Positions 1 to 64,000 are shown, counted from the first letter of the stretch. The stretch: 64,000 nt of DNA from Edaphobacter sp. (GCA_025462645.1 JAOAPB010000056.1:1-64000); one strand, 5' to 3'. Made by a program: numbers and translations. Notes: a model not told the origin generated them from the letters alone.

Positions 1-144
1 CACGAGCTGACTGGGCTCAGCTTCAAGGAGATATCTGCCGAGACCGGCCTGAGCGTCAACACGCTGCTCTCGCGCAAGCACTACGCCGTGCTCCATCTGC
101 GGCGAAGGCTGAAATCCATCTATGACGATTTTGCAAAGGAATAG
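1..144 (+). CDS. C-terminal part of ECF/sigma-70-family RNA polymerase sigma factor (region 4), truncated by window start
   Basis: Frame 1 reads HELTGLSFKEISAETGLSVNTLLSRKHYAVLHLRRRLKSIYDDFAKE*, typical sigma region 4 HTH. Confidence 0.8.
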   Translation, partial: HELTGLSFKEISAETGLSVNTLLSRKHYAVLHLRRRLKSIYDDFAKE

Positions 145-153
145 GAGACAAAG

Positions 154-504
154 ATGCGCCAATATCGCCTGATTAAAGGGCTCAAAATCATACTGTTCGT
201 GCTTGTGGCTGCCGTGGTGCTTGGCTTCGTGGTCAAGGGCTTGTGGAATGCTCTGATGCCCGATCTCTTCGGATGGCACGTGATCACCTTCTGGCAGGCC
301 ATCGGCCTTCTCCTTCTTAGCAAACTTCTCTTCGGTGGCTTCCATCGTCATGGTGGTGGCGGACGCAATCACTGGCGGCAGCGAATGAAGGAGCGCTGGG
401 AGCATATGTCGCCCGAGGAGCGCGAGAGATTTCGCAAGGGAATGCGTTGCGGCCGCGGACCGTGGACATCTCCTACCGAGTCTCCCGCCGAACCGCAGAT
501 ATAA
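154..504 (+). CDS. small membrane protein encoded directly downstream of the sigma factor
   Basis: ORF 116 aa, two hydrophobic segments, basic C-terminus; 9 nt after sigma stop. Confidence 0.6.
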   Translation: MRQYRLIKGLKIILFVLVAAVVLGFVVKGLWNALMPDLFGWHVITFWQAIGLLLLSKLLFGGFHRHGGGGRNHWRQRMKERWEHMSPEERERFRKGMRCGRGPWTSPTESPAEPQI

Positions 505-816
505 ATCGGTGCTCAAACGAACTGAAGATCGATGCAGAGGATTTTATGGACCACTTTGAAGCTCAAAATAACGAGATTGCATCTACTCCTCCGAGCCGTA
601 CAAGTACTGGTGCTGGCGCTATGGTCGCCAAGGGCTCATGTAGCGATAGGGTCCTTGAATTGGAGTTGGAGAACTCTCGACTACAGCAACTCATAGCCGA
701 ACTGCTGATCAAGAATCATCAGCTTCGCAAGTCGGAGTAATCGGGGTCGAGCCTCAAATGGTGACCACTGGCTTTCAAATCCAGGTGAAGCAGTTTACTT
801 GTCAGGCAAAAGAAAA

Positions 817-845
817 ACGGCGCCCTGATTGATCGAGAGCGCCGT
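817..845 (-). terminator. putative Rho-independent terminator of the 860..2281 gene
   Basis: ACGGCGC ... GCGCCGT inverted repeat followed on the minus strand by TTTTTCTTTT. Confidence 0.6.
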
Positions 846-859
846 CCCCTTCACCTGTC

Positions 860-2281
860 TTACCGATGCCAGTGCATCTTCCAGCCAAGGTATTTACTCG
901 CGGCCTCATGCACGGGCGCAGCCGTGGTCGAAAAATTAGCCGCTACATGATGTTCGAAGCCGTTCTCACAGATATAGCGCAGCAACTCCTGCATCTTCGG
1001 AATCTCCACTACACCGGCACCGCCAAACGTCTGCAGCGGATCGTTCGTAAACGCTCCCTCGCCGACGTAGCCGGTGATCTGTCCGTTGAAGTCGTCGGTT
1101 GAAAACCGTGCGAAGCTCATCGGGCCAGCCTTCACCGTGCCATCGAGTGTTCCATATGTATTGTCCTTGCCCACGGTCCCCGCGATGATTTGCTGGAAGT
1201 CCATCTTCACCTCGTTGAAGAAGTGCTTGGGTAGATTCGAGCAATGGAAGCACACCGCCTTGTTTGGATTGTCTCCATAGTTGTTGTTCCAATCCAGTAG
1301 CGCACTCGGCGACTCACTGGCCAGTGTCAGGGCATACATGCTCAGTGTTCCCAGTACGTCCACCTCACAAGCCGATGGAATCAGGTTCTCGCTCATCATG
1401 CTCATTACGGTGCAGGGGACAATGCCGAGGAACTCCTCAATCGAGGTCCAGCACTGGACCGCGCTTACGGTCAGTTCGCTCGCAGTCATCCACTGGTCGA
1501 TCACCGCTCCCAGCTTCGCCATCTTCATCAGCGCAACCTCAGGAGTCTCTCCCACTGGAATGTACTTTTTGATCGCCGTCAGCTTCTGCTGCGCAGCATC
1601 GTCGTTATCCTTCATCCGTCCGATACGTCCCATCACCTCGCTCAGGTCCAGTGTCTCGACGGTGATGCCGGACTTCTCCAATAGCTTCTCCGAGTATCGA
1701 ACCGTGTTGAAAGCTGTCGGCCGAGCCCCAATCGCACCGAATCGAACGTTCTTCAGTCCCCGTACAATCCGGCAAACACCGCTGAACCACTCCAGGTCTG
1801 CCTTGAACTCCGCCGAGTCTGGAGCCTCCGTGTGCAGCCGCGTAAGCGAATAGGGTATTCCGTACTGCTTCAGGTTGTTGCAGATCGACATCTTTCCGCA
1901 GAAGCTGTCCCGTCGAAACGCAATGGTCATCTTTCCCGCATGGTCCGGTGTCGCCTGGATCAGTACAGGCACCTGTAGATTCGCCAGCCTCAACGCGTCC
2001 GCCAGGCCCCGCTCTTCGCCGAAGTTCGGCAGCGTGATGATGATCCCATCGATCTCCGCCGCGTGAGCCTTGAACAGCGCAGCACACTTCTTCGCATCTT
2101 CATAGGTCTCTACTGCACCATGCGCCGTCTCCTCCGGAGTCAATACGATCGGCCTGATTCCTGCTGCCTCCAATGCCGCAATCATCTCCAGCCGTCCGCT
2201 CGTTGCGAGGTGACTCGGAAAGAAGCCACGGTTCCCGACAATTACACCCATCGTCATCTGCTTAGCCATCACTCTCTCCAC
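860..2281 (-). CDS. L-fucose/L-arabinose isomerase family protein
   Basis: 473 aa ORF; GVIVGNRGFFPSHLATSGR..., NFGEERGLADALR, ATPDHAGKM..FRRDSFCGKMS. Confidence 0.7.
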   Translation of the reverse strand: MERVMAKQMTMGVIVGNRGFFPSHLATSGRLEMIAALEAAGIRPIVLTPEETAHGAVETYEDAKKCAALFKAHAAEIDGIIITLPNFGEERGLADALRLANLQVPVLIQATPDHAGKMTIAFRRDSFCGKMSICNNLKQYGIPYSLTRLHTEAPDSAEFKADLEWFSGVCRIVRGLKNVRFGAIGARPTAFNTVRYSEKLLEKSGITVETLDLSEVMGRIGRMKDNDDAAQQKLTAIKKYIPVGETPEVALMKMAKLGAVIDQWMTASELTVSAVQCWTSIEEFLGIVPCTVMSMMSENLIPSACEVDVLGTLSMYALTLASESPSALLDWNNNYGDNPNKAVCFHCSNLPKHFFNEVKMDFQQIIAGTVGKDNTYGTLDGTVKAGPMSFARFSTDDFNGQITGYVGEGAFTNDPLQTFGGAGVVEIPKMQELLRYICENGFEHHVAANFSTTAAPVHEAASKYLGWKMHWHR

Positions 2282-2360
2282 GTTCTATCTAAAACTCGTT
2301 TTAAATAAATCAATTCATAGGCCTACGCTCTCAAAAGAACTTCACGATGTGAGAGCGTGT

Positions 2361-2591
2361 CTACGACGACTTATGCTTCGGCCAAAAACGGATCGTATAA
2401 AATCCGCCAAACAATGTCATCAACATGCCCCACCATAGCGTCGGCTGCAACTCGGCCAGTACCGTCGGGGGAGGGTGGTGAATCTCTGTAATTCCCGTCA
2501 CAACCAGGATCAGACCATACGCCAGCATCAAGATCCCGCAGAAGAACCAGATCGACAACTCAGCCGATTCCACATCACGTTTATCTGCCAT
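2361..2591 (-). CDS. small two-TM membrane protein
   Basis: 76 aa ORF with two hydrophobic helices, 9 nt downstream of the symporter. Confidence 0.55.
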   Translation of the reverse strand: MADKRDVESAELSIWFFCGILMLAYGLILVVTGITEIHHPPPTVLAELQPTLWWGMLMTLFGGFYTIRFWPKHKSS

Positions 2592-2600
2592 ACCCAGCTC

Positions 2601-4328
2601 CTACCAGAACATGAGATTCAAAATAAAGAAGATGACAATCACGACAATTGCCCAGAAGATGGGCTTCTGCCAAAGCGTCCGCGAACCATCGTGCGGAATC
2701 GGCGTCACTCCGTAGACCAACCCCGAAAGCTGCTCCTCCGGGACCGGCTTCGTCACCAGGCTCACGGCGATCGTCACGACGACGCAGATCAGCCAGCTCC
2801 AGAGCGCTCGATATAGATTCTCCGCCATGCTCTGCGCATTCGGACTCAACGCAATATAGTGTAGTGCGCTGGGGTCACGCTGTACCCAGCCCCACATTCC
2901 AATCGAAGAGAGCGTCCCTGCAAGCAACCCCAAGAATCCGCCCCAGTGTGTGGCCCGTTTCCAGAGCATCCCCAGGATCACCGTCCCAAACAGCGGCGCG
3001 ATAAAGAAGCTGAACAACGCCTGCACGTAGTCCATGATGCTGGCCGCGTTCATCACAAGGTATGCCGTGGCGATGCTCACCAGCATACCGATAACGGTCG
3101 ACCATCGGCCCATCGCGACATAGTGCTTGTCGTCGGCCTTCTTGTTGATGAACGCGCCATAGATGTCATAGGTCCACACGGTGGAGAACGCGCTCACATT
3201 GCCCGCCATGCCGCTCATGAAACCCGCCAAGAGAGCGGTAATCCCTAACCCCAGCAGTCCCGGTCCGCAGTACCGGATCAGCATCAGAGGCAGTACCTCG
3301 TTGTAGCTATGCTGTCCCGTCGTTGCCGCCACGCTCTCAGGAACCAGATGCATGATGCTGCCATCGGCATTCTTCAACACCGAGAGTGCCAGCAGCCCCG
3401 GCACGATGACGATAAATGGCACAGCCATCTTGAACGCCGCGCCAATTACAGGAGCCAGCTTCGCCGCGCGCAGATTATTCGCGCTCAGAACCCGCTGCAC
3501 GACGAGGAAGTCGGTCGTCCAATAACCGAAGCTGATGACGAATCCCAGCCCGAAGACAATGCCCGTCCAGTGCACGCCCATGGGATTGTCCTTGAAGCCG
3601 CCCAGCGTGCTCCACAGATGCGTGTAGTCACCGCTGCCCATATTCACGGCGATCTGCGCCTTCAGGTTGTGCCACCCTCCGGCTTCGATCAGTCCAAGAA
3701 TCGGAATCATCGCCGCTCCCGCCCAGATCAGCACGAACTGTAGCACCTCGTTGATGATCGCCGAACGCAGCCCGCCGAGCATGACGTATAGCGCCACCGT
3801 TGCCGCTCCCACCCAGATGCTGAAGCTGATGTTCCATCCAAGGACCGTCTTCATGACCAGCGCCATGGCGTACATGTTCACGCCGCTCATCAGGATGGTC
3901 ATGAACGCAAACGAGATCGCCGACAGCCCACGTGCCCCTTCCCCAAACCGTAGCTGCAGATACCCCGGCACAGAGTGCGTCTTCGAGATGTAGTAGAACG
4001 GCATCATGACGATGCCCAGAAACAGCATCGCCGGAATTGCGCCGATCCAGTACCAGTGTGCCGCCAGAATTCCATACTGGTACGCCGCCCCCGCCCAGCC
4101 CATCAACTCCAACGAACCCAGGTTCGCCGAGACGAAGCTCAGTCCCGCAATCCATGCTGTCATCTCGCGGCCGGCGAGGAAAAAGTCCTCGCTCGTGTTC
4201 GCTTTGCCCTTGGCATAGAAACCAATAAAGACGACCAGAGCAAAGTAGAGAATCAGAATCAGAATGTCGACCGGAGCTAGTTTTGTCAGCTGGTGGTCTA
4301 TAAGTAGAAAGGTGGCAAAGACCTGCAT
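2601..4328 (-). CDS. SSS-family sodium/solute symporter
   Basis: 575 aa polytopic ORF; YAKGKANTSEDFFLAGREMTAWIAGLSFVSANLGSLELMGW, GYWTTDFLVVQRVLSA. Confidence 0.85.
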   Translation of the reverse strand: MQVFATFLLIDHQLTKLAPVDILILILYFALVVFIGFYAKGKANTSEDFFLAGREMTAWIAGLSFVSANLGSLELMGWAGAAYQYGILAAHWYWIGAIPAMLFLGIVMMPFYYISKTHSVPGYLQLRFGEGARGLSAISFAFMTILMSGVNMYAMALVMKTVLGWNISFSIWVGAATVALYVMLGGLRSAIINEVLQFVLIWAGAAMIPILGLIEAGGWHNLKAQIAVNMGSGDYTHLWSTLGGFKDNPMGVHWTGIVFGLGFVISFGYWTTDFLVVQRVLSANNLRAAKLAPVIGAAFKMAVPFIVIVPGLLALSVLKNADGSIMHLVPESVAATTGQHSYNEVLPLMLIRYCGPGLLGLGITALLAGFMSGMAGNVSAFSTVWTYDIYGAFINKKADDKHYVAMGRWSTVIGMLVSIATAYLVMNAASIMDYVQALFSFFIAPLFGTVILGMLWKRATHWGGFLGLLAGTLSSIGMWGWVQRDPSALHYIALSPNAQSMAENLYRALWSWLICVVVTIAVSLVTKPVPEEQLSGLVYGVTPIPHDGSRTLWQKPIFWAIVVIVIFFILNLMFW

Positions 4329-4643
4329 TCGGTGAACTCCCGGTAAACGTTATCCGCAAACTTAACGTCTATTTTCTCTCCATGAATATTGGTTCTCATA
4401 CTGACAGGATGTCGTTGATAGTGGAAATGGGGTAGGCATGTACTCCAGTTTGCCAATATACAGTGACGGATTTCCGCAGGGAACTACAAAGTTCGTACTC
4501 AGGCATCCGGCCTCGTCGGAATCTCAACGTTCGGCACTTTATCCCTATTCCGGTCGTCCCATCATAATATTGTTTGGGTGCTGCACCGCCCTGTTGTGTC
4601 GAGCTCAGTTGGGGTTGTACTCTGCACTCTGAAGGAGACATGA

Positions 4644-4949
4644 ATGAAAGCCAGCAAAGTAGGACTCATCGCCCTCGCCTCCGTCCTTTCCCTTGGCCTG
4701 TCCTCTACACTCTCGCTTGCTCAGGGTGCTAAGCAGGACATGAAAAACGCCGGTACCGATACCAAAAATGCCACGAAAGAGGCTGGCCACGGCATCTCGA
4801 AGGGAACCAAGAAGGCCTATCACAAGACCGCTCATGGAACCAAAGTAGCCGCCGACAAGACCGCTGACACCAGCAAGACGGTTGCCCACAAGACCTCCGC
4901 GGGAACCAAAAAGACTCTCCATAAAGTTGAAGGCAAACCTAACCCTTGA
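4644..4949 (+). CDS. exported lysine/histidine-rich histone-H1-like repeat protein
   Basis: 101 aa; N-terminal signal-like MKASKVGLIALASVLSLGLSSTLSLAQ then HGTKVAADKTADTSKTVAHKTSAGTKKTLHK repeats. Confidence 0.65.
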   Translation: MKASKVGLIALASVLSLGLSSTLSLAQGAKQDMKNAGTDTKNATKEAGHGISKGTKKAYHKTAHGTKVAADKTADTSKTVAHKTSAGTKKTLHKVEGKPNP

Positions 4950-5023
4950 TCGCTTGAGAGGAGCCCCATCTTCAAAATTCGGAGTGGGGTTCTCTCTCAA
5001 CCTTTTGGTGGACGCTTTATTCG

Positions 5024-5575
5024 GTGCGAATGGCTACACTTCTGCCATCTATGCCGAACCCTTGCCGCATCTGTACCACCTTCCTCTTTTGCTTCCTCGT
5101 CAGCGCCGCCCAGGCCAAACGAGTTCCTAACCTCGAGCTGAGAGACCTGACCGGTCACACGCAAAAGATAACGTCACTGCGCGGTTCCATCGCAGTGGTC
5201 AGTTTTTGGGCTACCTGGTGCGCTCCCTGTCGCGAAGAACTGCCGCGACTCTCAAAACTTTCGCAGGACTATGTAGACAGCGGCGTTCGATTCATTGCCA
5301 TCTCCATCGACGAGCCCAAAGACCGCGCCAAGGTCGCTCCCTATGTGACTCAACAAAAGCTGACCATGGATATATGGGTAGGCGGAGACACGGATATGCT
5401 TGCCCGTATCGGTCTCGGAGATATTGTGCCGGGCACGATCGTCATCGATCAGCAGGGAGAGATCATAGGGCGCATCATGGGCGAGGCTCGCGAAGAGGAC
5501 GTAAAGTCGCGCCTCGACTGGCTGCTCAACGGGCGTCAGGGTGAGGCTCCAGAGCCGCTCACAAAGCGCTACTGA
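5024..5575 (+). CDS. TlpA/ResA-like thioredoxin-fold protein
   Basis: signal peptide; LTGHTQKITSLRGSIAVVSFWATWCAPCREELPRL (WCAPC). Confidence 0.85.
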   Translation: MRMATLLPSMPNPCRICTTFLFCFLVSAAQAKRVPNLELRDLTGHTQKITSLRGSIAVVSFWATWCAPCREELPRLSKLSQDYVDSGVRFIAISIDEPKDRAKVAPYVTQQKLTMDIWVGGDTDMLARIGLGDIVPGTIVIDQQGEIIGRIMGEAREEDVKSRLDWLLNGRQGEAPEPLTKRY

Positions 5576-6546
5576 ACCTTCAAGCTGGCCGGTCCTAAGC
5601 TGTCCGCCTTTGGGATTGGCTGCGGCCAAAGCACTTGAGCTGCCAGTGCTACTAGAGCAACCCAGTACAGATCCGCGCCCAGCAGATGAACGATCTGCAT
5701 CCATGTCGGAGCGAGCAGTACGACGTCCAGCAGCCCCAGCGCAAACTGGAAACCCAAAAGCCCCAATAGGACAACTCCAAGCTGTCCCGCGTCAGCGCGT
5801 TTCGCCTGCTTCACCAGCCAGATCACAAACACGGCTGCGATGACAGCACTAACCGGATGCACGCCTCGCAGCCGCAGCAACCACGGCGATCCAGCCGCAA
5901 AGTCCTGGTCAAACGCTGCGCGCAGAGAGGAAGCAGGGAAGAGCGTATCCCCCAAAGCCGCCAGCGATCCGCTCACTCCAACCACCAGTGTCGCAGCGAG
6001 TCCCAGCAGCGCCCAAAGCTTTCTGCCTCCGCGCGAGCCAAGGTCATGCCATCTCTGTCCCGTCCGTAACAGCACGGCAGTCAAGGTAAGAGCCGCCAGC
6101 AAAAGCATCGTATTGCTCAAATGAATGGACAGCACTATTACCCGTCCCATGGACTGGTTGCCCGTGACATACCCCAGCTTCACCAGCAGTGCGCCCAGCA
6201 ACGCCTCATTAAGCAGCAACACCGTCGAAGCCACTGCCAGGACTCGAGCCGCCTGTCCCTTCGCCGTGGCGCGAAACGTCCACGCCAGCAGCCCAATCAC
6301 GACAAACAGGGACCCGCCCGTCATACACCGATGCGTGAACTCAATCACCGTATGGACGCTCGGCGAAAGCGGAATCACCTGTCCATTGCAGAGCGGCCAG
6401 TGGTTGCCGCACCCCGCACCCGATCCTGTAGCCCGCACCAGCGCCCCCCACAGGATTACCAGCACGTTGTACCCCACCACGCCCCACGCATACTGCACCA
6501 ACGCCCTGGGCGTTCGCCTCACCATCACTGCCGCAGCCGTAGCCAT
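5569..6546 (-). CDS. ctaA: COX15/CtaA-family heme A synthase
   Basis: 325 aa polytopic; LVRATGSGAGCGNHWPLCNGQVIP, EFTHR, GVHPVSAVIAA. Confidence 0.85.
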   Translation of the reverse strand: MATAAAVMVRRTPRALVQYAWGVVGYNVLVILWGALVRATGSGAGCGNHWPLCNGQVIPLSPSVHTVIEFTHRCMTGGSLFVVIGLLAWTFRATAKGQAARVLAVASTVLLLNEALLGALLVKLGYVTGNQSMGRVIVLSIHLSNTMLLLAALTLTAVLLRTGQRWHDLGSRGGRKLWALLGLAATLVVGVSGSLAALGDTLFPASSLRAAFDQDFAAGSPWLLRLRGVHPVSAVIAAVFVIWLVKQAKRADAGQLGVVLLGLLGFQFALGLLDVVLLAPTWMQIVHLLGADLYWVALVALAAQVLWPQPIPKADSLGPASLKVQ

Positions 6547-6610
6547 GCCTTTATTCTACTCAGCTAGAGGCTGCCGCCTCTCCAGACTCAGAAGTCGGCA
6601 GCTTCTATCC

Positions 6611-7465
6611 CTAACCGTTGGCCAGCTCTTTGGCACGCTGCGTAGCCCGTTTGACCGCCTTGATCAGCGTCACCCGTAATCCGCCCTCTTCCAGCTCCAG
6701 AATGCCGTCGACCGTGCATCCCGCCGGAGTCGTCACCGCATCCTTCAACAGCGCCGGATGATAGCCGGTCTCGAGCACCATCCGCGCCGAACCCAGAGTC
6801 GTCTGCGCTGCCAGCAAGGTAGCCACATCGCGCGGCAGACCGACGTTCACGCCAGCCTCCGCCAGCGCCTCGATAATGATGTACAGAAACGCCGGGCCCG
6901 AGCCCGAGAGCCCTGTCACCGCATCCATATGCTTCTCGTCGACGACGACGGTTCGACCAACTGTCTGAAAGATTCGCTGCGCGACAGCCATCTGTTCGGC
7001 GGAGACAAACCGTCCCTCGCACAGCGCCGTAATGCCAGCAGCCAGCATCGCAGGCGTATTCGGCATCGCCCGAATCACCGCCAGCTCGCATCCCGCGCCG
7101 TCCTCGATGCTCCTCGTCTTTACCGAAGCCGCGAACGACAGCACTGTCTTGTCCGACGTCAACGCCGGCTTGATCTCTTCAATCAACGCCGGAACCTGAA
7201 TCGGCTTCACACCGAGAAGAATCACATCTGCCTGCTGGGCTGCTGCCAGATTATCGGTCGTCACCTCGACGCCGAACTGCACTGAAAGCACCTGCGCCCG
7301 TTCCGCATGATGAACCGTTGCAAAGATCTGCTCGGCGGCTACGAGATTGTTCTTCAGAAAGGCCTGCAGCAGAATGCCGCCCATCTTTCCCGTGCCGAGA
7401 ATCGCTACCCGTAGTCCCGGCATCACGGGAGCCGGAGTCAGTACCTCATAAATTTCTTCGCTCAT
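6611..7465 (-). CDS. proC: pyrroline-5-carboxylate reductase
   Basis: 284 aa; VAILGTGKMGGILLQAF, IRAMPNTPAMLAAGITALC, VTGLSGSGPAFLYIIIEALAEAGV. Confidence 0.95.
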   Translation of the reverse strand: MSEEIYEVLTPAPVMPGLRVAILGTGKMGGILLQAFLKNNLVAAEQIFATVHHAERAQVLSVQFGVEVTTDNLAAAQQADVILLGVKPIQVPALIEEIKPALTSDKTVLSFAASVKTRSIEDGAGCELAVIRAMPNTPAMLAAGITALCEGRFVSAEQMAVAQRIFQTVGRTVVVDEKHMDAVTGLSGSGPAFLYIIIEALAEAGVNVGLPRDVATLLAAQTTLGSARMVLETGYHPALLKDAVTTPAGCTVDGILELEEGGLRVTLIKAVKRATQRAKELANG

Positions 7466-7495
7466 TCCAAAAGGCTATCAGACAGGCGGATGCCG

Positions 7496-9298
7496 CTACT
7501 TCTTCTGCGAGGCGATCCATCCGTCTACCTGTTGCTCCAGCACATCGAGCGGCAGTGCGCCCGAGTCCAGCACCACATCATGGAACGCCTTCAGGTCGAA
7601 CTTCGGCCCGAGTTCCTTCTGTGCCCGAGCCCGCAATTCAAGGATCTTCAGCTGGCCCATCTTATAGCCCAGAGCCTGCCCCGGCCATGCGATGTAGCGG
7701 TCTACCTCTGCTTGAATATTTGTCTCGTCGATTGCCGAGTGCTCATGGAAGTAGTCCACCATCTGCTGTCGTGTCCAGTGTTTGGAGTGGACGCCGGTAT
7801 CGACTACCAGTCGTATCGCCCGCCAGATATCGGTCTCCAGACGTCCATAGTCGCTATAAGGATCCTGGTAGAACCCGATCTCCTTGCCCAGCCGCTCACT
7901 GTAGAGCGCCCAGCCCTCCGTATACGCCGTGTAGTACGACTGCTTTCGGAACTCGGGCAGCCCCGTCAACTCCTGCGCAATCGAGATCTGTAGATGGTGG
8001 CCCGGAATGCCCTCGTGGTAGGAGACCGCCTCCACCGGAGCCAGCGACCGCTCCGCAAAGTTATAGGTGTTGACATTCACCCGGCCTGGACGCCTTCCAT
8101 CCGGGCTGCCCTGGTCGTAGTAAGCCGCGGCCTGATCCTTCTCGATATACGACGGTACGGCTATGACTTCCACCTGAGCCTTGGGCAGCGTTCCAAACAA
8201 ACCCGGCAGCTTAGGCTGCATCTGTGCGATGTAGCCCTTGTAAGCATCCAGCAGGGCCTCCTTCGACGTCGGATGCTCCTTGGGATTCGCCTTCAAAGCC
8301 GCACTGAAGCTCTTCAGGTCGGAGAATCCCAGCTTCTTCACAATCGCCAGCATCTCCGCCTCGTCGCGCTTCACCTCATCCAGGCCAATCTGATGAATCT
8401 CAGCGGCCGACTTGTTCAGCGTCGTGCTCTGCCGAATCCGATAGGCATAGTAGGCATCCCCATTGGGCAGAGCTGACGCCCCAGGCTCCTTCCGTCCCTT
8501 CGCCACATACTCCGCCTTCAAAAATCTGGCGAAGTGCTGGTAGGCCGGCAGCACCTGCGTCTCGATCGCCTCCAGTAACTCCCCAGAGATTCTCTTTTGT
8601 TCCGCTGCATTCACTGTCTTCGGAAACTTCTTCAGCGGCAATGCAAACGGGCTGTTTGCCGCCTTCTGATCGGCCAGTGTCTGTGTCTGCACCTCGACCT
8701 TCTCCAGCAGATATTGTGGCGGTACCCGCCCCTCATCGATGCCCAGCTCAATGTTCGTCGTGATCTGCGAGAAGGCCGTCGGAATCTTCTTCAATCGCGA
8801 GATATAGTCGTCGTAGTCCTTCACTGAATCGAACTGTAGGTTCTCGACTAATCGTGGCAGGTCGGTGTGGAGGCCGCTGAACTGGTTCACCGGCATCTCC
8901 CACTCCTTGAACTTCGCACCCTCCTGATCGTCGATCAGCGAACGCAGCATCAGGTCTGCCGACAGCCTCTCTTGATCCGGAAGCCCCGTTGTGTCGATCT
9001 CGCTCAGTCGCCGAATGAACCCACGCCCACGCGCCAGCGCTGCATTCACCTCTTGTGTCGAGTAGTCCGAAAGCTGGTCGTTATAACGTTTGTCACCAAG
9101 ATACGAGGCAAGCTCCGGCGAGTGCTTCAACCGGTCCTCCCATATCTCTGCGAGCAACTTCGACAGATCTTTGCTGCGCTGAGCGACCGGAGCTGGAGAT
9201 CCAACGGAGACCTGAACCTGCGCCATCATTGGCTGCACGTTCATGCAGCAAGCCATCGACAATCCACCAATCAGAGCGAGCGAAATCTTGTTCATCAA
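7496..9298 (-). CDS. DUF885-family protein
   Basis: 600 aa; signal peptide; AVSYHEGIPGHHLQISIAQELTGLPEFRKQSYYTAYTEGWALYSERLGKE. Confidence 0.85.
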   Translation of the reverse strand: MMNKISLALIGGLSMACCMNVQPMMAQVQVSVGSPAPVAQRSKDLSKLLAEIWEDRLKHSPELASYLGDKRYNDQLSDYSTQEVNAALARGRGFIRRLSEIDTTGLPDQERLSADLMLRSLIDDQEGAKFKEWEMPVNQFSGLHTDLPRLVENLQFDSVKDYDDYISRLKKIPTAFSQITTNIELGIDEGRVPPQYLLEKVEVQTQTLADQKAANSPFALPLKKFPKTVNAAEQKRISGELLEAIETQVLPAYQHFARFLKAEYVAKGRKEPGASALPNGDAYYAYRIRQSTTLNKSAAEIHQIGLDEVKRDEAEMLAIVKKLGFSDLKSFSAALKANPKEHPTSKEALLDAYKGYIAQMQPKLPGLFGTLPKAQVEVIAVPSYIEKDQAAAYYDQGSPDGRRPGRVNVNTYNFAERSLAPVEAVSYHEGIPGHHLQISIAQELTGLPEFRKQSYYTAYTEGWALYSERLGKEIGFYQDPYSDYGRLETDIWRAIRLVVDTGVHSKHWTRQQMVDYFHEHSAIDETNIQAEVDRYIAWPGQALGYKMGQLKILELRARAQKELGPKFDLKAFHDVVLDSGALPLDVLEQQVDGWIASQKK

Positions 9299-9344
9299 AA
9301 CTCTAAAACCTCAGTCGCCAGTGTATCGTGCGACCCTCACCAAC

Positions 9345-10388
9345 CTACCGTGCAGCCTCCACTGCACCACCCGTCGAACAGCTATGCAGCATTCGATATA
9401 GCGTCGACCGGCTGATCCCCAGCATCTCTGCCGCTCGCAACTTGTTCCCATCGCATCGCTTCAGTACATGCAGCACATGCCGTTCGACGACATCCTGCAA
9501 CCGTGCCACTCTGTCCGCACCCGCAGTCGCGCCGGCCTCCACAACGAGTTCTTCAAATGATGGAAGATGATGTGCCTCAAGTACCTTGCCTTCACTCTGC
9601 AAGACACCACACTGCACAAAGTTCTCCATCTCGCGGATATTCCCAGGCCAGCCATGCCCTTTCAAGCGCTCCATGGCAGAGTCCGAAATGGCAGTTACCC
9701 TCTTTCCGTATGCTTGTGCGAACCGGGCCAGAAAGTGCATCGCGAGTTCATCGATGTCCTCCGTCCGCTCTCGCAAAGGAGGCAATGCAATCCCTACCAT
9801 GCCGATCTTCTGATACAGCTCGACCCGGAAACGTCCGCTACTCACCAGTATCCGCAGATCCTGATTCGTCGAAGCAATGATCCGTGTCCCAATGCCCTGT
9901 GACGCAGTCGACCCCTCCTGAGCCCACTCATACCGCCGCAGCAGGCGCAGTAACCGGGCCTGAACCTCCAGTGACATCTCTCCAATCTCATCCAGAAACA
10001 GTGTTCCTTGCCGGGCTGCATGCATCAGCCAGCCGATGCGGTCGGAAGAGGCCTGGCTATCTGCGCTAACTGCATCGCCTTCTCCGATCGAAGACTCCAG
10101 GGTCGCCGCATCGCAGATCACAAACGGTCCAGCAGCGCCCCGGCTCATACCGTGTAATGCCCGCGCTACCAGACTCTTCCCCGTCCCCGGCTCGCCGCAT
10201 ACCAGCACCGCGCGAAAGTGCGGCCCTATGTGTCGCACCTGCAACCGCAGACGCTCGATGGCCACACCTCTACCCACCATTCCGAAGTCGTCCAGATCAG
10301 TCGGCTGCCGAGCCTCTGTGAGAAGACGAGGCATCGCCTGGGAACGAAGCGGCGAAGGAGAAGCTGGAGAATATCTGGAGGTCGACAT
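9345..10388 (-). CDS. sigma-54-activator-like AAA+ protein with Fis-type HTH, apparently lacking GAFTGA
   Basis: 347 aa; Walker A GEPGTGKSLVARALH, Walker B GTLFLDEIGEM, LPPLRERTEDI, C-terminal RAAEMLGISRSTLYRML. Confidence 0.85.
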   Translation of the reverse strand: MSTSRYSPASPSPLRSQAMPRLLTEARQPTDLDDFGMVGRGVAIERLRLQVRHIGPHFRAVLVCGEPGTGKSLVARALHGMSRGAAGPFVICDAATLESSIGEGDAVSADSQASSDRIGWLMHAARQGTLFLDEIGEMSLEVQARLLRLLRRYEWAQEGSTASQGIGTRIIASTNQDLRILVSSGRFRVELYQKIGMVGIALPPLRERTEDIDELAMHFLARFAQAYGKRVTAISDSAMERLKGHGWPGNIREMENFVQCGVLQSEGKVLEAHHLPSFEELVVEAGATAGADRVARLQDVVERHVLHVLKRCDGNKLRAAEMLGISRSTLYRMLHSCSTGGAVEAAR

Positions 10389-10440
10389 GGCTTCTCCCTA
10401 TATCGGCAGAATCCGCCTCCAGGTGAGTCGTCAAAAAGCA

Positions 10441-10482
10441 AGAGCCGGAGATGGCTGCATCGCGGCGGCCATCTCCGGCTCT
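10441..10482 (-). terminator. strong, possibly bidirectional terminator
   Basis: perfect 15-bp stem AGAGCCGGAGATGGC / GCCATCTCCGGCTCT with T-rich tracts on both sides (TTGCTTTTTG on minus, TCTTTTTCC on plus). Confidence 0.8.
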
Positions 10483-10504
10483 GAGTCTTTTTCCTGCCCT
10501 GCTC

Positions 10505-10930
10505 TTACGCAGTTGTCTTCGCGCAGTAGGTATCGAACGCCCGCGTCAGCTCCTGGGCAATCGCAGGCGCCGTCGATGTCTCGATCGCCGACCGCTGCAT
10601 CAGGTAAACCAGCTGTCCATCGCGCAGAATCGCAATTGCTGGTGAGGTAGGCGGATGTCCGCCGAAGTAGCCGCGTGCCTTCTCGGTCGCCTCGCGGTCC
10701 TGTCCGGCAAACACTGTTACCGAATGATCCGGTGTCGTGGCATGTTGCATCGCCAGCCGAACCCCCGGACGCATCTTGCCCGCCGCGCAACCGCAGATCG
10801 AGTTCACCACGACCATCGTCGTTCCAGGCTGAGCCACTGCCGCGTCGACTTCAGCGGCGCTGCGTACTTCCTTCAAACCGGCGCGAGTCAACTCCTCGCG
10901 CATCGGGATCACCATAATCTCTGGATACAT
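10505..10930 (-). CDS. BrxA/BrxB family bacilliredoxin
   Basis: 141 aa; MYPEIMVIPMREELTRAGLKEV, VVNSICGCAAGKMRPG, GYFGGHPPTSPAIAI. Confidence 0.9.
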   Translation of the reverse strand: MYPEIMVIPMREELTRAGLKEVRSAAEVDAAVAQPGTTMVVVNSICGCAAGKMRPGVRLAMQHATTPDHSVTVFAGQDREATEKARGYFGGHPPTSPAIAILRDGQLVYLMQRSAIETSTAPAIAQELTRAFDTYCAKTTA

Positions 10931-11081
10931 AAGCTTCTCCCCCTTAAAACTGTAGAACAGCCGTCAAATTGCCGTCTCCTTCGATTGTACGGGGTCAGCT
11001 TCCAGCACGCCACCCTCCCCTCTTTCAGGCAGTGGGTCAATTGGACGTGGTGACGAAGTATGATCGTCTAACCGGCCCAGG

Positions 11082-11627
11082 ATGAATCTCGAGATGCCAG
11101 GCCATGAGGGCTGTGTATTCATGATCCGCCGCTGTGACGACCGCGATTTTGAACTGATTTGGACCATCATCAACGATGGCGCGCAGGCTTATAAAGGCAT
11201 TATCCCTGTAGATCGCTGGACAGAACCGTACATGTCCCGGGAGAAACTGCGGCATGAAATCGACGAGGGCATTGTGTTCTGGGGCTACGAGGAGACCGGG
11301 ACCCTGGTAGGCGTAATGGGCATTCAAGGGGTCCAGGACGTGACCCTCATCCGGCACGCCTATGTTCGCTCCAGCAGCCAGAAAAGCGGGTTTGGAGCGC
11401 ACCTGTTGTCTCATCTGCGGGAGCTGGCGAGCGGTCCGGTGTTGATCGGTACGTGGGCGGATGCTGTCTGGGCGATCCGCTTTTACGAAAGACACGGCTT
11501 TCAAATAGTTGGTCCCCAGGAAAAGGACCGGCTGCTCAAAAAGTATTGGACCGTGCCCGAACGCCAGATTGAAACCTCCGTGGTCCTGGCCGACCAGAAG
11601 TGGCGGGAACTCAGCGATCAAGCGTAG
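11082..11627 (+). CDS. GNAT-family N-acetyltransferase
   Basis: 181 aa; IRRCDDRDFELIWTIINDGAQAY, AYVRSSSQKSGFGAHLLSHL, IRFYERHGFQ. Confidence 0.8.
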   Translation: MNLEMPGHEGCVFMIRRCDDRDFELIWTIINDGAQAYKGIIPVDRWTEPYMSREKLRHEIDEGIVFWGYEETGTLVGVMGIQGVQDVTLIRHAYVRSSSQKSGFGAHLLSHLRELASGPVLIGTWADAVWAIRFYERHGFQIVGPQEKDRLLKKYWTVPERQIETSVVLADQKWRELSDQA

Positions 11628-11698
11628 CGCTTTTTCTCGCAAACCCACCGCCCGCCGTCTTTCCTCCGCGCAGTCCGTAGTCGTCTCAATCGCTAGCC

Positions 11699-12775
11699 AT
11701 GTTGTACCCTCAAGCCGTGCAAGGTCTCTCCATTCCCATCCAGCAGGACGTCCCTCTCGCCCCCTACACCACCTTCCGCATCGGCGGCCCCGCGCGTTTT
11801 TTCTGCGAGATATCCAGCGAAGCTGACCTCTTCGAAGCCGTAGAATTCGCCCGCAACCGCAGCCTTCCCACCTTCGTTCTGGGAGGCGGCAGCAACCTTC
11901 TCGTGAGTGACTCCGGCTTCGACGGGTTGGTTCTTCACATAGCCATCGACCAGCCCCTCCACGAGATAGCAACCGAGCACTCCATCGACTACACCGTCCC
12001 TGCCGGCACCGACTGGAACAGCTTTGTCTTGCTAGTCTGCGAGCAGGGAATCAGCGGTATCGAATGCCTCGCCGGCATCCCCGGCTCCGTCGGTGGCACA
12101 CCTGTCCAGAACGTCGGAGCCTATGGCCAGGAGGTAGCGGACACCATCGCCAATGTCCGTGCCTTCGACCTTGAGACCAATGACTTCGTCGACCTTCCCC
12201 ACAAACAATGCGGCTTCGCCTACCGCCGCAGCATCTTCAACACGACCCACCGCAATCGTTACATCGTCACTGCCGTCACCTTCCGCCTCGATCGCACGGC
12301 CAAACCCAATCTCACGTACGCCGACCTGAAGCGTCACTTTGACGACCTCACTCCAACCCCCATTGACGTCTACCACGCGGTACGTAGCATCCGTCACAGC
12401 AAAGGCATGCTCATCGTCGAGGGCGAAGCCGACTCCCGCAGCGCCGGCTCCTTCTTCAAGAATCCAATCGTCCCCAAAAGTCTCCTCCTCCAGATAGCCA
12501 CTACTCTGAACATCCCCGACGACAAGATTCCCCACTGGTCAGCCGACAAAGGCCAAGTCAAACTCCCCGCCGCATGGCTCCTTGAGCAAGCCGGGTTTTC
12601 CAAAGGCTTCGCACTGGGCCAGGCTGGAGTCTCTTCCCGCCACACCCTCGCTCTCATCAACCGCGGCAACGCCACAGCAGCGGATATCGCTGCCCTGCGC
12701 GACACCATTCAGCAGCAGGTACGGGCACGCTTCGATATCCAACTCGAACAAGAGCCCGTCCAGTTAGGCTTCTAA
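11699..12775 (+). CDS. murB: UDP-N-acetylmuramate dehydrogenase
   Basis: 358 aa; TTFRIGGPARFF, LGGGSNLLVSDSGFDGLVL, GIPGSVGGTPVQNVGAYGQEV, GSFFKNPIV. Confidence 0.95.
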   Translation: MLYPQAVQGLSIPIQQDVPLAPYTTFRIGGPARFFCEISSEADLFEAVEFARNRSLPTFVLGGGSNLLVSDSGFDGLVLHIAIDQPLHEIATEHSIDYTVPAGTDWNSFVLLVCEQGISGIECLAGIPGSVGGTPVQNVGAYGQEVADTIANVRAFDLETNDFVDLPHKQCGFAYRRSIFNTTHRNRYIVTAVTFRLDRTAKPNLTYADLKRHFDDLTPTPIDVYHAVRSIRHSKGMLIVEGEADSRSAGSFFKNPIVPKSLLLQIATTLNIPDDKIPHWSADKGQVKLPAAWLLEQAGFSKGFALGQAGVSSRHTLALINRGNATAADIAALRDTIQQQVRARFDIQLEQEPVQLGF

Positions 12776-13540
12776 AGGCGCTCCTCCAGACTGTAGCTGT
12801 TCCATCAATCGCCGTCGCTCCATCGCCAGCACCTCGCCGACAGGCCCCTGCTGCACTACTCTTCCGTCGGCAATCTTGATGACCTCAGCCCCCAGCTGGA
12901 ACGCCTCCCCCACATCATGCGTCACCGAGAGCACGGGAGTCTTCCATCGTCGGAGCCACTCTTGTAGCTCAACAAGCAGCTCATCCCGCACCGCAGCATC
13001 CAGTCCTGAGAAAGGCTCGTCCAGCAGCAATAAAGCTTTACTGGGGCCACGAAAGGTCACAGCCGAAACGACTGCTCTCGCCACCGACACCCTTTGTCGC
13101 TCTCCACCGCTCAGCTCCCGAGGCATTCTTTCAGCGAAACCGCTCAATCGGAACAACTCCAATACTTGACCGGCGAGTTCGAGTTCCTCATCCGGCTTCG
13201 AATCCCACCCGCTTCCAAACAGGACATTGGTCCGCACCGACATGTGCGGAAATAGCTGCGCTGCCTGGCCCGCACTGCGCACTGGCCGCTCATGAACTGG
13301 AACAAACACTCCCGCGTTGCAATCCACCAGGATGTCTGCCCCGCACACGATCAAGCCTGCATCCGGCCGTACAAACCCCGCAACGGCCCGCAGCACGGTC
13401 GTCTTCCCACTGCCGGAGGGCGCAAACAGCACCGTCCACGGCTGCGTCAGTGCGAAGCTCACATCGAGCGCAAGCGATCCAACTCGGTGCTCCAGCTTCA
13501 CCACCAGCAGGTTATCGGACAACGTCAGCCTGCCTTCCAT
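12764..13540 (-). CDS. modC: molybdate-type ABC transporter ATP-binding protein
   Basis: 258 aa; Walker A APSGSGKTTVLR, signature LSGGERQRVSVARAV, Walker B LLLLDEPFSGLD; adjacent modB/modA. Confidence 0.85.
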   Translation of the reverse strand: MEGRLTLSDNLLVVKLEHRVGSLALDVSFALTQPWTVLFAPSGSGKTTVLRAVAGFVRPDAGLIVCGADILVDCNAGVFVPVHERPVRSAGQAAQLFPHMSVRTNVLFGSGWDSKPDEELELAGQVLELFRLSGFAERMPRELSGGERQRVSVARAVVSAVTFRGPSKALLLLDEPFSGLDAAVRDELLVELQEWLRRWKTPVLSVTHDVGEAFQLGAEVIKIADGRVVQQGPVGEVLAMERRRLMEQLQSGGAPLEA

Positions 13541-14198
13541 CCATCTTTCTCAAACCTGGCAGAAGGTAGATCGCCAACAGCGCTATCATCGCGAACCCCA
13601 GCAGGACCAGCGCCGTCCGATTTGCCGCCGCATAGTTGCCGTCCTGGACCAGATCGTAGAGCGAGATCGAAAGCGTCCGCGTAGCCCCTGGAATATTCCC
13701 ACCCAGCATCAGCACCACGCCAAATTCGCCAACTGTGTGGGTAAACGCCAGTACCGCGCACGTCAGCAGGGAAGCGCGCGACATCGGCAGCACCACACTC
13801 CAAAACGTTCGCCAGGGTGAAGATCCCAGTCCCTCGGCCGCCTCGACGTAACCACGATCCACAGCACCAAACCCAGCCACCAGAGGCTGAACCGCAAACG
13901 GCAGACTGTAGAGCACCGACCCCACCAGCAATCCTGAAAAACTAAAGGCCAGCGGATGCCCGAACCACCGCATCAACAAACGCCCGGGCACGGTCAGCGG
14001 CCCCATCGCCACCAGCAGGTAATATCCGAGCACCGTAGGCGGTAAGACCAGCGGCAGAGCCACCACAGCCTGGACCAGCGCCCGTCCCGCTCCTCGACCC
14101 GAGGCAATCCACCATGCCAGAGGCAGCGCGACGACCAACAGAATCGCCGTCGTGCACCCAGCCAGTCGCAGTGTCAACCATAGCGCCTCAAAATCCAT
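13512..14198 (-). CDS. modB: molybdate ABC transporter permease
   Basis: 228 aa; LVLPPTVLGYYLLVAMG, EAAEGLGSSPWRTFWSVVLPMSRASLLTCAVLAFTHTVGEFGVVLMLGGNIPGATRTLS. Confidence 0.9.
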   Translation of the reverse strand: MDFEALWLTLRLAGCTTAILLVVALPLAWWIASGRGAGRALVQAVVALPLVLPPTVLGYYLLVAMGPLTVPGRLLMRWFGHPLAFSFSGLLVGSVLYSLPFAVQPLVAGFGAVDRGYVEAAEGLGSSPWRTFWSVVLPMSRASLLTCAVLAFTHTVGEFGVVLMLGGNIPGATRTLSISLYDLVQDGNYAAANRTALVLLGFAMIALLAIYLLPGLRKMDGRQADVVR

Positions 14199-14304
14199 AC
14201 AGCGTCAGTCTATACATCGCCACATCGCCAGCCAAAACGAGATAGCACTGTCCTGCTCTGGCATTCCTGGTTGTTGATCGCCTGCGTTTGTTCCGCAATA
14301 GAAT

Positions 14305-15123
14305 CTACCGCACCGCTCCCAACCCAAACTTCTGTAGATTTCCCTGAACCCCCGGCGTCAGCAGCCAGTCGAGAAACGCGTGCGCATCTGCTCTTCTCTG
14401 CGATTTCGTCATCACTACCGCATACTGCACAATCGGCGGATAAGCTGTAGTCGGAACCAGAACAAACCCTCCTACATCCTTGAAGTGTTGCGAACTCGCC
14501 GCAGTCAATGAGATCAATCCCAGTTGCGCGTTACCCGACTCCACAAACTGAGCTGTCTGCGAGATATTCTCCGCCACAACGAGGTGCGGCGATACCTTTT
14601 CATAGAGTTTTAGCTTCCGCAGCGCAGCCGCAGCCGCTCGCCCATAGGGAGCATGAAGCTCATTCGCAATGGCAACCGAGGTCACTCGCGGGTCCGTCAG
14701 CCTCTCCATGCTAAGCGGCTGGAGCGGGGAATCCTTCCGCGCCCACAGCACCAGCGTTCCCTTTGCATACGCCGTTGGACTCTTCGCATCCGCCAGTCCC
14801 GCAGCTACGACCTTCTCCGGAAAGACAAAGTCCGCACCCAGGAAAATATCCATCGGTGCGCCATTCAGGATCTGTTCGGCCAGCATCGACGACGACCCAA
14901 AGCTCACCACGAGCTTTATCCCGGTAGCTCTTTCATACGAGTTCGCCAGCACCGGCATCACCGGTTGCAGATCGGCTGCTGCCGCCACCCGTATCTCCTT
15001 CTGTCCCCAGGCAACACCCGGAAACATACTGATAATCAGGACAAGGCACGCAACAACAGCCCAGAGCTTTGGTCTGCTCCGTCGTTTACGGTAGGCTAGA
15101 GATACCAATGAAAGTTGCGACAC
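14305..15123 (-). CDS. modA: molybdate ABC transporter substrate-binding protein
   Basis: 272 aa; signal peptide, EIRVAAAADLQPVMPVLANSYERATGIKLVVSFGSSSMLAEQILNGAPMDIFLGAD. Confidence 0.9.
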   Translation of the reverse strand: MSQLSLVSLAYRKRRSRPKLWAVVACLVLIISMFPGVAWGQKEIRVAAAADLQPVMPVLANSYERATGIKLVVSFGSSSMLAEQILNGAPMDIFLGADFVFPEKVVAAGLADAKSPTAYAKGTLVLWARKDSPLQPLSMERLTDPRVTSVAIANELHAPYGRAAAAALRKLKLYEKVSPHLVVAENISQTAQFVESGNAQLGLISLTAASSQHFKDVGGFVLVPTTAYPPIVQYAVVMTKSQRRADAHAFLDWLLTPGVQGNLQKFGLGAVR

Positions 15124-16535
15124 ATCAACTCCGATGCACAGAGTGCGGCACCAGAATAGCTGGTAGCGCCGTCAATAGCATATTCCGCTGCCCCGAATGC
15201 AATGGTCTGTACGACGTCATCTACCCCTGGTCTTTGATTCCGCCCTCCATTCCCAACGGAGATATTCCCGCATCCGACAGCAAACTCCCCAACCCCAGCG
15301 CCCTCCGCTGGCTGTGGCAGGAGCGCCGCACCTCGACCATGCCGGTGGACCAATCCGGCGTCTGGCGCTTCCGCGATCTCCTCCCCATCGTCGATAACCC
15401 CGAAGACGTCGTCACCCTCCGCGAGGGCAACACCCCTCTCTACGATCTCCCCCGCTGCGCCAAGCTCGCCGGCATCGACTGGCTCCTCGCCAAGCATCAG
15501 GGCATGAACCCGACCGGCTCCTTCAAGGACACCGGCATGACCGCCGCCCTCTCCGTCGCCGCCGAGCGCAAGTTCGAGTGGGTAGCCTGCGCGTCAACCG
15601 GGAATACTTCAGCAGCCATGGCCGCCTACGCCGCCCGCGCCGGCCTCCGCAGCATCGTCTTCATCCCCGAGGGCAAGATCGCCTGGGGCAAGCTCTCCCA
15701 GTCCATGGACTACGGAGCCCTCACCCTCCAGCTCAAGACCGACTTCGATGGCTGCGTCCGCATCCTCACCGACCTCGTCACTCGTTTCCCCATCTACCTG
15801 CTCAACTCCGTCAACCCCTACCGCCTCGAAGGCCAGAAGACTCCCGCCTTCGAGCTCCTCGAGCAGCTTGAGTGGCAGGTCCCCGAGCACATCATCGTCC
15901 CCGGCGGCAACCTCGCCAACGGTGCCGCCCTCGCCAAGGGCTTCACCGAGATGCATCATCTGGGCCTCATCCCGCGCATCCCGAAGATCAGCATCATCCA
16001 GGCCGAGGGCGCCAACCCTCTCTACCGCAGCCTCCAGGAGAATGGCGGGGAGGAGCTTATTCCCGTCAAGGCCAACACCCGGGCCACCGCCATCCGCATC
16101 GGCAATCCCGCCTCCTGGCGCAAGGCCCTGCGTGCCCTCCGCACCACCGGCGGCTGGTGCGAACAGGCCAGCGAGCAGGAGATCGCCCTCGCCAAGGCCC
16201 AGATCGGAGCCGAGGGCGTAGGCTGCGAACCCGCCTCCGCCGTCACCCTCGCCGGCCTAAAGAAGCTCGTGGCCCAGGGCAAGATCACCCGCGAGGAGCG
16301 CGTCGTCCTGATCCTCACCGGTCACACCCTCAAGGACTCCGACTACACCATCAACTACCATCGCGGAGAACTCTTCACCGAAGCCGAGAACGCCGAGATC
16401 TCCACCTCCGATCAGGCGCTGCACGCCTCTCTCCGCAAACCTCCTGTCGTCCTCGAAGCCGACTCCGACGTTGTCCTGCATACCCTCGAGTCTCACATGA
16501 ACATGAAGCTCTCCCAGCCTGTAACGACTGCATGA
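15108..16535 (+). CDS. thrC: threonine synthase
   Basis: PLP site KHQGMNPTGSFKDTGMTAALS; ASTGNTSAAMAAYAARAG; N-terminal Cys4 zinc-ribbon-like CTECGTRIAGSAVNSIFRCPEC. Confidence 0.93.
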   Translation: MKVATHQLRCTECGTRIAGSAVNSIFRCPECNGLYDVIYPWSLIPPSIPNGDIPASDSKLPNPSALRWLWQERRTSTMPVDQSGVWRFRDLLPIVDNPEDVVTLREGNTPLYDLPRCAKLAGIDWLLAKHQGMNPTGSFKDTGMTAALSVAAERKFEWVACASTGNTSAAMAAYAARAGLRSIVFIPEGKIAWGKLSQSMDYGALTLQLKTDFDGCVRILTDLVTRFPIYLLNSVNPYRLEGQKTPAFELLEQLEWQVPEHIIVPGGNLANGAALAKGFTEMHHLGLIPRIPKISIIQAEGANPLYRSLQENGGEELIPVKANTRATAIRIGNPASWRKALRALRTTGGWCEQASEQEIALAKAQIGAEGVGCEPASAVTLAGLKKLVAQGKITREERVVLILTGHTLKDSDYTINYHRGELFTEAENAEISTSDQALHASLRKPPVVLEADSDVVLHTLESHMNMKLSQPVTTA

Positions 16536-17434
16536 CGACCATCGCACCGTTTCACCTGCGCCTCCCCGCCACCTCCGCCAATCTCGGCCCAGGCTTCGAC
16601 GCACTGGGCCTCGCCATGGCCCTCTACCTCACCATCGACACCACCCCTTCCGATGGCTTTCACATCGATGCCACAGGCCGGAACGCGGACCTCTGCGCCA
16701 GCCTCGACAACAACCTCATCCTCACCACCTACACGAGCGTCCTGACCACCGCCGGTCGCCCCGTATCTCCCCTCCATCTCGAACTCCACAATGAGATCCC
16801 CCTGGGAATGGGTTGCGGCTCCAGCGCCTCCGCCCTCCTTGCCGGCGTTATCCTCGCGAACCACTTCGGCAACCTCAACTGGACCGGCCAACAGGTACTT
16901 CAGGAGGCCTGCCGTCGCGAAGGGCACCCCGATAATGTAGCCGCCTGTTACCTGGGAGGGATGACGGTCTCAGCAATCTCAGATAATCAAGTTATTACAG
17001 CAACATACGGAGAAAACTTAGACTGGAAGTTGATCCTGGCCATGCCCTCCGCTGGCCTCGCCACCGAAAAAGCCCGTTCGCTCCTGCCGCCCACCTACTC
17101 CCGAGCCGACGCTGTAGCCAACATTCAGGCCACCGCTCTCCTTGTCTCTGCCTTCGCCCTGAACCGCGGCGACCTCCTCCGCACTGCCATGCAGGACCGC
17201 ATCCACCAGCCCTATCGTTCAGAGGCTTGTCCGCTGCTGCCCCGCCTTCTGCCCCTCGCTCAGACCCCGGACTTCCTCGGTGTGGCTCTCAGCGGAGCTG
17301 GGCCCTCCGTCCTTCTTATCGCGGACTCCACGATCCCCACATCCAGGCTGTTTGAGCGCATTCAACAGGCCGCTGGAGATCCTTCTATCGAGATCGTAGA
17401 GACCACCATCGCCGCAGGCGCGCTGCAGGCCTGA
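16532..17434 (+). CDS. thrB: homoserine kinase (GHMP family)
   Basis: Starts MTTIAPFHLRLPATSANLGPGFDALGLAM with ATGA overlap to thrC stop; IPLGMGCGSSASALLAG. Confidence 0.93.
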   Translation: MTTIAPFHLRLPATSANLGPGFDALGLAMALYLTIDTTPSDGFHIDATGRNADLCASLDNNLILTTYTSVLTTAGRPVSPLHLELHNEIPLGMGCGSSASALLAGVILANHFGNLNWTGQQVLQEACRREGHPDNVAACYLGGMTVSAISDNQVITATYGENLDWKLILAMPSAGLATEKARSLLPPTYSRADAVANIQATALLVSAFALNRGDLLRTAMQDRIHQPYRSEACPLLPRLLPLAQTPDFLGVALSGAGPSVLLIADSTIPTSRLFERIQQAAGDPSIEIVETTIAAGALQA

Positions 17435-17479
17435 TTTCGGTAATACCCTTCATAAGAACGCAGGTAAAACTAGCTAACT

Positions 17480-17503
17480 AGGTAACTTTATATCAAGTTA
17501 CCT
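17480..17503. promoter_or_regulatory. perfect inverted repeat, candidate operator
   Basis: AGGTAACTT-TATATC-AAGTTACCT (extends one more T-A pair at 17479/17504). Confidence 0.45.
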
Positions 17504-17575
17504 AAGATTTCTTTACGTTTCGCCACTTCCTTCGTACCTTATCGATGTGGGCAGTTCTGGGGAGGGCTGCTACGC

Positions 17576-17609
17576 CGCCCGTTGACCTCTTTCATTAGAG
17601 GTCCGGGCG
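17576..17609 (+). other. long interrupted hairpin between thrB and trxA (terminator or structured leader)
   Basis: CGCCCG-TT-GACCTC-tttcatta-GAGGTC-CGGGCG. Confidence 0.5.
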
Positions 17610-17729
17610 TTTACCTTTTAAGCCCTTGTTTTCAGCTCTTGAAACTCTTACCCTCCTCAAGCATCTATTATTGTGAAGACTGCGCTGCACCAAGGGGAAT
17701 TCAAAGGCAGAGCATCTGGAGGGAAGTAA

Positions 17730-18062
17730 ATGGCAGGTCAGTTCGTCACCGAAGTAAATGATGCAAACTTTGAAAAAGATGTCCTACAGTCGGAACAACC
17801 TGTCTTGGTGGATTTTTGGGCTGCGTGGTGTGGTCCCTGTAGAGCGCTTGCGCCCGTGGTCGATGAAGTCGCTAGCCACTATCAGGGCAAGCTCAAGGTT
17901 ATGAAGATGGATGTGGACGCCAACACGGCGACGCCCATGCGCTACGGCATTCGCGGTATCCCGGCCCTCCTTCTCTTCAAGGGTGGCAAGGTCGCCGAGC
18001 AGATCGTTGGCTTCGTCCCGAAGGACACCATCGACAAGTCCGTCATCAAGGTTTTAGCGTAA
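17730..18062 (+). CDS. trxA: thioredoxin
   Basis: 110 aa; [24 protein letters not shown] (WCGPC), [15 protein letters not shown]. Confidence 0.95.
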
Positions 18063-18083
18063 ACACAACCGCTTTACGCAAAC

Positions 18084-18124
18084 AACGGCTCGGCGGTCTC
18101 AGATCGCCGGGCCGTTGCCTTTCC
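18084..18124 (+). terminator. hairpin terminator downstream of trxA
   Basis: AACGGCTCGGCG...CGCCGGGCCGTT followed by GCCTTTCC. Confidence 0.55.
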
Positions 18125-18316
18125 CGCTTACTTCTTAATGGGGCAACCTATTTATTCATCTTACCTCTGGCTGGTCTCTCAATCTGTAATCCCAAATCCC
18201 AAAAAATAAAATGGCGTAGCGCGTTCTTGGAATAGTATTCCGTCATACCCGGGTAGTACTTGCAAACTCCAAGGCTCGTGAACCGTTAGTTCGGGTTGGC
18301 ATGGAGGACTCCTGCT

Positions 18317-19057
18317 ATGAAGCGTAAGGCGCTACTCGTCTTTTTAGCAGCACTATCTCTGTCTGCACAGTCCAACGCTGCGCCTTCACAGCCCAACGCT
18401 ACGCAAAACCCGACTACCCGCTATTACGTCGTCTTTCTTCGCCCGGATCCATCACGTAGAACAGTTTCAAAAGACGATGGCGATCGCATCCAAAATGCTC
18501 ATATGGCCAATATAAGAAAGATGGCCGGAGACGGCGTTCTTATTGCGGCGGGACCGTTTGACGACAGCCCACCCACTATCAGCGGAATCTTCGTCTTGAA
18601 AGCAGCTTCGCTGCAATCGGCACAAGATCTGGCGCGGCAGGATCCCACCGTAGTTGAGCATCGCAACACCGTCGATGTTTACGCCTGGCAGGGACCACCA
18701 GAACTAGGAGCCGAGTACATTCGGCTGCATAAGCTTAATCCCAAAACGCCTGAAAACATGCAGGCCCACCCGCTCTGTCTGCTCTACCGTGGAACCACAG
18801 CGGAAGCAAGGGTTGGCGCGCACAATTCGCTCCTGGATCTTCATGAGCGCTACATCGATGATCTTAGGAGACAAGGCAAACTCGGCGCGGCAGGTAGGAT
18901 CGAAACTTCGGACCATCTGCTCAGCCTTGTGATCTTTAGAGCGATCCCCTTAGAAGAGGCGCATCGTTTGTTGCAAGCTGATCCTGCCATCAGGTCAGGC
19001 ATGCTTCGCCTGGAGTGTCACACCTGGTGGTCGAGTGATCATGTTCTTCCGTGGTAA
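18317..19057 (+). CDS. secreted YCII-related domain protein
   Basis: signal peptide MKRKALLVFLAALSLSAQSNA; YYVVFLRPDPSR..AHMANIRKMAGDGVLIAAGPFDD and a second similar half. Confidence 0.65.
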   Translation: MKRKALLVFLAALSLSAQSNAAPSQPNATQNPTTRYYVVFLRPDPSRRTVSKDDGDRIQNAHMANIRKMAGDGVLIAAGPFDDSPPTISGIFVLKAASLQSAQDLARQDPTVVEHRNTVDVYAWQGPPELGAEYIRLHKLNPKTPENMQAHPLCLLYRGTTAEARVGAHNSLLDLHERYIDDLRRQGKLGAAGRIETSDHLLSLVIFRAIPLEEAHRLLQADPAIRSGMLRLECHTWWSSDHVLPW

Positions 19058-19179
19058 ATGCCTCCGCTCACGCTCTCCGTCGACCACTCTGATGCAGCTA
19101 CATCCCATACCTGAAGTGATCAGCCTCCAACCTCTTTGTAGTAGCCACCTTCACACTCATAGCCGTTACACTGGCATTC

Positions 19180-20571
19180 ATGCTCGAGTGGATGCTCTTC
19201 CGCATAATCATGGTGGCCTTCTTCATTCTGGCCAGCAGCTTCTTCGTGGCTGCGGAGTTTGCCCTCGTCAGCGTCCGTGAGACCCGCATCCAGCAACTCA
19301 TCGCCCATGGTCGGCCCGGTGCCCGTACTGCCCTCCAGCTGAAGCACTCCATCGACGAGTTCCTCCCCGCCGTCCAGCTTGGAGTCACCATCGCTGGTCT
19401 GGCGCTCGGCTGGATCGGCGAACCCGCCGTGGCCGACATGATTCTGCACTTTGCCGAGCAGTGGGTCCACACTCTCCCCCCGCACGCCGTCGTCTATGCC
19501 CACACCCTCGCCGTCATCATCGCCTTCTCCCTCATCACCTACTTTGAGGTTCTCCTCGGCGAGCTCGTCCCCAAATCCCTCGCCCTCCAGCGCGCCGAGC
19601 GCATCGCACTCGCCGTAGCCGGTCCCATGGACGTCTTCATCCGCATCACCCGCCCCGTCGTCAAGCTGATGAACGTCTCCGCCGCTGGAGTCCTCAAGCT
19701 CTTCCGCGCCCCTCTCCGAGGCGAAGGCGCCGTCCACTCGCCCGAAGAGCTCAAGCTCATTGCTACCGCCACCCGTCGCATGGGCCTCCTCCCCGCCTTT
19801 CAGGAGGAGATCATCCACCGCGCCATCGAACTCAACCACGTCGTCGTCCGCGAGATCATGACCCCCCGCGGCAGAATATTCTCTCTCCCCGCCGATCTCT
19901 CCATCGAACAGGCCAGCGCCCGCATCGTCGAGGAGCAGCACTCCCGCGTCCCCGTCTACGATCCCGTTAGCGGCCCCGAGAACATCATCGGCGTCGTCTA
20001 CTCCAAGGACATCTCCCGCCTCATGCACTTCCGCTGCGTAGCTCTCTCACTCGGCGGCAAAGGCAGCTCCGGCCTCACCCTCCGCCAGGTCATGCGCGAG
20101 CTCACCTTCGTTCCCGAGACCAAGCTCGCCGTCGAACTCCTCCAGGAGTTCCAGGAGCGGCGCCGACACATCGCCATCGTCGTCGACGAGTTCGGGTCTA
20201 TCGTCGGGATCGTGACCGCCGAAGACGCCCTTGAGCAGATCGTCGGCGAGCTCGATGACGAGTTCGACGTCGCCCGCACCTCGCTCCTCAGCACCACCGG
20301 CGTCATGTCCCTCGACGGCAGCATCCCCCTCCGCGACCTCGGCACCGAGCTCCACTGGACCTTTCCCCGCGAAGCTGGCGTCGAGACTCTCGCCGGCTTC
20401 CTCCTCGCCCATCTCGGCCACATTCCCGCTGTGGGCGAGAGCTTCGAGTACGGCGGCCGCCGCTACACCGTCGCCGAGATGGCCGGCCGCCGCATCAGCC
20501 GCGTCAACGTCGAAGCCCTCACTCCCACGCCTGCTCCCCACGAAGACGAAAGCAGGAAAGCGACGCAATGA
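19180..20571 (+). CDS. HlyC/CorC-family transporter (DUF21 plus CBS domains)
   Basis: 463 aa; FVAAEFALVSVRETRIQQL, ELVPKSLAL, REIMTPRGRIFSLPADLSIEQA, RRHIAIVVDEFGSIVGIVTAEDALEQIVGELDDEFD. Confidence 0.9.
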   Translation: MLEWMLFRIIMVAFFILASSFFVAAEFALVSVRETRIQQLIAHGRPGARTALQLKHSIDEFLPAVQLGVTIAGLALGWIGEPAVADMILHFAEQWVHTLPPHAVVYAHTLAVIIAFSLITYFEVLLGELVPKSLALQRAERIALAVAGPMDVFIRITRPVVKLMNVSAAGVLKLFRAPLRGEGAVHSPEELKLIATATRRMGLLPAFQEEIIHRAIELNHVVVREIMTPRGRIFSLPADLSIEQASARIVEEQHSRVPVYDPVSGPENIIGVVYSKDISRLMHFRCVALSLGGKGSSGLTLRQVMRELTFVPETKLAVELLQEFQERRRHIAIVVDEFGSIVGIVTAEDALEQIVGELDDEFDVARTSLLSTTGVMSLDGSIPLRDLGTELHWTFPREAGVETLAGFLLAHLGHIPAVGESFEYGGRRYTVAEMAGRRISRVNVEALTPTPAPHEDESRKATQ

Positions 20572-21545
20572 CGACCGTCTCCGGCCCGCAAGCCCGCACG
20601 CGCACCGCCCTCTGGAAGCCCCTCCGCCGCATCCTCCTCACCCTCCCTGTCCTCTGGGTAGTCGTCTCCGTCGTCTTCTTCCTCATCCACCTCGTCCCCG
20701 GCGACCCCATCGTCCAGATGCTCGGCGAAGGCGCCACCGCCTCCGATATCGACGCCCTCCGCCACTCCTACGGCCTCGACGCCCCTCTCAGCCAGCAATA
20801 CGCCCACTACTGGCACGGCATCCTCCACGCCGACCTCGGCCAATCCCTCCGGCTTCACGACTCCGTCACCCACCTCGTTCTCCAGCGCTACCCCTACACC
20901 CTGGCTCTCACCCTCGCTTCCCTCCTCATCGGCGTAGCGATGGCCATACCCTCCGGCATCTGGTCTGCCCTCCACCGCAATCGCTGGCAGGACCGCACCC
21001 TCGGCGTCCTCTCGCTTGTCGGCCTCTCCTTCCCCAACTTCGCCCTCGGCCCGATCCTCATCATCGTCTTCTCGATCAACCTGGGCTGGCTCCCCGTCTC
21101 CACTGCAGGCACCGGAGGCACAACCGACTTCCTTCTCCACCTCATCCTCCCCGCCATCACCCTCGGCCTCTCGCTCGCGGCTGTGATTACCCGAATGGTC
21201 CGCACCGCCATGCTCGAAGAGCTAAGCCAGGACTACATCCGCACCGCCCGAGCCAAGGGCCTGTCCGAGAACAGAGTGGTGTACCGCCACGCCCTCCGCA
21301 ACGCCCTCATCCCGGTCCTCACCGTCATCGGCCTCCAGTTCGGCAGTCTTCTAGCGGGCGCAATCGTCACCGAGACCATCTTCAGCTGGCCCGGCATCGG
21401 CCGCCTCACCTTGTCCGCCATCTCCAATCGCGACTATGCTCTGGTCCAGGGATGCATCCTCGCCGTCGGCCTCACCTACGTCGCCGTAAACCTCCTCACC
21501 GACGTCGCCTACACCATCGCCAACCCCCGCATGCGCAGCGAATAG
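20568..21545 (+). CDS. ABC transporter permease, DppB/OppB type
   Basis: 325 aa; FFLIHLVPGDPIVQMLG, DYIRTARAKGLSENRVVYRHALRNALIPVLTVIG; ATGA overlap with upstream gene. Confidence 0.9.
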   Translation: MTTVSGPQARTRTALWKPLRRILLTLPVLWVVVSVVFFLIHLVPGDPIVQMLGEGATASDIDALRHSYGLDAPLSQQYAHYWHGILHADLGQSLRLHDSVTHLVLQRYPYTLALTLASLLIGVAMAIPSGIWSALHRNRWQDRTLGVLSLVGLSFPNFALGPILIIVFSINLGWLPVSTAGTGGTTDFLLHLILPAITLGLSLAAVITRMVRTAMLEELSQDYIRTARAKGLSENRVVYRHALRNALIPVLTVIGLQFGSLLAGAIVTETIFSWPGIGRLTLSAISNRDYALVQGCILAVGLTYVAVNLLTDVAYTIANPRMRSE

Positions 21546-21564
21546 CGCAGCCACAAGGAAAGCC

Positions 21565-22179
21565 ATGAGACCCTCCCTGAAGACCTGCTTCGCTGTCATA
21601 ACCCTGCTCGCTCTCTCGGCAATCGTCTATGCCCAGACCGAGCCCACCACCCCTGCCGCCCAGGCCTTCCACGACACCCGCCACGGCGTCTCCTTCCAGA
21701 TCCCTGCCGCCTGGAACCTCAGCCGCAAGGACTCCGACCTCAGCACCTTCAACCTCGACGCCCGCACCGCCCCCAAAAACGCCCAGCTGCGCGCCGTAGC
21801 CGACATCGCCTTCAACCCCTACCCCCGCTCCACCTTCACCGGAGCCTTCTTCTACTTCAGCATCACCCCTAAGACCACCCCTGCGGCGTGCGCCCAGCAG
21901 GCCTCCGCACAAGCCCCCCGCACCGTCACCACCGCCCGGATCGGGGGCATCCCCTTCACCCATGGCTACGACGAGCACGGCGGCATCTGCACCGAGTCCC
22001 GCGATGAGATCTACACCGCCCAGCGCAACAATGCCTGCTACCGCTTCGATCTCATCATCAACACCTTCTGCGGGGGCGACGCCGGAGCCGGAGCCCGCGA
22101 CATCACCCCTCGTGAGCTAGAATTCGTCCGCAGGCGGATGCAGGCCATCCTCGACTCCGTCCGCTTCGACGCTAAATAA
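21565..22179 (+). CDS. exported hypothetical protein
   Basis: 204 aa with N-terminal signal sequence; no recognised family. Confidence 0.6.
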   Translation: MRPSLKTCFAVITLLALSAIVYAQTEPTTPAAQAFHDTRHGVSFQIPAAWNLSRKDSDLSTFNLDARTAPKNAQLRAVADIAFNPYPRSTFTGAFFYFSITPKTTPAACAQQASAQAPRTVTTARIGGIPFTHGYDEHGGICTESRDEIYTAQRNNACYRFDLIINTFCGGDAGAGARDITPRELEFVRRRMQAILDSVRFDAK

Positions 22180-22627
22180 TCTCTACTATCCGAGCCGAAA
22201 CCCCACCCTCACCCACAGTCACCAGCGCCACCGTAACCGCCAGATTGAATCGCCGCGGCCCCGCGCTCCCCGGATTCAGATACATCACGCCCTGCCTCGC
22301 TTCGATCGAAGGCTTATGCGAGTGCCCGCTCACCACCACTGCCACTCCGGCCGCCTCCGGCTTGATATCCAGATCACGCACCGAGTGCACCAGGTAGAAC
22401 AGCTTGCCCGAGAGCTCCACGACATCGGTAGCCGGAAGCTCCGCGCAAGCTCCTCCCACATCCACATTCCCGCGGATAGCCGTCACCGGAGCGATCTCCC
22501 GCAGCACATCGAGTATCGCCGGATCGCCCACATCCCCCGCGTGAAGAATATGCTCCGCCTCAGCCAGAGCCACCAGCGCCTCCGGCCGCAACAATCCATG
22601 CGTATCGGAGATAACCCCAACCAGCAT
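22172..22627 (-). CDS. YfcE/MJ0936-type metallophosphoesterase
   Basis: 151 aa; MLVGVISDTHGLLRPEA, HAGDVGD, VVSGHSHKP, YLNPGS. Confidence 0.9.
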   Translation of the reverse strand: MLVGVISDTHGLLRPEALVALAEAEHILHAGDVGDPAILDVLREIAPVTAIRGNVDVGGACAELPATDVVELSGKLFYLVHSVRDLDIKPEAAGVAVVVSGHSHKPSIEARQGVMYLNPGSAGPRRFNLAVTVALVTVGEGGVSARIVEII

Positions 22628-22640
22628 CGCCTACGCCCGT

Positions 22641-23150
22641 CTAACCCAGCTTGAGGCTCTGCAGCGAAGCATAGCTCTGGCTCAATGCAGGATCGTGGCT
22701 CCGGTCCGGATCGATCCGCACCTCCAGCGTCGTAACCCCCTGCAGGTCCACGGTGAAGTCTTCGATCTCCTCCGTCGTCCCATTCGGGCTGAAGTTCCAC
22801 TGCTGCCGCACCACCTCGCGCAGCTCCTTGCCCGAGCCGGCAAACACGGCGAACTCCTGCGAGCGCTCCGACTCCCGATCGACGAAGTGGAGCTGAATCC
22901 TCCGAATCGCCAGCGGCTCGTCGAAGTGCAGCCGAATCACCTGCGGCCCGGTAACAGCCGCTCGCCAGCCCGTCGTCACCGCCTTCCCCAGAGCATGTTC
23001 AATCGGGAAGTCCTCGGTCTCAGACGTAATCTCTACCCGTGCGATCCGTTCCAGGTCCCGCCATGGTCCCGCAATCGGAGTCGTCGCCGCCGCGTTTGGT
23101 GCAATGATGCTCTTCCGCATAGTCTCGCCACCTGCCTCAGCGCCAAGCAT
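22641..23150 (-). CDS. hypothetical protein, possibly discoidin-like beta-sandwich
   Basis: 169 aa; GWRAAVTGPQVIRLHFDEPLAIRRIQLHFVDRESERSQEFAVFAGS. Confidence 0.5.
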   Translation of the reverse strand: MLGAEAGGETMRKSIIAPNAAATTPIAGPWRDLERIARVEITSETEDFPIEHALGKAVTTGWRAAVTGPQVIRLHFDEPLAIRRIQLHFVDRESERSQEFAVFAGSGKELREVVRQQWNFSPNGTTEEIEDFTVDLQGVTTLEVRIDPDRSHDPALSQSYASLQSLKLG

Positions 23151-23229
23151 ATCTGATTACCACCACCGCTGCGTAACCGCTGCCGCTCCTTTGCCCCAAC
23201 CACCTGTACCCGTCTCACCCTAAAGAATC

Positions 23230-23285
23230 GTCATTTCGACCGGAGGTGGCGCACTTTGCCGCCGCAGCGGAGAAATCCGCTTCTC
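23230..23285. repeat. dispersed-type intergenic repeat (GTCATTTCGACCGGAG...GCGGAGAAATCC)
   Basis: sequence form recognised as a common dispersed intergenic repeat style; only one copy seen here. Confidence 0.4.
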
Positions 23286-23323
23286 TACCCCACATCTCAT
23301 TCCAGCCCATACAGCGCCCTTGT

Positions 23324-24223
23324 TTATAACCCAGCCGACAACCGAGTCCGCGGATCGAGATAATCCCGCAGCGCATCCCCGATGAAGTTGAACGAGAGCA
23401 CGCAAAGCATCACCGCCATCGCCGGAAAAAACACAAGGTGTGGCGAGTCGAAGAGATGCGATCGCGCATCGTTCAGCATCGATCCCCAGCTTGCGGCCGG
23501 AGCCGGAACCCCAAGCCCCAGGAAGCTCAACGTAGCCTCCGCCATCACAGCCGTCGCCATCCCAATGGCTGCCTGCACAATCAGAGGTTGCAGGATATTC
23601 GGCAGCACATGCCGCCACATAATCCGAAGATCCGAAGCCCCCAGCGCCCGAGCCGCCTCCACGAACTCGCGCTCCTTCACCGCCATCACCTGCCCCCGCA
23701 CCAGCCTCGCATAGCCTACCCACCCCGAGATCGCCAGCGCCAGGATCACATTCCCCAGCCCCGGTCCCATGAACGCGACAAACGCAATCGCCAGTAGAAT
23801 TCCCGGCAGCGCCAGAAACGCATTCGTCACATACACATTCAATACCGTGTCGGTCCACCCGCCATAGAATCCGGCCAACCCTCCAGCCACCAGCCCCAGT
23901 GCCAGCGACAACCCCACCACACTCACCGCGACGATCATCGAGATCCGCGCGCCATACAAGGTCCGCGAGAGAATGTCCCGCCCCAGTTCATCCGTCCCAA
24001 ACCAATGCGCCGAACTCGGTCCCACTAACCGCCCAGTCAAATCCAGCTGCGCCGGATCCTGCGGAGCCAGCCACGGCGCAAACACCGCGCACACCAAAAA
24101 GATAGTCAGCAGCGCGACACCCACCGCCGCCAAAGGCTGCCGCCTCGCCCGCTCCATCATCCCGGTACTCGACCGCATCGCATCAACGCTCATCCAGTCC
24201 CAGCATGAAGCCACACAACCCAT
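23324..24223 (-). CDS. ABC transporter permease, DppC/OppC type
   Basis: 299 aa; HWFGTDELGRDILSRTLYGARISM, REFVEAARALGASDLRIMWRHVLPNILQPLIVQ. Confidence 0.9.
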   Translation of the reverse strand: MGCVASCWDWMSVDAMRSSTGMMERARRQPLAAVGVALLTIFLVCAVFAPWLAPQDPAQLDLTGRLVGPSSAHWFGTDELGRDILSRTLYGARISMIVAVSVVGLSLALGLVAGGLAGFYGGWTDTVLNVYVTNAFLALPGILLAIAFVAFMGPGLGNVILALAISGWVGYARLVRGQVMAVKEREFVEAARALGASDLRIMWRHVLPNILQPLIVQAAIGMATAVMAEATLSFLGLGVPAPAASWGSMLNDARSHLFDSPHLVFFPAMAVMLCVLSFNFIGDALRDYLDPRTRLSAGL

Positions 24224-24244
24224 ACATGCAAGGGGAGATTTACA

Positions 24245-24730
24245 TCACAGGAGGCCGTACATGACGTAGGCATCGATATAGCCGACAGTAGGGTGTAAGA
24301 ACGCCTTCGGGAGACGCCCGACGACATCAAATCCCAAGCTCTCCCACAGCCGTACCGCTCTTTCGTTGGTGCTCACCACAAAATTGAATTGCATGGCTCG
24401 AAATCCTCGTGCCCTCGCATGGTCGAGAGAGTGCGTGCACATGGCCCGGGCCACCCCTTGACCGGTGGCGGCAGCGGCAGTCATGTAGCCGCAGTTGGCG
24501 ACATGGGAGCCGCCGCCGCTTTGATTCGGGCGGATGTAATACGTTCCAATGACCTCTCCATCCTCCTCGGCCACAAAGACTTCATGGCCGGTCGACAGCC
24601 AATAGGCGAGAGCCTCTTCTCGACCCATATCGCGGGATAAAGTGTAGGTGTCCCCGGCTCGAATCACAGGTTCAAGAATTGCCCAGATTGCCTCTGCGTC
24701 GTTGGAGCGAGCCGCACGAATAGTCAGCAT
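24245..24730 (-). CDS. GNAT acetyltransferase (phosphinothricin-acetyltransferase-like)
   Basis: 161 aa; IRAARSNDAEAIWAILEPVIRAGDTYTL, VSTNERAVRLWESLGFDVVGRLPKAFLHP. Confidence 0.8.
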   Translation of the reverse strand: MLTIRAARSNDAEAIWAILEPVIRAGDTYTLSRDMGREEALAYWLSTGHEVFVAEEDGEVIGTYYIRPNQSGGGSHVANCGYMTAAAATGQGVARAMCTHSLDHARARGFRAMQFNFVVSTNERAVRLWESLGFDVVGRLPKAFLHPTVGYIDAYVMYGLL

Positions 24731-25029
24731 GGTTTATGGTGACACGGTCTTATTGCAACCAAACATGCCTTGCTAAATAAATTATAAACATAATTAAATC
24801 AGTGGTATAGAATTAATAATTCATGTAAATCGTGAACTATAATCTATCGAAAATAATTCATGTGCCGGCAACATCCCCAACCCTTTGCGCTCTTGACATA
24901 TACGTCGCGCAAAAGCAGACTTTAGATAGGGAAGCTACGCAGCTTCCCGGGTAACAATCGTCGGCAACACACGCTGCTTCAATGGGTAACCAATCGCAAC
25001 ACCAGAAATAAAAGGAGCCCTCCCCCCTC

Positions 25030-26019
25030 ATGAAACTCCAAGGACAAAAGGCCGTAGTATGCGGTGCCGGTGGATTCATCGGCGGACATCTCGTTCAAAG
25101 CCTGATCGCCAATGGCGTCGAAGTCATCCGCGCCGTCGACATCAAACCGCTCGACGAGTGGTATCAGATCACCAAAGGCGTTGAAAGTCTCTCGCTCGAC
25201 CTCAAGGACAAGGACAGCTGCCAGAAGGCGGCCAAGGGCACAAATGCCGTCTTCCAGCTCGCCGCCGACATGGGAGGCATGGGTTTCATCGAGAACAACA
25301 AAGCTCTCTGCATGCTCTCCGTCCTCACCAACACCCATATGCTCATGGCCGCTCGCGACCAGGGTGTCGAGCGCTTCTTCTACTCCTCCTCCGCCTGCGT
25401 CTACAACGCCGAAAAGCAGACCAACCCCGACGTCGTAGCCCTCAAGGAAGAGGACGCCTATCCTGCTCTCCCCGAGGATGGCTACGGATGGGAGAAGCTC
25501 TTCAGCGAGCGCATGTGCCGCCACTTTGAAGAGGACTACGGCCTCCAGACCCGCGTCGCACGTTACCACAACGTCTATGGACCCCTCGGCACCTGGACCG
25601 GTGGCCGTGAAAAGGCCCCCGCCGCCGTCTGCCGCAAGGTCCTCGAGGCCAAGCTCTCCGGCAAGCACGAGATCGAGATATGGGGAGACGGCAAGCAGAC
25701 CCGCTCCTTCATGTACATCGACGACTGCACCAAGGGCTCCCAGATGATCTACGAGAGCGAGATCCACGAGCCCCTCAACCTCGGCTCCGACGAGCTCGTG
25801 ACCATCAATCAGCTGGTCGACATCGTCGAAGAGATCGCAGGCGTCAAGCTCAAGCGCAACTACAACCTTGGGGCTCCCAAGGGTGTCAACGGGCGCAACA
25901 GCGACAACACGCTGATCAAGGAGAAGCTCGACTGGGCGCCCTCCATCAGCCTTCGCGAGGGCATGGCCAAGACCTACGCCTGGATCGAGAGCGAGATGCT
26001 CGTCGGGGCCGCAAAGTAA
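25030..26019 (+). CDS. NAD-dependent epimerase, GDP-mannose 3,5-epimerase-like
   Basis: 329 aa; CGAGGFIGGHLVQSL, LAADMGGMGFIENNKA, YSSSACVYN, YGWEKLFSERMCRHFEEDYGLQTRVARYHNVYGP. Confidence 0.85.
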   Translation: MKLQGQKAVVCGAGGFIGGHLVQSLIANGVEVIRAVDIKPLDEWYQITKGVESLSLDLKDKDSCQKAAKGTNAVFQLAADMGGMGFIENNKALCMLSVLTNTHMLMAARDQGVERFFYSSSACVYNAEKQTNPDVVALKEEDAYPALPEDGYGWEKLFSERMCRHFEEDYGLQTRVARYHNVYGPLGTWTGGREKAPAAVCRKVLEAKLSGKHEIEIWGDGKQTRSFMYIDDCTKGSQMIYESEIHEPLNLGSDELVTINQLVDIVEEIAGVKLKRNYNLGAPKGVNGRNSDNTLIKEKLDWAPSISLREGMAKTYAWIESEMLVGAAK

Positions 26020-26034
26020 CTTCCAACCAGGCTA

Positions 26035-26060
26035 CCCACGTCCGGATCCTCGGACGTGGG
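26035..26060 (+). terminator. hairpin downstream of epimerase gene
   Basis: CCCACGTCCG-GATCCT-CGGACGTGGG perfect 10-bp stem; no clear U tract. Confidence 0.5.
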
Positions 26061-26192
26061 CCTGTCAAAGTCAAAACGGCTCAGTGGGCTTGCCATAGTC
26101 AAACGGCTCAGTTGATGTTGTGTTGCATAGCTTCAACTAGAAGTCGTTGCCACTAGAGTCTTTGCAATTAGAAGTCATCGTAATTAGCAGCC

Positions 26193-26221
26193 GTCATTCT
26201 GAGCGAAGCGAAGAACCCCCG
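26193..26221. repeat. dispersed-type intergenic repeat GTCATTCTGAGCGAAGCGAAGAACCCCCG
   Basis: recognised common repeat motif (CATTCTGAGCGAAGCGAAGAA). Confidence 0.5.
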
Positions 26222-26335
26222 TATTTCGTTTGGAGCGCCATGACTACACCATCATTGCAGTGCTCTACCCTGGGCTTTCTCTCTGTAGCCGCAATCTGAT
26301 TCCTTCATCACCTTCCTTTAGCCACGGAGGTACGT

Positions 26336-27121
26336 TTGCCGAAAACCGACTCACTCTCGACCGCCGCCAGCTATCACCGCATCCTGGGAATCGAGTTCTT
26401 CGACGGCACCGCAAAGGCAGCGATCGCGAAGATGCGCACCGGCGGCCTGCTCGTCGTTCCGGCCGCTCCCGCCTTGAAGGACCTCGACCGCAGCCCGGAC
26501 TATCGCGAATCGCTCCTCAACGCGGACCTCGCCATCACCGACTCCGCCTTCATGGTCCTCATCTGGAACGGGCTCCAACGAGCCTCGATCCGTCGCCTCT
26601 CCGGCCTTGAGTACCTCCGCGAACTCCTCCTCGAGTCCGACGTCCGCCAGCCCGGCAACACGCTCTGGATCATGGCCAGCCCCGTCAGCGCGAGACGTAA
26701 TCTCACCTGGCTCGCAGAGCAGGGAATCGACATACCCGAAGACAACATCTACATGGCTCCCATGTACGGTCCAGTCATCGAAGACGTCGCTCTCCTCGAG
26801 CGCCTCAATCGACTCCGCCCCCAGCACGTCATCGTGACCGTAGGCGGCGGAACCCAGGAGCGCCTCGGCCTCTACCTCAAGCGCAGCCTGACCTACCTTC
26901 CAGCGATCCACTGCATCGGCGCCGCCATCGCCTTCCTCAGCGGCGATCAGGTCCACATCCCCGTCTGGGCCGACAAGTTCTACCTTGGCTGGCTCTTCCG
27001 GTCCCTCTCCGAGCCCAAGCGCTACATCCCCCGCTACTGGGACGCGCGCAAGCTCTTCGCCCTCATGCTCCGCAATCGAGGCAACCTCCCGGCCCTCAAA
27101 CCGGCCCCAAAAAATAGTTGA
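26336..27121 (+). CDS. WecG/TagA/CpsF-family glycosyltransferase
   Basis: 261 aa; SLLNADLAITDSAFMVLIWNGL, QHVIVTVGGGTQERLGLYLKR, HCIGAAIAFLSGDQVHIPVWADKFYLGWLFR; start codon uncertain (TTG). Confidence 0.75.
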   Translation: MPKTDSLSTAASYHRILGIEFFDGTAKAAIAKMRTGGLLVVPAAPALKDLDRSPDYRESLLNADLAITDSAFMVLIWNGLQRASIRRLSGLEYLRELLLESDVRQPGNTLWIMASPVSARRNLTWLAEQGIDIPEDNIYMAPMYGPVIEDVALLERLNRLRPQHVIVTVGGGTQERLGLYLKRSLTYLPAIHCIGAAIAFLSGDQVHIPVWADKFYLGWLFRSLSEPKRYIPRYWDARKLFALMLRNRGNLPALKPAPKNS

Positions 27122-27388
27122 AAAAAAGTGGCATGATTTTAGATCGACAAAAGTGACCGTTCGCCGTCCATCTTAGCCACGCACTTCACCACAGCATCAC
27201 CACGATTTACCGTCGTCTAAACGCCGAAAAACCGCAAAACCCCAGCAAAAACCACATCGCATCACCCCCAACTTTTTTTGCCCACCACGCAGAAAAATCT
27301 GCCCCAAAAGTGGGATTACCCCCAGCTCTCCCTCTCCCTAGCATTGAGAGAAATGCGGTCGATATACCGCTAAGGGGCTCGATCTTCA

Positions 27389-28171
27389 ATGGGGCATCAC
27401 ACCAGAATTCGCAACGCCTTTAGAATCATCTTTCTTCTGGCTGTCGCGTCCCTCCCCAGCCTCGCGTCCATAGCCCCCAATGTAGCCGAGCAATATCTTC
27501 TCGCCGCCGCCAATCAGGATCGCGCCGCCCGCAACCTTCCTCTGCTCCACTTCGATCCAATCCTGGCGCAGGCAGCCTTCTACCACGCCCACCAGATGGC
27601 CGCCCACGCCAACATCTCTCACCAATTTCCCGGAGAACCAGAGCTCTCCGCCCGCGGAGCCAGTGTTGGCGCACACTTCAGCCTCATCACGGAAAATGTA
27701 GGCGAGGCCCCTGATTCCACAATGATTCACGGTCTCTGGATGCAATCCAAAGGACACCGGGAAAATCTTCTCGATCCCAACGTAGACGCGGTTGGCATAT
27801 CAGTGGTCGTCCGAAACCATCAGCTTTATGCCGTAGAAGACTTCGCCAGCACCGTCAAGCCCCTTGATTTGAACGAGCAGGAGTCTACAGTAGCCAATAT
27901 TCTTGCGCAGTCAGGTCTACAGATCGCTAACAATACAAGCGTCAGCGTGGAAGATGCCCGACGTACCTGCACGATGTCCACGGGCTATGCCGGCAACCGC
28001 CAACCCTGGTACATCATTCGCTATAACGCCGATAAACTTAGCGAACTTCCCAGCCAACTCCAGTCCCACTTGAACTCTGGAACATATCATCAGGCCGCAG
28101 TAGGAGCCTGCATCTCAACTGATTCAGGCTCTTTCACAGCCTACGGTGTTGCCGTTCTGCTCTATCCGTAG
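27389..28171 (+). CDS. secreted CAP-domain (SCP-like) protein
   Basis: 260 aa; EQYLLAAANQDRAARNLPLLHFDPILAQAAFYHAHQMAAHANISHQFPGE..., ENVGEAPDSTMIHGLWMQSKGHRENLLDP. Confidence 0.85.
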   Translation: MGHHTRIRNAFRIIFLLAVASLPSLASIAPNVAEQYLLAAANQDRAARNLPLLHFDPILAQAAFYHAHQMAAHANISHQFPGEPELSARGASVGAHFSLITENVGEAPDSTMIHGLWMQSKGHRENLLDPNVDAVGISVVVRNHQLYAVEDFASTVKPLDLNEQESTVANILAQSGLQIANNTSVSVEDARRTCTMSTGYAGNRQPWYIIRYNADKLSELPSQLQSHLNSGTYHQAAVGACISTDSGSFTAYGVAVLLYP

Positions 28172-28178
28172 CAGGGGA

Positions 28179-28757
28179 TTAGACCGCCGCTGGAGCAACT
28201 CCAGCCTTAGCCAACTCCTCCGCGCTCGCCGGCTGCGTTGGCTCCATCTCCAGCAGATCGTTGAAACGATTGAAGTAGTTAAACAGCCCAATCGCCGCCA
28301 TCAACTCCACCACCTCGCCCTCACTATAAAAACTCCGCAGCTTCGCAAATTCCGCCTCGCTGTAGGAATGCGCATCCAGCGTCATCACCTCGGCCAAATG
28401 GATCGCAACCCTCTCACGCTCGCTGAACTCCCCACTTCCTGCCACATCATGCAACGCATCAAGCTGTACATCTGTCCATCCCAGCTTCCGGCAGATCGTT
28501 GTATGCGATGCCAGGCAATATGGTGTGCGATTCAGCTGCGAAGTCCTTACAATCACTAGCTCCTTTAGAGCTTTGGGCAGGGTTCCCGTATTCAGTACTG
28601 CCTCCATGTGCGCAATGATCGTTTCGAAGATCTCGGGGCGGTGTGCCATTGTGCGAAACATATTCGGCACATTTCCGCGGTCCCGTAGATACCGATCATA
28701 GATATTTACAGCTCCTGGCAAAACTTCATCGCGATTTAATCGGGAGATACGCGGCAT
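28179..28757 (-). CDS. carboxymuconolactone decarboxylase/AhpD-like protein
   Basis: 192 aa; NMFRTMAHRPEIFETIIAHMEAVL, KELVIVRTSQLNRTPYCLASHTTICRKLGW. Confidence 0.85.
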   Translation of the reverse strand: MPRISRLNRDEVLPGAVNIYDRYLRDRGNVPNMFRTMAHRPEIFETIIAHMEAVLNTGTLPKALKELVIVRTSQLNRTPYCLASHTTICRKLGWTDVQLDALHDVAGSGEFSERERVAIHLAEVMTLDAHSYSEAEFAKLRSFYSEGEVVELMAAIGLFNYFNRFNDLLEMEPTQPASAEELAKAGVAPAAV

Positions 28758-28905
28758 GGAGGAAATCCTTTCAAAACATCAGAATATTCGCATCATAACG
28801 CCGTCACAACCCGCAGTCATAAAATTCTCTTTTGACCCTCCCATCGGTAATTTGTTATAACTGTCTTAGCAAACGCGAGAAGTTCTGTCTCGTGTCCCAG
28901 CACAC

Positions 28906-28980
<75 letters not shown>

Positions 28981-29028
28981 TATTTATCAATCACTTGCAA
29001 GACCTCCTCTCCTAAACTTCACCAAATT

Positions 29029-30288
29029 TCACCGAATCGCTTGCGAAGCTTCAATCGGCTCCGCTAGCCGCTTCACGTTACGACCTGTCAGACCCATGCT
29101 TTCAACCGCTGGTGTCCAACCTTCGAGCACCGTTGAAGCGTGAGAGTTTACCGCCCGCATCACGTTATCTTCGACGACCTGCACGTACACGTTGCCGGTC
29201 GTCGTGATGCTCGCATGGCGGAGTGCGCCTTGCGTGTCCTTGAGCGTGCCATGGCCGGAAAGATGAGTTCCCAGGGAACGTCGCATGACCTGGAAGGTGA
29301 TGAGACGAGCTGGTATCTCCAACCTCTCAGCGATCGGACGAATCCGCCACTTGAGGAAGTTTTTTGCGTGCCGCGGTACAGCTTGCCCCTTTCGCTTCCC
29401 GCGACCGAACGTAGGAAACATCAGAGCCTCCGGAGACGGGTCTGGGCAGATTCTGCGCCAAGCCTCAATCACCGGACGGACGGGTTCAGGTACTGCAATG
29501 GGAGCTCGACTTGCCTTGGTTTTGAGCCGCCCTTCATAAAACTGCCCCTCGACGGCGGTGCCGTAGGGCATCAGGGAAACTCCCGTCCACGACTTCCATT
29601 GAAACCCCATTGCCTCACTTGCGCGAGGTCCACTGAAGATGCCAACGAGCATGAGGCAGAGATCCCCCAGGTCTTCGATAGCGCCGAGCAGCAGTAGCAT
29701 CAGATCAACTGCCATCACCGGCTTATCGGAAATCTTCGTGATCGGCATAGTGACATCTTCTCCCGGGTCTTCGGTAAGGAACTTTTGCTTCCTCGCAAGA
29801 TGAGTGATCGCACGGACGTTGTTGAAGCAACTGCGAACCACTGAGTCGGAGTAATCCTTTTCTTCCACCAAGTTGTTTAGCCAAACCTGAATCTTGAACG
29901 TGCTGAGATTCCGAAGTGGCAGGTCGCCAAAGTGTCCAATCAGGTAATGCTCCAGGTTGTAGGTATTGGTCTTCTTATAGGTTGGGCTCCATGAGCCTCG
30001 CCGCATCGGGATGTAACGCTCAACTACGAACCAGCGAAACGTCACAGAATCATCCGGTGGGAGCGTTGGAGTCGGTCCGACCCCTTTGGTCTCCTTCAGG
30101 ATGATCTCCTGAAGCACCTGCTCAGCCTTCCACTTGGGTGTTCCGGCCTTGGGACAGATCTTCACGCAGCGATGTTTGCATACCTCCTTCCCTTGCTGGT
30201 CTTTGCGGTACACCAAGTATTTGCCGTACCACATCTTCACCTTCTTCCCGCTCGGGTAGACGGTGCCCTTCTGATACTTCATTGCCAT
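29029..30288 (-). CDS. tyrosine recombinase/integrase of the ICE
   Basis: 419 aa; FSGPRASEAMGFQWKSW, RRSLGTHLSGHGTLKDTQGALRHASITTTGNVYVQV; 48 nt from the tRNA-Asn 3' end. Confidence 0.92.
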   Translation of the reverse strand: MAMKYQKGTVYPSGKKVKMWYGKYLVYRKDQQGKEVCKHRCVKICPKAGTPKWKAEQVLQEIILKETKGVGPTPTLPPDDSVTFRWFVVERYIPMRRGSWSPTYKKTNTYNLEHYLIGHFGDLPLRNLSTFKIQVWLNNLVEEKDYSDSVVRSCFNNVRAITHLARKQKFLTEDPGEDVTMPITKISDKPVMAVDLMLLLLGAIEDLGDLCLMLVGIFSGPRASEAMGFQWKSWTGVSLMPYGTAVEGQFYEGRLKTKASRAPIAVPEPVRPVIEAWRRICPDPSPEALMFPTFGRGKRKGQAVPRHAKNFLKWRIRPIAERLEIPARLITFQVMRRSLGTHLSGHGTLKDTQGALRHASITTTGNVYVQVVEDNVMRAVNSHASTVLEGWTPAVESMGLTGRNVKRLAEPIEASQAIR

Positions 30289-30337
30289 TTTGTTCTCCGG
30301 TTTCTGCTTCCGGTCCTGGTCGTGGAGAACACCTTAA

Positions 30338-30730
30338 TCATCCACCAAACCGGGGCTGCAAGGAAGAGCGTGAGGTCGTCAATTTTTCCATAAATTCCTC
30401 AACATCCGCACTACGGTATCGCATCAACGTCCCGAGCTTCACCCCACGAAGTTTGGGGAAGCGGCGCGTTGTGTGATCGCGGACCCACCGCTCAGAGACA
30501 CCAAGGCGCGCGGCAACTTCGCGGGCATTGAGCAGGCGCTCTGGAACCGGGAAGTTGACTATCCGTGGAGTAGCAGATTCGGTGTTAGTTTGCGGATGTG
30601 CAGGTGGTTCAGATTGAGGCAACGGACCTCTTGAGCTTGAAGTCCACCCGGAGGTTTCGGGCACAGGTGGCTTTCGGTTGGAAGGGTTGCTGTCGATTGC
30701 GTAACTAGATCTATTGGCGGCTCCAGGCAT
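30338..30730 (-). CDS. AlpA/excisionase-like helix-turn-helix protein
   Basis: 130 aa; LLNAREVAARLGVSERWVRDHTTRRFPKLRGVKLGTLMRYRSADVEEFMEKL. Confidence 0.75.
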   Translation of the reverse strand: MPGAANRSSYAIDSNPSNRKPPVPETSGWTSSSRGPLPQSEPPAHPQTNTESATPRIVNFPVPERLLNAREVAARLGVSERWVRDHTTRRFPKLRGVKLGTLMRYRSADVEEFMEKLTTSRSSLQPRFGG

Positions 30731-31130
30731 TTTCCCTCTCTGACGGAAATCCGATTTTCATCGCTCATCGAGCGAGGTGTCTTCTCACATCTCTTGAGAA
30801 GTAGAACGTCCTTCCCGGGAGAACTGAGTCTTTCGAGTCTCGGTGGTGAGGAGGTGCGTGTCCAATACTTCGTGTCTATAACGGCCAAGATTTTATCTAT
30901 GACCTCGCGCCTAAACAAAGGCAATCTGGGCACCAAAAGGTGCCCGGGAACACAGAAGTGCCTTATTGACACCTTTAGGCCCGGTTTTCAACCATAGTCG
31001 GGGAGCACATTTGCCACTGGCCACGTTTTGAGTGAGTCAGTGGGATCGACAACAGCCAATGGAGCAGTAAGGCCATGTCAGATTCCTCACATTTCGTCTC
31101 CTCATTTACATCAAGGCGGTAGCAGAGACA

Positions 31131-32024
31131 TTGAACTTCACACGCGCGGCAGAGCGGCTCTTTCTCGCGCAGCCCTCACTCAGCCAGCAGATTAGAGAAC
31201 TAGAAAGTCAGCTCAAGTTCCCCATCTTTGAGCGCGGGGGAGGTGGAGTTCGCCTGACGGACGCTGGGCGTCTCGTGGTCGCATATGCGGTCACTGCACT
31301 TCGAGAGCGGGATGAGATTGTATCCATGGCCCGAGCCATTCATCTTGGTGAAGTTCCTCTTCTACGCCTAGGCTTCTCTTCGTTTGTCACCACGAGCCTC
31401 TTGCAGACCTTTCGCGAGTCCTACGAGGAGATGTTTCCTGGCTGCGAAATTCAACTGTCAAGCGGCAATCCGATTCTGACATTGCAACGGCTGAGTCAAC
31501 GCACCTTGGATTGCGCGCTCCTCCCAATGCCGATCGACGAAAAGCTGTACAAAGTGCATCAAATCGCGCAATCTCCGTTGGTAGTTTGCATGGCGGCCAA
31601 TGACCCGCTCGCTGCTCAAGTCCAAGTCGACATTCACGAGATTGCTCCTCGCCTCAAGGTCTTTCGTGACCCAGAACTGCACCCCGCCGCGCACTCGCGT
31701 CTAGTGGAGCTATTCAATGAAGTTGGAATCTCTCTGTCTGTGGCTAATTCTGGCCGGACGCCCTCAGATATTCAGTGGATGGTCAAAGCTAACTGCGGAC
31801 TCGCTCTCATCGATCAGCTCTTACCGCTTGACGCGGGTCTCGTCACGCGACCGATCGCCGGCGTCAATTGGACGGCTGACACCGCATTCGTCCATCAGAG
31901 TCGCGCGGACCATATTGCACTGCCGTTCATCGAACGATTCTTTCAGGAACGCTGGCAGAAGTTCCATGGCAAGAAGCACCCCTCGGGAAGTGTTCGGCCT
32001 GAGCAACTGAAGCTGCTTGGTTGA
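31131..32024 (+). CDS. LysR-family transcriptional regulator (5' end uncertain)
   Basis: MNFTRAAERLFLAQPSLSQQIRELESQLKFPIFERGGGGVRLTDAGR; homologous-looking codons continue upstream (FRLLIYIKAVAETLNF) without a standard start. Confidence 0.85.
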   Translation: MNFTRAAERLFLAQPSLSQQIRELESQLKFPIFERGGGGVRLTDAGRLVVAYAVTALRERDEIVSMARAIHLGEVPLLRLGFSSFVTTSLLQTFRESYEEMFPGCEIQLSSGNPILTLQRLSQRTLDCALLPMPIDEKLYKVHQIAQSPLVVCMAANDPLAAQVQVDIHEIAPRLKVFRDPELHPAAHSRLVELFNEVGISLSVANSGRTPSDIQWMVKANCGLALIDQLLPLDAGLVTRPIAGVNWTADTAFVHQSRADHIALPFIERFFQERWQKFHGKKHPSGSVRPEQLKLLG

Positions 32025-32142
32025 CGAGATCGGCATAGAAAAAAACTATGGCGAAATAGGAAAGAAGTCTTGGACGACACTGCGGAAGGGCATTTAGCTT
32101 CCGAAACATCACGGCGAACATTCAAGCCGTTTGGAGGATCAG

Positions 32143-32511
32143 ATGTCCCTGACAAGTCAATCCAATTCCTCGCTTCGCAACGGGCGCGGTCGACTCATCT
32201 CAAACCCGAAGGCCGTATCCGCCATCCGTGTGTTAGCGCCATTGCTAATGACGCTAACGTTTGCTTCGGTAGCCCATGCGCAGGGGACCATGGATTTCTC
32301 TGGAGCCACCACGCTGATGTCCACCTTCAAAACTTTCGCGGTATACGCGGGAGCGGTCATCTGCTTCGGCGGCCTCATCTTCGCCGGAATCCGGATGATG
32401 AGCGGTCGCTTTCAAGATGCAATTCCCGGACTCTTCGGTGCGCTGTTCGGCGCCGGAGTGCTCGGTTGGGGAGCGGGCTGGATCGGCTCTCTGACTGGAC
32501 AGTCGATGTAG
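32143..32511 (+). CDS. VirB2/TrbC-like conjugal pilin
   Basis: signal-like N-terminus, two hydrophobic helices (MSTFKTFAVYAGAVICFGGLIFAGIRMMSGRF...GLFGALFGAGVLGWGAGWI), first gene of T4SS. Confidence 0.75.
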   Translation: MSLTSQSNSSLRNGRGRLISNPKAVSAIRVLAPLLMTLTFASVAHAQGTMDFSGATTLMSTFKTFAVYAGAVICFGGLIFAGIRMMSGRFQDAIPGLFGALFGAGVLGWGAGWIGSLTGQSM

Positions 32512-32524
32512 GAGGTGCATCGAC

Positions 32525-32788
32525 ATGACCAAGCGTGGAGAACCGTTACCAATCAATCAGGCCATGAACAGACCGAGAGCCAAATTAGGCCTCGACTTAT
32601 CTGCATGGATGGCGATCGTCTTCGTGACGGTGGCGGTTTTCCTCGTTGGTTTCCGAATGATTGCAATTGTCAGCTTTCCCATGATGGCGGGCGGTGCTTG
32701 GTTGATCGTCCGTAAACACCCGAAGATGTTCCAGCTTTGGGGCCTAAGCCTCAGTCAAAAGAGCTACTATGACCCGCGTGAACACTGA
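32525..32788 (+). CDS. VirB3/TrbD-like protein
   Basis: 87 aa, position between B2 and B4; IVSFPMMAGGAWLIVRKHPKMFQLWGLS. Confidence 0.7.
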   Translation: MTKRGEPLPINQAMNRPRAKLGLDLSAWMAIVFVTVAVFLVGFRMIAIVSFPMMAGGAWLIVRKHPKMFQLWGLSLSQKSYYDPREH

Positions 32789-35138
32789 GCACTCCAAACA
32801 TACGCCGTGGTTCGCCAAGGCCGGAGCCGCGTGCAGCATCGTCCCGATTGCACGCTTCGTTGGACCGAACATCTTTGCCCTGAAAGGCGGAGGTTATGGA
32901 TGCCTGTTCGCTCTCACCGGCATGGACGAAGAGGGCTTGACGGACCAGGAGCTCGAGTCGCAAATGCGATCTATCGAAGGGGCGTTGCGTGGATTGCCGG
33001 AAGGATCATGCCTCTACCAATACACACGCATTATGTCGGGCTTTGATCTTCCCCGACAGGCCAAGTATGCGAATCCCACCACGGAAGTATTCGCCAGTGA
33101 TCGCCTCGCGTTCCTTGAAAAGACGGCAGGCTTCCGGCGTATTGATCTGCATTGGTGTCTCACCCTGGAGCCGTCGAAGGTGAAGGCCTTCGAGCGGAAA
33201 CCGCAGGAAAACGCTGCCGACACATCGCGAATGTTGGCGGAACTTGAAAAGACCGCAACGATCCTTCAGAGTCATCTCGGCAGCACGCTTGGTTTGCGGC
33301 TGCTCGGCAAGGCCGACACCTTCCAGTTCTTCAGCTACCTCTTCAATCTTGAAGAGTGGGCCAGTCAAGATCAGCTACGCAGCGATGCAGGAGTAGACCG
33401 TCAGATCGTCAAGAGCCCGGTCGCATGGCACAGTGACTACCTCCAGGTCGGCAAACGTCATGTGCAGATGTTTTCGCTCAAGACCACGCCGGAGGCATCG
33501 AGGCCCTGCCTCTTCTTCGGCTTGCTCGCCCTCGACTGTGACAGCGTGCTGTGCTCGACATGGCGGATGAAATCGACCTCGGCGGCCCGCAGTGAGATTG
33601 ACGCGCAGGAGAAATTCATTTCGTTCTTCAAGGTGGGTGTGCTGACCCGAGTGATGAGTGGGCGCGACACCGCTTCGCTCGAAACCGGCGCGGGCGCGAA
33701 GGCTGCCAACAACAACGTCGATGACCTGAGCGATGTCATCCGCTCCCTCGATAAGAAGGCCCAGGGTGAATACTCGCTGCGGCTGCTGCTGGCTGCGCGC
33801 AGCCCGGAGCAGCTTCGCAACACCGTCCCCGCCGTGCATCGCATCTTCGTCGCTGCACGGGCTCAGGTGATGGAAGAGACGCTTGGCAACCTGTCGGCGT
33901 TCTATGCCATGTTCCCTGGCAACCAAAAATTCAACGTCTTCCCTTTGTGGCTGGCAGAGGATCATCACGCACGTCTCTCCTCTGTGTTTGCTCCCCACAT
34001 CGGCCATCCCCACTCGGAAGACCTGGACAACGAGTACCTGAATATCTTCGAGACCCGTACCCGGACGCCGTTCTTTCAGGACGTGTATGTGGACGGGGTA
34101 AGGGTCATGCTCATCATCGGTCCTACCGGTAGTGGGAAAAGTGTCCATGCCAACGCGGCTATTGCACTGGAGCAGAAATACAGCGGTTTTAGCTACATTT
34201 TTGACATCGGCGGCAGCTATGAAAGCGTCGTGGAACTGTACGGCGGACGAGTTGATCGCGTGGGCAAAGATGGCCCACGTGTGAATCCCTTTGCGTTGGA
34301 ACCGACCGAGAGCAACGTTAAGTTTCTGTACTCATTTATCAAATTGCTGCTCACCAACGGTGGCGCAGAGCTGGAGCCAGAAGACGATGATGTGATCCAC
34401 AAGGCCGTGCAGGATATGTACCTGCTCGACCCGGAGAATCGCCGGCTCTCGAATCTCTTTCTGCCCAAGAAGCTCGACCGCTATCTGTCGAAGTGGGTTG
34501 GCAAGGGCATCTACAACGCTGTGTTCGATAACGTCGAAGACAGTCTCTCGCTCTCGCGTCTCCAATGCTTCGACTTCCAGGGCGTGAACAACGAGCAATA
34601 TGCCGACCTGATCGAACCGCTGATGGTCTGGCTTCTCCGGCGTATCAATGATGTTCTGTACAACCCCGCCAATCTTGGCGTTCCCAAGCACATCCTCATC
34701 GAAGAGATCTTCTCTTCGATGAAAAACAAACAGCTCTTGGACGGTGCGCTCGCCTCTATCAAGACGGTTCGCAAGAACCTTGGGGGCGTCACCATGATTG
34801 GGCAGTCCGCCGATGACCTTGGCGCGAACGCCGACAGCATCGTGAATTCCTGTACGTCGTTCCTGTTCCTGAAGGATGCGACGTTCAATCGGAAGCGGTA
34901 TGCCGAGCTGTTCAAGATGAACGAACAGCAGCTCGCTCTCTTCGAGAGCTTGCAGGACCGCGAAGGACTGTACATCCGGCGTGACGGCATCACGAAGGTT
35001 GTCACCTTGAACCTCGATAAGCGCAGCTACGCCACCTTCTCCACCAAGCCGAAAGACCGGGTACGTCGGTCGAAGCTCATCGAAAAATACGGACTCACCG
35101 AGGGCATTGATCGCTTTGCCCAGGGAGAGACTGTGTAG
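32769..35138 (+). CDS. VirB4/TrbE-like T4SS ATPase
   Basis: 789 aa; Walker A IIGPTGSGKSVHANAAI; KHILIEEIFSSMKNKQLLDGALASIKTVRKNLGGVTMIGQSADDL. Confidence 0.92.
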   Translation: MTRVNTEHSKHTPWFAKAGAACSIVPIARFVGPNIFALKGGGYGCLFALTGMDEEGLTDQELESQMRSIEGALRGLPEGSCLYQYTRIMSGFDLPRQAKYANPTTEVFASDRLAFLEKTAGFRRIDLHWCLTLEPSKVKAFERKPQENAADTSRMLAELEKTATILQSHLGSTLGLRLLGKADTFQFFSYLFNLEEWASQDQLRSDAGVDRQIVKSPVAWHSDYLQVGKRHVQMFSLKTTPEASRPCLFFGLLALDCDSVLCSTWRMKSTSAARSEIDAQEKFISFFKVGVLTRVMSGRDTASLETGAGAKAANNNVDDLSDVIRSLDKKAQGEYSLRLLLAARSPEQLRNTVPAVHRIFVAARAQVMEETLGNLSAFYAMFPGNQKFNVFPLWLAEDHHARLSSVFAPHIGHPHSEDLDNEYLNIFETRTRTPFFQDVYVDGVRVMLIIGPTGSGKSVHANAAIALEQKYSGFSYIFDIGGSYESVVELYGGRVDRVGKDGPRVNPFALEPTESNVKFLYSFIKLLLTNGGAELEPEDDDVIHKAVQDMYLLDPENRRLSNLFLPKKLDRYLSKWVGKGIYNAVFDNVEDSLSLSRLQCFDFQGVNNEQYADLIEPLMVWLLRRINDVLYNPANLGVPKHILIEEIFSSMKNKQLLDGALASIKTVRKNLGGVTMIGQSADDLGANADSIVNSCTSFLFLKDATFNRKRYAELFKMNEQQLALFESLQDREGLYIRRDGITKVVTLNLDKRSYATFSTKPKDRVRRSKLIEKYGLTEGIDRFAQGETV

Positions 35139-35165
35139 CCAAACCAACCTAGAAAGGCCAGTGCC

Positions 35166-35999
35166 ATGAAACCACTCATCCCCGTCGTCGTCTCCGCTGG
35201 AATCGCGCTGGCCTCTATAAGCAGCCGTGCAGCCACCGAACCTCACCCGCTTCAGCCGAATGCGCCGCGCACCGTCACCGTGTCCGAGGCGGACACGCCT
35301 CCTGTGATTCGCGCCGGTTTGCTGCAATCGACGTTGATTGTCCTTCCATCCGAGGAAAAAGTCGCCAACGTCTTCGCTGGGGATACGGTCGATTGGGTGT
35401 TTGATGGCGGCCACGTCGCCAGCCGCTTCATCAGCGTCAAGCCGAAGGTGGCGAACGGATCGACGGACATTCACATCGTCTCGGACCATGGGAACGAATA
35501 CACCTTGCAGCTACGCGAAGTCTCCAGTGATGCCGATGCTCACTTTGATTCCAAGGTGTTCATCGCTCCTGGCGACAAGGCCGCAAAAGACCGGCTCACG
35601 GAGCTGCCTGTCTTCGTACCTGCCTCCGAGCTGGACAAAGCCAAGCAGGAAGCAGCAACCGCAAAAGCAGCGCAGGCAGCGGAGTTGAAGGCCGAGGAGA
35701 CGAATGCAGAACAGTATCGCAGCCAATATCCCGGCAACCTTCGTTTCGACTACACATGGGATCAATCGAAGGGCAAAGCTCTTGGCCTGCAGCAGATATG
35801 GTGCGATGACAAATTCACCTATCTGCGCGGCCAGTTTCAGGAGACTCCGGCCCTCTATGAGTTGAAGGATGGTAAGGGCTCGCTCATCAACTTCGATTTC
35901 AACGCCGGCCTTTATACCGTGCCGAAGCAGTTGGACAACGGATATCTCGCCATCGGCAAGCAGAAGGTGGAGTTTCACCGCGTTGGAGGGGGGAAGTAG
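35166..35999 (+). CDS. VirB9/TrbG-like T4SS protein
   Basis: 277 aa; VFAGDTVDWVFDGGHVASRFISVKPKVANGSTDIHIVSDHGNEYTLQLREVS; GLQQIWCDDKFTYLRGQFQETPALYEL. Confidence 0.88.
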   Translation: MKPLIPVVVSAGIALASISSRAATEPHPLQPNAPRTVTVSEADTPPVIRAGLLQSTLIVLPSEEKVANVFAGDTVDWVFDGGHVASRFISVKPKVANGSTDIHIVSDHGNEYTLQLREVSSDADAHFDSKVFIAPGDKAAKDRLTELPVFVPASELDKAKQEAATAKAAQAAELKAEETNAEQYRSQYPGNLRFDYTWDQSKGKALGLQQIWCDDKFTYLRGQFQETPALYELKDGKGSLINFDFNAGLYTVPKQLDNGYLAIGKQKVEFHRVGGGK

Positions 36000-36001
36000 C
36001 C

Positions 36002-37318
36002 ATGACCGAGCCGAATCAGAATCCGCCCGCAACCGTCCCGGAGCAGCCGGAGGCGAAGCCGCCACTCAAGAAGGGCCTTTCGGTTGTGATCGCCCTGGTT
36101 GCCATCGTCGCTCTTATCGGCATCGCCAACGTGTCGAGCCTATTGAGCGGGAACAAGAAATCGGCATCGGCGAGTGCGATGCCCATGCGCCCAGCTTCGC
36201 CGAATGCCCAACAGGTGAACAGTTTTTCGACGCAGCAACAGATGCAGGCTCAGCGGGATGCGGAGGAGCGCCAACATCAGCAGGAGATGGCCGCCGCGAT
36301 GCAGCAGCTCCAGGCGGAACAGAGTGTCCCCGGCCCAGAGGCAGCCGGGAGGCAGCCGATGACTGCGGCTCAGCGCGACGCAATCTATGGCAATAGCCCG
36401 AACGCACCGCAACACACGTCGAATATCTCGCAGGCTCAGGCAGAGGCCAAGCAAAAGCAGCTTGCGAAAGAAAAGCAAGCGCAGGATGCGATCAATAGCG
36501 ATACCGTCGCCATCGACTTTGCCCATACGGGTGCCGCGTCAGCGCCCGTCGCCGCCCTCCCCGCGCAGGCGGCAACGGCTGCTCTGGGGGAACGTGAGGA
36601 GGCACGCCCCCAGACAGCTACGGAGATGGTCGGGACCTCTCCCGATGGCGCGCGCGGCAGGCCGGGAGGGATGCAATCAAAAGCTGACGTCAAGGCTGAC
36701 CCGATGGCTGGATACGACTTCGATAACTATCAGGGCCATCTCTATCGCGTCTTCGAGGGCACGGTCTTTGAAGGGGTTGTCACCAACCACATCGACGGCG
36801 GGTTGAGTGGCCCGATTTTGGTCATGCTCACCACCGACTACTACTCGCATGACCATCAGCAGTTTCTCATGCCCCAGGGCACTCGCCTGATTGGGACGGT
36901 GCAGAGTGTCGGCAATGCTCAGCAGCGCAAAATGTTTGTGACCTTCCATCGCGCGGTGTGCCCCGATGGCTTCTCGCTCGACTTCGACAAATACGTCGGC
37001 CTCGACCCGCTTGGCACCACTGGCCTTGCCACCAAAGTAGACCACGGCTACCTGATGGCCTTTGGCGCGGCGGCAGCGGTGGGTGGCTTAGGTGGCCTCG
37101 CGCAGATCGGGAACAACGGCAGCGTGTTCACTCCTTCCACGCAGATACGCAATGGGATCTCGGAGCAAACAGCGCAGGAGGGTGAGCAGATCTTGAATCA
37201 CTTCCTCAATCGCTTGCCCGTCATCACGCTCAAAGAAGGCTCTCGCGCCCGCGTGTACGTCGGGCGCGACATCCTCATCCCGTCCTACGCGGAGCATCGC
37301 GTCGATCCCACCCTTTAG
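36002..37318 (+). CDS. VirB10/TrbI-like T4SS protein
   Basis: 438 aa; single TM then Q/A-rich linker, HLYRVFEGTVFEGVVTNHIDGGLSGPILVMLTTDYYSHDHQQFLMPQGTRLIGTVQ. Confidence 0.9.
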   Translation: MTEPNQNPPATVPEQPEAKPPLKKGLSVVIALVAIVALIGIANVSSLLSGNKKSASASAMPMRPASPNAQQVNSFSTQQQMQAQRDAEERQHQQEMAAAMQQLQAEQSVPGPEAAGRQPMTAAQRDAIYGNSPNAPQHTSNISQAQAEAKQKQLAKEKQAQDAINSDTVAIDFAHTGAASAPVAALPAQAATAALGEREEARPQTATEMVGTSPDGARGRPGGMQSKADVKADPMAGYDFDNYQGHLYRVFEGTVFEGVVTNHIDGGLSGPILVMLTTDYYSHDHQQFLMPQGTRLIGTVQSVGNAQQRKMFVTFHRAVCPDGFSLDFDKYVGLDPLGTTGLATKVDHGYLMAFGAAAAVGGLGGLAQIGNNGSVFTPSTQIRNGISEQTAQEGEQILNHFLNRLPVITLKEGSRARVYVGRDILIPSYAEHRVDPTL

Positions 37319-37344
37319 CTGCCATCTGCGAGAGAGGCCATGGA

Positions 37345-37584
37345 ATGTGTGAACGAAACCCAAGATACGAGCACTTGTTCCGCAAGTCGCAAGATGCCAA
37401 GCGTGGCGGCCACGATGCCTGGGCCGTGCATTCGACTGGCGAGAAAGTCGCGGTTGCCCTCGTTCTCAATCGCTTCGACTGGCTTACGGAGCAGGGGTAC
37501 ACCATTGCAGAAGCCATCGAGCGGGCTGGCCCAGAGTGGGCTGCAATGATTCCGCACATTGCCCGACAACTCGCGGATGAATAG
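37345..37584 (+). CDS. hypothetical small ICE protein
   Basis: 79 aa ORF inside the T4SS cluster, no recognised domain. Confidence 0.5.
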   Translation: MCERNPRYEHLFRKSQDAKRGGHDAWAVHSTGEKVAVALVLNRFDWLTEQGYTIAEAIERAGPEWAAMIPHIARQLADE

Positions 37585-37593
37585 TAGGAGGTT

Positions 37594-37830
37594 GTGCTTA
37601 TGGCAACACACACGATTACCAGACGCGGCAGGTTCATCCTCCCAGTCAGCGCATCTGTGCTGGCCTTCGCTTTTCTCATCTCGCCTATCGGGCATAGCTC
37701 TGTTGCCAGCACGCTCGTTTGGTTTGTCCAGACTGTTGATGCCGTGACGGAGTTTCCTTGCCGGATCGTTACCAACGTCCGTCACTTTTCCCTGGACAGG
37801 TTGGACCCGACCTGCCCGCAGTGCTTTTAA
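37594..37830 (+). CDS. hypothetical small membrane or exported protein
   Basis: 78 aa ORF with hydrophobic N-terminal segment, tightly spaced. Confidence 0.5.
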   Translation: MLMATHTITRRGRFILPVSASVLAFAFLISPIGHSSVASTLVWFVQTVDAVTEFPCRIVTNVRHFSLDRLDPTCPQCF

Positions 37831-37852
37831 CTTTCAACCGGAAGGAGAGGTT

Positions 37853-38638
37853 ATGAAGATCACGATGACCAAACGCAAGAAGTATCTCTTAGCAGGCGGT
37901 CTGGTCCTATTGACCGCAACACCCAGCTTCGCACTCTTCGGAATCGGCGATATTGTCTTCGATCCGACGAGCTATGCAAGCCTTGTGTCCCAGCTCACGA
38001 CGCTGGAGTCGCAGTACAACATGCTCAAGAACAACATCGCGCACTTCTCACTCAAGCAGCAATGGCAGACCACCTTGAATGCCATGAAGAACGCTAACGT
38101 CACCAATATGTTCGGCGAGACGAGCGGGATGAGCATCGCCCTCAATACGAACTCCCCCAGCGCATCGTCCACGGCGTGGACGGCTGGCACGATCAAGATC
38201 GGCGGGAGCACCACCACTTACCTTCAAGGACAGACGCCGGGGAGCGCCCGGCTCTCACAACTTGCCATGATCGAGGCATCTGACTCCATCTCTCCTGACT
38301 GCCTTACCGCCGTGGGGCAGTATCGGGGCGCGAGAACGCAGAATGTCACCTCGAACAATCTGCTTGTCAGCCAGCAGTTCGACGGCAGCGATGGCACCAA
38401 CACTGAAGTCGAACAGCTCAATCTCCTGAATGCAGCGGAAGCCCAGAAGATGTCCGAGATGCAGTCACAGGGCGTCCTGCAAGCCTGCCTCGCTTCGCAG
38501 ATGACCGTCGCCAACATGGAGCGCAGGAACGCTGCGGCACAGGACCTGAATACCGCCGCTTTTGTTCAACAGCAGCGCGCCACCAATGACGCAAGCGCAG
38601 CAAATGAAAGTAGCACCTGGCAGACCTATCTTCCCTGA
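37853..38638 (+). CDS. TrbJ/VirB5-like conjugal transfer protein
   Basis: 261 aa; signal peptide, IVFDPTSYASLVSQLTTLESQYNMLKNNIAHF (typical TrbJ N-terminal region). Confidence 0.8.
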   Translation: MKITMTKRKKYLLAGGLVLLTATPSFALFGIGDIVFDPTSYASLVSQLTTLESQYNMLKNNIAHFSLKQQWQTTLNAMKNANVTNMFGETSGMSIALNTNSPSASSTAWTAGTIKIGGSTTTYLQGQTPGSARLSQLAMIEASDSISPDCLTAVGQYRGARTQNVTSNNLLVSQQFDGSDGTNTEVEQLNLLNAAEAQKMSEMQSQGVLQACLASQMTVANMERRNAAAQDLNTAAFVQQQRATNDASAANESSTWQTYLP

Positions 38639-38650
38639 TTCGGAGACGCA

Positions 38651-38920
38651 ATGCTGAAAGCAATCAACACCAAGATACTGCTTGCAATTCTTGCGGCGCT
38701 GACCGCCATCGGCAGCGCCGCGATTTATCAGAACCACGAAGCGCATAAAGCAGCCGTAGCCGCGGCCAAGGCTGCCGCCATCCTTCAACAGCAGCAGCAT
38801 GATGCCGAGGAACAACGGAAGCGCGATGAGGCGTTCCGCAAACAGGTAGAGCAGGACAAGAAGCGGCACAACTCCGCCGCAGCCAACGAAGGCAAGACCT
38901 GGAAGTCGTACATCCCTTAG
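38651..38920 (+). CDS. small TrbK-position protein, single TM plus charged coil
   Basis: 89 aa between TrbJ-like and TrbL-like genes. Confidence 0.55.
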   Translation: MLKAINTKILLAILAALTAIGSAAIYQNHEAHKAAVAAAKAAAILQQQQHDAEEQRKRDEAFRKQVEQDKKRHNSAAANEGKTWKSYIP

Positions 38921-38942
38921 ACCCCATCTGGAGAGTGTCGTT

Positions 38943-39863
38943 ATGGTTGCCACAGTCGTTCTAGCCCAAGCTCTACCGTCCGCGAGTTCCGGTGTCGATT
39001 GGCTCTACCAGTTCACGAACAATCTGACCAATCTCACGACACAGAATGGTGGGGCGTTAACTCAGCTTGGATTGACGGAGTTGAGCTGCATCTCGCTCTT
39101 CACACTCATCAGCATGGTCATCAATTGGAACACCTCGGGTATGACGCTGCGTTTCCATACCCATCCGGTCCGGGCCGGCGATCTTACGAACTTCCTGCTC
39201 CGCCTCATCCTCTGCTGCCTGCTAGAGAACTACTGGGTGAACCCATTCCCCGGTGCCAGCTTCGGTATCAACCACTTCTTCTCCTACATCTCTCAGGCGA
39301 TGGTAGCGGCGTTCGATCAACACTCGCTCGACCAGTTTCTTCAGTTGCTCAAGACTGCCGGGGACAACACGCCAACGCCGTCCTTTACCGCGCCCATCCA
39401 GATCCTCTGCTACGTGCTTGTTCAGCTCATGCTCGGGCTGGCATCGGCGATCCTGTTCGTCATCAATTGCAGCGCCTTCATCCTCTATGGCGTGACCGCA
39501 CTCTTTGGCCCTATCTTCGTCCCGCTCTTGATGACACAGACCTTTCGTGCGAAGTTCTTTCAGTTCCTCGATGTGCTTATCAGCTTCGCCATGATCCGCG
39601 CGGTTGCCGCCGCCTTCATCTTTGTGTGGGCTGGTTTCATGAACGGCTTTCTTCAGCAGACCTTCAACGGCAACTATTCGATGGATATGTGGATCGTCAA
39701 TCTGATCCCTTGCTTAATGGTCTTCGTCGCTTTCATCATTAATATGCTGTTCATTCCAACCATGACCCAGGCCATCTTCGGCGGTGCCGCTGGGATGGCG
39801 GGAAGCATGGGAGGATTCATCGGCAAAGCCGTTTCTACCGTGGCAATGGCAGGGGGGATATAG
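38943..39863 (+). CDS. TrbL/VirB6-like polytopic T4SS protein
   Basis: 306 aa; multi-TM, position. Confidence 0.85.
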   Translation: MVATVVLAQALPSASSGVDWLYQFTNNLTNLTTQNGGALTQLGLTELSCISLFTLISMVINWNTSGMTLRFHTHPVRAGDLTNFLLRLILCCLLENYWVNPFPGASFGINHFFSYISQAMVAAFDQHSLDQFLQLLKTAGDNTPTPSFTAPIQILCYVLVQLMLGLASAILFVINCSAFILYGVTALFGPIFVPLLMTQTFRAKFFQFLDVLISFAMIRAVAAAFIFVWAGFMNGFLQQTFNGNYSMDMWIVNLIPCLMVFVAFIINMLFIPTMTQAIFGGAAGMAGSMGGFIGKAVSTVAMAGGI

Positions 39864-39866
39864 ACC

Positions 39867-40055
39867 ATGTATTTCTGGTGGCTCGTTGACGTTCTGATGC
39901 TTCGGCGCTTGGGTTTGGCCAAACCTTTTCGCTACATGCTTCTGGTGTTGTTCGCCGGATGCTTCGTCGCCGGACTGATCTACACCTACGTGTTTCTCAA
40001 TGCCGCTATCGAAAGGAACCATGCCCCTCATGTCCGCACACACAGCACCCATTGA
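39867..40055 (+). CDS. small membrane protein in T4SS cluster
   Basis: 62 aa; FRYMLLVLFAGCFVAGLIYTYVF. Confidence 0.5.
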   Translation: MYFWWLVDVLMLRRLGLAKPFRYMLLVLFAGCFVAGLIYTYVFLNAAIERNHAPHVRTHSTH

Positions 40056-40836
40056 AAGCGCGCTGACCCCGGAGCAAGCCCTGCTCGCCGACCACATTGG
40101 AAACGAGGTGTATGCCTCCCACTATGCGGAGCGCAAAGCCTACCGTCTCGTGATCGGTTGTGGAACGGTAGTGCTGCTCGGCTCCATGTGGCTCAACTTT
40201 TCCCTGGCGCATCGACCCGTCGCCAATCGGTACATCCGCATTGACGAGATGGGGCGCGCGCAGGCGATCCAATACAGTGACCTCAACTACAGTCCGCGTG
40301 AAGGCGAAGTACGCACGTATCTCACGGACTGGGCCAACTATCGCTACACCATCGGCCGAGATACCGTTGCGAAGAAGTACCCACTCAACTACTACTTTCT
40401 GTCCCAGACTCTGGCCTCGCAGTTGATGACCGCAGACAACGCCAACCACCTTGTCTCGCAGGTAACAGCCGGACAAATTGAGACGAGCGACGTACAGGTG
40501 AAGAACGTTACGATTACGTCGATGTCGGAAGAGACCGTCCAGGGCGCACGCATCGCCCGTGGGACTGCTCTTGTCGCGATTGACAGGCTCTATTCTCCCC
40601 AGAACTCCCGTGAGCCGCGTACGGAGCATTGGATGCTCAGTATGACCTACTACCTGAATCCCAAGCAGGTGAGCGATCAGGCCCGTATCTTCCCGCAGTT
40701 CGAGACGATCAATCCCCTCGGATTAACCATCACGGAGTTCCACGAAAACCGGCTCTCCGTCGATCCCATCACGCCAGGAACCGGTGCAGCATCGCCGGCA
40801 CTACCGGCAACGCCCGCAGCAGGAGCGACACGATGA
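40021..40836 (+). CDS. VirB8/TrbF-like T4SS protein
   Basis: single N-terminal TM; NRYIRIDEMGRAQAIQYSDLNYSPREGEVRTYLTDWANYRYTIGRDTVAKKYPLNYYF. Confidence 0.85.
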   Translation: MPLMSAHTAPIESALTPEQALLADHIGNEVYASHYAERKAYRLVIGCGTVVLLGSMWLNFSLAHRPVANRYIRIDEMGRAQAIQYSDLNYSPREGEVRTYLTDWANYRYTIGRDTVAKKYPLNYYFLSQTLASQLMTADNANHLVSQVTAGQIETSDVQVKNVTITSMSEETVQGARIARGTALVAIDRLYSPQNSREPRTEHWMLSMTYYLNPKQVSDQARIFPQFETINPLGLTITEFHENRLSVDPITPGTGAASPALPATPAAGATR

Positions 40837-41801
40837 GCTACCACCTCATTCTCCCGTTCTTTCCCGAGGAGTTGCGTGCGCTGCTGCTCGACCCGTCCAT
40901 CTCGGATTTGATGATTAACGGCACGACTGGTGTCTACGCGGATCGCAACGGAATTATCGAGCCTATTCCGTTGGCAACGCCGTATACCAATGACCGTCTC
41001 CAGGCAGCGATCGAACGTGTGGCGCGCATCCTCGGACAAGACCTCACGACCCAAAATCCGATTCTGAATACACGCTTGCCGGACGGCTCACGTGTGGCGG
41101 TGGTGGGTGCTCCATCTTCGATCAATGGACCGACGCTGACCATCCGCAAATTCAACCGCTGGTATAGCTCCGATCAGTTGATCGCCGCTGGCAGCTTACC
41201 GGAGTTCGTTCGGGACAAAGTAATCGGCTTCATCAATGAGCGAAAGAACGGGATCATCAGCGGCGGGACCAGCTCTGGCAAGACAACCTTAATGAAGGCC
41301 CTTCTTGACCATGTTCCCCAGCATGAACGTCTCGTGGTGATCGAGCAGCCCGCAGAGCTGAAGGTGAACCATTCAAATGCCGTCCGTTGGGAGGCTGTCG
41401 ATGCGATTCCTGGTCAGGTGGCGATTACGCCAAGCCAGCTTTTAGCCGCCGCTCTGCGCCATCGTCCCGACCGCATCATCATGGGCGAGATACGCGATGA
41501 ATGCGGCTACGATCTGTTGCAGGTAATGAATACAGGGCATGGTGGGACGCTCTCGACTATCCATGCAAAGTCGGCATGGGACGCCCTCAATCGTCTCTCG
41601 GATTTGGCCCTGAGTGCCAGGGCCAATCTCAACCACGCATTTATACGCTCGGAGACAGCGGAGGCCATCGACTTCGTTCTGTACTGCGAGCGCGATGCTA
41701 CGGGCCGTCGCCGGGTGCGCGAGCTGATTACCGTCACCGGATACACCCACGCGGACCAATGCTTCCAGACGGAGGACATCTATCGTGTTTCCGCTGCCTG
41801 A
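40833..41801 (+). CDS. VirB11/TrbB-like T4SS ATPase
   Basis: Starts MSYHLILPFFPEELRALLLDPSISDLMINGT; Walker A ISGGTSSGKTTLMKALL; IMGEIRDECGYDLLQVMNTGHGGTLSTIHA; ATGA overlap with previous gene. Confidence 0.93.
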   Translation: MSYHLILPFFPEELRALLLDPSISDLMINGTTGVYADRNGIIEPIPLATPYTNDRLQAAIERVARILGQDLTTQNPILNTRLPDGSRVAVVGAPSSINGPTLTIRKFNRWYSSDQLIAAGSLPEFVRDKVIGFINERKNGIISGGTSSGKTTLMKALLDHVPQHERLVVIEQPAELKVNHSNAVRWEAVDAIPGQVAITPSQLLAAALRHRPDRIIMGEIRDECGYDLLQVMNTGHGGTLSTIHAKSAWDALNRLSDLALSARANLNHAFIRSETAEAIDFVLYCERDATGRRRVRELITVTGYTHADQCFQTEDIYRVSAA

Positions 41802-42173
41802 GCGTCAGGCATACAGCTAGAGAACCGAACCCGAATCGAGGTCACTTCGATGTATCGTCATGCTGCCAAATCGGCTGCACAGCCCAACTCGTCCTTAAAT
41901 GCGCCCAGCGTGGCGTCCCAGAGTTGCCGGGAGCGCAACGGAGGGTGCTCTGAGCCGCCCTTTTATGGAGTCTTTGCCGCGACGAGAATGGCTGCGGTCT
42001 GGGCGAATCTCCGCTGCCGAGATCGAGAGGATGTCTTCGGTGCATCGGGGAGCCTTCCGCCTCGTATCCCGTCCTCTGCTCGGGGTCACGCTTCGGGGCC
42101 AAACCGGCGCCCGGCGGCACGGCGTCGTTCTGCTTCGCTTGCAGCGTCCCTGCGGGGTCTCGGTTCCTCCCAA

Positions 42174-42217
42174 AAGAAGTTTGAGAACCGCGGCAAAGAA
42201 CGCCGCGCAAACTTCTT
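42174..42217 (+). ncRNA. candidate structured RNA element upstream of ssb (nested perfect hairpin)
   Basis: AAGAAGTTTG-agaac-CGCGGC-aaagaac-GCCGCG-CAAACTTCTT; lies in a ~0.5 kb region without a credible CDS. Confidence 0.45.
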
Positions 42218-42333
42218 CCGGGCCCCGCCAAGAAAGCACTCCTTGGCACTTGGGAGCCGGGCCCACTCGCTGGGCTTCGCCTAGTGTGACCCGAGCAGGA
42301 TACGGGAAATTCAACGAAACGGAGATCACCACC

Positions 42334-42708
42334 ATGTACTCAAACAAAGTCACCCTCATCGGCTTCCTCGGCAACGACGCAGAGGTTCGCACCAACAACG
42401 ACCGCAGCCTCACCACCCTCTCGCTGGCAACCAAGTCTTCCTATAAGAAGGACGGCAAGTACATCGAGCACACCGAATGGCACCGTTGCGTGGTCTTCGG
42501 GAAGCTCGGAGAGTTCGCCGCCACGCTCAAGAAGGGCGCTCATATCCAGGTCGAAGGCGAGTTGCGGAGCCGCAAGTACGACAGCACGAAGACCAACACC
42601 GAAGTGACCATCTGGGAGATCCGGGTGAACTCGATTCTCAAGCTGGATCGTGCCGCCAAAGCGGCGGCGGAAGACGACGATGAATCCGCCGAGGAAGAGG
42701 CCGGATAG
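42334..42708 (+). CDS. ssb: single-stranded DNA-binding protein
   Basis: MYSNKVTLIGFLGNDAEVRTNNDRSLTTLSLATKSSYKKDGKYIEHTEWHRCVVFGKLGEFAATLKKGAHIQVEGELRSRKYD. Confidence 0.93.
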   Translation: MYSNKVTLIGFLGNDAEVRTNNDRSLTTLSLATKSSYKKDGKYIEHTEWHRCVVFGKLGEFAATLKKGAHIQVEGELRSRKYDSTKTNTEVTIWEIRVNSILKLDRAAKAAAEDDDESAEEEAG

Positions 42709-42721
42709 GCCCTTCCTTCTC

Positions 42722-42757
42722 TCCGAAGAGTCCGGCATCGAGCCGGACTTCTTCGGC
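42722..42757 (+). terminator. hairpin between ssb and primase gene
   Basis: CCGAAGAGTCCGGC-ATCGA-GCCGGACTTCTTCGG, one bulge; no U tract. Confidence 0.4.
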
Positions 42758-42812
42758 TGCTAAAGGCCCGTGGCATCGCGCTCGCAGTACCGAACGGATT
42801 GGAGGTATCCAG

Positions 42813-43757
42813 GTGAACGAAACAGCCCAAGACTTTCTCGCCCGTTGCTTCGCTCCGGGCGACACGATTGCTCTCTTGCTTCGCAACGAGAGCACGGCAA
42901 AGACACAGCAACGAATCGTTCCTTTGGAACGCGCGCTCGCGCCCCGTTACCGGGGCTGGCTCACTCATGAAAACCATAATGGAGCGAATATCTATGTGGC
43001 TGCCAATCCGCTGCTCTCCGGCAGCCGGAAGCGCACCAAGGATTGCATCGCTTCCATTCGCCATCTCTATATCGACATCGACGTGAACGGAGAGGCCCGG
43101 CTCGCTGCGCTCCAGGCCTCAGATCTCGTACCGGAGCCGAACGTGATCGTCTCCACGTCGGCGGGCAAATACCAGGTGTTGTGGCGTGTGGAAGGTTTCG
43201 ACTTTTATACACAGGAGATGACGCTCAAACTCCTCGCGATGGCCTTCCACGGCGACATCTCCTGCACGGACTGCAATCGGGTTCTTCGGATTCCGGGATT
43301 CAAGAATTGCAAGTACGATCCCGCGCAGCTCGTGACCGTCGAATACCTCTCCTATGCGACCTATCAGCCAGATGATTTTCATCTATATGTGCTGCGCGAG
43401 GCCTGCATGATTCCGCCTATCCCGCAGCAACCGATAGGTCGCGATATGCAGACCAACTCCGAGCATGATTGGGCATGGGTCTTGCGTGAGCTTGCTCACG
43501 GCAAAGACGCCGTGAAGCTCACGCTGGAGCTGACTTCGCGCCGCTCCGATAAGCACAATCCCACCTACTACGCCCAGCGCACAGTCGATATGGCTTCGGC
43601 CCGTCTCTGGCTACAGGAAGGCACATCCATCGCCGACGTAATCGCGATGCTTGAAAGCCGTAGACGAGCCGACCTTCCCGCAGCACTTTGCTCCGCTCGT
43701 GCCCGTGAGATCGCAGCCACGGCACAGCGCATGATTGCCCGCACGAACGTTGCCTGA
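42813..43757 (+). CDS. RepB-like DNA primase domain protein
   Basis: GTG start; RHLYIDIDVNGEARLAALQASDLVPEPNVIVSTSAGKYQVLWRVEGF...CTDCNRVLRIPGFKNCKY. Confidence 0.8.
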   Translation: MNETAQDFLARCFAPGDTIALLLRNESTAKTQQRIVPLERALAPRYRGWLTHENHNGANIYVAANPLLSGSRKRTKDCIASIRHLYIDIDVNGEARLAALQASDLVPEPNVIVSTSAGKYQVLWRVEGFDFYTQEMTLKLLAMAFHGDISCTDCNRVLRIPGFKNCKYDPAQLVTVEYLSYATYQPDDFHLYVLREACMIPPIPQQPIGRDMQTNSEHDWAWVLRELAHGKDAVKLTLELTSRRSDKHNPTYYAQRTVDMASARLWLQEGTSIADVIAMLESRRRADLPAALCSARAREIAATAQRMIARTNVA

Positions 43758-43781
43758 ATTCATCACTCAAAGGAGAATGCA

Positions 43782-44108
43782 ATGCCACTACTCGAAGTCA
43801 TTCAAACCCGACAGATAAGCGCCTCTATCCGGCTCACCGAGCCGACCGCAATGCAGGTCGATCAGTACGCCGCCTTCATCCATGCCAGTGCCGACGATGT
43901 TGTCGAGGGGGCGCTTGGCTATGTGTTCTCCAAAGACCGCGACTTCCAGGACTTTCTGAAGTCGCCGGAAGCGAAGCAGGTCGCATCGACGCTTCGCATT
44001 CGCAAAGCGCCTGCTTCAGAGGCAGCGGAGTCGCCTGCAAAGAAGCCTGTAAGCGGAGTGCAGTCCCCAGCACAACCCCCGGCAGTTGTGGCGGGATTGA
44101 AAGCATGA
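43782..44108 (+). CDS. hypothetical ICE protein
   Basis: 108 aa; SIRLTEPTAMQVDQYAAFIHASADDVVEGALGYVFSKDRDFQDFL, RHH-like N-terminal half. Confidence 0.55.
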   Translation: MPLLEVIQTRQISASIRLTEPTAMQVDQYAAFIHASADDVVEGALGYVFSKDRDFQDFLKSPEAKQVASTLRIRKAPASEAAESPAKKPVSGVQSPAQPPAVVAGLKA

Positions 44109-44140
44109 TTCTCCGTCCAGATCTGTGCCAGGACCACAAC

Positions 44141-44280
44141 GGTGCTTCGCACCGGAAGAATATTGACACTCCATCCCTCAAAGGGTTGCGTTGGGAACCG
44201 AAATGGTTCCATTCGGAATCATGCTCAAACGACGGGACTTAACTCTGAGACCACACAGATGCGGTTCCCGATGGAACCGC
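44141..44280. promoter_or_regulatory. candidate oriT/nic region with multiple inverted repeats
   Basis: CGGTGC-TTC-GCACCG (44141-44155); GGAACC-GAAAT-GGTTCC (44194-44210); GCGGTTCC-CGAT-GGAACCGC (44261-44280); directly upstream of a TrwA-position gene. Confidence 0.45.
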
Positions 44281-44311
44281 GCTCAAATTCACTCCGGTAA
44301 AAGGAATAGCG

Positions 44312-44704
44312 ATGGCTACAAACATCACAGTGATGGAAGGCCGACTACAACGCTTGAAGGGCCGAGAACCCCGTACCCAGAGCATCGCCACTCGCTTTAC
44401 CATGACTGAGGAAACGATGCTGCTACGATCCGCCGCCAGCCAGGGACGCAACTTGCGTGAGTGGGCGCGCGAAAGTCTTCTCGCCGCAGCCCAGCAACAA
44501 AGACCGGACGACGGCGCGGCAACATTTGCCGAGGTGCAGGCGCTTCGTCTCCTGCTTATCAATACGCTGGAACCGCTTCTGCGCGGCGAAAAGATGACGC
44601 CGGAGCAGTTCAAGGACATGCTCAGGTATGTGAAAACCAACAAACGCAAGGCGGCGGCAGACATGCTCGCCAGCTATGCAGAAGGGGCATCGGAACAGCC
44701 ATGA
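44312..44704 (+). CDS. small DNA-binding-like relaxosome accessory protein (TrwA/MobC position)
   Basis: 130 aa; IATRFTMTEETMLLRSAASQGRNLREWARESLLAAA; precedes TrwB-like and TrwC-like genes. Confidence 0.6.
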   Translation: MATNITVMEGRLQRLKGREPRTQSIATRFTMTEETMLLRSAASQGRNLREWARESLLAAAQQQRPDDGAATFAEVQALRLLLINTLEPLLRGEKMTPEQFKDMLRYVKTNKRKAAADMLASYAEGASEQP

Positions 44705-46638
44705 CCGACACACAATGGGGGCGGAAAGAGACCATCGTCCGTCCGCCTCACTACCCCGTATACAGCTTCGGAGCCGTCTTCGTTGCACTCGCCGTCGCCG
44801 GTCTCTGCGTCTATCTCCAGCTTGCTTTCGTGATGAGTCCGCTGCAACGCTACTATCTCTCTTGCTATGTCGAAACAGGCGTCCTCGGCACGATGCACCA
44901 GAGCAACGAATACCAGCTTGTGACGGTAGCCGACCGCCAGCATCACGTCCGGCCTGTTACGCAGGCCGACGTGCAGCCAGGCTCTACGCCACAGCCGATC
45001 GGCAAGCCGATTCCGCTCGAACTCTCCCCGGCAGCTCGCGCCGCTGGAGTTGTTTTGCTGTATCGCGGAGCCAAGGTCAGTTACATGAATCGGCCCCTTC
45101 ACGAGTACCTGCGGCGCTTCGTTTACGACGGGGATACGTTCGTGGGTATCTTCCGTATGCCCCTCTTATCAGGGCTTGCCGCGTTACTTTTCCAGATCCC
45201 GTTCGCCGGACGTAAAGATATTCAGCGGCTCAAAGAGATGAAGTACGGGCGACTCTTGAAAGGGCCGGTCTTGGTCTCTCCGAACGGCTTCAATAAAGCC
45301 GTCCGAGGCGATGGCGTCGGGTTCAAAACCACCGAGTCGAAGCACCTCATGCGTATCCCGCAACGCGCCGAAGGACAGCACATCGAGATCATGGGCGATA
45401 CCGGCGCGGGCAAGTCCAGGCTGGTTATGCAGCTCCTCGTACAGATCAAGGAGCGCGGTCATTCTGCCATCGTGTACGACCCAGCCTGCGAGTTCGTGCA
45501 GCGATTCTATGACCCCAGCCGTGGCGACATCATTTTGAATCCGCTCGATGCGCGCTGCCCCTATTGGGGACCATCCGAAGAACTGCGCCGCCGTGCCGAG
45601 GCAAGAGCCATTGCCGCGTCCCTGTACCAACCGACAACAGATAAGAAAGGCGAATTTTTCACCGAGACTCCGCAGAAAATCTTCGCCCATCTGCTGACCT
45701 TCGGCCCCACGCCGCAGGAGTTGGTGGAGTGGATGGCGAACCCTGACGAGGTAGACCGCCGCGTCCAGAACACGGAGATGGCGATGATGATTGCGAAGGG
45801 AGCGCAGCAGCAGCGCAACGGCGTCCTGGCCTCACTCGGTTTGATCGCTGATAGCCTGCGAATGCTTCCACGGAAAGAGAAGGCCGCGAGTCATTGGACT
45901 GCAACCGAATGGGCGGAAGAAAGGAAAGGATGGATCTTCATCACATCGAAGCCAAGCGAACGCGAGGCCCTGCGTCCGCTTCATAGCCTCTGGATTGATT
46001 TGCTCGTATTGCGTCTCTTGAACGAACCGAAAGAGAGCCAACATCCAGTCTGGTTTGTGCTGGACGAACTGGCGAGTCTGCAACGTCTGCCGCAGTTGCA
46101 CACTGCGATCACAGAGAACAGAAAGGCGAAGAACCCGCTCATCCTTGGCTTTCAGGGCAAGGCCCAGCTTGAGATGATCTACGGTCATCTGGCCGAGGTG
46201 ATGCTATCGCAGCCGGCAACGAAGATATTCCTGAAAATCACGGAGCCCAAGGCCGCCGAATGGGTGTCAAACGCTATCGGCAAAGTTGAGATCGAGCGGC
46301 TGCGGGAGACACACTCCACCGGCTTACGGGCAGGCAACAATTTCAGCGTCGAGCGCCAGGTCGAACCCTTGGTGTTGGACTCGGAAATTTCCGGTCTCCC
46401 CGATCGGCACGCCTTTCTAAAATTAGGTAACCACGTAGCCAGATTCTCATTTGCCTATCACGACATCCCCGCCACCCAGCCCGCGTTTGTGCCGCGTCCT
46501 CTGGACGACGATGACCTTACCTTCGATCCAAGAACGCTCACGAAGAAGCCGCCGAAATCTGCTGACATAACGGCAACCAGCGTTCCAGACGATAACGAAG
46601 ATGAGCCGGTCGAGACTGGATTCTCGTTGGGAGATTAG
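44701..46638 (+). CDS. TrwB/VirD4-like type IV coupling protein
   Basis: Starts MTDTQWGRKETIVRPP with ATGA overlap; Walker A IMGDTGAGKSRLVMQLL; WFVLDELASLQRLPQLHTAITENRKAKNPLILGFQGKAQLE. Confidence 0.92.
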   Translation: MTDTQWGRKETIVRPPHYPVYSFGAVFVALAVAGLCVYLQLAFVMSPLQRYYLSCYVETGVLGTMHQSNEYQLVTVADRQHHVRPVTQADVQPGSTPQPIGKPIPLELSPAARAAGVVLLYRGAKVSYMNRPLHEYLRRFVYDGDTFVGIFRMPLLSGLAALLFQIPFAGRKDIQRLKEMKYGRLLKGPVLVSPNGFNKAVRGDGVGFKTTESKHLMRIPQRAEGQHIEIMGDTGAGKSRLVMQLLVQIKERGHSAIVYDPACEFVQRFYDPSRGDIILNPLDARCPYWGPSEELRRRAEARAIAASLYQPTTDKKGEFFTETPQKIFAHLLTFGPTPQELVEWMANPDEVDRRVQNTEMAMMIAKGAQQQRNGVLASLGLIADSLRMLPRKEKAASHWTATEWAEERKGWIFITSKPSEREALRPLHSLWIDLLVLRLLNEPKESQHPVWFVLDELASLQRLPQLHTAITENRKAKNPLILGFQGKAQLEMIYGHLAEVMLSQPATKIFLKITEPKAAEWVSNAIGKVEIERLRETHSTGLRAGNNFSVERQVEPLVLDSEISGLPDRHAFLKLGNHVARFSFAYHDIPATQPAFVPRPLDDDDLTFDPRTLTKKPPKSADITATSVPDDNEDEPVETGFSLGD

Positions 46639-46640
46639 CC

Positions 46641-49394
46641 ATGTTGACGATCTCCAAACCGCTCTCCGCGTCACAGGCGCAGACGTACCACGCCAAGGAG
46701 TTCACGTCTGCCGAACAGAATTATTGGAAGCAAGACGACCGGACCTTGGGCGAGTGGCATGGCAAGCTGGCTGAAAAGTTCGACCTCGCAGGAGCCGTGA
46801 GCGAGGAACACTTTGCGCGGCTTGCGGACGGCCAGCACCCTCATACCGCGGAGCAGCTTGTACGTCATCGCGTCGTCCAGGAGTACGAAGGCGCGGACGG
46901 GAAAACAGTCGCGCCGGTAGAACATCGTGCTGGTTGGGACGCCACATTCTCCGCGCCCAAGTCGGTTTCACTCACGGCGCTTGTTGGTGGGGATGACCGG
47001 GTGCGGGACGCGCACCGGGAAGCGGTGAACGTCGCCTTGAGCGAGCTGGAAAGGTACACGCAAGCCCGCATCGGCGGCAACCACGCCGCCGAAACTACCG
47101 GCGAGTTCATCGCCGCGAAGTTCGAGCATGACACAGCGCGCCCCGTGGATGGCTACGCCGCGCCGCAGCTTCACACCCACGCGGTCATCTTCAATGTCGC
47201 CGTGCGCGACAACGGACAGACGCGGGCCTTGCAGGAGCGCGGCCTGTTCGAGTCACAGCAGTTTGCCACTGCCGTATATCAATCGGAACTGACCTATCGC
47301 CTCCACAATCTCGGCTACGAGATTGAACCGGGACGCAGTGGCGCACCGGAGATCAAAGGCTACTCGCAGGAGTACCTTGATGCTTCCAGCCCCCGCAGTC
47401 AGCAGATACGCGAGCATCTGGAAAAGACCGGCTATCAGGGGCCGGAGGCCGCGCAGATCGCCGCGCACTCCACCCGCGACCGCAAGGAAATTTACTCACC
47501 CGCCGAGGTGCTGGTCGCCCACCGGCAGATCGCCGCCGCGTTCGGAAACCAAGCCGACAAAGTTGTGACGGACGCACGGAGGCGTAGTCAGGAATATACG
47601 CCCGAGCATGACCGGGAGAGTTCGCAGCAGGTGGCACGGCAGGCTGTCACCTATGCCCGCGACCGCAGCTTTGAGCGCGAGGCCGTCACCGACGAACGCG
47701 AGCTTTACCGCGATGCTTTGCGACGCGGTATGAGTGAAACAACGTACTCGGAAGTTCGCGCCGGGTTTGAGGCTCGCATTGCCGCAGGTGAGTTCCAGCT
47801 TGTGCCCAGACAGAAGCACGACTCAGGCCGGAGCTTCACGACCGCCGAAGCGATCCGTGCCGAGAAAGAAATCCTGCGCCGGATGCAACAGGGGCAAGGT
47901 GGCGCCGAGCAGATCATGTCCATACAAGCTGCCGTCGCCCATACCGAAAAGCAGCGGCATCTCAATGCCGGACAGCGGTCTGCCGCAGAGGAGATTCTAA
48001 CCTCGCGCGATGTCGTTCAAGGGCTGGAGGGACGGGCTGGTGTCGGAAAAACGACCCTTTTGAAATCGGTTCGTGAAGCAGCCGAACAACGCGGCTATGT
48101 CGTCGAAGGCTTCGCCCCGACATCCCGCGCCGCCAACCAGCTCCGCGACGCTGGTATCTCTGCCGACACCCTACAGGGTTTCCTCGTCCGTCGCGGACAG
48201 CCAAACCCCGACCGTCATCTTTACATGCTTGATGAATCCAGTCTTGCCAGCACGAAACAGGTCCGTGACTTCCTCTCCAAACTCGAATCCAGCGACCGCG
48301 TGTTGCTCATCGGGGACACCCGCCAGCATCAAGGAGTCGAAGCGGGCAAACCTTTCGAGCAGTTGGTCAACGCCGGGATGAAGACCACTCAGCTTGACCA
48401 GATCGTGCGTCAACGAGCAGCCCCGGAACTGCTTAAAGCGGTCGAGCATCTGTCGCGAGGCGAAGTCGCAGAGGGCGTCGCCCTGTTGGAACAACAGGGG
48501 CGCGTTACGGAGATTTCCGATCCTCAGCAGCGCATCGCGGCGATTGCTCGAAGCTACGCTGCCAACCCGGACAACACCATCGTCGTCTCGCCCGACAATG
48601 CCTCGCGCCGTCAGATCAATCAGGCCGTGCGTTCCGAATTGCAAGCCCTCGGCACAGTCGCCGCAGAAGATCATGCGATGCGCGTGCTCGCGCCGCGTTC
48701 CGATATGACCGGGGCCGACCGTACCTGGGCCGCTCGCTATGCCGTGAATGACGTACTCCACTATCCGCGTGGCAGTCAGGACATCGGCATTGAAAAGCAA
48801 AGCTATACGAAGGTCATTGCGACCCAACCCAAAGACAACCTGCTGACCGTTCAGAAAGAGGACGGAAAAACTGTCACCTACAACCCTGCGCGGTTATACG
48901 GCGTGACCGCCTACCGCGAGTTGGAACGGGAGTTTGCTGTTGGCGACCGTTTGAGCTTTACCGCGCCGTCCAAAGAGTTAGGCGTTGCCAACCGCGACCT
49001 TGGCACCGTGCAGCGCATCGACAAAGACGGCCAGCTCTCCGTGAAGATGGACAACGGTAAAGCGGTTAGCTTCGATGCCAACGAGATGCGGCACTTCGAT
49101 CACGGCTACGCGGTCACCAGCCATAGCTCTCAGGGCCTCACCGCCGAACGGGTGCTCGTCAACATCGACTCGAAGGTTCATCCCGAATTGATAAATAGCC
49201 GTTTCGCCTACGTTTCTGTCTCCCGCGCGTCCCACGATGCGCAGATTTATACCAATGACGCGACCTCACTTATATCGCGCCTCAGTCATGATGCGGCTAA
49301 ATCCTCCGCTATCGATGTTGGAATGCAAGCCCAGAGCACGCTGAGCACTGGCAAACGACAGTTCGATGATATCGGCGTTGAAGTTTCTCTCTGA
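46641..49394 (+). CDS. TrwC/TraI-like MobF relaxase-helicase
   Basis: 917 aa; LTISKPLSASQAQTYHAKEFTSAEQNYW, AGWDATFSAPKSVSLTALVGGD, PQLHTHAVIFNVAV, helicase Walker A LEGRAGVGKTTLLKSV. Confidence 0.95.
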   Translation: MLTISKPLSASQAQTYHAKEFTSAEQNYWKQDDRTLGEWHGKLAEKFDLAGAVSEEHFARLADGQHPHTAEQLVRHRVVQEYEGADGKTVAPVEHRAGWDATFSAPKSVSLTALVGGDDRVRDAHREAVNVALSELERYTQARIGGNHAAETTGEFIAAKFEHDTARPVDGYAAPQLHTHAVIFNVAVRDNGQTRALQERGLFESQQFATAVYQSELTYRLHNLGYEIEPGRSGAPEIKGYSQEYLDASSPRSQQIREHLEKTGYQGPEAAQIAAHSTRDRKEIYSPAEVLVAHRQIAAAFGNQADKVVTDARRRSQEYTPEHDRESSQQVARQAVTYARDRSFEREAVTDERELYRDALRRGMSETTYSEVRAGFEARIAAGEFQLVPRQKHDSGRSFTTAEAIRAEKEILRRMQQGQGGAEQIMSIQAAVAHTEKQRHLNAGQRSAAEEILTSRDVVQGLEGRAGVGKTTLLKSVREAAEQRGYVVEGFAPTSRAANQLRDAGISADTLQGFLVRRGQPNPDRHLYMLDESSLASTKQVRDFLSKLESSDRVLLIGDTRQHQGVEAGKPFEQLVNAGMKTTQLDQIVRQRAAPELLKAVEHLSRGEVAEGVALLEQQGRVTEISDPQQRIAAIARSYAANPDNTIVVSPDNASRRQINQAVRSELQALGTVAAEDHAMRVLAPRSDMTGADRTWAARYAVNDVLHYPRGSQDIGIEKQSYTKVIATQPKDNLLTVQKEDGKTVTYNPARLYGVTAYRELEREFAVGDRLSFTAPSKELGVANRDLGTVQRIDKDGQLSVKMDNGKAVSFDANEMRHFDHGYAVTSHSSQGLTAERVLVNIDSKVHPELINSRFAYVSVSRASHDAQIYTNDATSLISRLSHDAAKSSAIDVGMQAQSTLSTGKRQFDDIGVEVSL

Positions 49395-49442
49395 GGTCGG
49401 TGCGCACCGCCAAGTTTACGATTCCTATTGGCGGCCCATCCT

Positions 49443-49478
49443 GATATTCTCTGATACGAGCAGATACGTAGTGATACG
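49443..49478 (+). promoter_or_regulatory. 10-bp-phased GATACG repeats, candidate operator
   Basis: GATATT at 49443, GATACG at 49453, 49463 and 49473, ending 7 nt before an ATG. Confidence 0.55.
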
Positions 49479-49485
49479 GGTACGA

Positions 49486-49686
49486 ATGAGCAAGAAAACC
49501 TATAACCTTACTGAGGCAGCCGGAATGATCGGGATATCCCCGATCACTCTCAAGCGTTGGCTTTTGAACAAGAGGGTTGATGAGGTCGCGCGAGATCGCA
49601 ACAACTGGAGGTGCTTCTCCGAACAAGATATCGCCCGCATCAGGAACTTCGCTAATCGACTAGTCATTCCGGGAGAGAAACAATGA
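49486..49686 (+). CDS. MerR/excisionase-like HTH regulator
   Basis: MSKKTYNLTEAAGMIGISPITLKRWLLNKRVDEVARDRNNWRCFSEQDIARIRNFANRLV. Confidence 0.75.
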   Translation: MSKKTYNLTEAAGMIGISPITLKRWLLNKRVDEVARDRNNWRCFSEQDIARIRNFANRLVIPGEKQ

Positions 49687-51050
49687 CTAAGTCCAGCCAA
49701 GTCGAGGTTATGGATGCAATGTTGGCCTCGCCGCTACTTGATCCCAGATTGTTCAATCACTACCTCGGTGGACTACAGCAGCTTTTCTCACCGGCGAAGC
49801 CGGGCGCAGACGATACACGCTTTGCGGCATTTGTGGCGGCTTTAGACGGTCAGCCTAGCCGAGAATTGAGAAGAATCTACACTCTGCAGGATCTAAGGCA
49901 GACGGGGACGTACTTCACAGGCTCAGAATTGACCGCACGAGTTCTTGCCTCGGTATCCATCGAGATTCCTCTATTCGAGCGAATCGTTGACCCGAGTTGT
50001 GGTGCAGGCGATTTGCTCGTGGGCGCTGCTCGCCACCTGCCGCTCAGATCTTCCCTCATCGCTACTCTGAAACTATGGGGTCGATATCTCGTGGGGTTTG
50101 ACATCAGCTCTTCCTTCGTTGCGACCACTAGAGTTCGTTTGGCACTCCTCGCAATGCAGCGGCTAAATGTCGGAAGTGGTCCCGAGGTACTTTCGGAGCT
50201 TGAAATGCTCTTTCCGAACATACGCGTCCAGTCGGGCCTTGATGACTGGGGAGTTCCAGTGGGTAGATCTCTAATTCTCTCGAATCCACCGTTTTCTCAT
50301 ACGGAATCTCCCGCAAAATGTGTGTGGGCAAAAGGTCGTGTTTCACACGCGGCTGTATTCGTAATGAAGTGCCTAGACCAAGCGGGGCCGGAAGCCCGCC
50401 TGATAGCTATTCTTCCTGATGTACTCCGCACAGGTAGCCGTTATGAACGTTGGCGTAAGCAAGTCGAGAAGTCATCAAAAATCACATCAGTTGAAATCCT
50501 CGGGCGATTTGATAAGCAAACCGACATTGACGTGTTTTTTCTCGATGCCACAAAATCGCTAGAAGCAGGACAAGTAAGCACCTGGAGCCTACCAAAGCGG
50601 GCGGCAAACTCTATCGGAGATTTCTTCGAGATTAGGGTTGGGCCTGTCGTCGGGTTTCGTCTTATTGGAAAAGGCCCTTGGCATCCCTTCGTACACTCGT
50701 CAGAGCTGCCAGTTGGCAAAAAAGTTTCTACTTTTGGAAGCAGTATCCGTTTTCAAGGAAAGACCTACGAACCACCCTTTGTCGCTGTTCGTAGAACCTC
50801 CAAAGCCGAGTACAAAACTAGGTGTCTCGCGACACTTGTGACGGGTCAGATTCCCCTCGCAGTCGATGATCACTTGCTCATTGCACTTCCTAAGGATGGA
50901 ACAGTCTCAACATGCGCAGAGTTGCTCCGGGTTCTTGATGATGTGCGGACGACCGAATGGATGAACGCAAGGATAAGGTGCCGTCACATCACGGTCTCTG
51001 CGCTTCGCGATATCCCCTGGATCGGTGGTGAGCAAGATGAGCAAAGCTAA
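49683..51050 (+). CDS. N6-adenine-type DNA methyltransferase
   Basis: 455 aa; TGTYFTGSELTARVL, motif I DPSCGAGDLLVGAA, motif IV NPPF; ATGA overlap with HTH gene. Confidence 0.85.
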   Translation: MTKSSQVEVMDAMLASPLLDPRLFNHYLGGLQQLFSPAKPGADDTRFAAFVAALDGQPSRELRRIYTLQDLRQTGTYFTGSELTARVLASVSIEIPLFERIVDPSCGAGDLLVGAARHLPLRSSLIATLKLWGRYLVGFDISSSFVATTRVRLALLAMQRLNVGSGPEVLSELEMLFPNIRVQSGLDDWGVPVGRSLILSNPPFSHTESPAKCVWAKGRVSHAAVFVMKCLDQAGPEARLIAILPDVLRTGSRYERWRKQVEKSSKITSVEILGRFDKQTDIDVFFLDATKSLEAGQVSTWSLPKRAANSIGDFFEIRVGPVVGFRLIGKGPWHPFVHSSELPVGKKVSTFGSSIRFQGKTYEPPFVAVRRTSKAEYKTRCLATLVTGQIPLAVDDHLLIALPKDGTVSTCAELLRVLDDVRTTEWMNARIRCRHITVSALRDIPWIGGEQDEQS

Positions 51051-53103
51051 TTTTCGCTTCTCCACCGATATCCTCCGTAGGCTTGGCGAAGAACTAAATC
51101 CCAGCCTCGAACACGGAATACTGGAGCTCGCGAAAAATGCCTACGATGCGGATGCTACGGAGTTTGTTGTCACTTTAAATGGGAGCGACAAAATCGGCGG
51201 TACATTGAGTGTTACCGACAACGGTACGGGCATGACAGCCGACGCTATCCGAAACGGATGGCTTGTTATTGGACAGTCGCAAAAAGCCAAAATCAAGAAA
51301 ACGAAGGGGGGACGGATTCCGGCCGGTTATAAGGGGCTGGGCCGCCTCGCCGCGCTACGACTTGGCCAGAAGGTGAGCGTTGTCACAACGCCTCGGTCAA
51401 CACGTGGGACGCGCTACTCCCTCGCTGTTGATTGGGACGCATTCGATCACGCAAATCTTGTGGAAGATGTCCAGCTCGATATAAAGACCCTGTCCCCAGA
51501 GCTGAAACCAACCTTCGGTACAGTGATTCAGGTCGAGAACCTGCGCTCTTCTGTATCGCGAGCTGAATTGAGAAGATTGGCGCGTGAACTGATTTTGCTC
51601 GCCGATCCTTTTGAAGACCTCCCCAATTCGTTCAAGCCCATCTTGGTTGCGCCCGACTATGAAGAAATCGCTAAGCTAATCAGATCTCGCTACCTTGTCG
51701 ATGCCGATTATCATTTGGACGCCAAACTTGACTCCAAAGGTCATGCATCAGCGACGGTCCGTGATTGGAAAGGTAAGGTTCTCTTCAAAGCGACACACAC
51801 TCAAATCGCAGCTGAAAGACTAGGTAAACCATACCGCTGCCCCGCAGCGCAATTTGATTTTTGGAGCTTCATCCTGCGTAAGGAGTCTTTTCTCGAACGC
51901 ACCGCGAAACTTCAGGATGTGAGGACTTGGCTCGAAACTGTTGGCGGCGTACATTTCTACCAAAACCAGCTGCGTGTCAGCCCGTATGGCAACCCTGGAA
52001 ACGATTGGCTCGACATCAATCTCCGACGTTCGCAGAGTCCAGAAGAAAGACCGTCGACCAACAATTCAATCGGCCGAGTGGTGGTTCACGACGAAAACTT
52101 TCAGCTTGTTCAAAAGACTGATCGTTCCGGATTTATTGAAACCGGTCCGTTTCAAGAGCTCCGCGACTTCGCCAACGACGCGCTCGAATGGATGGCACGC
52201 GAGCGTATCAATGTGGCAAATAAGAGAAGGCAGAAGGAACGCGCTGCAGCGCCGCAGCAGGCAACACGCGTCAAAGAGCGGCTTGAACAGGCAATTAGTT
52301 CAACACCTCGGGGTTCTCAGAAAGCCATTCGACAGGCTCTGACTGCGTATGAAGCCCAAAATGAGCGAGTGGTTGACACCCTGCGAAAGGAAGTGCAACT
52401 TTATCGCACACTTAGCACTGCGGGCATCACCGCAGCTACTTTTGCGCATGAGTCGAGCGGTAATCCACTGAAAATTATCCATCAGGCCATTAATACCATT
52501 GAACGGCGAGGGCAGCAGCACCTTACATCCAAATACGAATCTTTGCTTGGCAAGCCAGTCTCAATGATTGTTCGATCGATTGGAACACTCGGAGTTCTGT
52601 CGCAGGCAACGCTCAGTCTTATTGACCACGATAAAAGGCGCGCCACCCGTGTGGATTTTAACCGAACCGTTAAGCAGACGGTTGAAACATTTTCTCCGTT
52701 CCTTGCCGGCAGGGACATCCTAGTCGATCTTGAGTTGTCGGGTGGAACTCCCTTGGTAAGGGGATCCGAGGCTGCGATTGAATCCCTTGTTGCCAATCTC
52801 CTCAACAACAGCGTTTCGGCCTTTGAATCGGCAGGTACGAGCAAGCGGCAATTACGGATAGAAACCATCACCTATGCGGACGACATTATGTTTACAGTTT
52901 CGGATAACGGCCCCGGGATCACTGGAATATCAGAGAAAGACATCTGGTCGCCCGGCATAACCACTCGCCCGCATGGAACGGGTCTTGGCCTCACCATCGT
53001 ACGAGATACTGTCACTGACCTCGGTGGCAGCGTTGCTGCTAAAAAGAAAGGCGAATTAGGCGGAGCTTCGATAATCATCCGGCTTCCACTGACTTCGAGG
53101 TAG
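51025..53103 (+). CDS. tandem GHKL ATPase: N-terminal MORC/Hsp90-like ATPase plus C-terminal histidine-kinase-like module
   Basis: N-GHKL: ELAKNAYDADAT / DNGTGM / YKGLGRLAALRLG. C-module: H-box-like TFAHESSGNPLKII, NLLNNSVSAFE, DNGPGI, GTGLGLTIV. Alternative start at 51037. Confidence 0.85.
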   Translation: MVSKMSKANFRFSTDILRRLGEELNPSLEHGILELAKNAYDADATEFVVTLNGSDKIGGTLSVTDNGTGMTADAIRNGWLVIGQSQKAKIKKTKGGRIPAGYKGLGRLAALRLGQKVSVVTTPRSTRGTRYSLAVDWDAFDHANLVEDVQLDIKTLSPELKPTFGTVIQVENLRSSVSRAELRRLARELILLADPFEDLPNSFKPILVAPDYEEIAKLIRSRYLVDADYHLDAKLDSKGHASATVRDWKGKVLFKATHTQIAAERLGKPYRCPAAQFDFWSFILRKESFLERTAKLQDVRTWLETVGGVHFYQNQLRVSPYGNPGNDWLDINLRRSQSPEERPSTNNSIGRVVVHDENFQLVQKTDRSGFIETGPFQELRDFANDALEWMARERINVANKRRQKERAAAPQQATRVKERLEQAISSTPRGSQKAIRQALTAYEAQNERVVDTLRKEVQLYRTLSTAGITAATFAHESSGNPLKIIHQAINTIERRGQQHLTSKYESLLGKPVSMIVRSIGTLGVLSQATLSLIDHDKRRATRVDFNRTVKQTVETFSPFLAGRDILVDLELSGGTPLVRGSEAAIESLVANLLNNSVSAFESAGTSKRQLRIETITYADDIMFTVSDNGPGITGISEKDIWSPGITTRPHGTGLGLTIVRDTVTDLGGSVAAKKKGELGGASIIIRLPLTSR

Positions 53104-53107
53104 ATTC

Positions 53108-53773
53108 ATGAGTGTTCAACTCGCAGACCGAACTATCAACCGCATCGCAATTATCGACGATCAAGCCGATGTGCGGGCGAGTTACGAATTCAATGTAGAG
53201 GACCTGGGACTTGAGTCAGTGCCCGAGACCGGGCCGTTAGATTCTCTTGTAAATATGGTGGCGGGAATGGCTGCAAAATCTGACGCTGCTATTTGCGACT
53301 ACAACCTTAAAGTGCGAGACTACTCCGCTTTCAATGGAGCAGAGCTGGTGGCAGCTCTCTACAAAACCTTATTCCCTGCGCTCCTCTGCACCAAATGGCA
53401 CACAGCAAGCATCGACGAAATGCGACCGTATCGTCGATACATTCCAACGCTTATCGATCCTAGCGACTTGGATCCTTCCACGATTAGCTCTGGACTAGAG
53501 GTCTGCATTCGGGAGTTCTCTGGAGAATTCCTTCCCATTCGCAAACCGTGGCGAGCATTGATCCGGGTCGAGGACGTTAGAGGCACACAAGGGGTCCCAT
53601 TCGTCTACGTAATCATTCCTTCTTGGAACACACAGGAAGTTGTTCGTCTTCCGAATGATGTGTTCCCGCCGGCGTTGATCCCTTCGCTTAAGCCCGGTGC
53701 TCGAATTCACGCGCGGGTCAATCTGGGGGCTGAAAATCACGAGCAATTATTTTTTGAGGAGTGGGAAGTATGA
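53108..53773 (+). CDS. response-regulator receiver-like protein with unknown C-terminal domain
   Basis: 221 aa; RIAIIDDQADVRASYEFNVEDLG acidic pocket, AAICDYNL phospho-Asp site, ALLCTKW. Confidence 0.75.
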   Translation: MSVQLADRTINRIAIIDDQADVRASYEFNVEDLGLESVPETGPLDSLVNMVAGMAAKSDAAICDYNLKVRDYSAFNGAELVAALYKTLFPALLCTKWHTASIDEMRPYRRYIPTLIDPSDLDPSTISSGLEVCIREFSGEFLPIRKPWRALIRVEDVRGTQGVPFVYVIIPSWNTQEVVRLPNDVFPPALIPSLKPGARIHARVNLGAENHEQLFFEEWEV

Positions 53774-54759
53774 GTACTCCTCTATCCGATCCGATTCTGA
53801 CGATTCTCGACGTAGGACATGGTAATTGCGCCATTCTCGAACACGGTCAACGTACAGTCGTCTTTGACTGCGGACCGAAAACGGGATTGCTCGAATATCT
53901 CACTTCCCGAGGGGTGCAAGTACTTGATCTCGTCCTTATCTCCCATGCAGACGAAGACCATATCGCAGGACTCATCGCAGTATTGGCCTCAGGCCTGTTC
54001 GAAGTGAAATGTGTTCGGCTGAATACGGATTCGCTGAAGGGTTCGGCAATCTGGGATGATCTTGCGGAAGAATTGAGTTTTCGGCAGCGAAATGGAGTCT
54101 TGGATTTCCGTCCCTCTCTAACCGATGCTGACAATGGAGCGTTCGATGCAGCTGGCATCAAAATCGAAATTCTCGGGCCGACTACATACCTTGCTACAAA
54201 GGGGCCGGGTAGTCAAGATTTCTACAATAGGAAGATCACCACGAACTCGATCAGTGCTGTGATTCGGCTCCATTTCAATGGAGTTCCAACCGTTCTCTTG
54301 GCGGGAGATATGGATAAGATCGCCCTGGACGAAGTAGAACGCGCGGGACGAGTGATGAATGCAATGAGCCTTATTTTTCCCCATCACGGAGGGCGTGCCG
54401 GTGGCAACATGACGTCGTTCTCTCAACAGCTTTTCGAACTCGTAACGCCGTCACAGGTATTCTTTTCGATAGGGAGAGGGCTTCATGGCACTCCACTACC
54501 TCAAGTGATTGCGCAGGCAAGAGCCCGGCAAGGTCTTTATGTCGCCTGTACGCAGCTATCGAAGCGCTGTGCTGCCGCCGATCTTAATGGCATTTCCCAG
54601 CACATTGGATCCGCATTCGCGACCGGACGAAACAGCAATTCCTGCTGCGCTGGGTCCGTCGTGATTGCACTGGCAAACGGCACCGTCACCGAACCGCAGC
54701 AGCAGGCACATCAGGACTTCATTACAGTCAACGCCCTCACAGCGCTGTGCCGAAACTAA
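53770..54759 (+). CDS. ComEC/Rec2-like metallo-beta-lactamase-fold hydrolase
   Basis: ILTILDVGHGNCAILEHGQRTVVFDCG, LISHADEDHIAGL, VLLAGDMD, FPHHGGRAGGN; ATGA overlap with upstream gene. Confidence 0.85.
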   Translation: MSTPLSDPILTILDVGHGNCAILEHGQRTVVFDCGPKTGLLEYLTSRGVQVLDLVLISHADEDHIAGLIAVLASGLFEVKCVRLNTDSLKGSAIWDDLAEELSFRQRNGVLDFRPSLTDADNGAFDAAGIKIEILGPTTYLATKGPGSQDFYNRKITTNSISAVIRLHFNGVPTVLLAGDMDKIALDEVERAGRVMNAMSLIFPHHGGRAGGNMTSFSQQLFELVTPSQVFFSIGRGLHGTPLPQVIAQARARQGLYVACTQLSKRCAAADLNGISQHIGSAFATGRNSNSCCAGSVVIALANGTVTEPQQQAHQDFITVNALTALCRN

Positions 54760-54762
54760 GCT

Positions 54763-55575
54763 ATGAGGACTACTCCTTTTTCGCGTCCCACAATTGTCGC
54801 CGCCGCAGAAGCGCTTGAAAGCTGCACACAAGGAGCTTTCGATCAAATCATATTACGGCTCACACTCGAACTAATCGTGCCCCTCGGGCCGCAACTCAGC
54901 GTTGCAAAAAAGTGCAGTAGCGTGGCGCGCGCAGTTCTTGCTCAACCAGCTTCGACGATTCAAACCCTCGACGGCCCGCAGACCCTCTCCGAATCTCTCA
55001 TACGGGAGGCTGTCGCAAAATGCTCGATGACAATGGAAAACCCCTTGGAAGCTCGACTTCGTAGGGGTCTAGGATTGGATGGCTTTGTCCCAGTCTGGGA
55101 TGAAAGAGACCGCAGACTGACTATTCGAGCGGCGCTTCCGGAATTGGTCGGCTTTATTGGGGTTGATGATGAGTTACATGAGCTTCTTCGGTCGTTCACA
55201 TTTATGATTCCCGAGGGACACCTCACGCAGGCGGTTGATGCTCACGCACGAGGCGATTGGGCAGCGGCTAACAGCCAAATCCGCACTTTTCTAGAAAGTC
55301 TGTTGGACGAGATTGCGATACGCTGGAATCTTGATCCAGCCGGAAGTCTGACCTCAGAAAACCGTCGTTCTGCCTTGGCAAACATTGGCTTTCTGTCACA
55401 CGCTAGAAACGAATGGTCCTCGGATGGAAAGAATTACATTAATGGACTGTTCAAAATGCTTCATACAGAAGGTTCGCATCCGGGGCTCTCTGACGAGGAT
55501 CATTGCACCTTCAGATTGCAAGTTGTTCTTATAACCTCGAGAATGATTCTTCGAAGATTCAAATTGCGACAATGA
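54763..55575 (+). CDS. Abi-like/all-helical C-terminal domain protein, candidate effector or accessory
   Basis: 270 aa; RTFLESLLDEIAIRWN...NYINGLFKMLHTEGSHPGLSDEDHCTFRLQVVLITSRMILRRF; 4 nt after previous stop. Confidence 0.6.
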   Translation: MRTTPFSRPTIVAAAEALESCTQGAFDQIILRLTLELIVPLGPQLSVAKKCSSVARAVLAQPASTIQTLDGPQTLSESLIREAVAKCSMTMENPLEARLRRGLGLDGFVPVWDERDRRLTIRAALPELVGFIGVDDELHELLRSFTFMIPEGHLTQAVDAHARGDWAAANSQIRTFLESLLDEIAIRWNLDPAGSLTSENRRSALANIGFLSHARNEWSSDGKNYINGLFKMLHTEGSHPGLSDEDHCTFRLQVVLITSRMILRRFKLRQ

Positions 55576-55594
55576 TTAAGTAGATACACCATCT

Positions 55595-56722
55595 TCAACT
55601 TTCGTACTTTTCTCTCATAGTGTGACGAACTATACTTCGCTTGAGGAAATAGGCGTTTTTGGCTTTCGCTTGTGCGACTGCGATTGGATCAAGCAAGCTC
55701 TTCTCGTTCTTATCTAAAATCGCTCCAAGGCATCTAATGACCTCTACTTGAACGGCCTTCTCTGGAATAGTAGCTGCACAGGTCATAACAATACTCCTGC
55801 TACCGTTAGAAGCCCTCTGCATCGAACCATCGGAGCCCACATTCAAAGTCAGCTCTCTAGGAAGAAATCCTTCTTCACGAAGAATCAGACAATTAACAAA
55901 TACCGACGCCGTGTATTGCTCCACGAATCGAACAACGTCCAACAACTCTCCGGTAGGCGAACGAGTATAGGGATTCGGAAATTCCGTCTGCCTCAACACA
56001 CAAGACTCGACCAGACTTCGAGGATTAGTTCGATCCAGACTGTACATCAGGAATTCGTAGCTGCCAATCAACACAAACGGTTCTGAAGCGTCGAGTGCGG
56101 CGCCAAGTCGATCATATTGGTCAGCAGCAATGAGCTGGATATCAGGTGGTAATGAGTCCTTAAACTCAGATCGAAGGATGAGGCCGCATAGCCTTCTTTC
56201 CCACACTATCGTCCCCATCATGGAGTCACGTCGAACAAGAACGGTTTCATAACCAAGGCGTTGTTGAACGAAAGCGTAGTTGGAGGCCAGTGCCTGGGCA
56301 TACCGTTCTGCCTCAACAATTGACTCCTTCCCGGAAATTTCTACGCCGATCTCCGCGAAAAACTCCGCGAAAGAGAGTAACTCCTCTTTTGCCCCCTGCT
56401 TTGTCAAATATATCTTCTCTTGTTTGAGCGTTTGCTGAAGCGATTGCTTCAGCTTGCCGAAAAAGACCGATGAATCAGACTTGGTATCGGGAACCGCATC
56501 GATTAGGACTTGGTAATTTTGATCGATGAACGTCTGATCAGCACCTTTCCAGTAACCCAAGGTGTTCGTGATACTGAATCCGGGATAGCTTAAGAGGATT
56601 TGCTGCAAAACTTCATCGACGGTAGCTTTCGCAAAGGCATTTCCATCGTTGTCCTTAAGTGGAAGCATCACCGACCAGCTCTCGACTCTTTTTAGCACTC
56701 CTGCTTCGGTTACCGTGTACAT
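55595..56722 (-). CDS. hypothetical protein of unknown family
   Basis: 375 aa ORF, no recognised motif, convergent with the putative defence operon. Confidence 0.65.
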   Translation of the reverse strand: MYTVTEAGVLKRVESWSVMLPLKDNDGNAFAKATVDEVLQQILLSYPGFSITNTLGYWKGADQTFIDQNYQVLIDAVPDTKSDSSVFFGKLKQSLQQTLKQEKIYLTKQGAKEELLSFAEFFAEIGVEISGKESIVEAERYAQALASNYAFVQQRLGYETVLVRRDSMMGTIVWERRLCGLILRSEFKDSLPPDIQLIAADQYDRLGAALDASEPFVLIGSYEFLMYSLDRTNPRSLVESCVLRQTEFPNPYTRSPTGELLDVVRFVEQYTASVFVNCLILREEGFLPRELTLNVGSDGSMQRASNGSRSIVMTCAATIPEKAVQVEVIRCLGAILDKNEKSLLDPIAVAQAKAKNAYFLKRSIVRHTMREKYES

Positions 56723-57277
56723 GCCTATCCCTCAACTGTTAAGTTTACTGGCATTAGGTAGGCCATAGGGTGTTTCCCGACCGTTAACCCAGTCCCTGCA
56801 TGGTTCTCGACCAGCCGTTCCTCTGTATTTCTTCTGTCGCAGCGGCGTTTGGGCGGAGTCCTCTAAAAGAAGCTCAACAGGGAACCTTCCAACTTCGGCA
56901 TTTCAGCCACCGTCGTGATTGCTCCATCTGGATCCCATCGGGGAAAAGATTGAAATTCATGCTGTGTAGGGAGGAGTACCTCCTCGCCTGTCTCCAGCCG
57001 CTGCGCGTCTTCCGCCACCCTCTTCCGCCACCCTCTTCAGCGGCCTGTTCCTGCTGCAACGCGACACTAAGAGTCATGTGCGCTGACCCGCACGGATAAG
57101 GAAACCAAACCTCGCTAGGGGTGAGTGCCCTCATAGCTCATCTCAAGGACTTCCCCAATATTTGGTATTTGCATCGCGCAGACCAGCCCTAGGCAGTCTT
57201 CGCTCCAGTGCCGAACATCACACTGAGGCTAGAGACCGCATGGCTCCAATGTCACCGCCCGTGCAAGGCGGTAAACA

Positions 57278-60200
57278 TCAATGGAAGTCATGCGATAGCA
57301 CCTCCACATCGCTGAGCGTCAGTACATGCACGGCTGACGCTCTCACATTGATAACGCCGTCTTGATTCTGGAGCGTGCCATCGACGCGGAGGAACTTTCC
57401 CCGCGTCACTGTAACGCGGTTCCGCTCATACAGCTGCGGATTGATGATGGCGTTCGAGATGCCCGTTTCATCTTCGAGGCTAAGGAAGATGAAGCCCTCG
57501 GCTGTACCCGGACGCTGCCGAGCAATCACCGCTCCCGCGATGCGGGCATAGGTTCCGTCCGGCATCCCGCGGAGGCTTGCGGCCGGCAGCACACCGGCGG
57601 CATTCATCTCTGCCCGGTGATATGCCATTGGGTGCGGACCAAGCGTCACCCCGGTACTGTCAAAATCAGCAACCAACCGCTCTTCGGTTGTCATAGGCCG
57701 CAATGGAGCGGCAGCTTCTAGTTCATGTTCGTCCGAAACGTGCTCGAAGAGCGGCCCAGCGGACTGTCCCGCACGCTCCGCGTGCCATAAAGCGGTGCGT
57801 CGGTGATGCTTCTCTCCAGTCCAGTTGAACGTTCCAGCTTTCGCCAAAAGCGTTAGTTCCGCCTTTTTGATCGACGAGACACGGCGGCGAAGATCGTACT
57901 CCGAGGCGAACGGACCATCCATCACGCGAGCGTCGGTAATGGCGTCCGCTACTCTCTGCCGCAATCCCTTCGCATACTTCATCCCCATGCGGACGGCATA
58001 GCGACCGGCATATCTTACGCGATCATGCTCGCTTAGCTCTTCAAGTGTGCAGAACCAATCAGACCGCTGTACGTCAATAGGCACGATCTTGACGCGGTGC
58101 CGCTTTGCATCATTCGCTATTGTGAACGGCGAGTAGAAGCCCATCGGCTGGTTATTGAAGAGGGCACAGGTATACGCCGCTGGATAATGCAAGCGCGTGT
58201 AGGCGCTGGAGTATGCGATGGAAGCGAAGCTGTGCGCGTGGGACTCAGGAAACATAAACTCCTTCACAGTCGCGAGTACGCGCATCACCTCCTCCTGTGC
58301 AGCAGCATCGAATCCGTTTGCCGTCATGCCTTCATGCAGCCGTGTCTTCAGTCCAGCAATGATCGACTCCGAGCGTTTGCCGCCCATTGCCTTGCGCAAC
58401 TCCTCGGCTTCGCCCCCTGTGAGGTTCGCGGCCACCATGCCAATCTTCATCACCTGTTCCTGAAACAGAGGCACGCCGAGCGTTCGTTCCAGAAACGGCT
58501 TGAACGATGGATGAAGATAGGTAACGGGCTCTCTTCCAAGTCTGCGTGCGATGTATGGATTGACGAACTTTCCGGTCACCGGGCCAGGGCGGATGATGGC
58601 AACCTGCATCGACAGATCAGCAAAGCATTTCGGCTTGGTCCGTGGCAGAGCAGACATCTGAGCACGGCTCTCAATCTGAAACAAACCAACAGTATCGGCC
58701 TGCTGAATACTCTCGTACACGGCATCATCCTGCGGAAGCTGCGCGTAGTCGAGCTGTTCGCCGTAATACTGCGGGACGAGGTAGGCCGCATCCTTGAGCA
58801 CGGCGAGCATCCCAAGCCCGAGAAGATCCACCTTAATGATGCCCATATCCGAGCAGTCATCTTTATCCCACTGCACGACCGTTCGGCCTGGCATCGTAGC
58901 GCGTTCAATCGGCACGACCGAATCAAGATGCCCTTGGCAGATGACCATGCCCCCTGAATGCTGACCGAGGTTGCGGGGAAGGCGCAACACGTCGCCGCAC
59001 TTCTGTAGGTAGTGAACAATTCGGCGATGCTTCATATCGAGGCCCGCCGCCTTGAAGCTGTTTTCGAGCGTATCGCTTGGAGCCTTCCATTCCCATGCGC
59101 TCATGAGGCCGGCGAGCTTCGCCGCCGTCTCTTGATCGAAACCAAGAGCCTTGCCGACTTCCCGCGAGGCTGACCGACTACGAAAGGTGATGACGTTCGC
59201 TGTCATGGCGGCGCCCAACTCGCCGTAACGCTGGTAGACATACTGAATCGCACGCTCGCGAGCGGTTTTGCTAGGCAGGTCGAGGTCGATGTCCGGCCAC
59301 TCACCACGCTCTTCCGAAAGGAATCGCTCAAAGAGCAAGTCCAGTCCTACCGAATCGACGATGGTGATTTCGAGCGCGTAGCAGACAACGCTATTCGCCG
59401 CCGAACCACGGCCTTGAATGAGAATCCCATTGTCCTTGCAGAAGCAGACTACGTCCCACACGATAAGAAAGTACCCTGCCAACCCTAGTTTTTCGATAAG
59501 CCGCAGCTCGCGTTCCGCTTGCCGCTTGGCTTTCTCGTAAAGCGCCGGATCGTTCTTGGGAAGATAGCGGCGACGCATCCCTTCATCCACGCGCTTGCGG
59601 AGAAACGAATCCATCGTCTCTCCATCGGGCACGGGATAGGCCGGGAACTCGTATCCGAGTCCCGTCATCTGAAATTGCAGGCGGTCTGACAGTTCGCGAG
59701 TGTTGGCAATGGCCTCGGGATAGTCGTAGAAAAGCCGGTGCATCTCTACTGCTGTGTGCAAGTGCCGCTCTGCATTGCGGCTCAGGAGACGCCCAGCCGT
59801 ATCGAGGGTCTTGCGGTGGCGGATGCACGTAAAGATGTCGAGGACTTCGCGCTCATACGGAGTGCTATAACTGACGCCGCCCGTTGCCAGGAGCGGCAGG
59901 TTCAGCGAACGCGCAATACGAATCGCCGCACGGTTGCGATGTTCTTCTTCGCGGTCGAAGTGGCGCTGCAGTTCCACGTAGACATTGCTAGAACCGAAAA
60001 GATGCACCAATTTCTCTACGGCTTTGTGTGCGGCATCATAACCGCCCCGAGCCAATGCCGCAGCGAGCGGGCCTTCGATGCCACCCGTCAGGCAGACCAG
60101 CCCCCTGCTGTACTCTTCCACGTCCGCAACAACCGCCGCGCCTTCGGCCTTGGTTGTCTCGCGTAGCTTGAACTGCGTAAGTAACCGGGAAAGATTCTGG

Positions 60201-60511
60201 TAGCCAAGGCGTGACTCAGCCAACAGCGGCAAGCGTACAGGTTCAGCAGGAAGCTGATGGGGTAGATACGGGGCAGGTTGAAGGCGTTGGCCCAGGTCGC
60301 TTACCGCAACCTCCGCGCCGATGTGCGCTCGCACCCCGCACCGTGCTCCTTCCATATGAAAGCGCGCTGTGCCGTAGAGACCGTTGCGGTCGAGCAGCGC
60401 CATCGCCGGCATCTCCAGATGCGCGGCCTGCTGCATCAGGAACTCCGGCATGGTGGCACCTTCGAGGAAGCTGAAAGCCGACCGCGCGTGCAGTTCCACG
60501 TAGTCAGTCAT
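57278..60511 (-). CDS. dnaE2: error-prone DNA polymerase III alpha subunit
   Basis: MTDYVELHARSAFSFLEGATMPEFLMQQAA (PHP), ILIQGRGSAANSVVCYALEIT, EWPDIDLDLPS, FPESHAHSFASIAYSSAYTRLHYPAAYTCALFNNQPMGFYSP. Confidence 0.95.
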   Translation of the reverse strand: MTDYVELHARSAFSFLEGATMPEFLMQQAAHLEMPAMALLDRNGLYGTARFHMEGARCGVRAHIGAEVAVSDLGQRLQPAPYLPHQLPAEPVRLPLLAESRLGYQNLSRLLTQFKLRETTKAEGAAVVADVEEYSRGLVCLTGGIEGPLAAALARGGYDAAHKAVEKLVHLFGSSNVYVELQRHFDREEEHRNRAAIRIARSLNLPLLATGGVSYSTPYEREVLDIFTCIRHRKTLDTAGRLLSRNAERHLHTAVEMHRLFYDYPEAIANTRELSDRLQFQMTGLGYEFPAYPVPDGETMDSFLRKRVDEGMRRRYLPKNDPALYEKAKRQAERELRLIEKLGLAGYFLIVWDVVCFCKDNGILIQGRGSAANSVVCYALEITIVDSVGLDLLFERFLSEERGEWPDIDLDLPSKTARERAIQYVYQRYGELGAAMTANVITFRSRSASREVGKALGFDQETAAKLAGLMSAWEWKAPSDTLENSFKAAGLDMKHRRIVHYLQKCGDVLRLPRNLGQHSGGMVICQGHLDSVVPIERATMPGRTVVQWDKDDCSDMGIIKVDLLGLGMLAVLKDAAYLVPQYYGEQLDYAQLPQDDAVYESIQQADTVGLFQIESRAQMSALPRTKPKCFADLSMQVAIIRPGPVTGKFVNPYIARRLGREPVTYLHPSFKPFLERTLGVPLFQEQVMKIGMVAANLTGGEAEELRKAMGGKRSESIIAGLKTRLHEGMTANGFDAAAQEEVMRVLATVKEFMFPESHAHSFASIAYSSAYTRLHYPAAYTCALFNNQPMGFYSPFTIANDAKRHRVKIVPIDVQRSDWFCTLEELSEHDRVRYAGRYAVRMGMKYAKGLRQRVADAITDARVMDGPFASEYDLRRRVSSIKKAELTLLAKAGTFNWTGEKHHRRTALWHAERAGQSAGPLFEHVSDEHELEAAAPLRPMTTEERLVADFDSTGVTLGPHPMAYHRAEMNAAGVLPAASLRGMPDGTYARIAGAVIARQRPGTAEGFIFLSLEDETGISNAIINPQLYERNRVTVTRGKFLRVDGTLQNQDGVINVRASAVHVLTLSDVEVLSHDFH

Positions 60512-62009
60512 AAGTTCCCTGCACATACCAGCATCGGGAGCACGGATCGAAGGCGATGCGACAGAGCCGTTCTACAGTGCCGTTTTCCAACCGGACATCC
60601 CACTCTTCGCGGCACCAGTTGGCCTCCGACCACCACTGCCCGCTCACGCGTACCGGACCAGCAGCATCGCGCACAGCATAGGCCGCTCCGTCCCAGAACA
60701 GCCGCACAGGTATATGGTTTGCGAGTGCAACGCCGACCATATGCGGCGGACGCGAGACGCGCAAAGCCACAGGCGTCGAGAGTGACCGCTTCTCGCTTCG
60801 ACGTGGTGGCGGCGGCTCGAATGGAACCATGCGAAAAGCGTTCGGTCGATGATCGTCGGTCAGTTCTGGTGAGCCGACACGTTGCTCTCCCAAGAGCTTC
60901 CGCATTCGAGCCAACATCACTTCGAGCTGTCCCGGCTCTGGCGCTTGCGGGAGGAAGAGACCATGCTGCGCTCGATACGGCGCGGCTGACTGCGCGTGAA
61001 GTTCTAAACCCACAATCCCCGCACTCGGAGGATGCGTCTCCAGATCGAGTTGAATGAGCTTGAGCAGTGTCGCCGTATCCTGCAACGGCAGCGCAGGACG
61101 AACGGTGCGCTCATGCTGAGCGCCGCCCTCGAGCCGGAGTACAACCCGGAGCGCGGCGATGGCCCGTGCTTTCCCGCGAACCCGCTCCAACAACGTCGTC
61201 GTCATGCGGGAGAGCAGAAACAGCAGACGCTCCAGCTCCTCTACTGGAAAGTCCAGCTCCATGCGCTCCACTAGACCGGCCTCAAAGCTTGGTTCTATCG
61301 GGAACATCAGGTGAGGCCACGCGCCACGCGCGAGCGAATGCAGCTTCTTTCCAACCTGCCCGAGACGTGCAATGACATTGTTTTCAGCCAAGGCGGCCAG
61401 TTCCGCACAGGTGCGAATACCCCAGGCTGCAAAGGTCGCCTCATGCTCCGGCGCAAGGTCCAGCGCTGTGACCGGAAGCTGACCGATCGCGTGTGCCTCG
61501 CAACCGGACGGCACAACGGAGACGCCAGTTCTGCCACATGCAAGAGACACCGCAGCGTGGAAGTTTTCCGCGACGGCGATGTTCACGAGAAAGCCCACCG
61601 CCATCACACTCCGGCGCAATTTGTTAGCGAGCTGCCCGGCGTCGCCGTACAGAAGATCCATTCCGCGAATGTCCAGAGCATACGTGCCGGGGTGCTCTTC
61701 CACCGACTCGATGCGAGGCGAGAACATGCACGCGACAGAGTGAAGCATGGCATAGGCCGTATGCTCGTGCTCGATAACACGACGGAGCGCGACGACCTCC
61801 GAGAATGCTTCGGCCTGTAGCCGAGTCATACCGATCTCGACCCCCTGAGAACGCGCTGCATTGTTCGCCGCAAAAACCATCTCTGTTGGCGGCTCTCCAT
61901 CAAGCACTACAAACGGCCTCTTCCGCAACTCCGGGCGCTGGTGCGCCGCGGCCTGTGCGAAGAAGTTCGATGGATGGAGAACGGCGTACACTACCGCACC
62001 CTCGCCCAA
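60504..62009 (-). CDS. imuB: ImuB-like Y-family polymerase homologue
   Basis: 501 aa; EIGMTRLQAEAF, SPRIESVEEHPGTYALDIRGMDLLYGD, TFAAWGIRTCAELAAL; next to dnaE2 and imuA. Confidence 0.88.
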   Translation of the reverse strand: MGEGAVVYAVLHPSNFFAQAAAHQRPELRKRPFVVLDGEPPTEMVFAANNAARSQGVEIGMTRLQAEAFSEVVALRRVIEHEHTAYAMLHSVACMFSPRIESVEEHPGTYALDIRGMDLLYGDAGQLANKLRRSVMAVGFLVNIAVAENFHAAVSLACGRTGVSVVPSGCEAHAIGQLPVTALDLAPEHEATFAAWGIRTCAELAALAENNVIARLGQVGKKLHSLARGAWPHLMFPIEPSFEAGLVERMELDFPVEELERLLFLLSRMTTTLLERVRGKARAIAALRVVLRLEGGAQHERTVRPALPLQDTATLLKLIQLDLETHPPSAGIVGLELHAQSAAPYRAQHGLFLPQAPEPGQLEVMLARMRKLLGEQRVGSPELTDDHRPNAFRMVPFEPPPPRRSEKRSLSTPVALRVSRPPHMVGVALANHIPVRLFWDGAAYAVRDAAGPVRVSGQWWSEANWCREEWDVRLENGTVERLCRIAFDPCSRCWYVQGTYD

Positions 62010-62764
62010 AGACTTTCAGCACGCCATTCGGCCCGCGTCGATGGTTTCTTAGCAAGAAAAGGAGAACCTTCATTGCGATTGCGCTCGCGCACCAGAGTGT
62101 ATTGCTGCCCCTCGAAGAGAGCGTTTTCCCCGCTTGTGCTGAAGGGACGAGTGTTGGCCGGCTCACAACGCAGAGAGAGTGCTGCACAACTGCTGGCACA
62201 TGGCGATTGACTGAGAAAGATGAGACCAGTGCGGGCCTGCTCCGCTGCAAGACGAAAGCGATACCACGTCGCCAGCGGAATCCGCGTCGTGTGTTGCGGG
62301 AGCACATCGCTCATATCGAGCACGATGGCGCCGAAGCCTCCGGCCTGAAGCAGCAAATCGGTTGCCTTCAGCGCTTGCTCCAGCCGCGACCACGGCTTGT
62401 CTGTAACGCGCTGCTTGCGCTCTGCCGACATGCGGAGCCATAGCAGCCGTTTCAAAACAATGTTCGCCGCGGCTGCGGATTCCGGCGAGAGTGCGTCGCT
62501 CACATCGACCCACGCACAAGCCGCGCCGGACTGCGTGATGGCGGCGATAGCAGAGAGTCCGAAGGATGTCTTGCCCGTCGATGCTGCGCCCGCAACTTCA
62601 GTGATGCTCCCGCGCGGAACGCCGCCGCCAAGAACTGCATCCACTTCGCTGATTCCGGTCGGGAAGAGTTCCGGGGCCTGCTTGATCTTGAGCGTGAGGG
62701 CGGCAGGCACCCGGTTTGCGAGTGTGGTTTCGATCTGGAGACGGATTGCGGCGGTCGAGGGCAT
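61991..62764 (-). CDS. imuA: ImuA-like RecA/SulA-fold protein
   Basis: 257 aa; LFPTGISEVDAVLGGGVPRGSITEVAGAASTGKTSFGLSAIAA; overlaps imuB start. Confidence 0.88.
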   Translation of the reverse strand: MPSTAAIRLQIETTLANRVPAALTLKIKQAPELFPTGISEVDAVLGGGVPRGSITEVAGAASTGKTSFGLSAIAAITQSGAACAWVDVSDALSPESAAAANIVLKRLLWLRMSAERKQRVTDKPWSRLEQALKATDLLLQAGGFGAIVLDMSDVLPQHTTRIPLATWYRFRLAAEQARTGLIFLSQSPCASSCAALSLRCEPANTRPFSTSGENALFEGQQYTLVRERNRNEGSPFLAKKPSTRAEWRAESLWARVR

Positions 62765-62965
62765 AACGGTGTATTCGCCTTATATTCGCCTATTCGTGGC
62801 TACTCCTGCAAATGGCCGTTGCCTCACAACTTGAGCATTTTTGGATGTAAGTTATTGTAAATAATTGGCTTATAGAGTTAAGCTTTCCATCCCATTCGCC
62901 TAGCAGCGTGCCTTCCGCGCCAGAAATTGAGTTGCGAAAGCTTGGTATCGGACTGTAGCTGGAGT

Positions 62966-63415
62966 TTACGGCTGCGTAAGTAGGTTCTTGAGTACCACGA
63001 TTTGCAGGCCGGATGGATTGGAGAGAGCTTCGTCGTTCGTCACAAAGAACGTCGCATGACCGGACTGCGCGGTGGCGAGTTGGATCGCATCCGGTGTCTT
63101 GTATCCTCGGCTGGCGCGCAGATGTGCCGCCTCGCTGGCAATGACCGGAGATACCGCCAGCGTCTGTACATGAGAAGCGTTGAGAAGGATGCGGGAATAT
63201 TGCCGGGCGAGCACCTGGTCTCCCCGTCGCAGCGGATGGACTAAGACCTCGGTCAACGTGAGCGTAGAAGTGACGATCTCAATGTCTCCGCACTCGACCG
63301 CTTCAAAAAACGGCTGGAGCAGAGGAAGATACACAGGGTGCTTTTCGATGAAATAAATCAGCGGAGCTGTATCGAGGCCCACGGTGTGGCCAAGGAGCGG
63401 TTTCAGCCATTCCAC
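62966..63415 (-). CDS. PIN-domain (VapC-like) toxin
   Basis: 149 aa; VGLDTAPLIYFIEKHPVYLPLLQPFFEAVECGDIEIVTSTLTLTEVLVHPLRRGD, SRGYKTPDAIQLATAQ. Confidence 0.85.
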   Translation of the reverse strand: MEWLKPLLGHTVGLDTAPLIYFIEKHPVYLPLLQPFFEAVECGDIEIVTSTLTLTEVLVHPLRRGDQVLARQYSRILLNASHVQTLAVSPVIASEAAHLRASRGYKTPDAIQLATAQSGHATFFVTNDEALSNPSGLQIVVLKNLLTQP

Positions 63416-63618
63416 GAGGCGCGCTCACTGTTGACGTACTCCTGGGCGTCTCGGTGTTGCCAGATCTCCTGCCCCAGACCGCACAACTCCATCACACTCG
63501 TTGCGCGCTCACCATCGTGGGCCGTATGCTCTGCCAACTCCTGAATCAGACGCAGTTGTTCTTCGCGGGGTAAAGCCTCCGCCACGCGCAATGCCTGCTC
63601 GTAGGATGTGGTCGCCAT
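63403..63618 (-). CDS. VapB-like antitoxin
   Basis: MATTSYEQALRVAEALPREEQLRLIQELAEHTAHDGERATSVMELCGLGQEIW; overlaps PIN gene start. Confidence 0.7.
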   Translation of the reverse strand: MATTSYEQALRVAEALPREEQLRLIQELAEHTAHDGERATSVMELCGLGQEIWQHRDAQEYVNSERASWNG

Positions 63619-63634
63619 CGAAAAACTCCTGTGC

Positions 63635-63934
63635 TCATGATACCGGGCGTTGAGGCGGGACCGCAAAACAAATTCTCGGAGCCGGCGTGAGCGTCATAAG
63701 GCCAATGCCTGCCCGAAACACAATATGAAATCGCAACTCCTTCTCCCGCCATACGGCCACTGTCCGCGCCATCTCCATCGTGTCTGGTTGATCGCTCATT
63801 TCTAAGGGAACCTGCCCCTCCGGCATCCTCTGCAAAGCCGTGGCATCGGCCCGGCAATCACGCGACATGGTGATCCCGTCCAGAGCGCTAAGATCCATGC
63901 CGACGAGTGCGAGTGCATAGAGGATTTGCTCCAT
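63635..63934 (-). CDS. hypothetical protein
   Basis: 99 aa ORF, same strand and spacing as neighbours. Confidence 0.4.
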   Translation of the reverse strand: MEQILYALALVGMDLSALDGITMSRDCRADATALQRMPEGQVPLEMSDQPDTMEMARTVAVWREKELRFHIVFRAGIGLMTLTPAPRICFAVPPQRPVS

Positions 63935-64000
63935 TGCTGCGGAGACCGCTCCGCCGACTTCCTGATCCTCATAGCAGGAAACAGCGAGACTACACTCCCT

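Follow-up and report, generated by a model that had tools for sequence, protein, structure and literature searches.

A dual-GHKL sensor kinase of Edaphobacter sp. and its candidate two-component restriction-type defence cassette

Genes of the cassette and their surroundings

The DNA considered here is a 64,000-nucleotide stretch of Edaphobacter sp. (GCA_025462645.1, JAOAPB010000056.1:1-64000), hereafter the window. On its plus strand lies a gene for a sensor kinase with two GHKL ATPase modules (51025..53103), and together with two genes upstream and three downstream, all on the same strand, it probably forms one operon. The first of these six genes (49366..49686) encodes a MerR-type HTH protein of 106 amino acids (Pfam MerR_1, 1.4e-4), and its stop overlaps the start of the next gene. 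It is an accessory, since no relative that was checked has a match to it except the nearest (8.4e-22). The second gene (49683..51050) encodes an N6-adenine-type DNA methyltransferase of 455 amino acids (Pfam N6_Mtase, 1.1e-4), in which the DP..CG and NPP motifs are kept; D103-P104, G107 and N201-P202-P203 are invariant in 28 homologues. The methyltransferase and the HTH protein bear a weak similarity to those of the MADS defence system, but membership in that system was rejected, as the MAD2 equivalog model scores far below its cut-off. The kinase gene follows as an open reading frame that encodes 692 residues. Its true start is probably the ATG at 51037 (MSKANFRF) and not the GTG at 51025, because the homologues begin near residue 5, and the gene still overlaps the methyltransferase stop with this start.

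Downstream of the kinase, the gene at 53108..53773 encodes a protein of 221 amino acids that is assigned to the receivers by its conserved acidic residues and its predicted structure. In an alignment of 43 receivers, D18 and D64 are present in all of them (43/43), while D17 and T/S95 are each present in 42/43. The structure model has a pLDDT of 95, and Foldseek matches it to receiver domains with E-values down to 4.5e-6. The conserved Lys of strand beta5 is not found in this alignment, where columns 114-118 vary, and the C-terminal 75 residues make up a small beta-rich domain for which no relative was found. The protein is a plausible but atypical phospho-acceptor.

The next gene (53761..54759, with a probable start ATG at 53770 that gives an ATGA overlap with the receiver stop) encodes a ComEC-type hydrolase of the metallo-beta-lactamase (MBL) fold, which is the predicted nuclease effector. 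Its closest solved relatives are the ComEC MBL domains in PDB (profile search, E 2.8e-19), and the metal-ligand motifs SHADxDH, D183 and PHHGG are conserved. It differs from ComEC in being soluble and stand-alone, without the membrane channel, and in having an extra C-terminal part with four invariant Cys residues (263, 270, 296 and 330) beyond the usual metal ligands, which perhaps form a second metal site.

The last gene (54763..55575) encodes a protein of 270 amino acids with no known domain, and is absent from the other cassettes. Its homologues on plasmids, with 52-54% identity, end other toxin- or defence-like operons. For example, the homologue in Bradyrhizobium (L106) directly follows an AbiEii toxin/DUF6088 pair, and that in Xanthomonas (L107) lies one gene after a HEPN/Toprim-associated gene. 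It is possible that this gene is an accessory shared by toxin and defence operons.

The cassette sits on a conjugative element, just downstream of genes for VirB4-, TrbI-, VirB6- and VirB8-type proteins, an ATPase, a TrwB-type coupling protein and a TrwC relaxase. Nearly identical plasmid DNA was not found, and phage records gave two weak matches only. Beside the cassette, and likewise on the conjugative element, the minus strand (57278-62009) carries a gene for an error-prone DNA polymerase of the DnaE2 type and another that resembles DNA polymerase IV/ImuB. When 109 flanking ORFs were compared with PADLOC (E<=1e-20), few matches were obtained, namely PDC-S01, PDC-S28, a CBASS-type cyclase, DrmMI, and type II and IIG enzymes; this result is given little weight since no control set was used. 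Many of the flanking genes belong to ordinary metabolism.

Domains, conservation and predicted fold of the kinase

The first-pass annotation had claimed, from motifs alone, that one protein carries an N-terminal Hsp90/MORC-like and a C-terminal histidine-kinase-like ATPase module. Each of the motifs it quoted was found in place in ORF 51025-53103, and Pfam finds two separate and intact GHKL modules, HATPase_c_3 at residues 28-153 (E 1.7e-19) and HATPase_c at residues 582-690 (E 1.7e-23), both far above their cut-offs. Both domains are present in 69/69 aligned relatives. From the N- to the C-terminus, the protein can be divided into the MORC/MutL-like GHKL ATPase module (51106..51483), an S5-like middle domain bearing the QKTDRxGF arm (51433..52140, about residues 137-372), a helical stalk with the DHp domain (52144..52620, about residues 374-532) in which the codon of the putative phospho-acceptor His475 occupies 52447-52449, and the histidine-kinase catalytic domain (52645..53094, about residues 541-690), all on the plus strand.

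The active sites were compared in a set of 42 close relatives with 38-55% identity, and in a wider alignment of 69 sequences that includes relatives at 22-27% identity. In the first ATPase, E34, N38, D41, D65, G67, G69 and the run K103-G104-L105-G106-R107 are invariant in 42/42 close relatives. In the second ATPase, the same is true of N591, N595, D627, G631 and G651-x-G653-x-G655. H475 occurs in 42/42 of them and is followed in all by an acidic residue (E/D476); in many of them the H-box is one residue longer than HExxxP. The QKTDRxGF arm of the middle domain is almost unchanged, with K364 near-invariant and R367 invariant, and is reminiscent of the QTK loop in ATPases of the gyrase type. Even in the 69-sequence alignment, E34, N38, D65, K103, R367, H475, N591 and N595 remain invariant. 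Such invariance indicates that both modules are under strong selection as active sites. The protein thus has the sequence hallmarks of a HisKA-type kinase, that is, the acidic residue after the DHp His and the N, G1 and G2 boxes of the CA domain, as well as those of MORC/paraMORC-like ATPases, that is, a GHKL domain with the catalytic Glu (E34) and Asn (N38) followed by an S5 domain.

The AlphaFold2 model, which was built from a 61-sequence alignment and has a mean pLDDT of 85 and a pTM of 0.73, displays a GHKL fold, the S5-like middle domain, long helices at about 374-532 that bear the His, and a second GHKL fold. Foldseek against PDB matches the N-terminal half to the ATPase-S5 unit of MORC2, MORC3 and SMCHD1 (E about 1e-11), and also to Hsp90-type proteins; the alignment with MORC3 ATPase-S5 spans 461-464 columns with a target TM of 0.54-0.55. 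The C-terminal half is matched to the kinase cores of CpxA, ZraS and similar proteins (E about 1e-12), and a profile search agrees on its kinase identity. Therefore, structure prediction yields two folded GHKL domains and not one, and the His is invariant in every relative examined, as the original claim demanded. The protein is best described as a complete HisKA-type kinase (C-terminal half) preceded by a MORC-like GHKL-S5 ATPase (N-terminal half). A chance reading of motifs is ruled out by the E-values, the conservation and the predicted structure.

Distribution of the cassette and comparison with known systems

The kinase, receiver and MBL genes lie side by side in almost all of 45 close loci, overlapping or separated by a few bases, and follow each other as in the window, with a receiver of about 220 residues before the MBL-fold protein. 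The nearest relative (L108), whose kinase is 65% identical, has the order HTH-methyltransferase-kinase-receiver-MBL. The cassette has been found in nine phyla (Pseudomonadota, Bacteroidota, Rhodothermota, Chloroflexota, Planctomycetota, Acidobacteriota, Actinomycetota, Armatimonadota and Cyanobacteriota), and it is rare in the class of the window (4/399 genomes) and in its genus (1/59). The distance matrices of the kinase, receiver and MBL proteins correlate with r of 0.92-0.93, and those of the methyltransferase correlate with these three with r of 0.62-0.73; values as high as these never arose in 500 permutations. The r values carry no correction for shared descent.

An N6-type methyltransferase adjoins the trio in most loci outside the cyanobacteria, even where the two are oppositely oriented, as in the divergent Streptomyces-type loci (L046, L050 and L053). 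The adjacent methyltransferase with intact motifs that marks a type II restriction-modification (R-M) system is present in the window and absent in the cyanobacterial loci (L034-L039, L041, L045, L047, L055, L056 and L059), several of which adjoin housekeeping genes; in L040 and L051, too, the trio has no methyltransferase beside it. Therefore, the trio can exist without R-M, and self-marking by methylation cannot be essential everywhere. Some copies are probably broken. The MBL gene on a Pseudanabaena plasmid (L015:10821-12774) is interrupted by an IS982 transposase, the methyltransferase and MBL frames are split in L104/L110, and the kinase frame is split in L057.

The kinase tree falls into three sets: a clade with MBL genes (support 100), a clade with HNH genes (support 82), and a set in which the downstream receiver-like genes are longer, with 340-500 residues. 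In the HNH clade the order is kinase-receiver-HNH endonuclease, so that the receiver is kept and the endonuclease (PF01844, E 1.3e-9 and 3.8e-10) takes the slot of the MBL gene. Such sister cassettes occur at L062, L063, L065, L067, L069, L070, L079, L090, L096, L097, L100 and L019, and in several HNH loci a methyltransferase of the MBL-cassette family is close by. The clearest hint so far at an effector nuclease role of the MBL protein comes from the occurrence of either MBL or HNH in one slot; nuclease action is suggested by this exchange together with the relationship to ComEC.

The architecture of the kinase is partly described. Soluble proteins with two HATPase domains and a histidine-kinase-like DHp (HEF_HK) have been reported, next to a receiver-like protein (Response_reg_2) and R-M genes, among which C5-cytosine methylases predominate (Bellieny-Rabelo et al., 2021; PMC8011034). 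The presence of two GHKL modules in one histidine kinase was therefore already known. The window resembles this system in having HATPase_c_3 and a C-terminal DHp/HATPase_c beside a receiver-like gene in an R-M neighbourhood, but differs from it in its short receiver (about 220 aa), in a separate ComEC-like MBL effector, in an N6-adenine-type methyltransferase instead of a C5-cytosine one, and in a distinct kinase clade; MBL proteins are unmentioned in that paper. The HEF_HK model (PF19191) has no match in the window protein and only one weak match among 69 aligned relatives, while it does match another genome of the same genus (E 1.6e-28). That genuine HEF_HK protein aligns to the profile of the window-clade kinases over the middle and kinase parts (E 1.4e-37), and a remote kinship of the two groups is clear at the sequence level. 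Response_reg_2 (PF19192), a model for which no positive control gave a match, matches nothing in the genome of the window and is absent from the families matched by the 43 receivers. Membership in HEF_HK/Response_reg_2 was thus rejected on the Pfam searches. The window kinase forms a separate branch, and it is the cassette that adds to the published picture.

Other known systems share parts of the cassette. MORC and paraMORC ATPases have been placed in R-M operons (Iyer, Abhiman and Aravind, 2008; PMC2292703), and like them the window protein has an N-terminal GHKL-S5 ATPase in an R-M-like operon. However, its C-terminus is a whole histidine kinase with a receiver gene next to it, whereas theirs is a nuclease, a TIR domain or an unknown extension. 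The restriction enzymes BbrUII/HgiDII (NCBIfam NF050001) have a related N-terminal GHKL ATPase, which matches residues 13-193 with 71.8 bits (E 4.3e-20), but the family cut-off of 550 bits is far above this score, and the match is confined to the initial part of the model, which has 659 positions. Detocs is a two-component phage defence in which a sensor kinase and receiver proteins gate a toxic effector. Its input domain and effectors are different. In the present cassettes the receiver is a protein distinct from the effector, and a methyltransferase gene usually accompanies them. PADLOC (2023) and NCBIfam (June 2026) contain no model that names the present system, and no named system with this gene set was met in the literature searched, which covered few subscription papers or preprints.

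A putative two-component restriction-type defence and its alternatives

Based on the above results, we suggest, with a probability of about 0.5, that a mobile two-component defence of the restriction type is encoded here, as a cassette with the order (adenine methyltransferase)-kinase-receiver-nuclease, and that the protein serves as its sensor kinase. The methyltransferase would mark self DNA, and the MORC-like head, that is, the GHKL ATPase with S5, would dimerise on ATP and clamp foreign DNA or a phage structure. Closure of the head would be transmitted through the helical stalk to the DHp/CA kinase, so that His475 would become phosphorylated and pass its phosphate on to Asp64 in the receiver encoded next to the kinase. 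In this phosphorylated state the receiver would bind and release the MBL nuclease, which would cut the invading DNA or kill the cell. The first-pass annotation had already proposed that engagement of DNA or protein could be coupled to phosphotransfer, and this step is an inference here too. Sequences and predicted models show the domains, the invariant catalytic residues, the conserved gene order, the linked gene history and the MBL/HNH exchange. The defence reading is supported by the invariance of both ATPase sites and of His475, the MORC and kinase folds of the model, the acid triad D17/D18/D64 of the receiver, the ComEC-like MBL protein with its conserved metal ligands, the contiguous and co-inherited trio, the HNH gene that fills the MBL slot in the sister clade, the resemblance of the head to the BbrUII/HgiDII ATPase, the patchy occurrence and the adjoining conjugation genes. 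A simple R-M version is disfavoured, since the cyanobacterial cassettes are without the methyltransferase and the receiver is without the usual Lys. Somewhat more tentatively, at less than even odds, the cassette may represent an unnamed immune class of "two-component restriction", in which one protein tells self from non-self with a MORC-like DNA clamp, another acts as the nuclease, and a His-Asp phosphorelay connects the two, with MBL and HNH as exchangeable effectors.

The main rival is abortive-infection signalling of a Detocs-like kind, which we regard as unlikely but worth serious attention. Here the MORC head would sense a phage product, the MBL protein would attack the nucleic acid or nucleotide pool of the cell, and the methyltransferase would be separate or a regulatory passenger. 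It agrees with the fact that kinase, receiver and MBL form the invariant core while the methyltransferase can be missing and follows their inheritance less closely, and MBL proteins recur in other defence systems, with weak matches to LmuA, RTasMBL and Avs1a. However, the methyltransferase adjoins across most phyla, even in divergent orientation, and a DNA endonuclease stands in the MBL slot of the sister clade, both of which speak against this rival. It is more improbable still that the cassette serves regulated signalling in DNA stress or housekeeping and not immunity, with a kinase that senses unusual DNA and an MBL protein that processes the DNA of the cell itself. The cyanobacterial trios, which stand alone and in several cases beside housekeeping genes, and the ordinary metabolism among many flanking genes would fit such a role, but the patchy distribution with spread across phyla, the carriage on plasmids and conjugative elements and the link to methyltransferases would not.

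The two remaining alternatives concern the relay itself and its novelty. The phosphorelay could be vestigial, with the kinase half acting only as another ATP-dependent dimer switch, which would control the nuclease by contacting the receiver, as the missing Lys of the receiver and the longer H-box of many close relatives might suggest. We consider this very improbable, because drift would be expected if phosphotransfer had been lost, whereas His475, Asn591/595 and the receiver residues Asp18/Asp64 are invariant over great divergence. Finally, the idea that the protein just adds one more member to the published HEF_HK/Response_reg_2 system has hardly any credibility left. The broad architecture and the R-M neighbourhood are alike (PMC8011034), and so is the sequence to the extent of the profile alignment given above, but the results for both Pfam models and the fully supported MBL branch of the kinase tree, with an effector that the published system lacks mention of, argue against it.

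The dual-GHKL kinase is thus a real and well conserved feature, and a variant of a partly described architecture. MORC-type ATPases link the state of DNA to an output in animals, plants and bacteria, and the signal of their ATPase cycle is poorly understood. Here the MORC output is wired to a histidine kinase, and activity can be read as phosphate on one His and one Asp. Bench work on it is worthwhile, since a few point mutants would suffice to probe the relay. If the mechanism proposed above is true, the toolkits of two-component signalling and restriction-modification would be joined in one small cassette, and a simple assay would be available for what a MORC clamp recognises.
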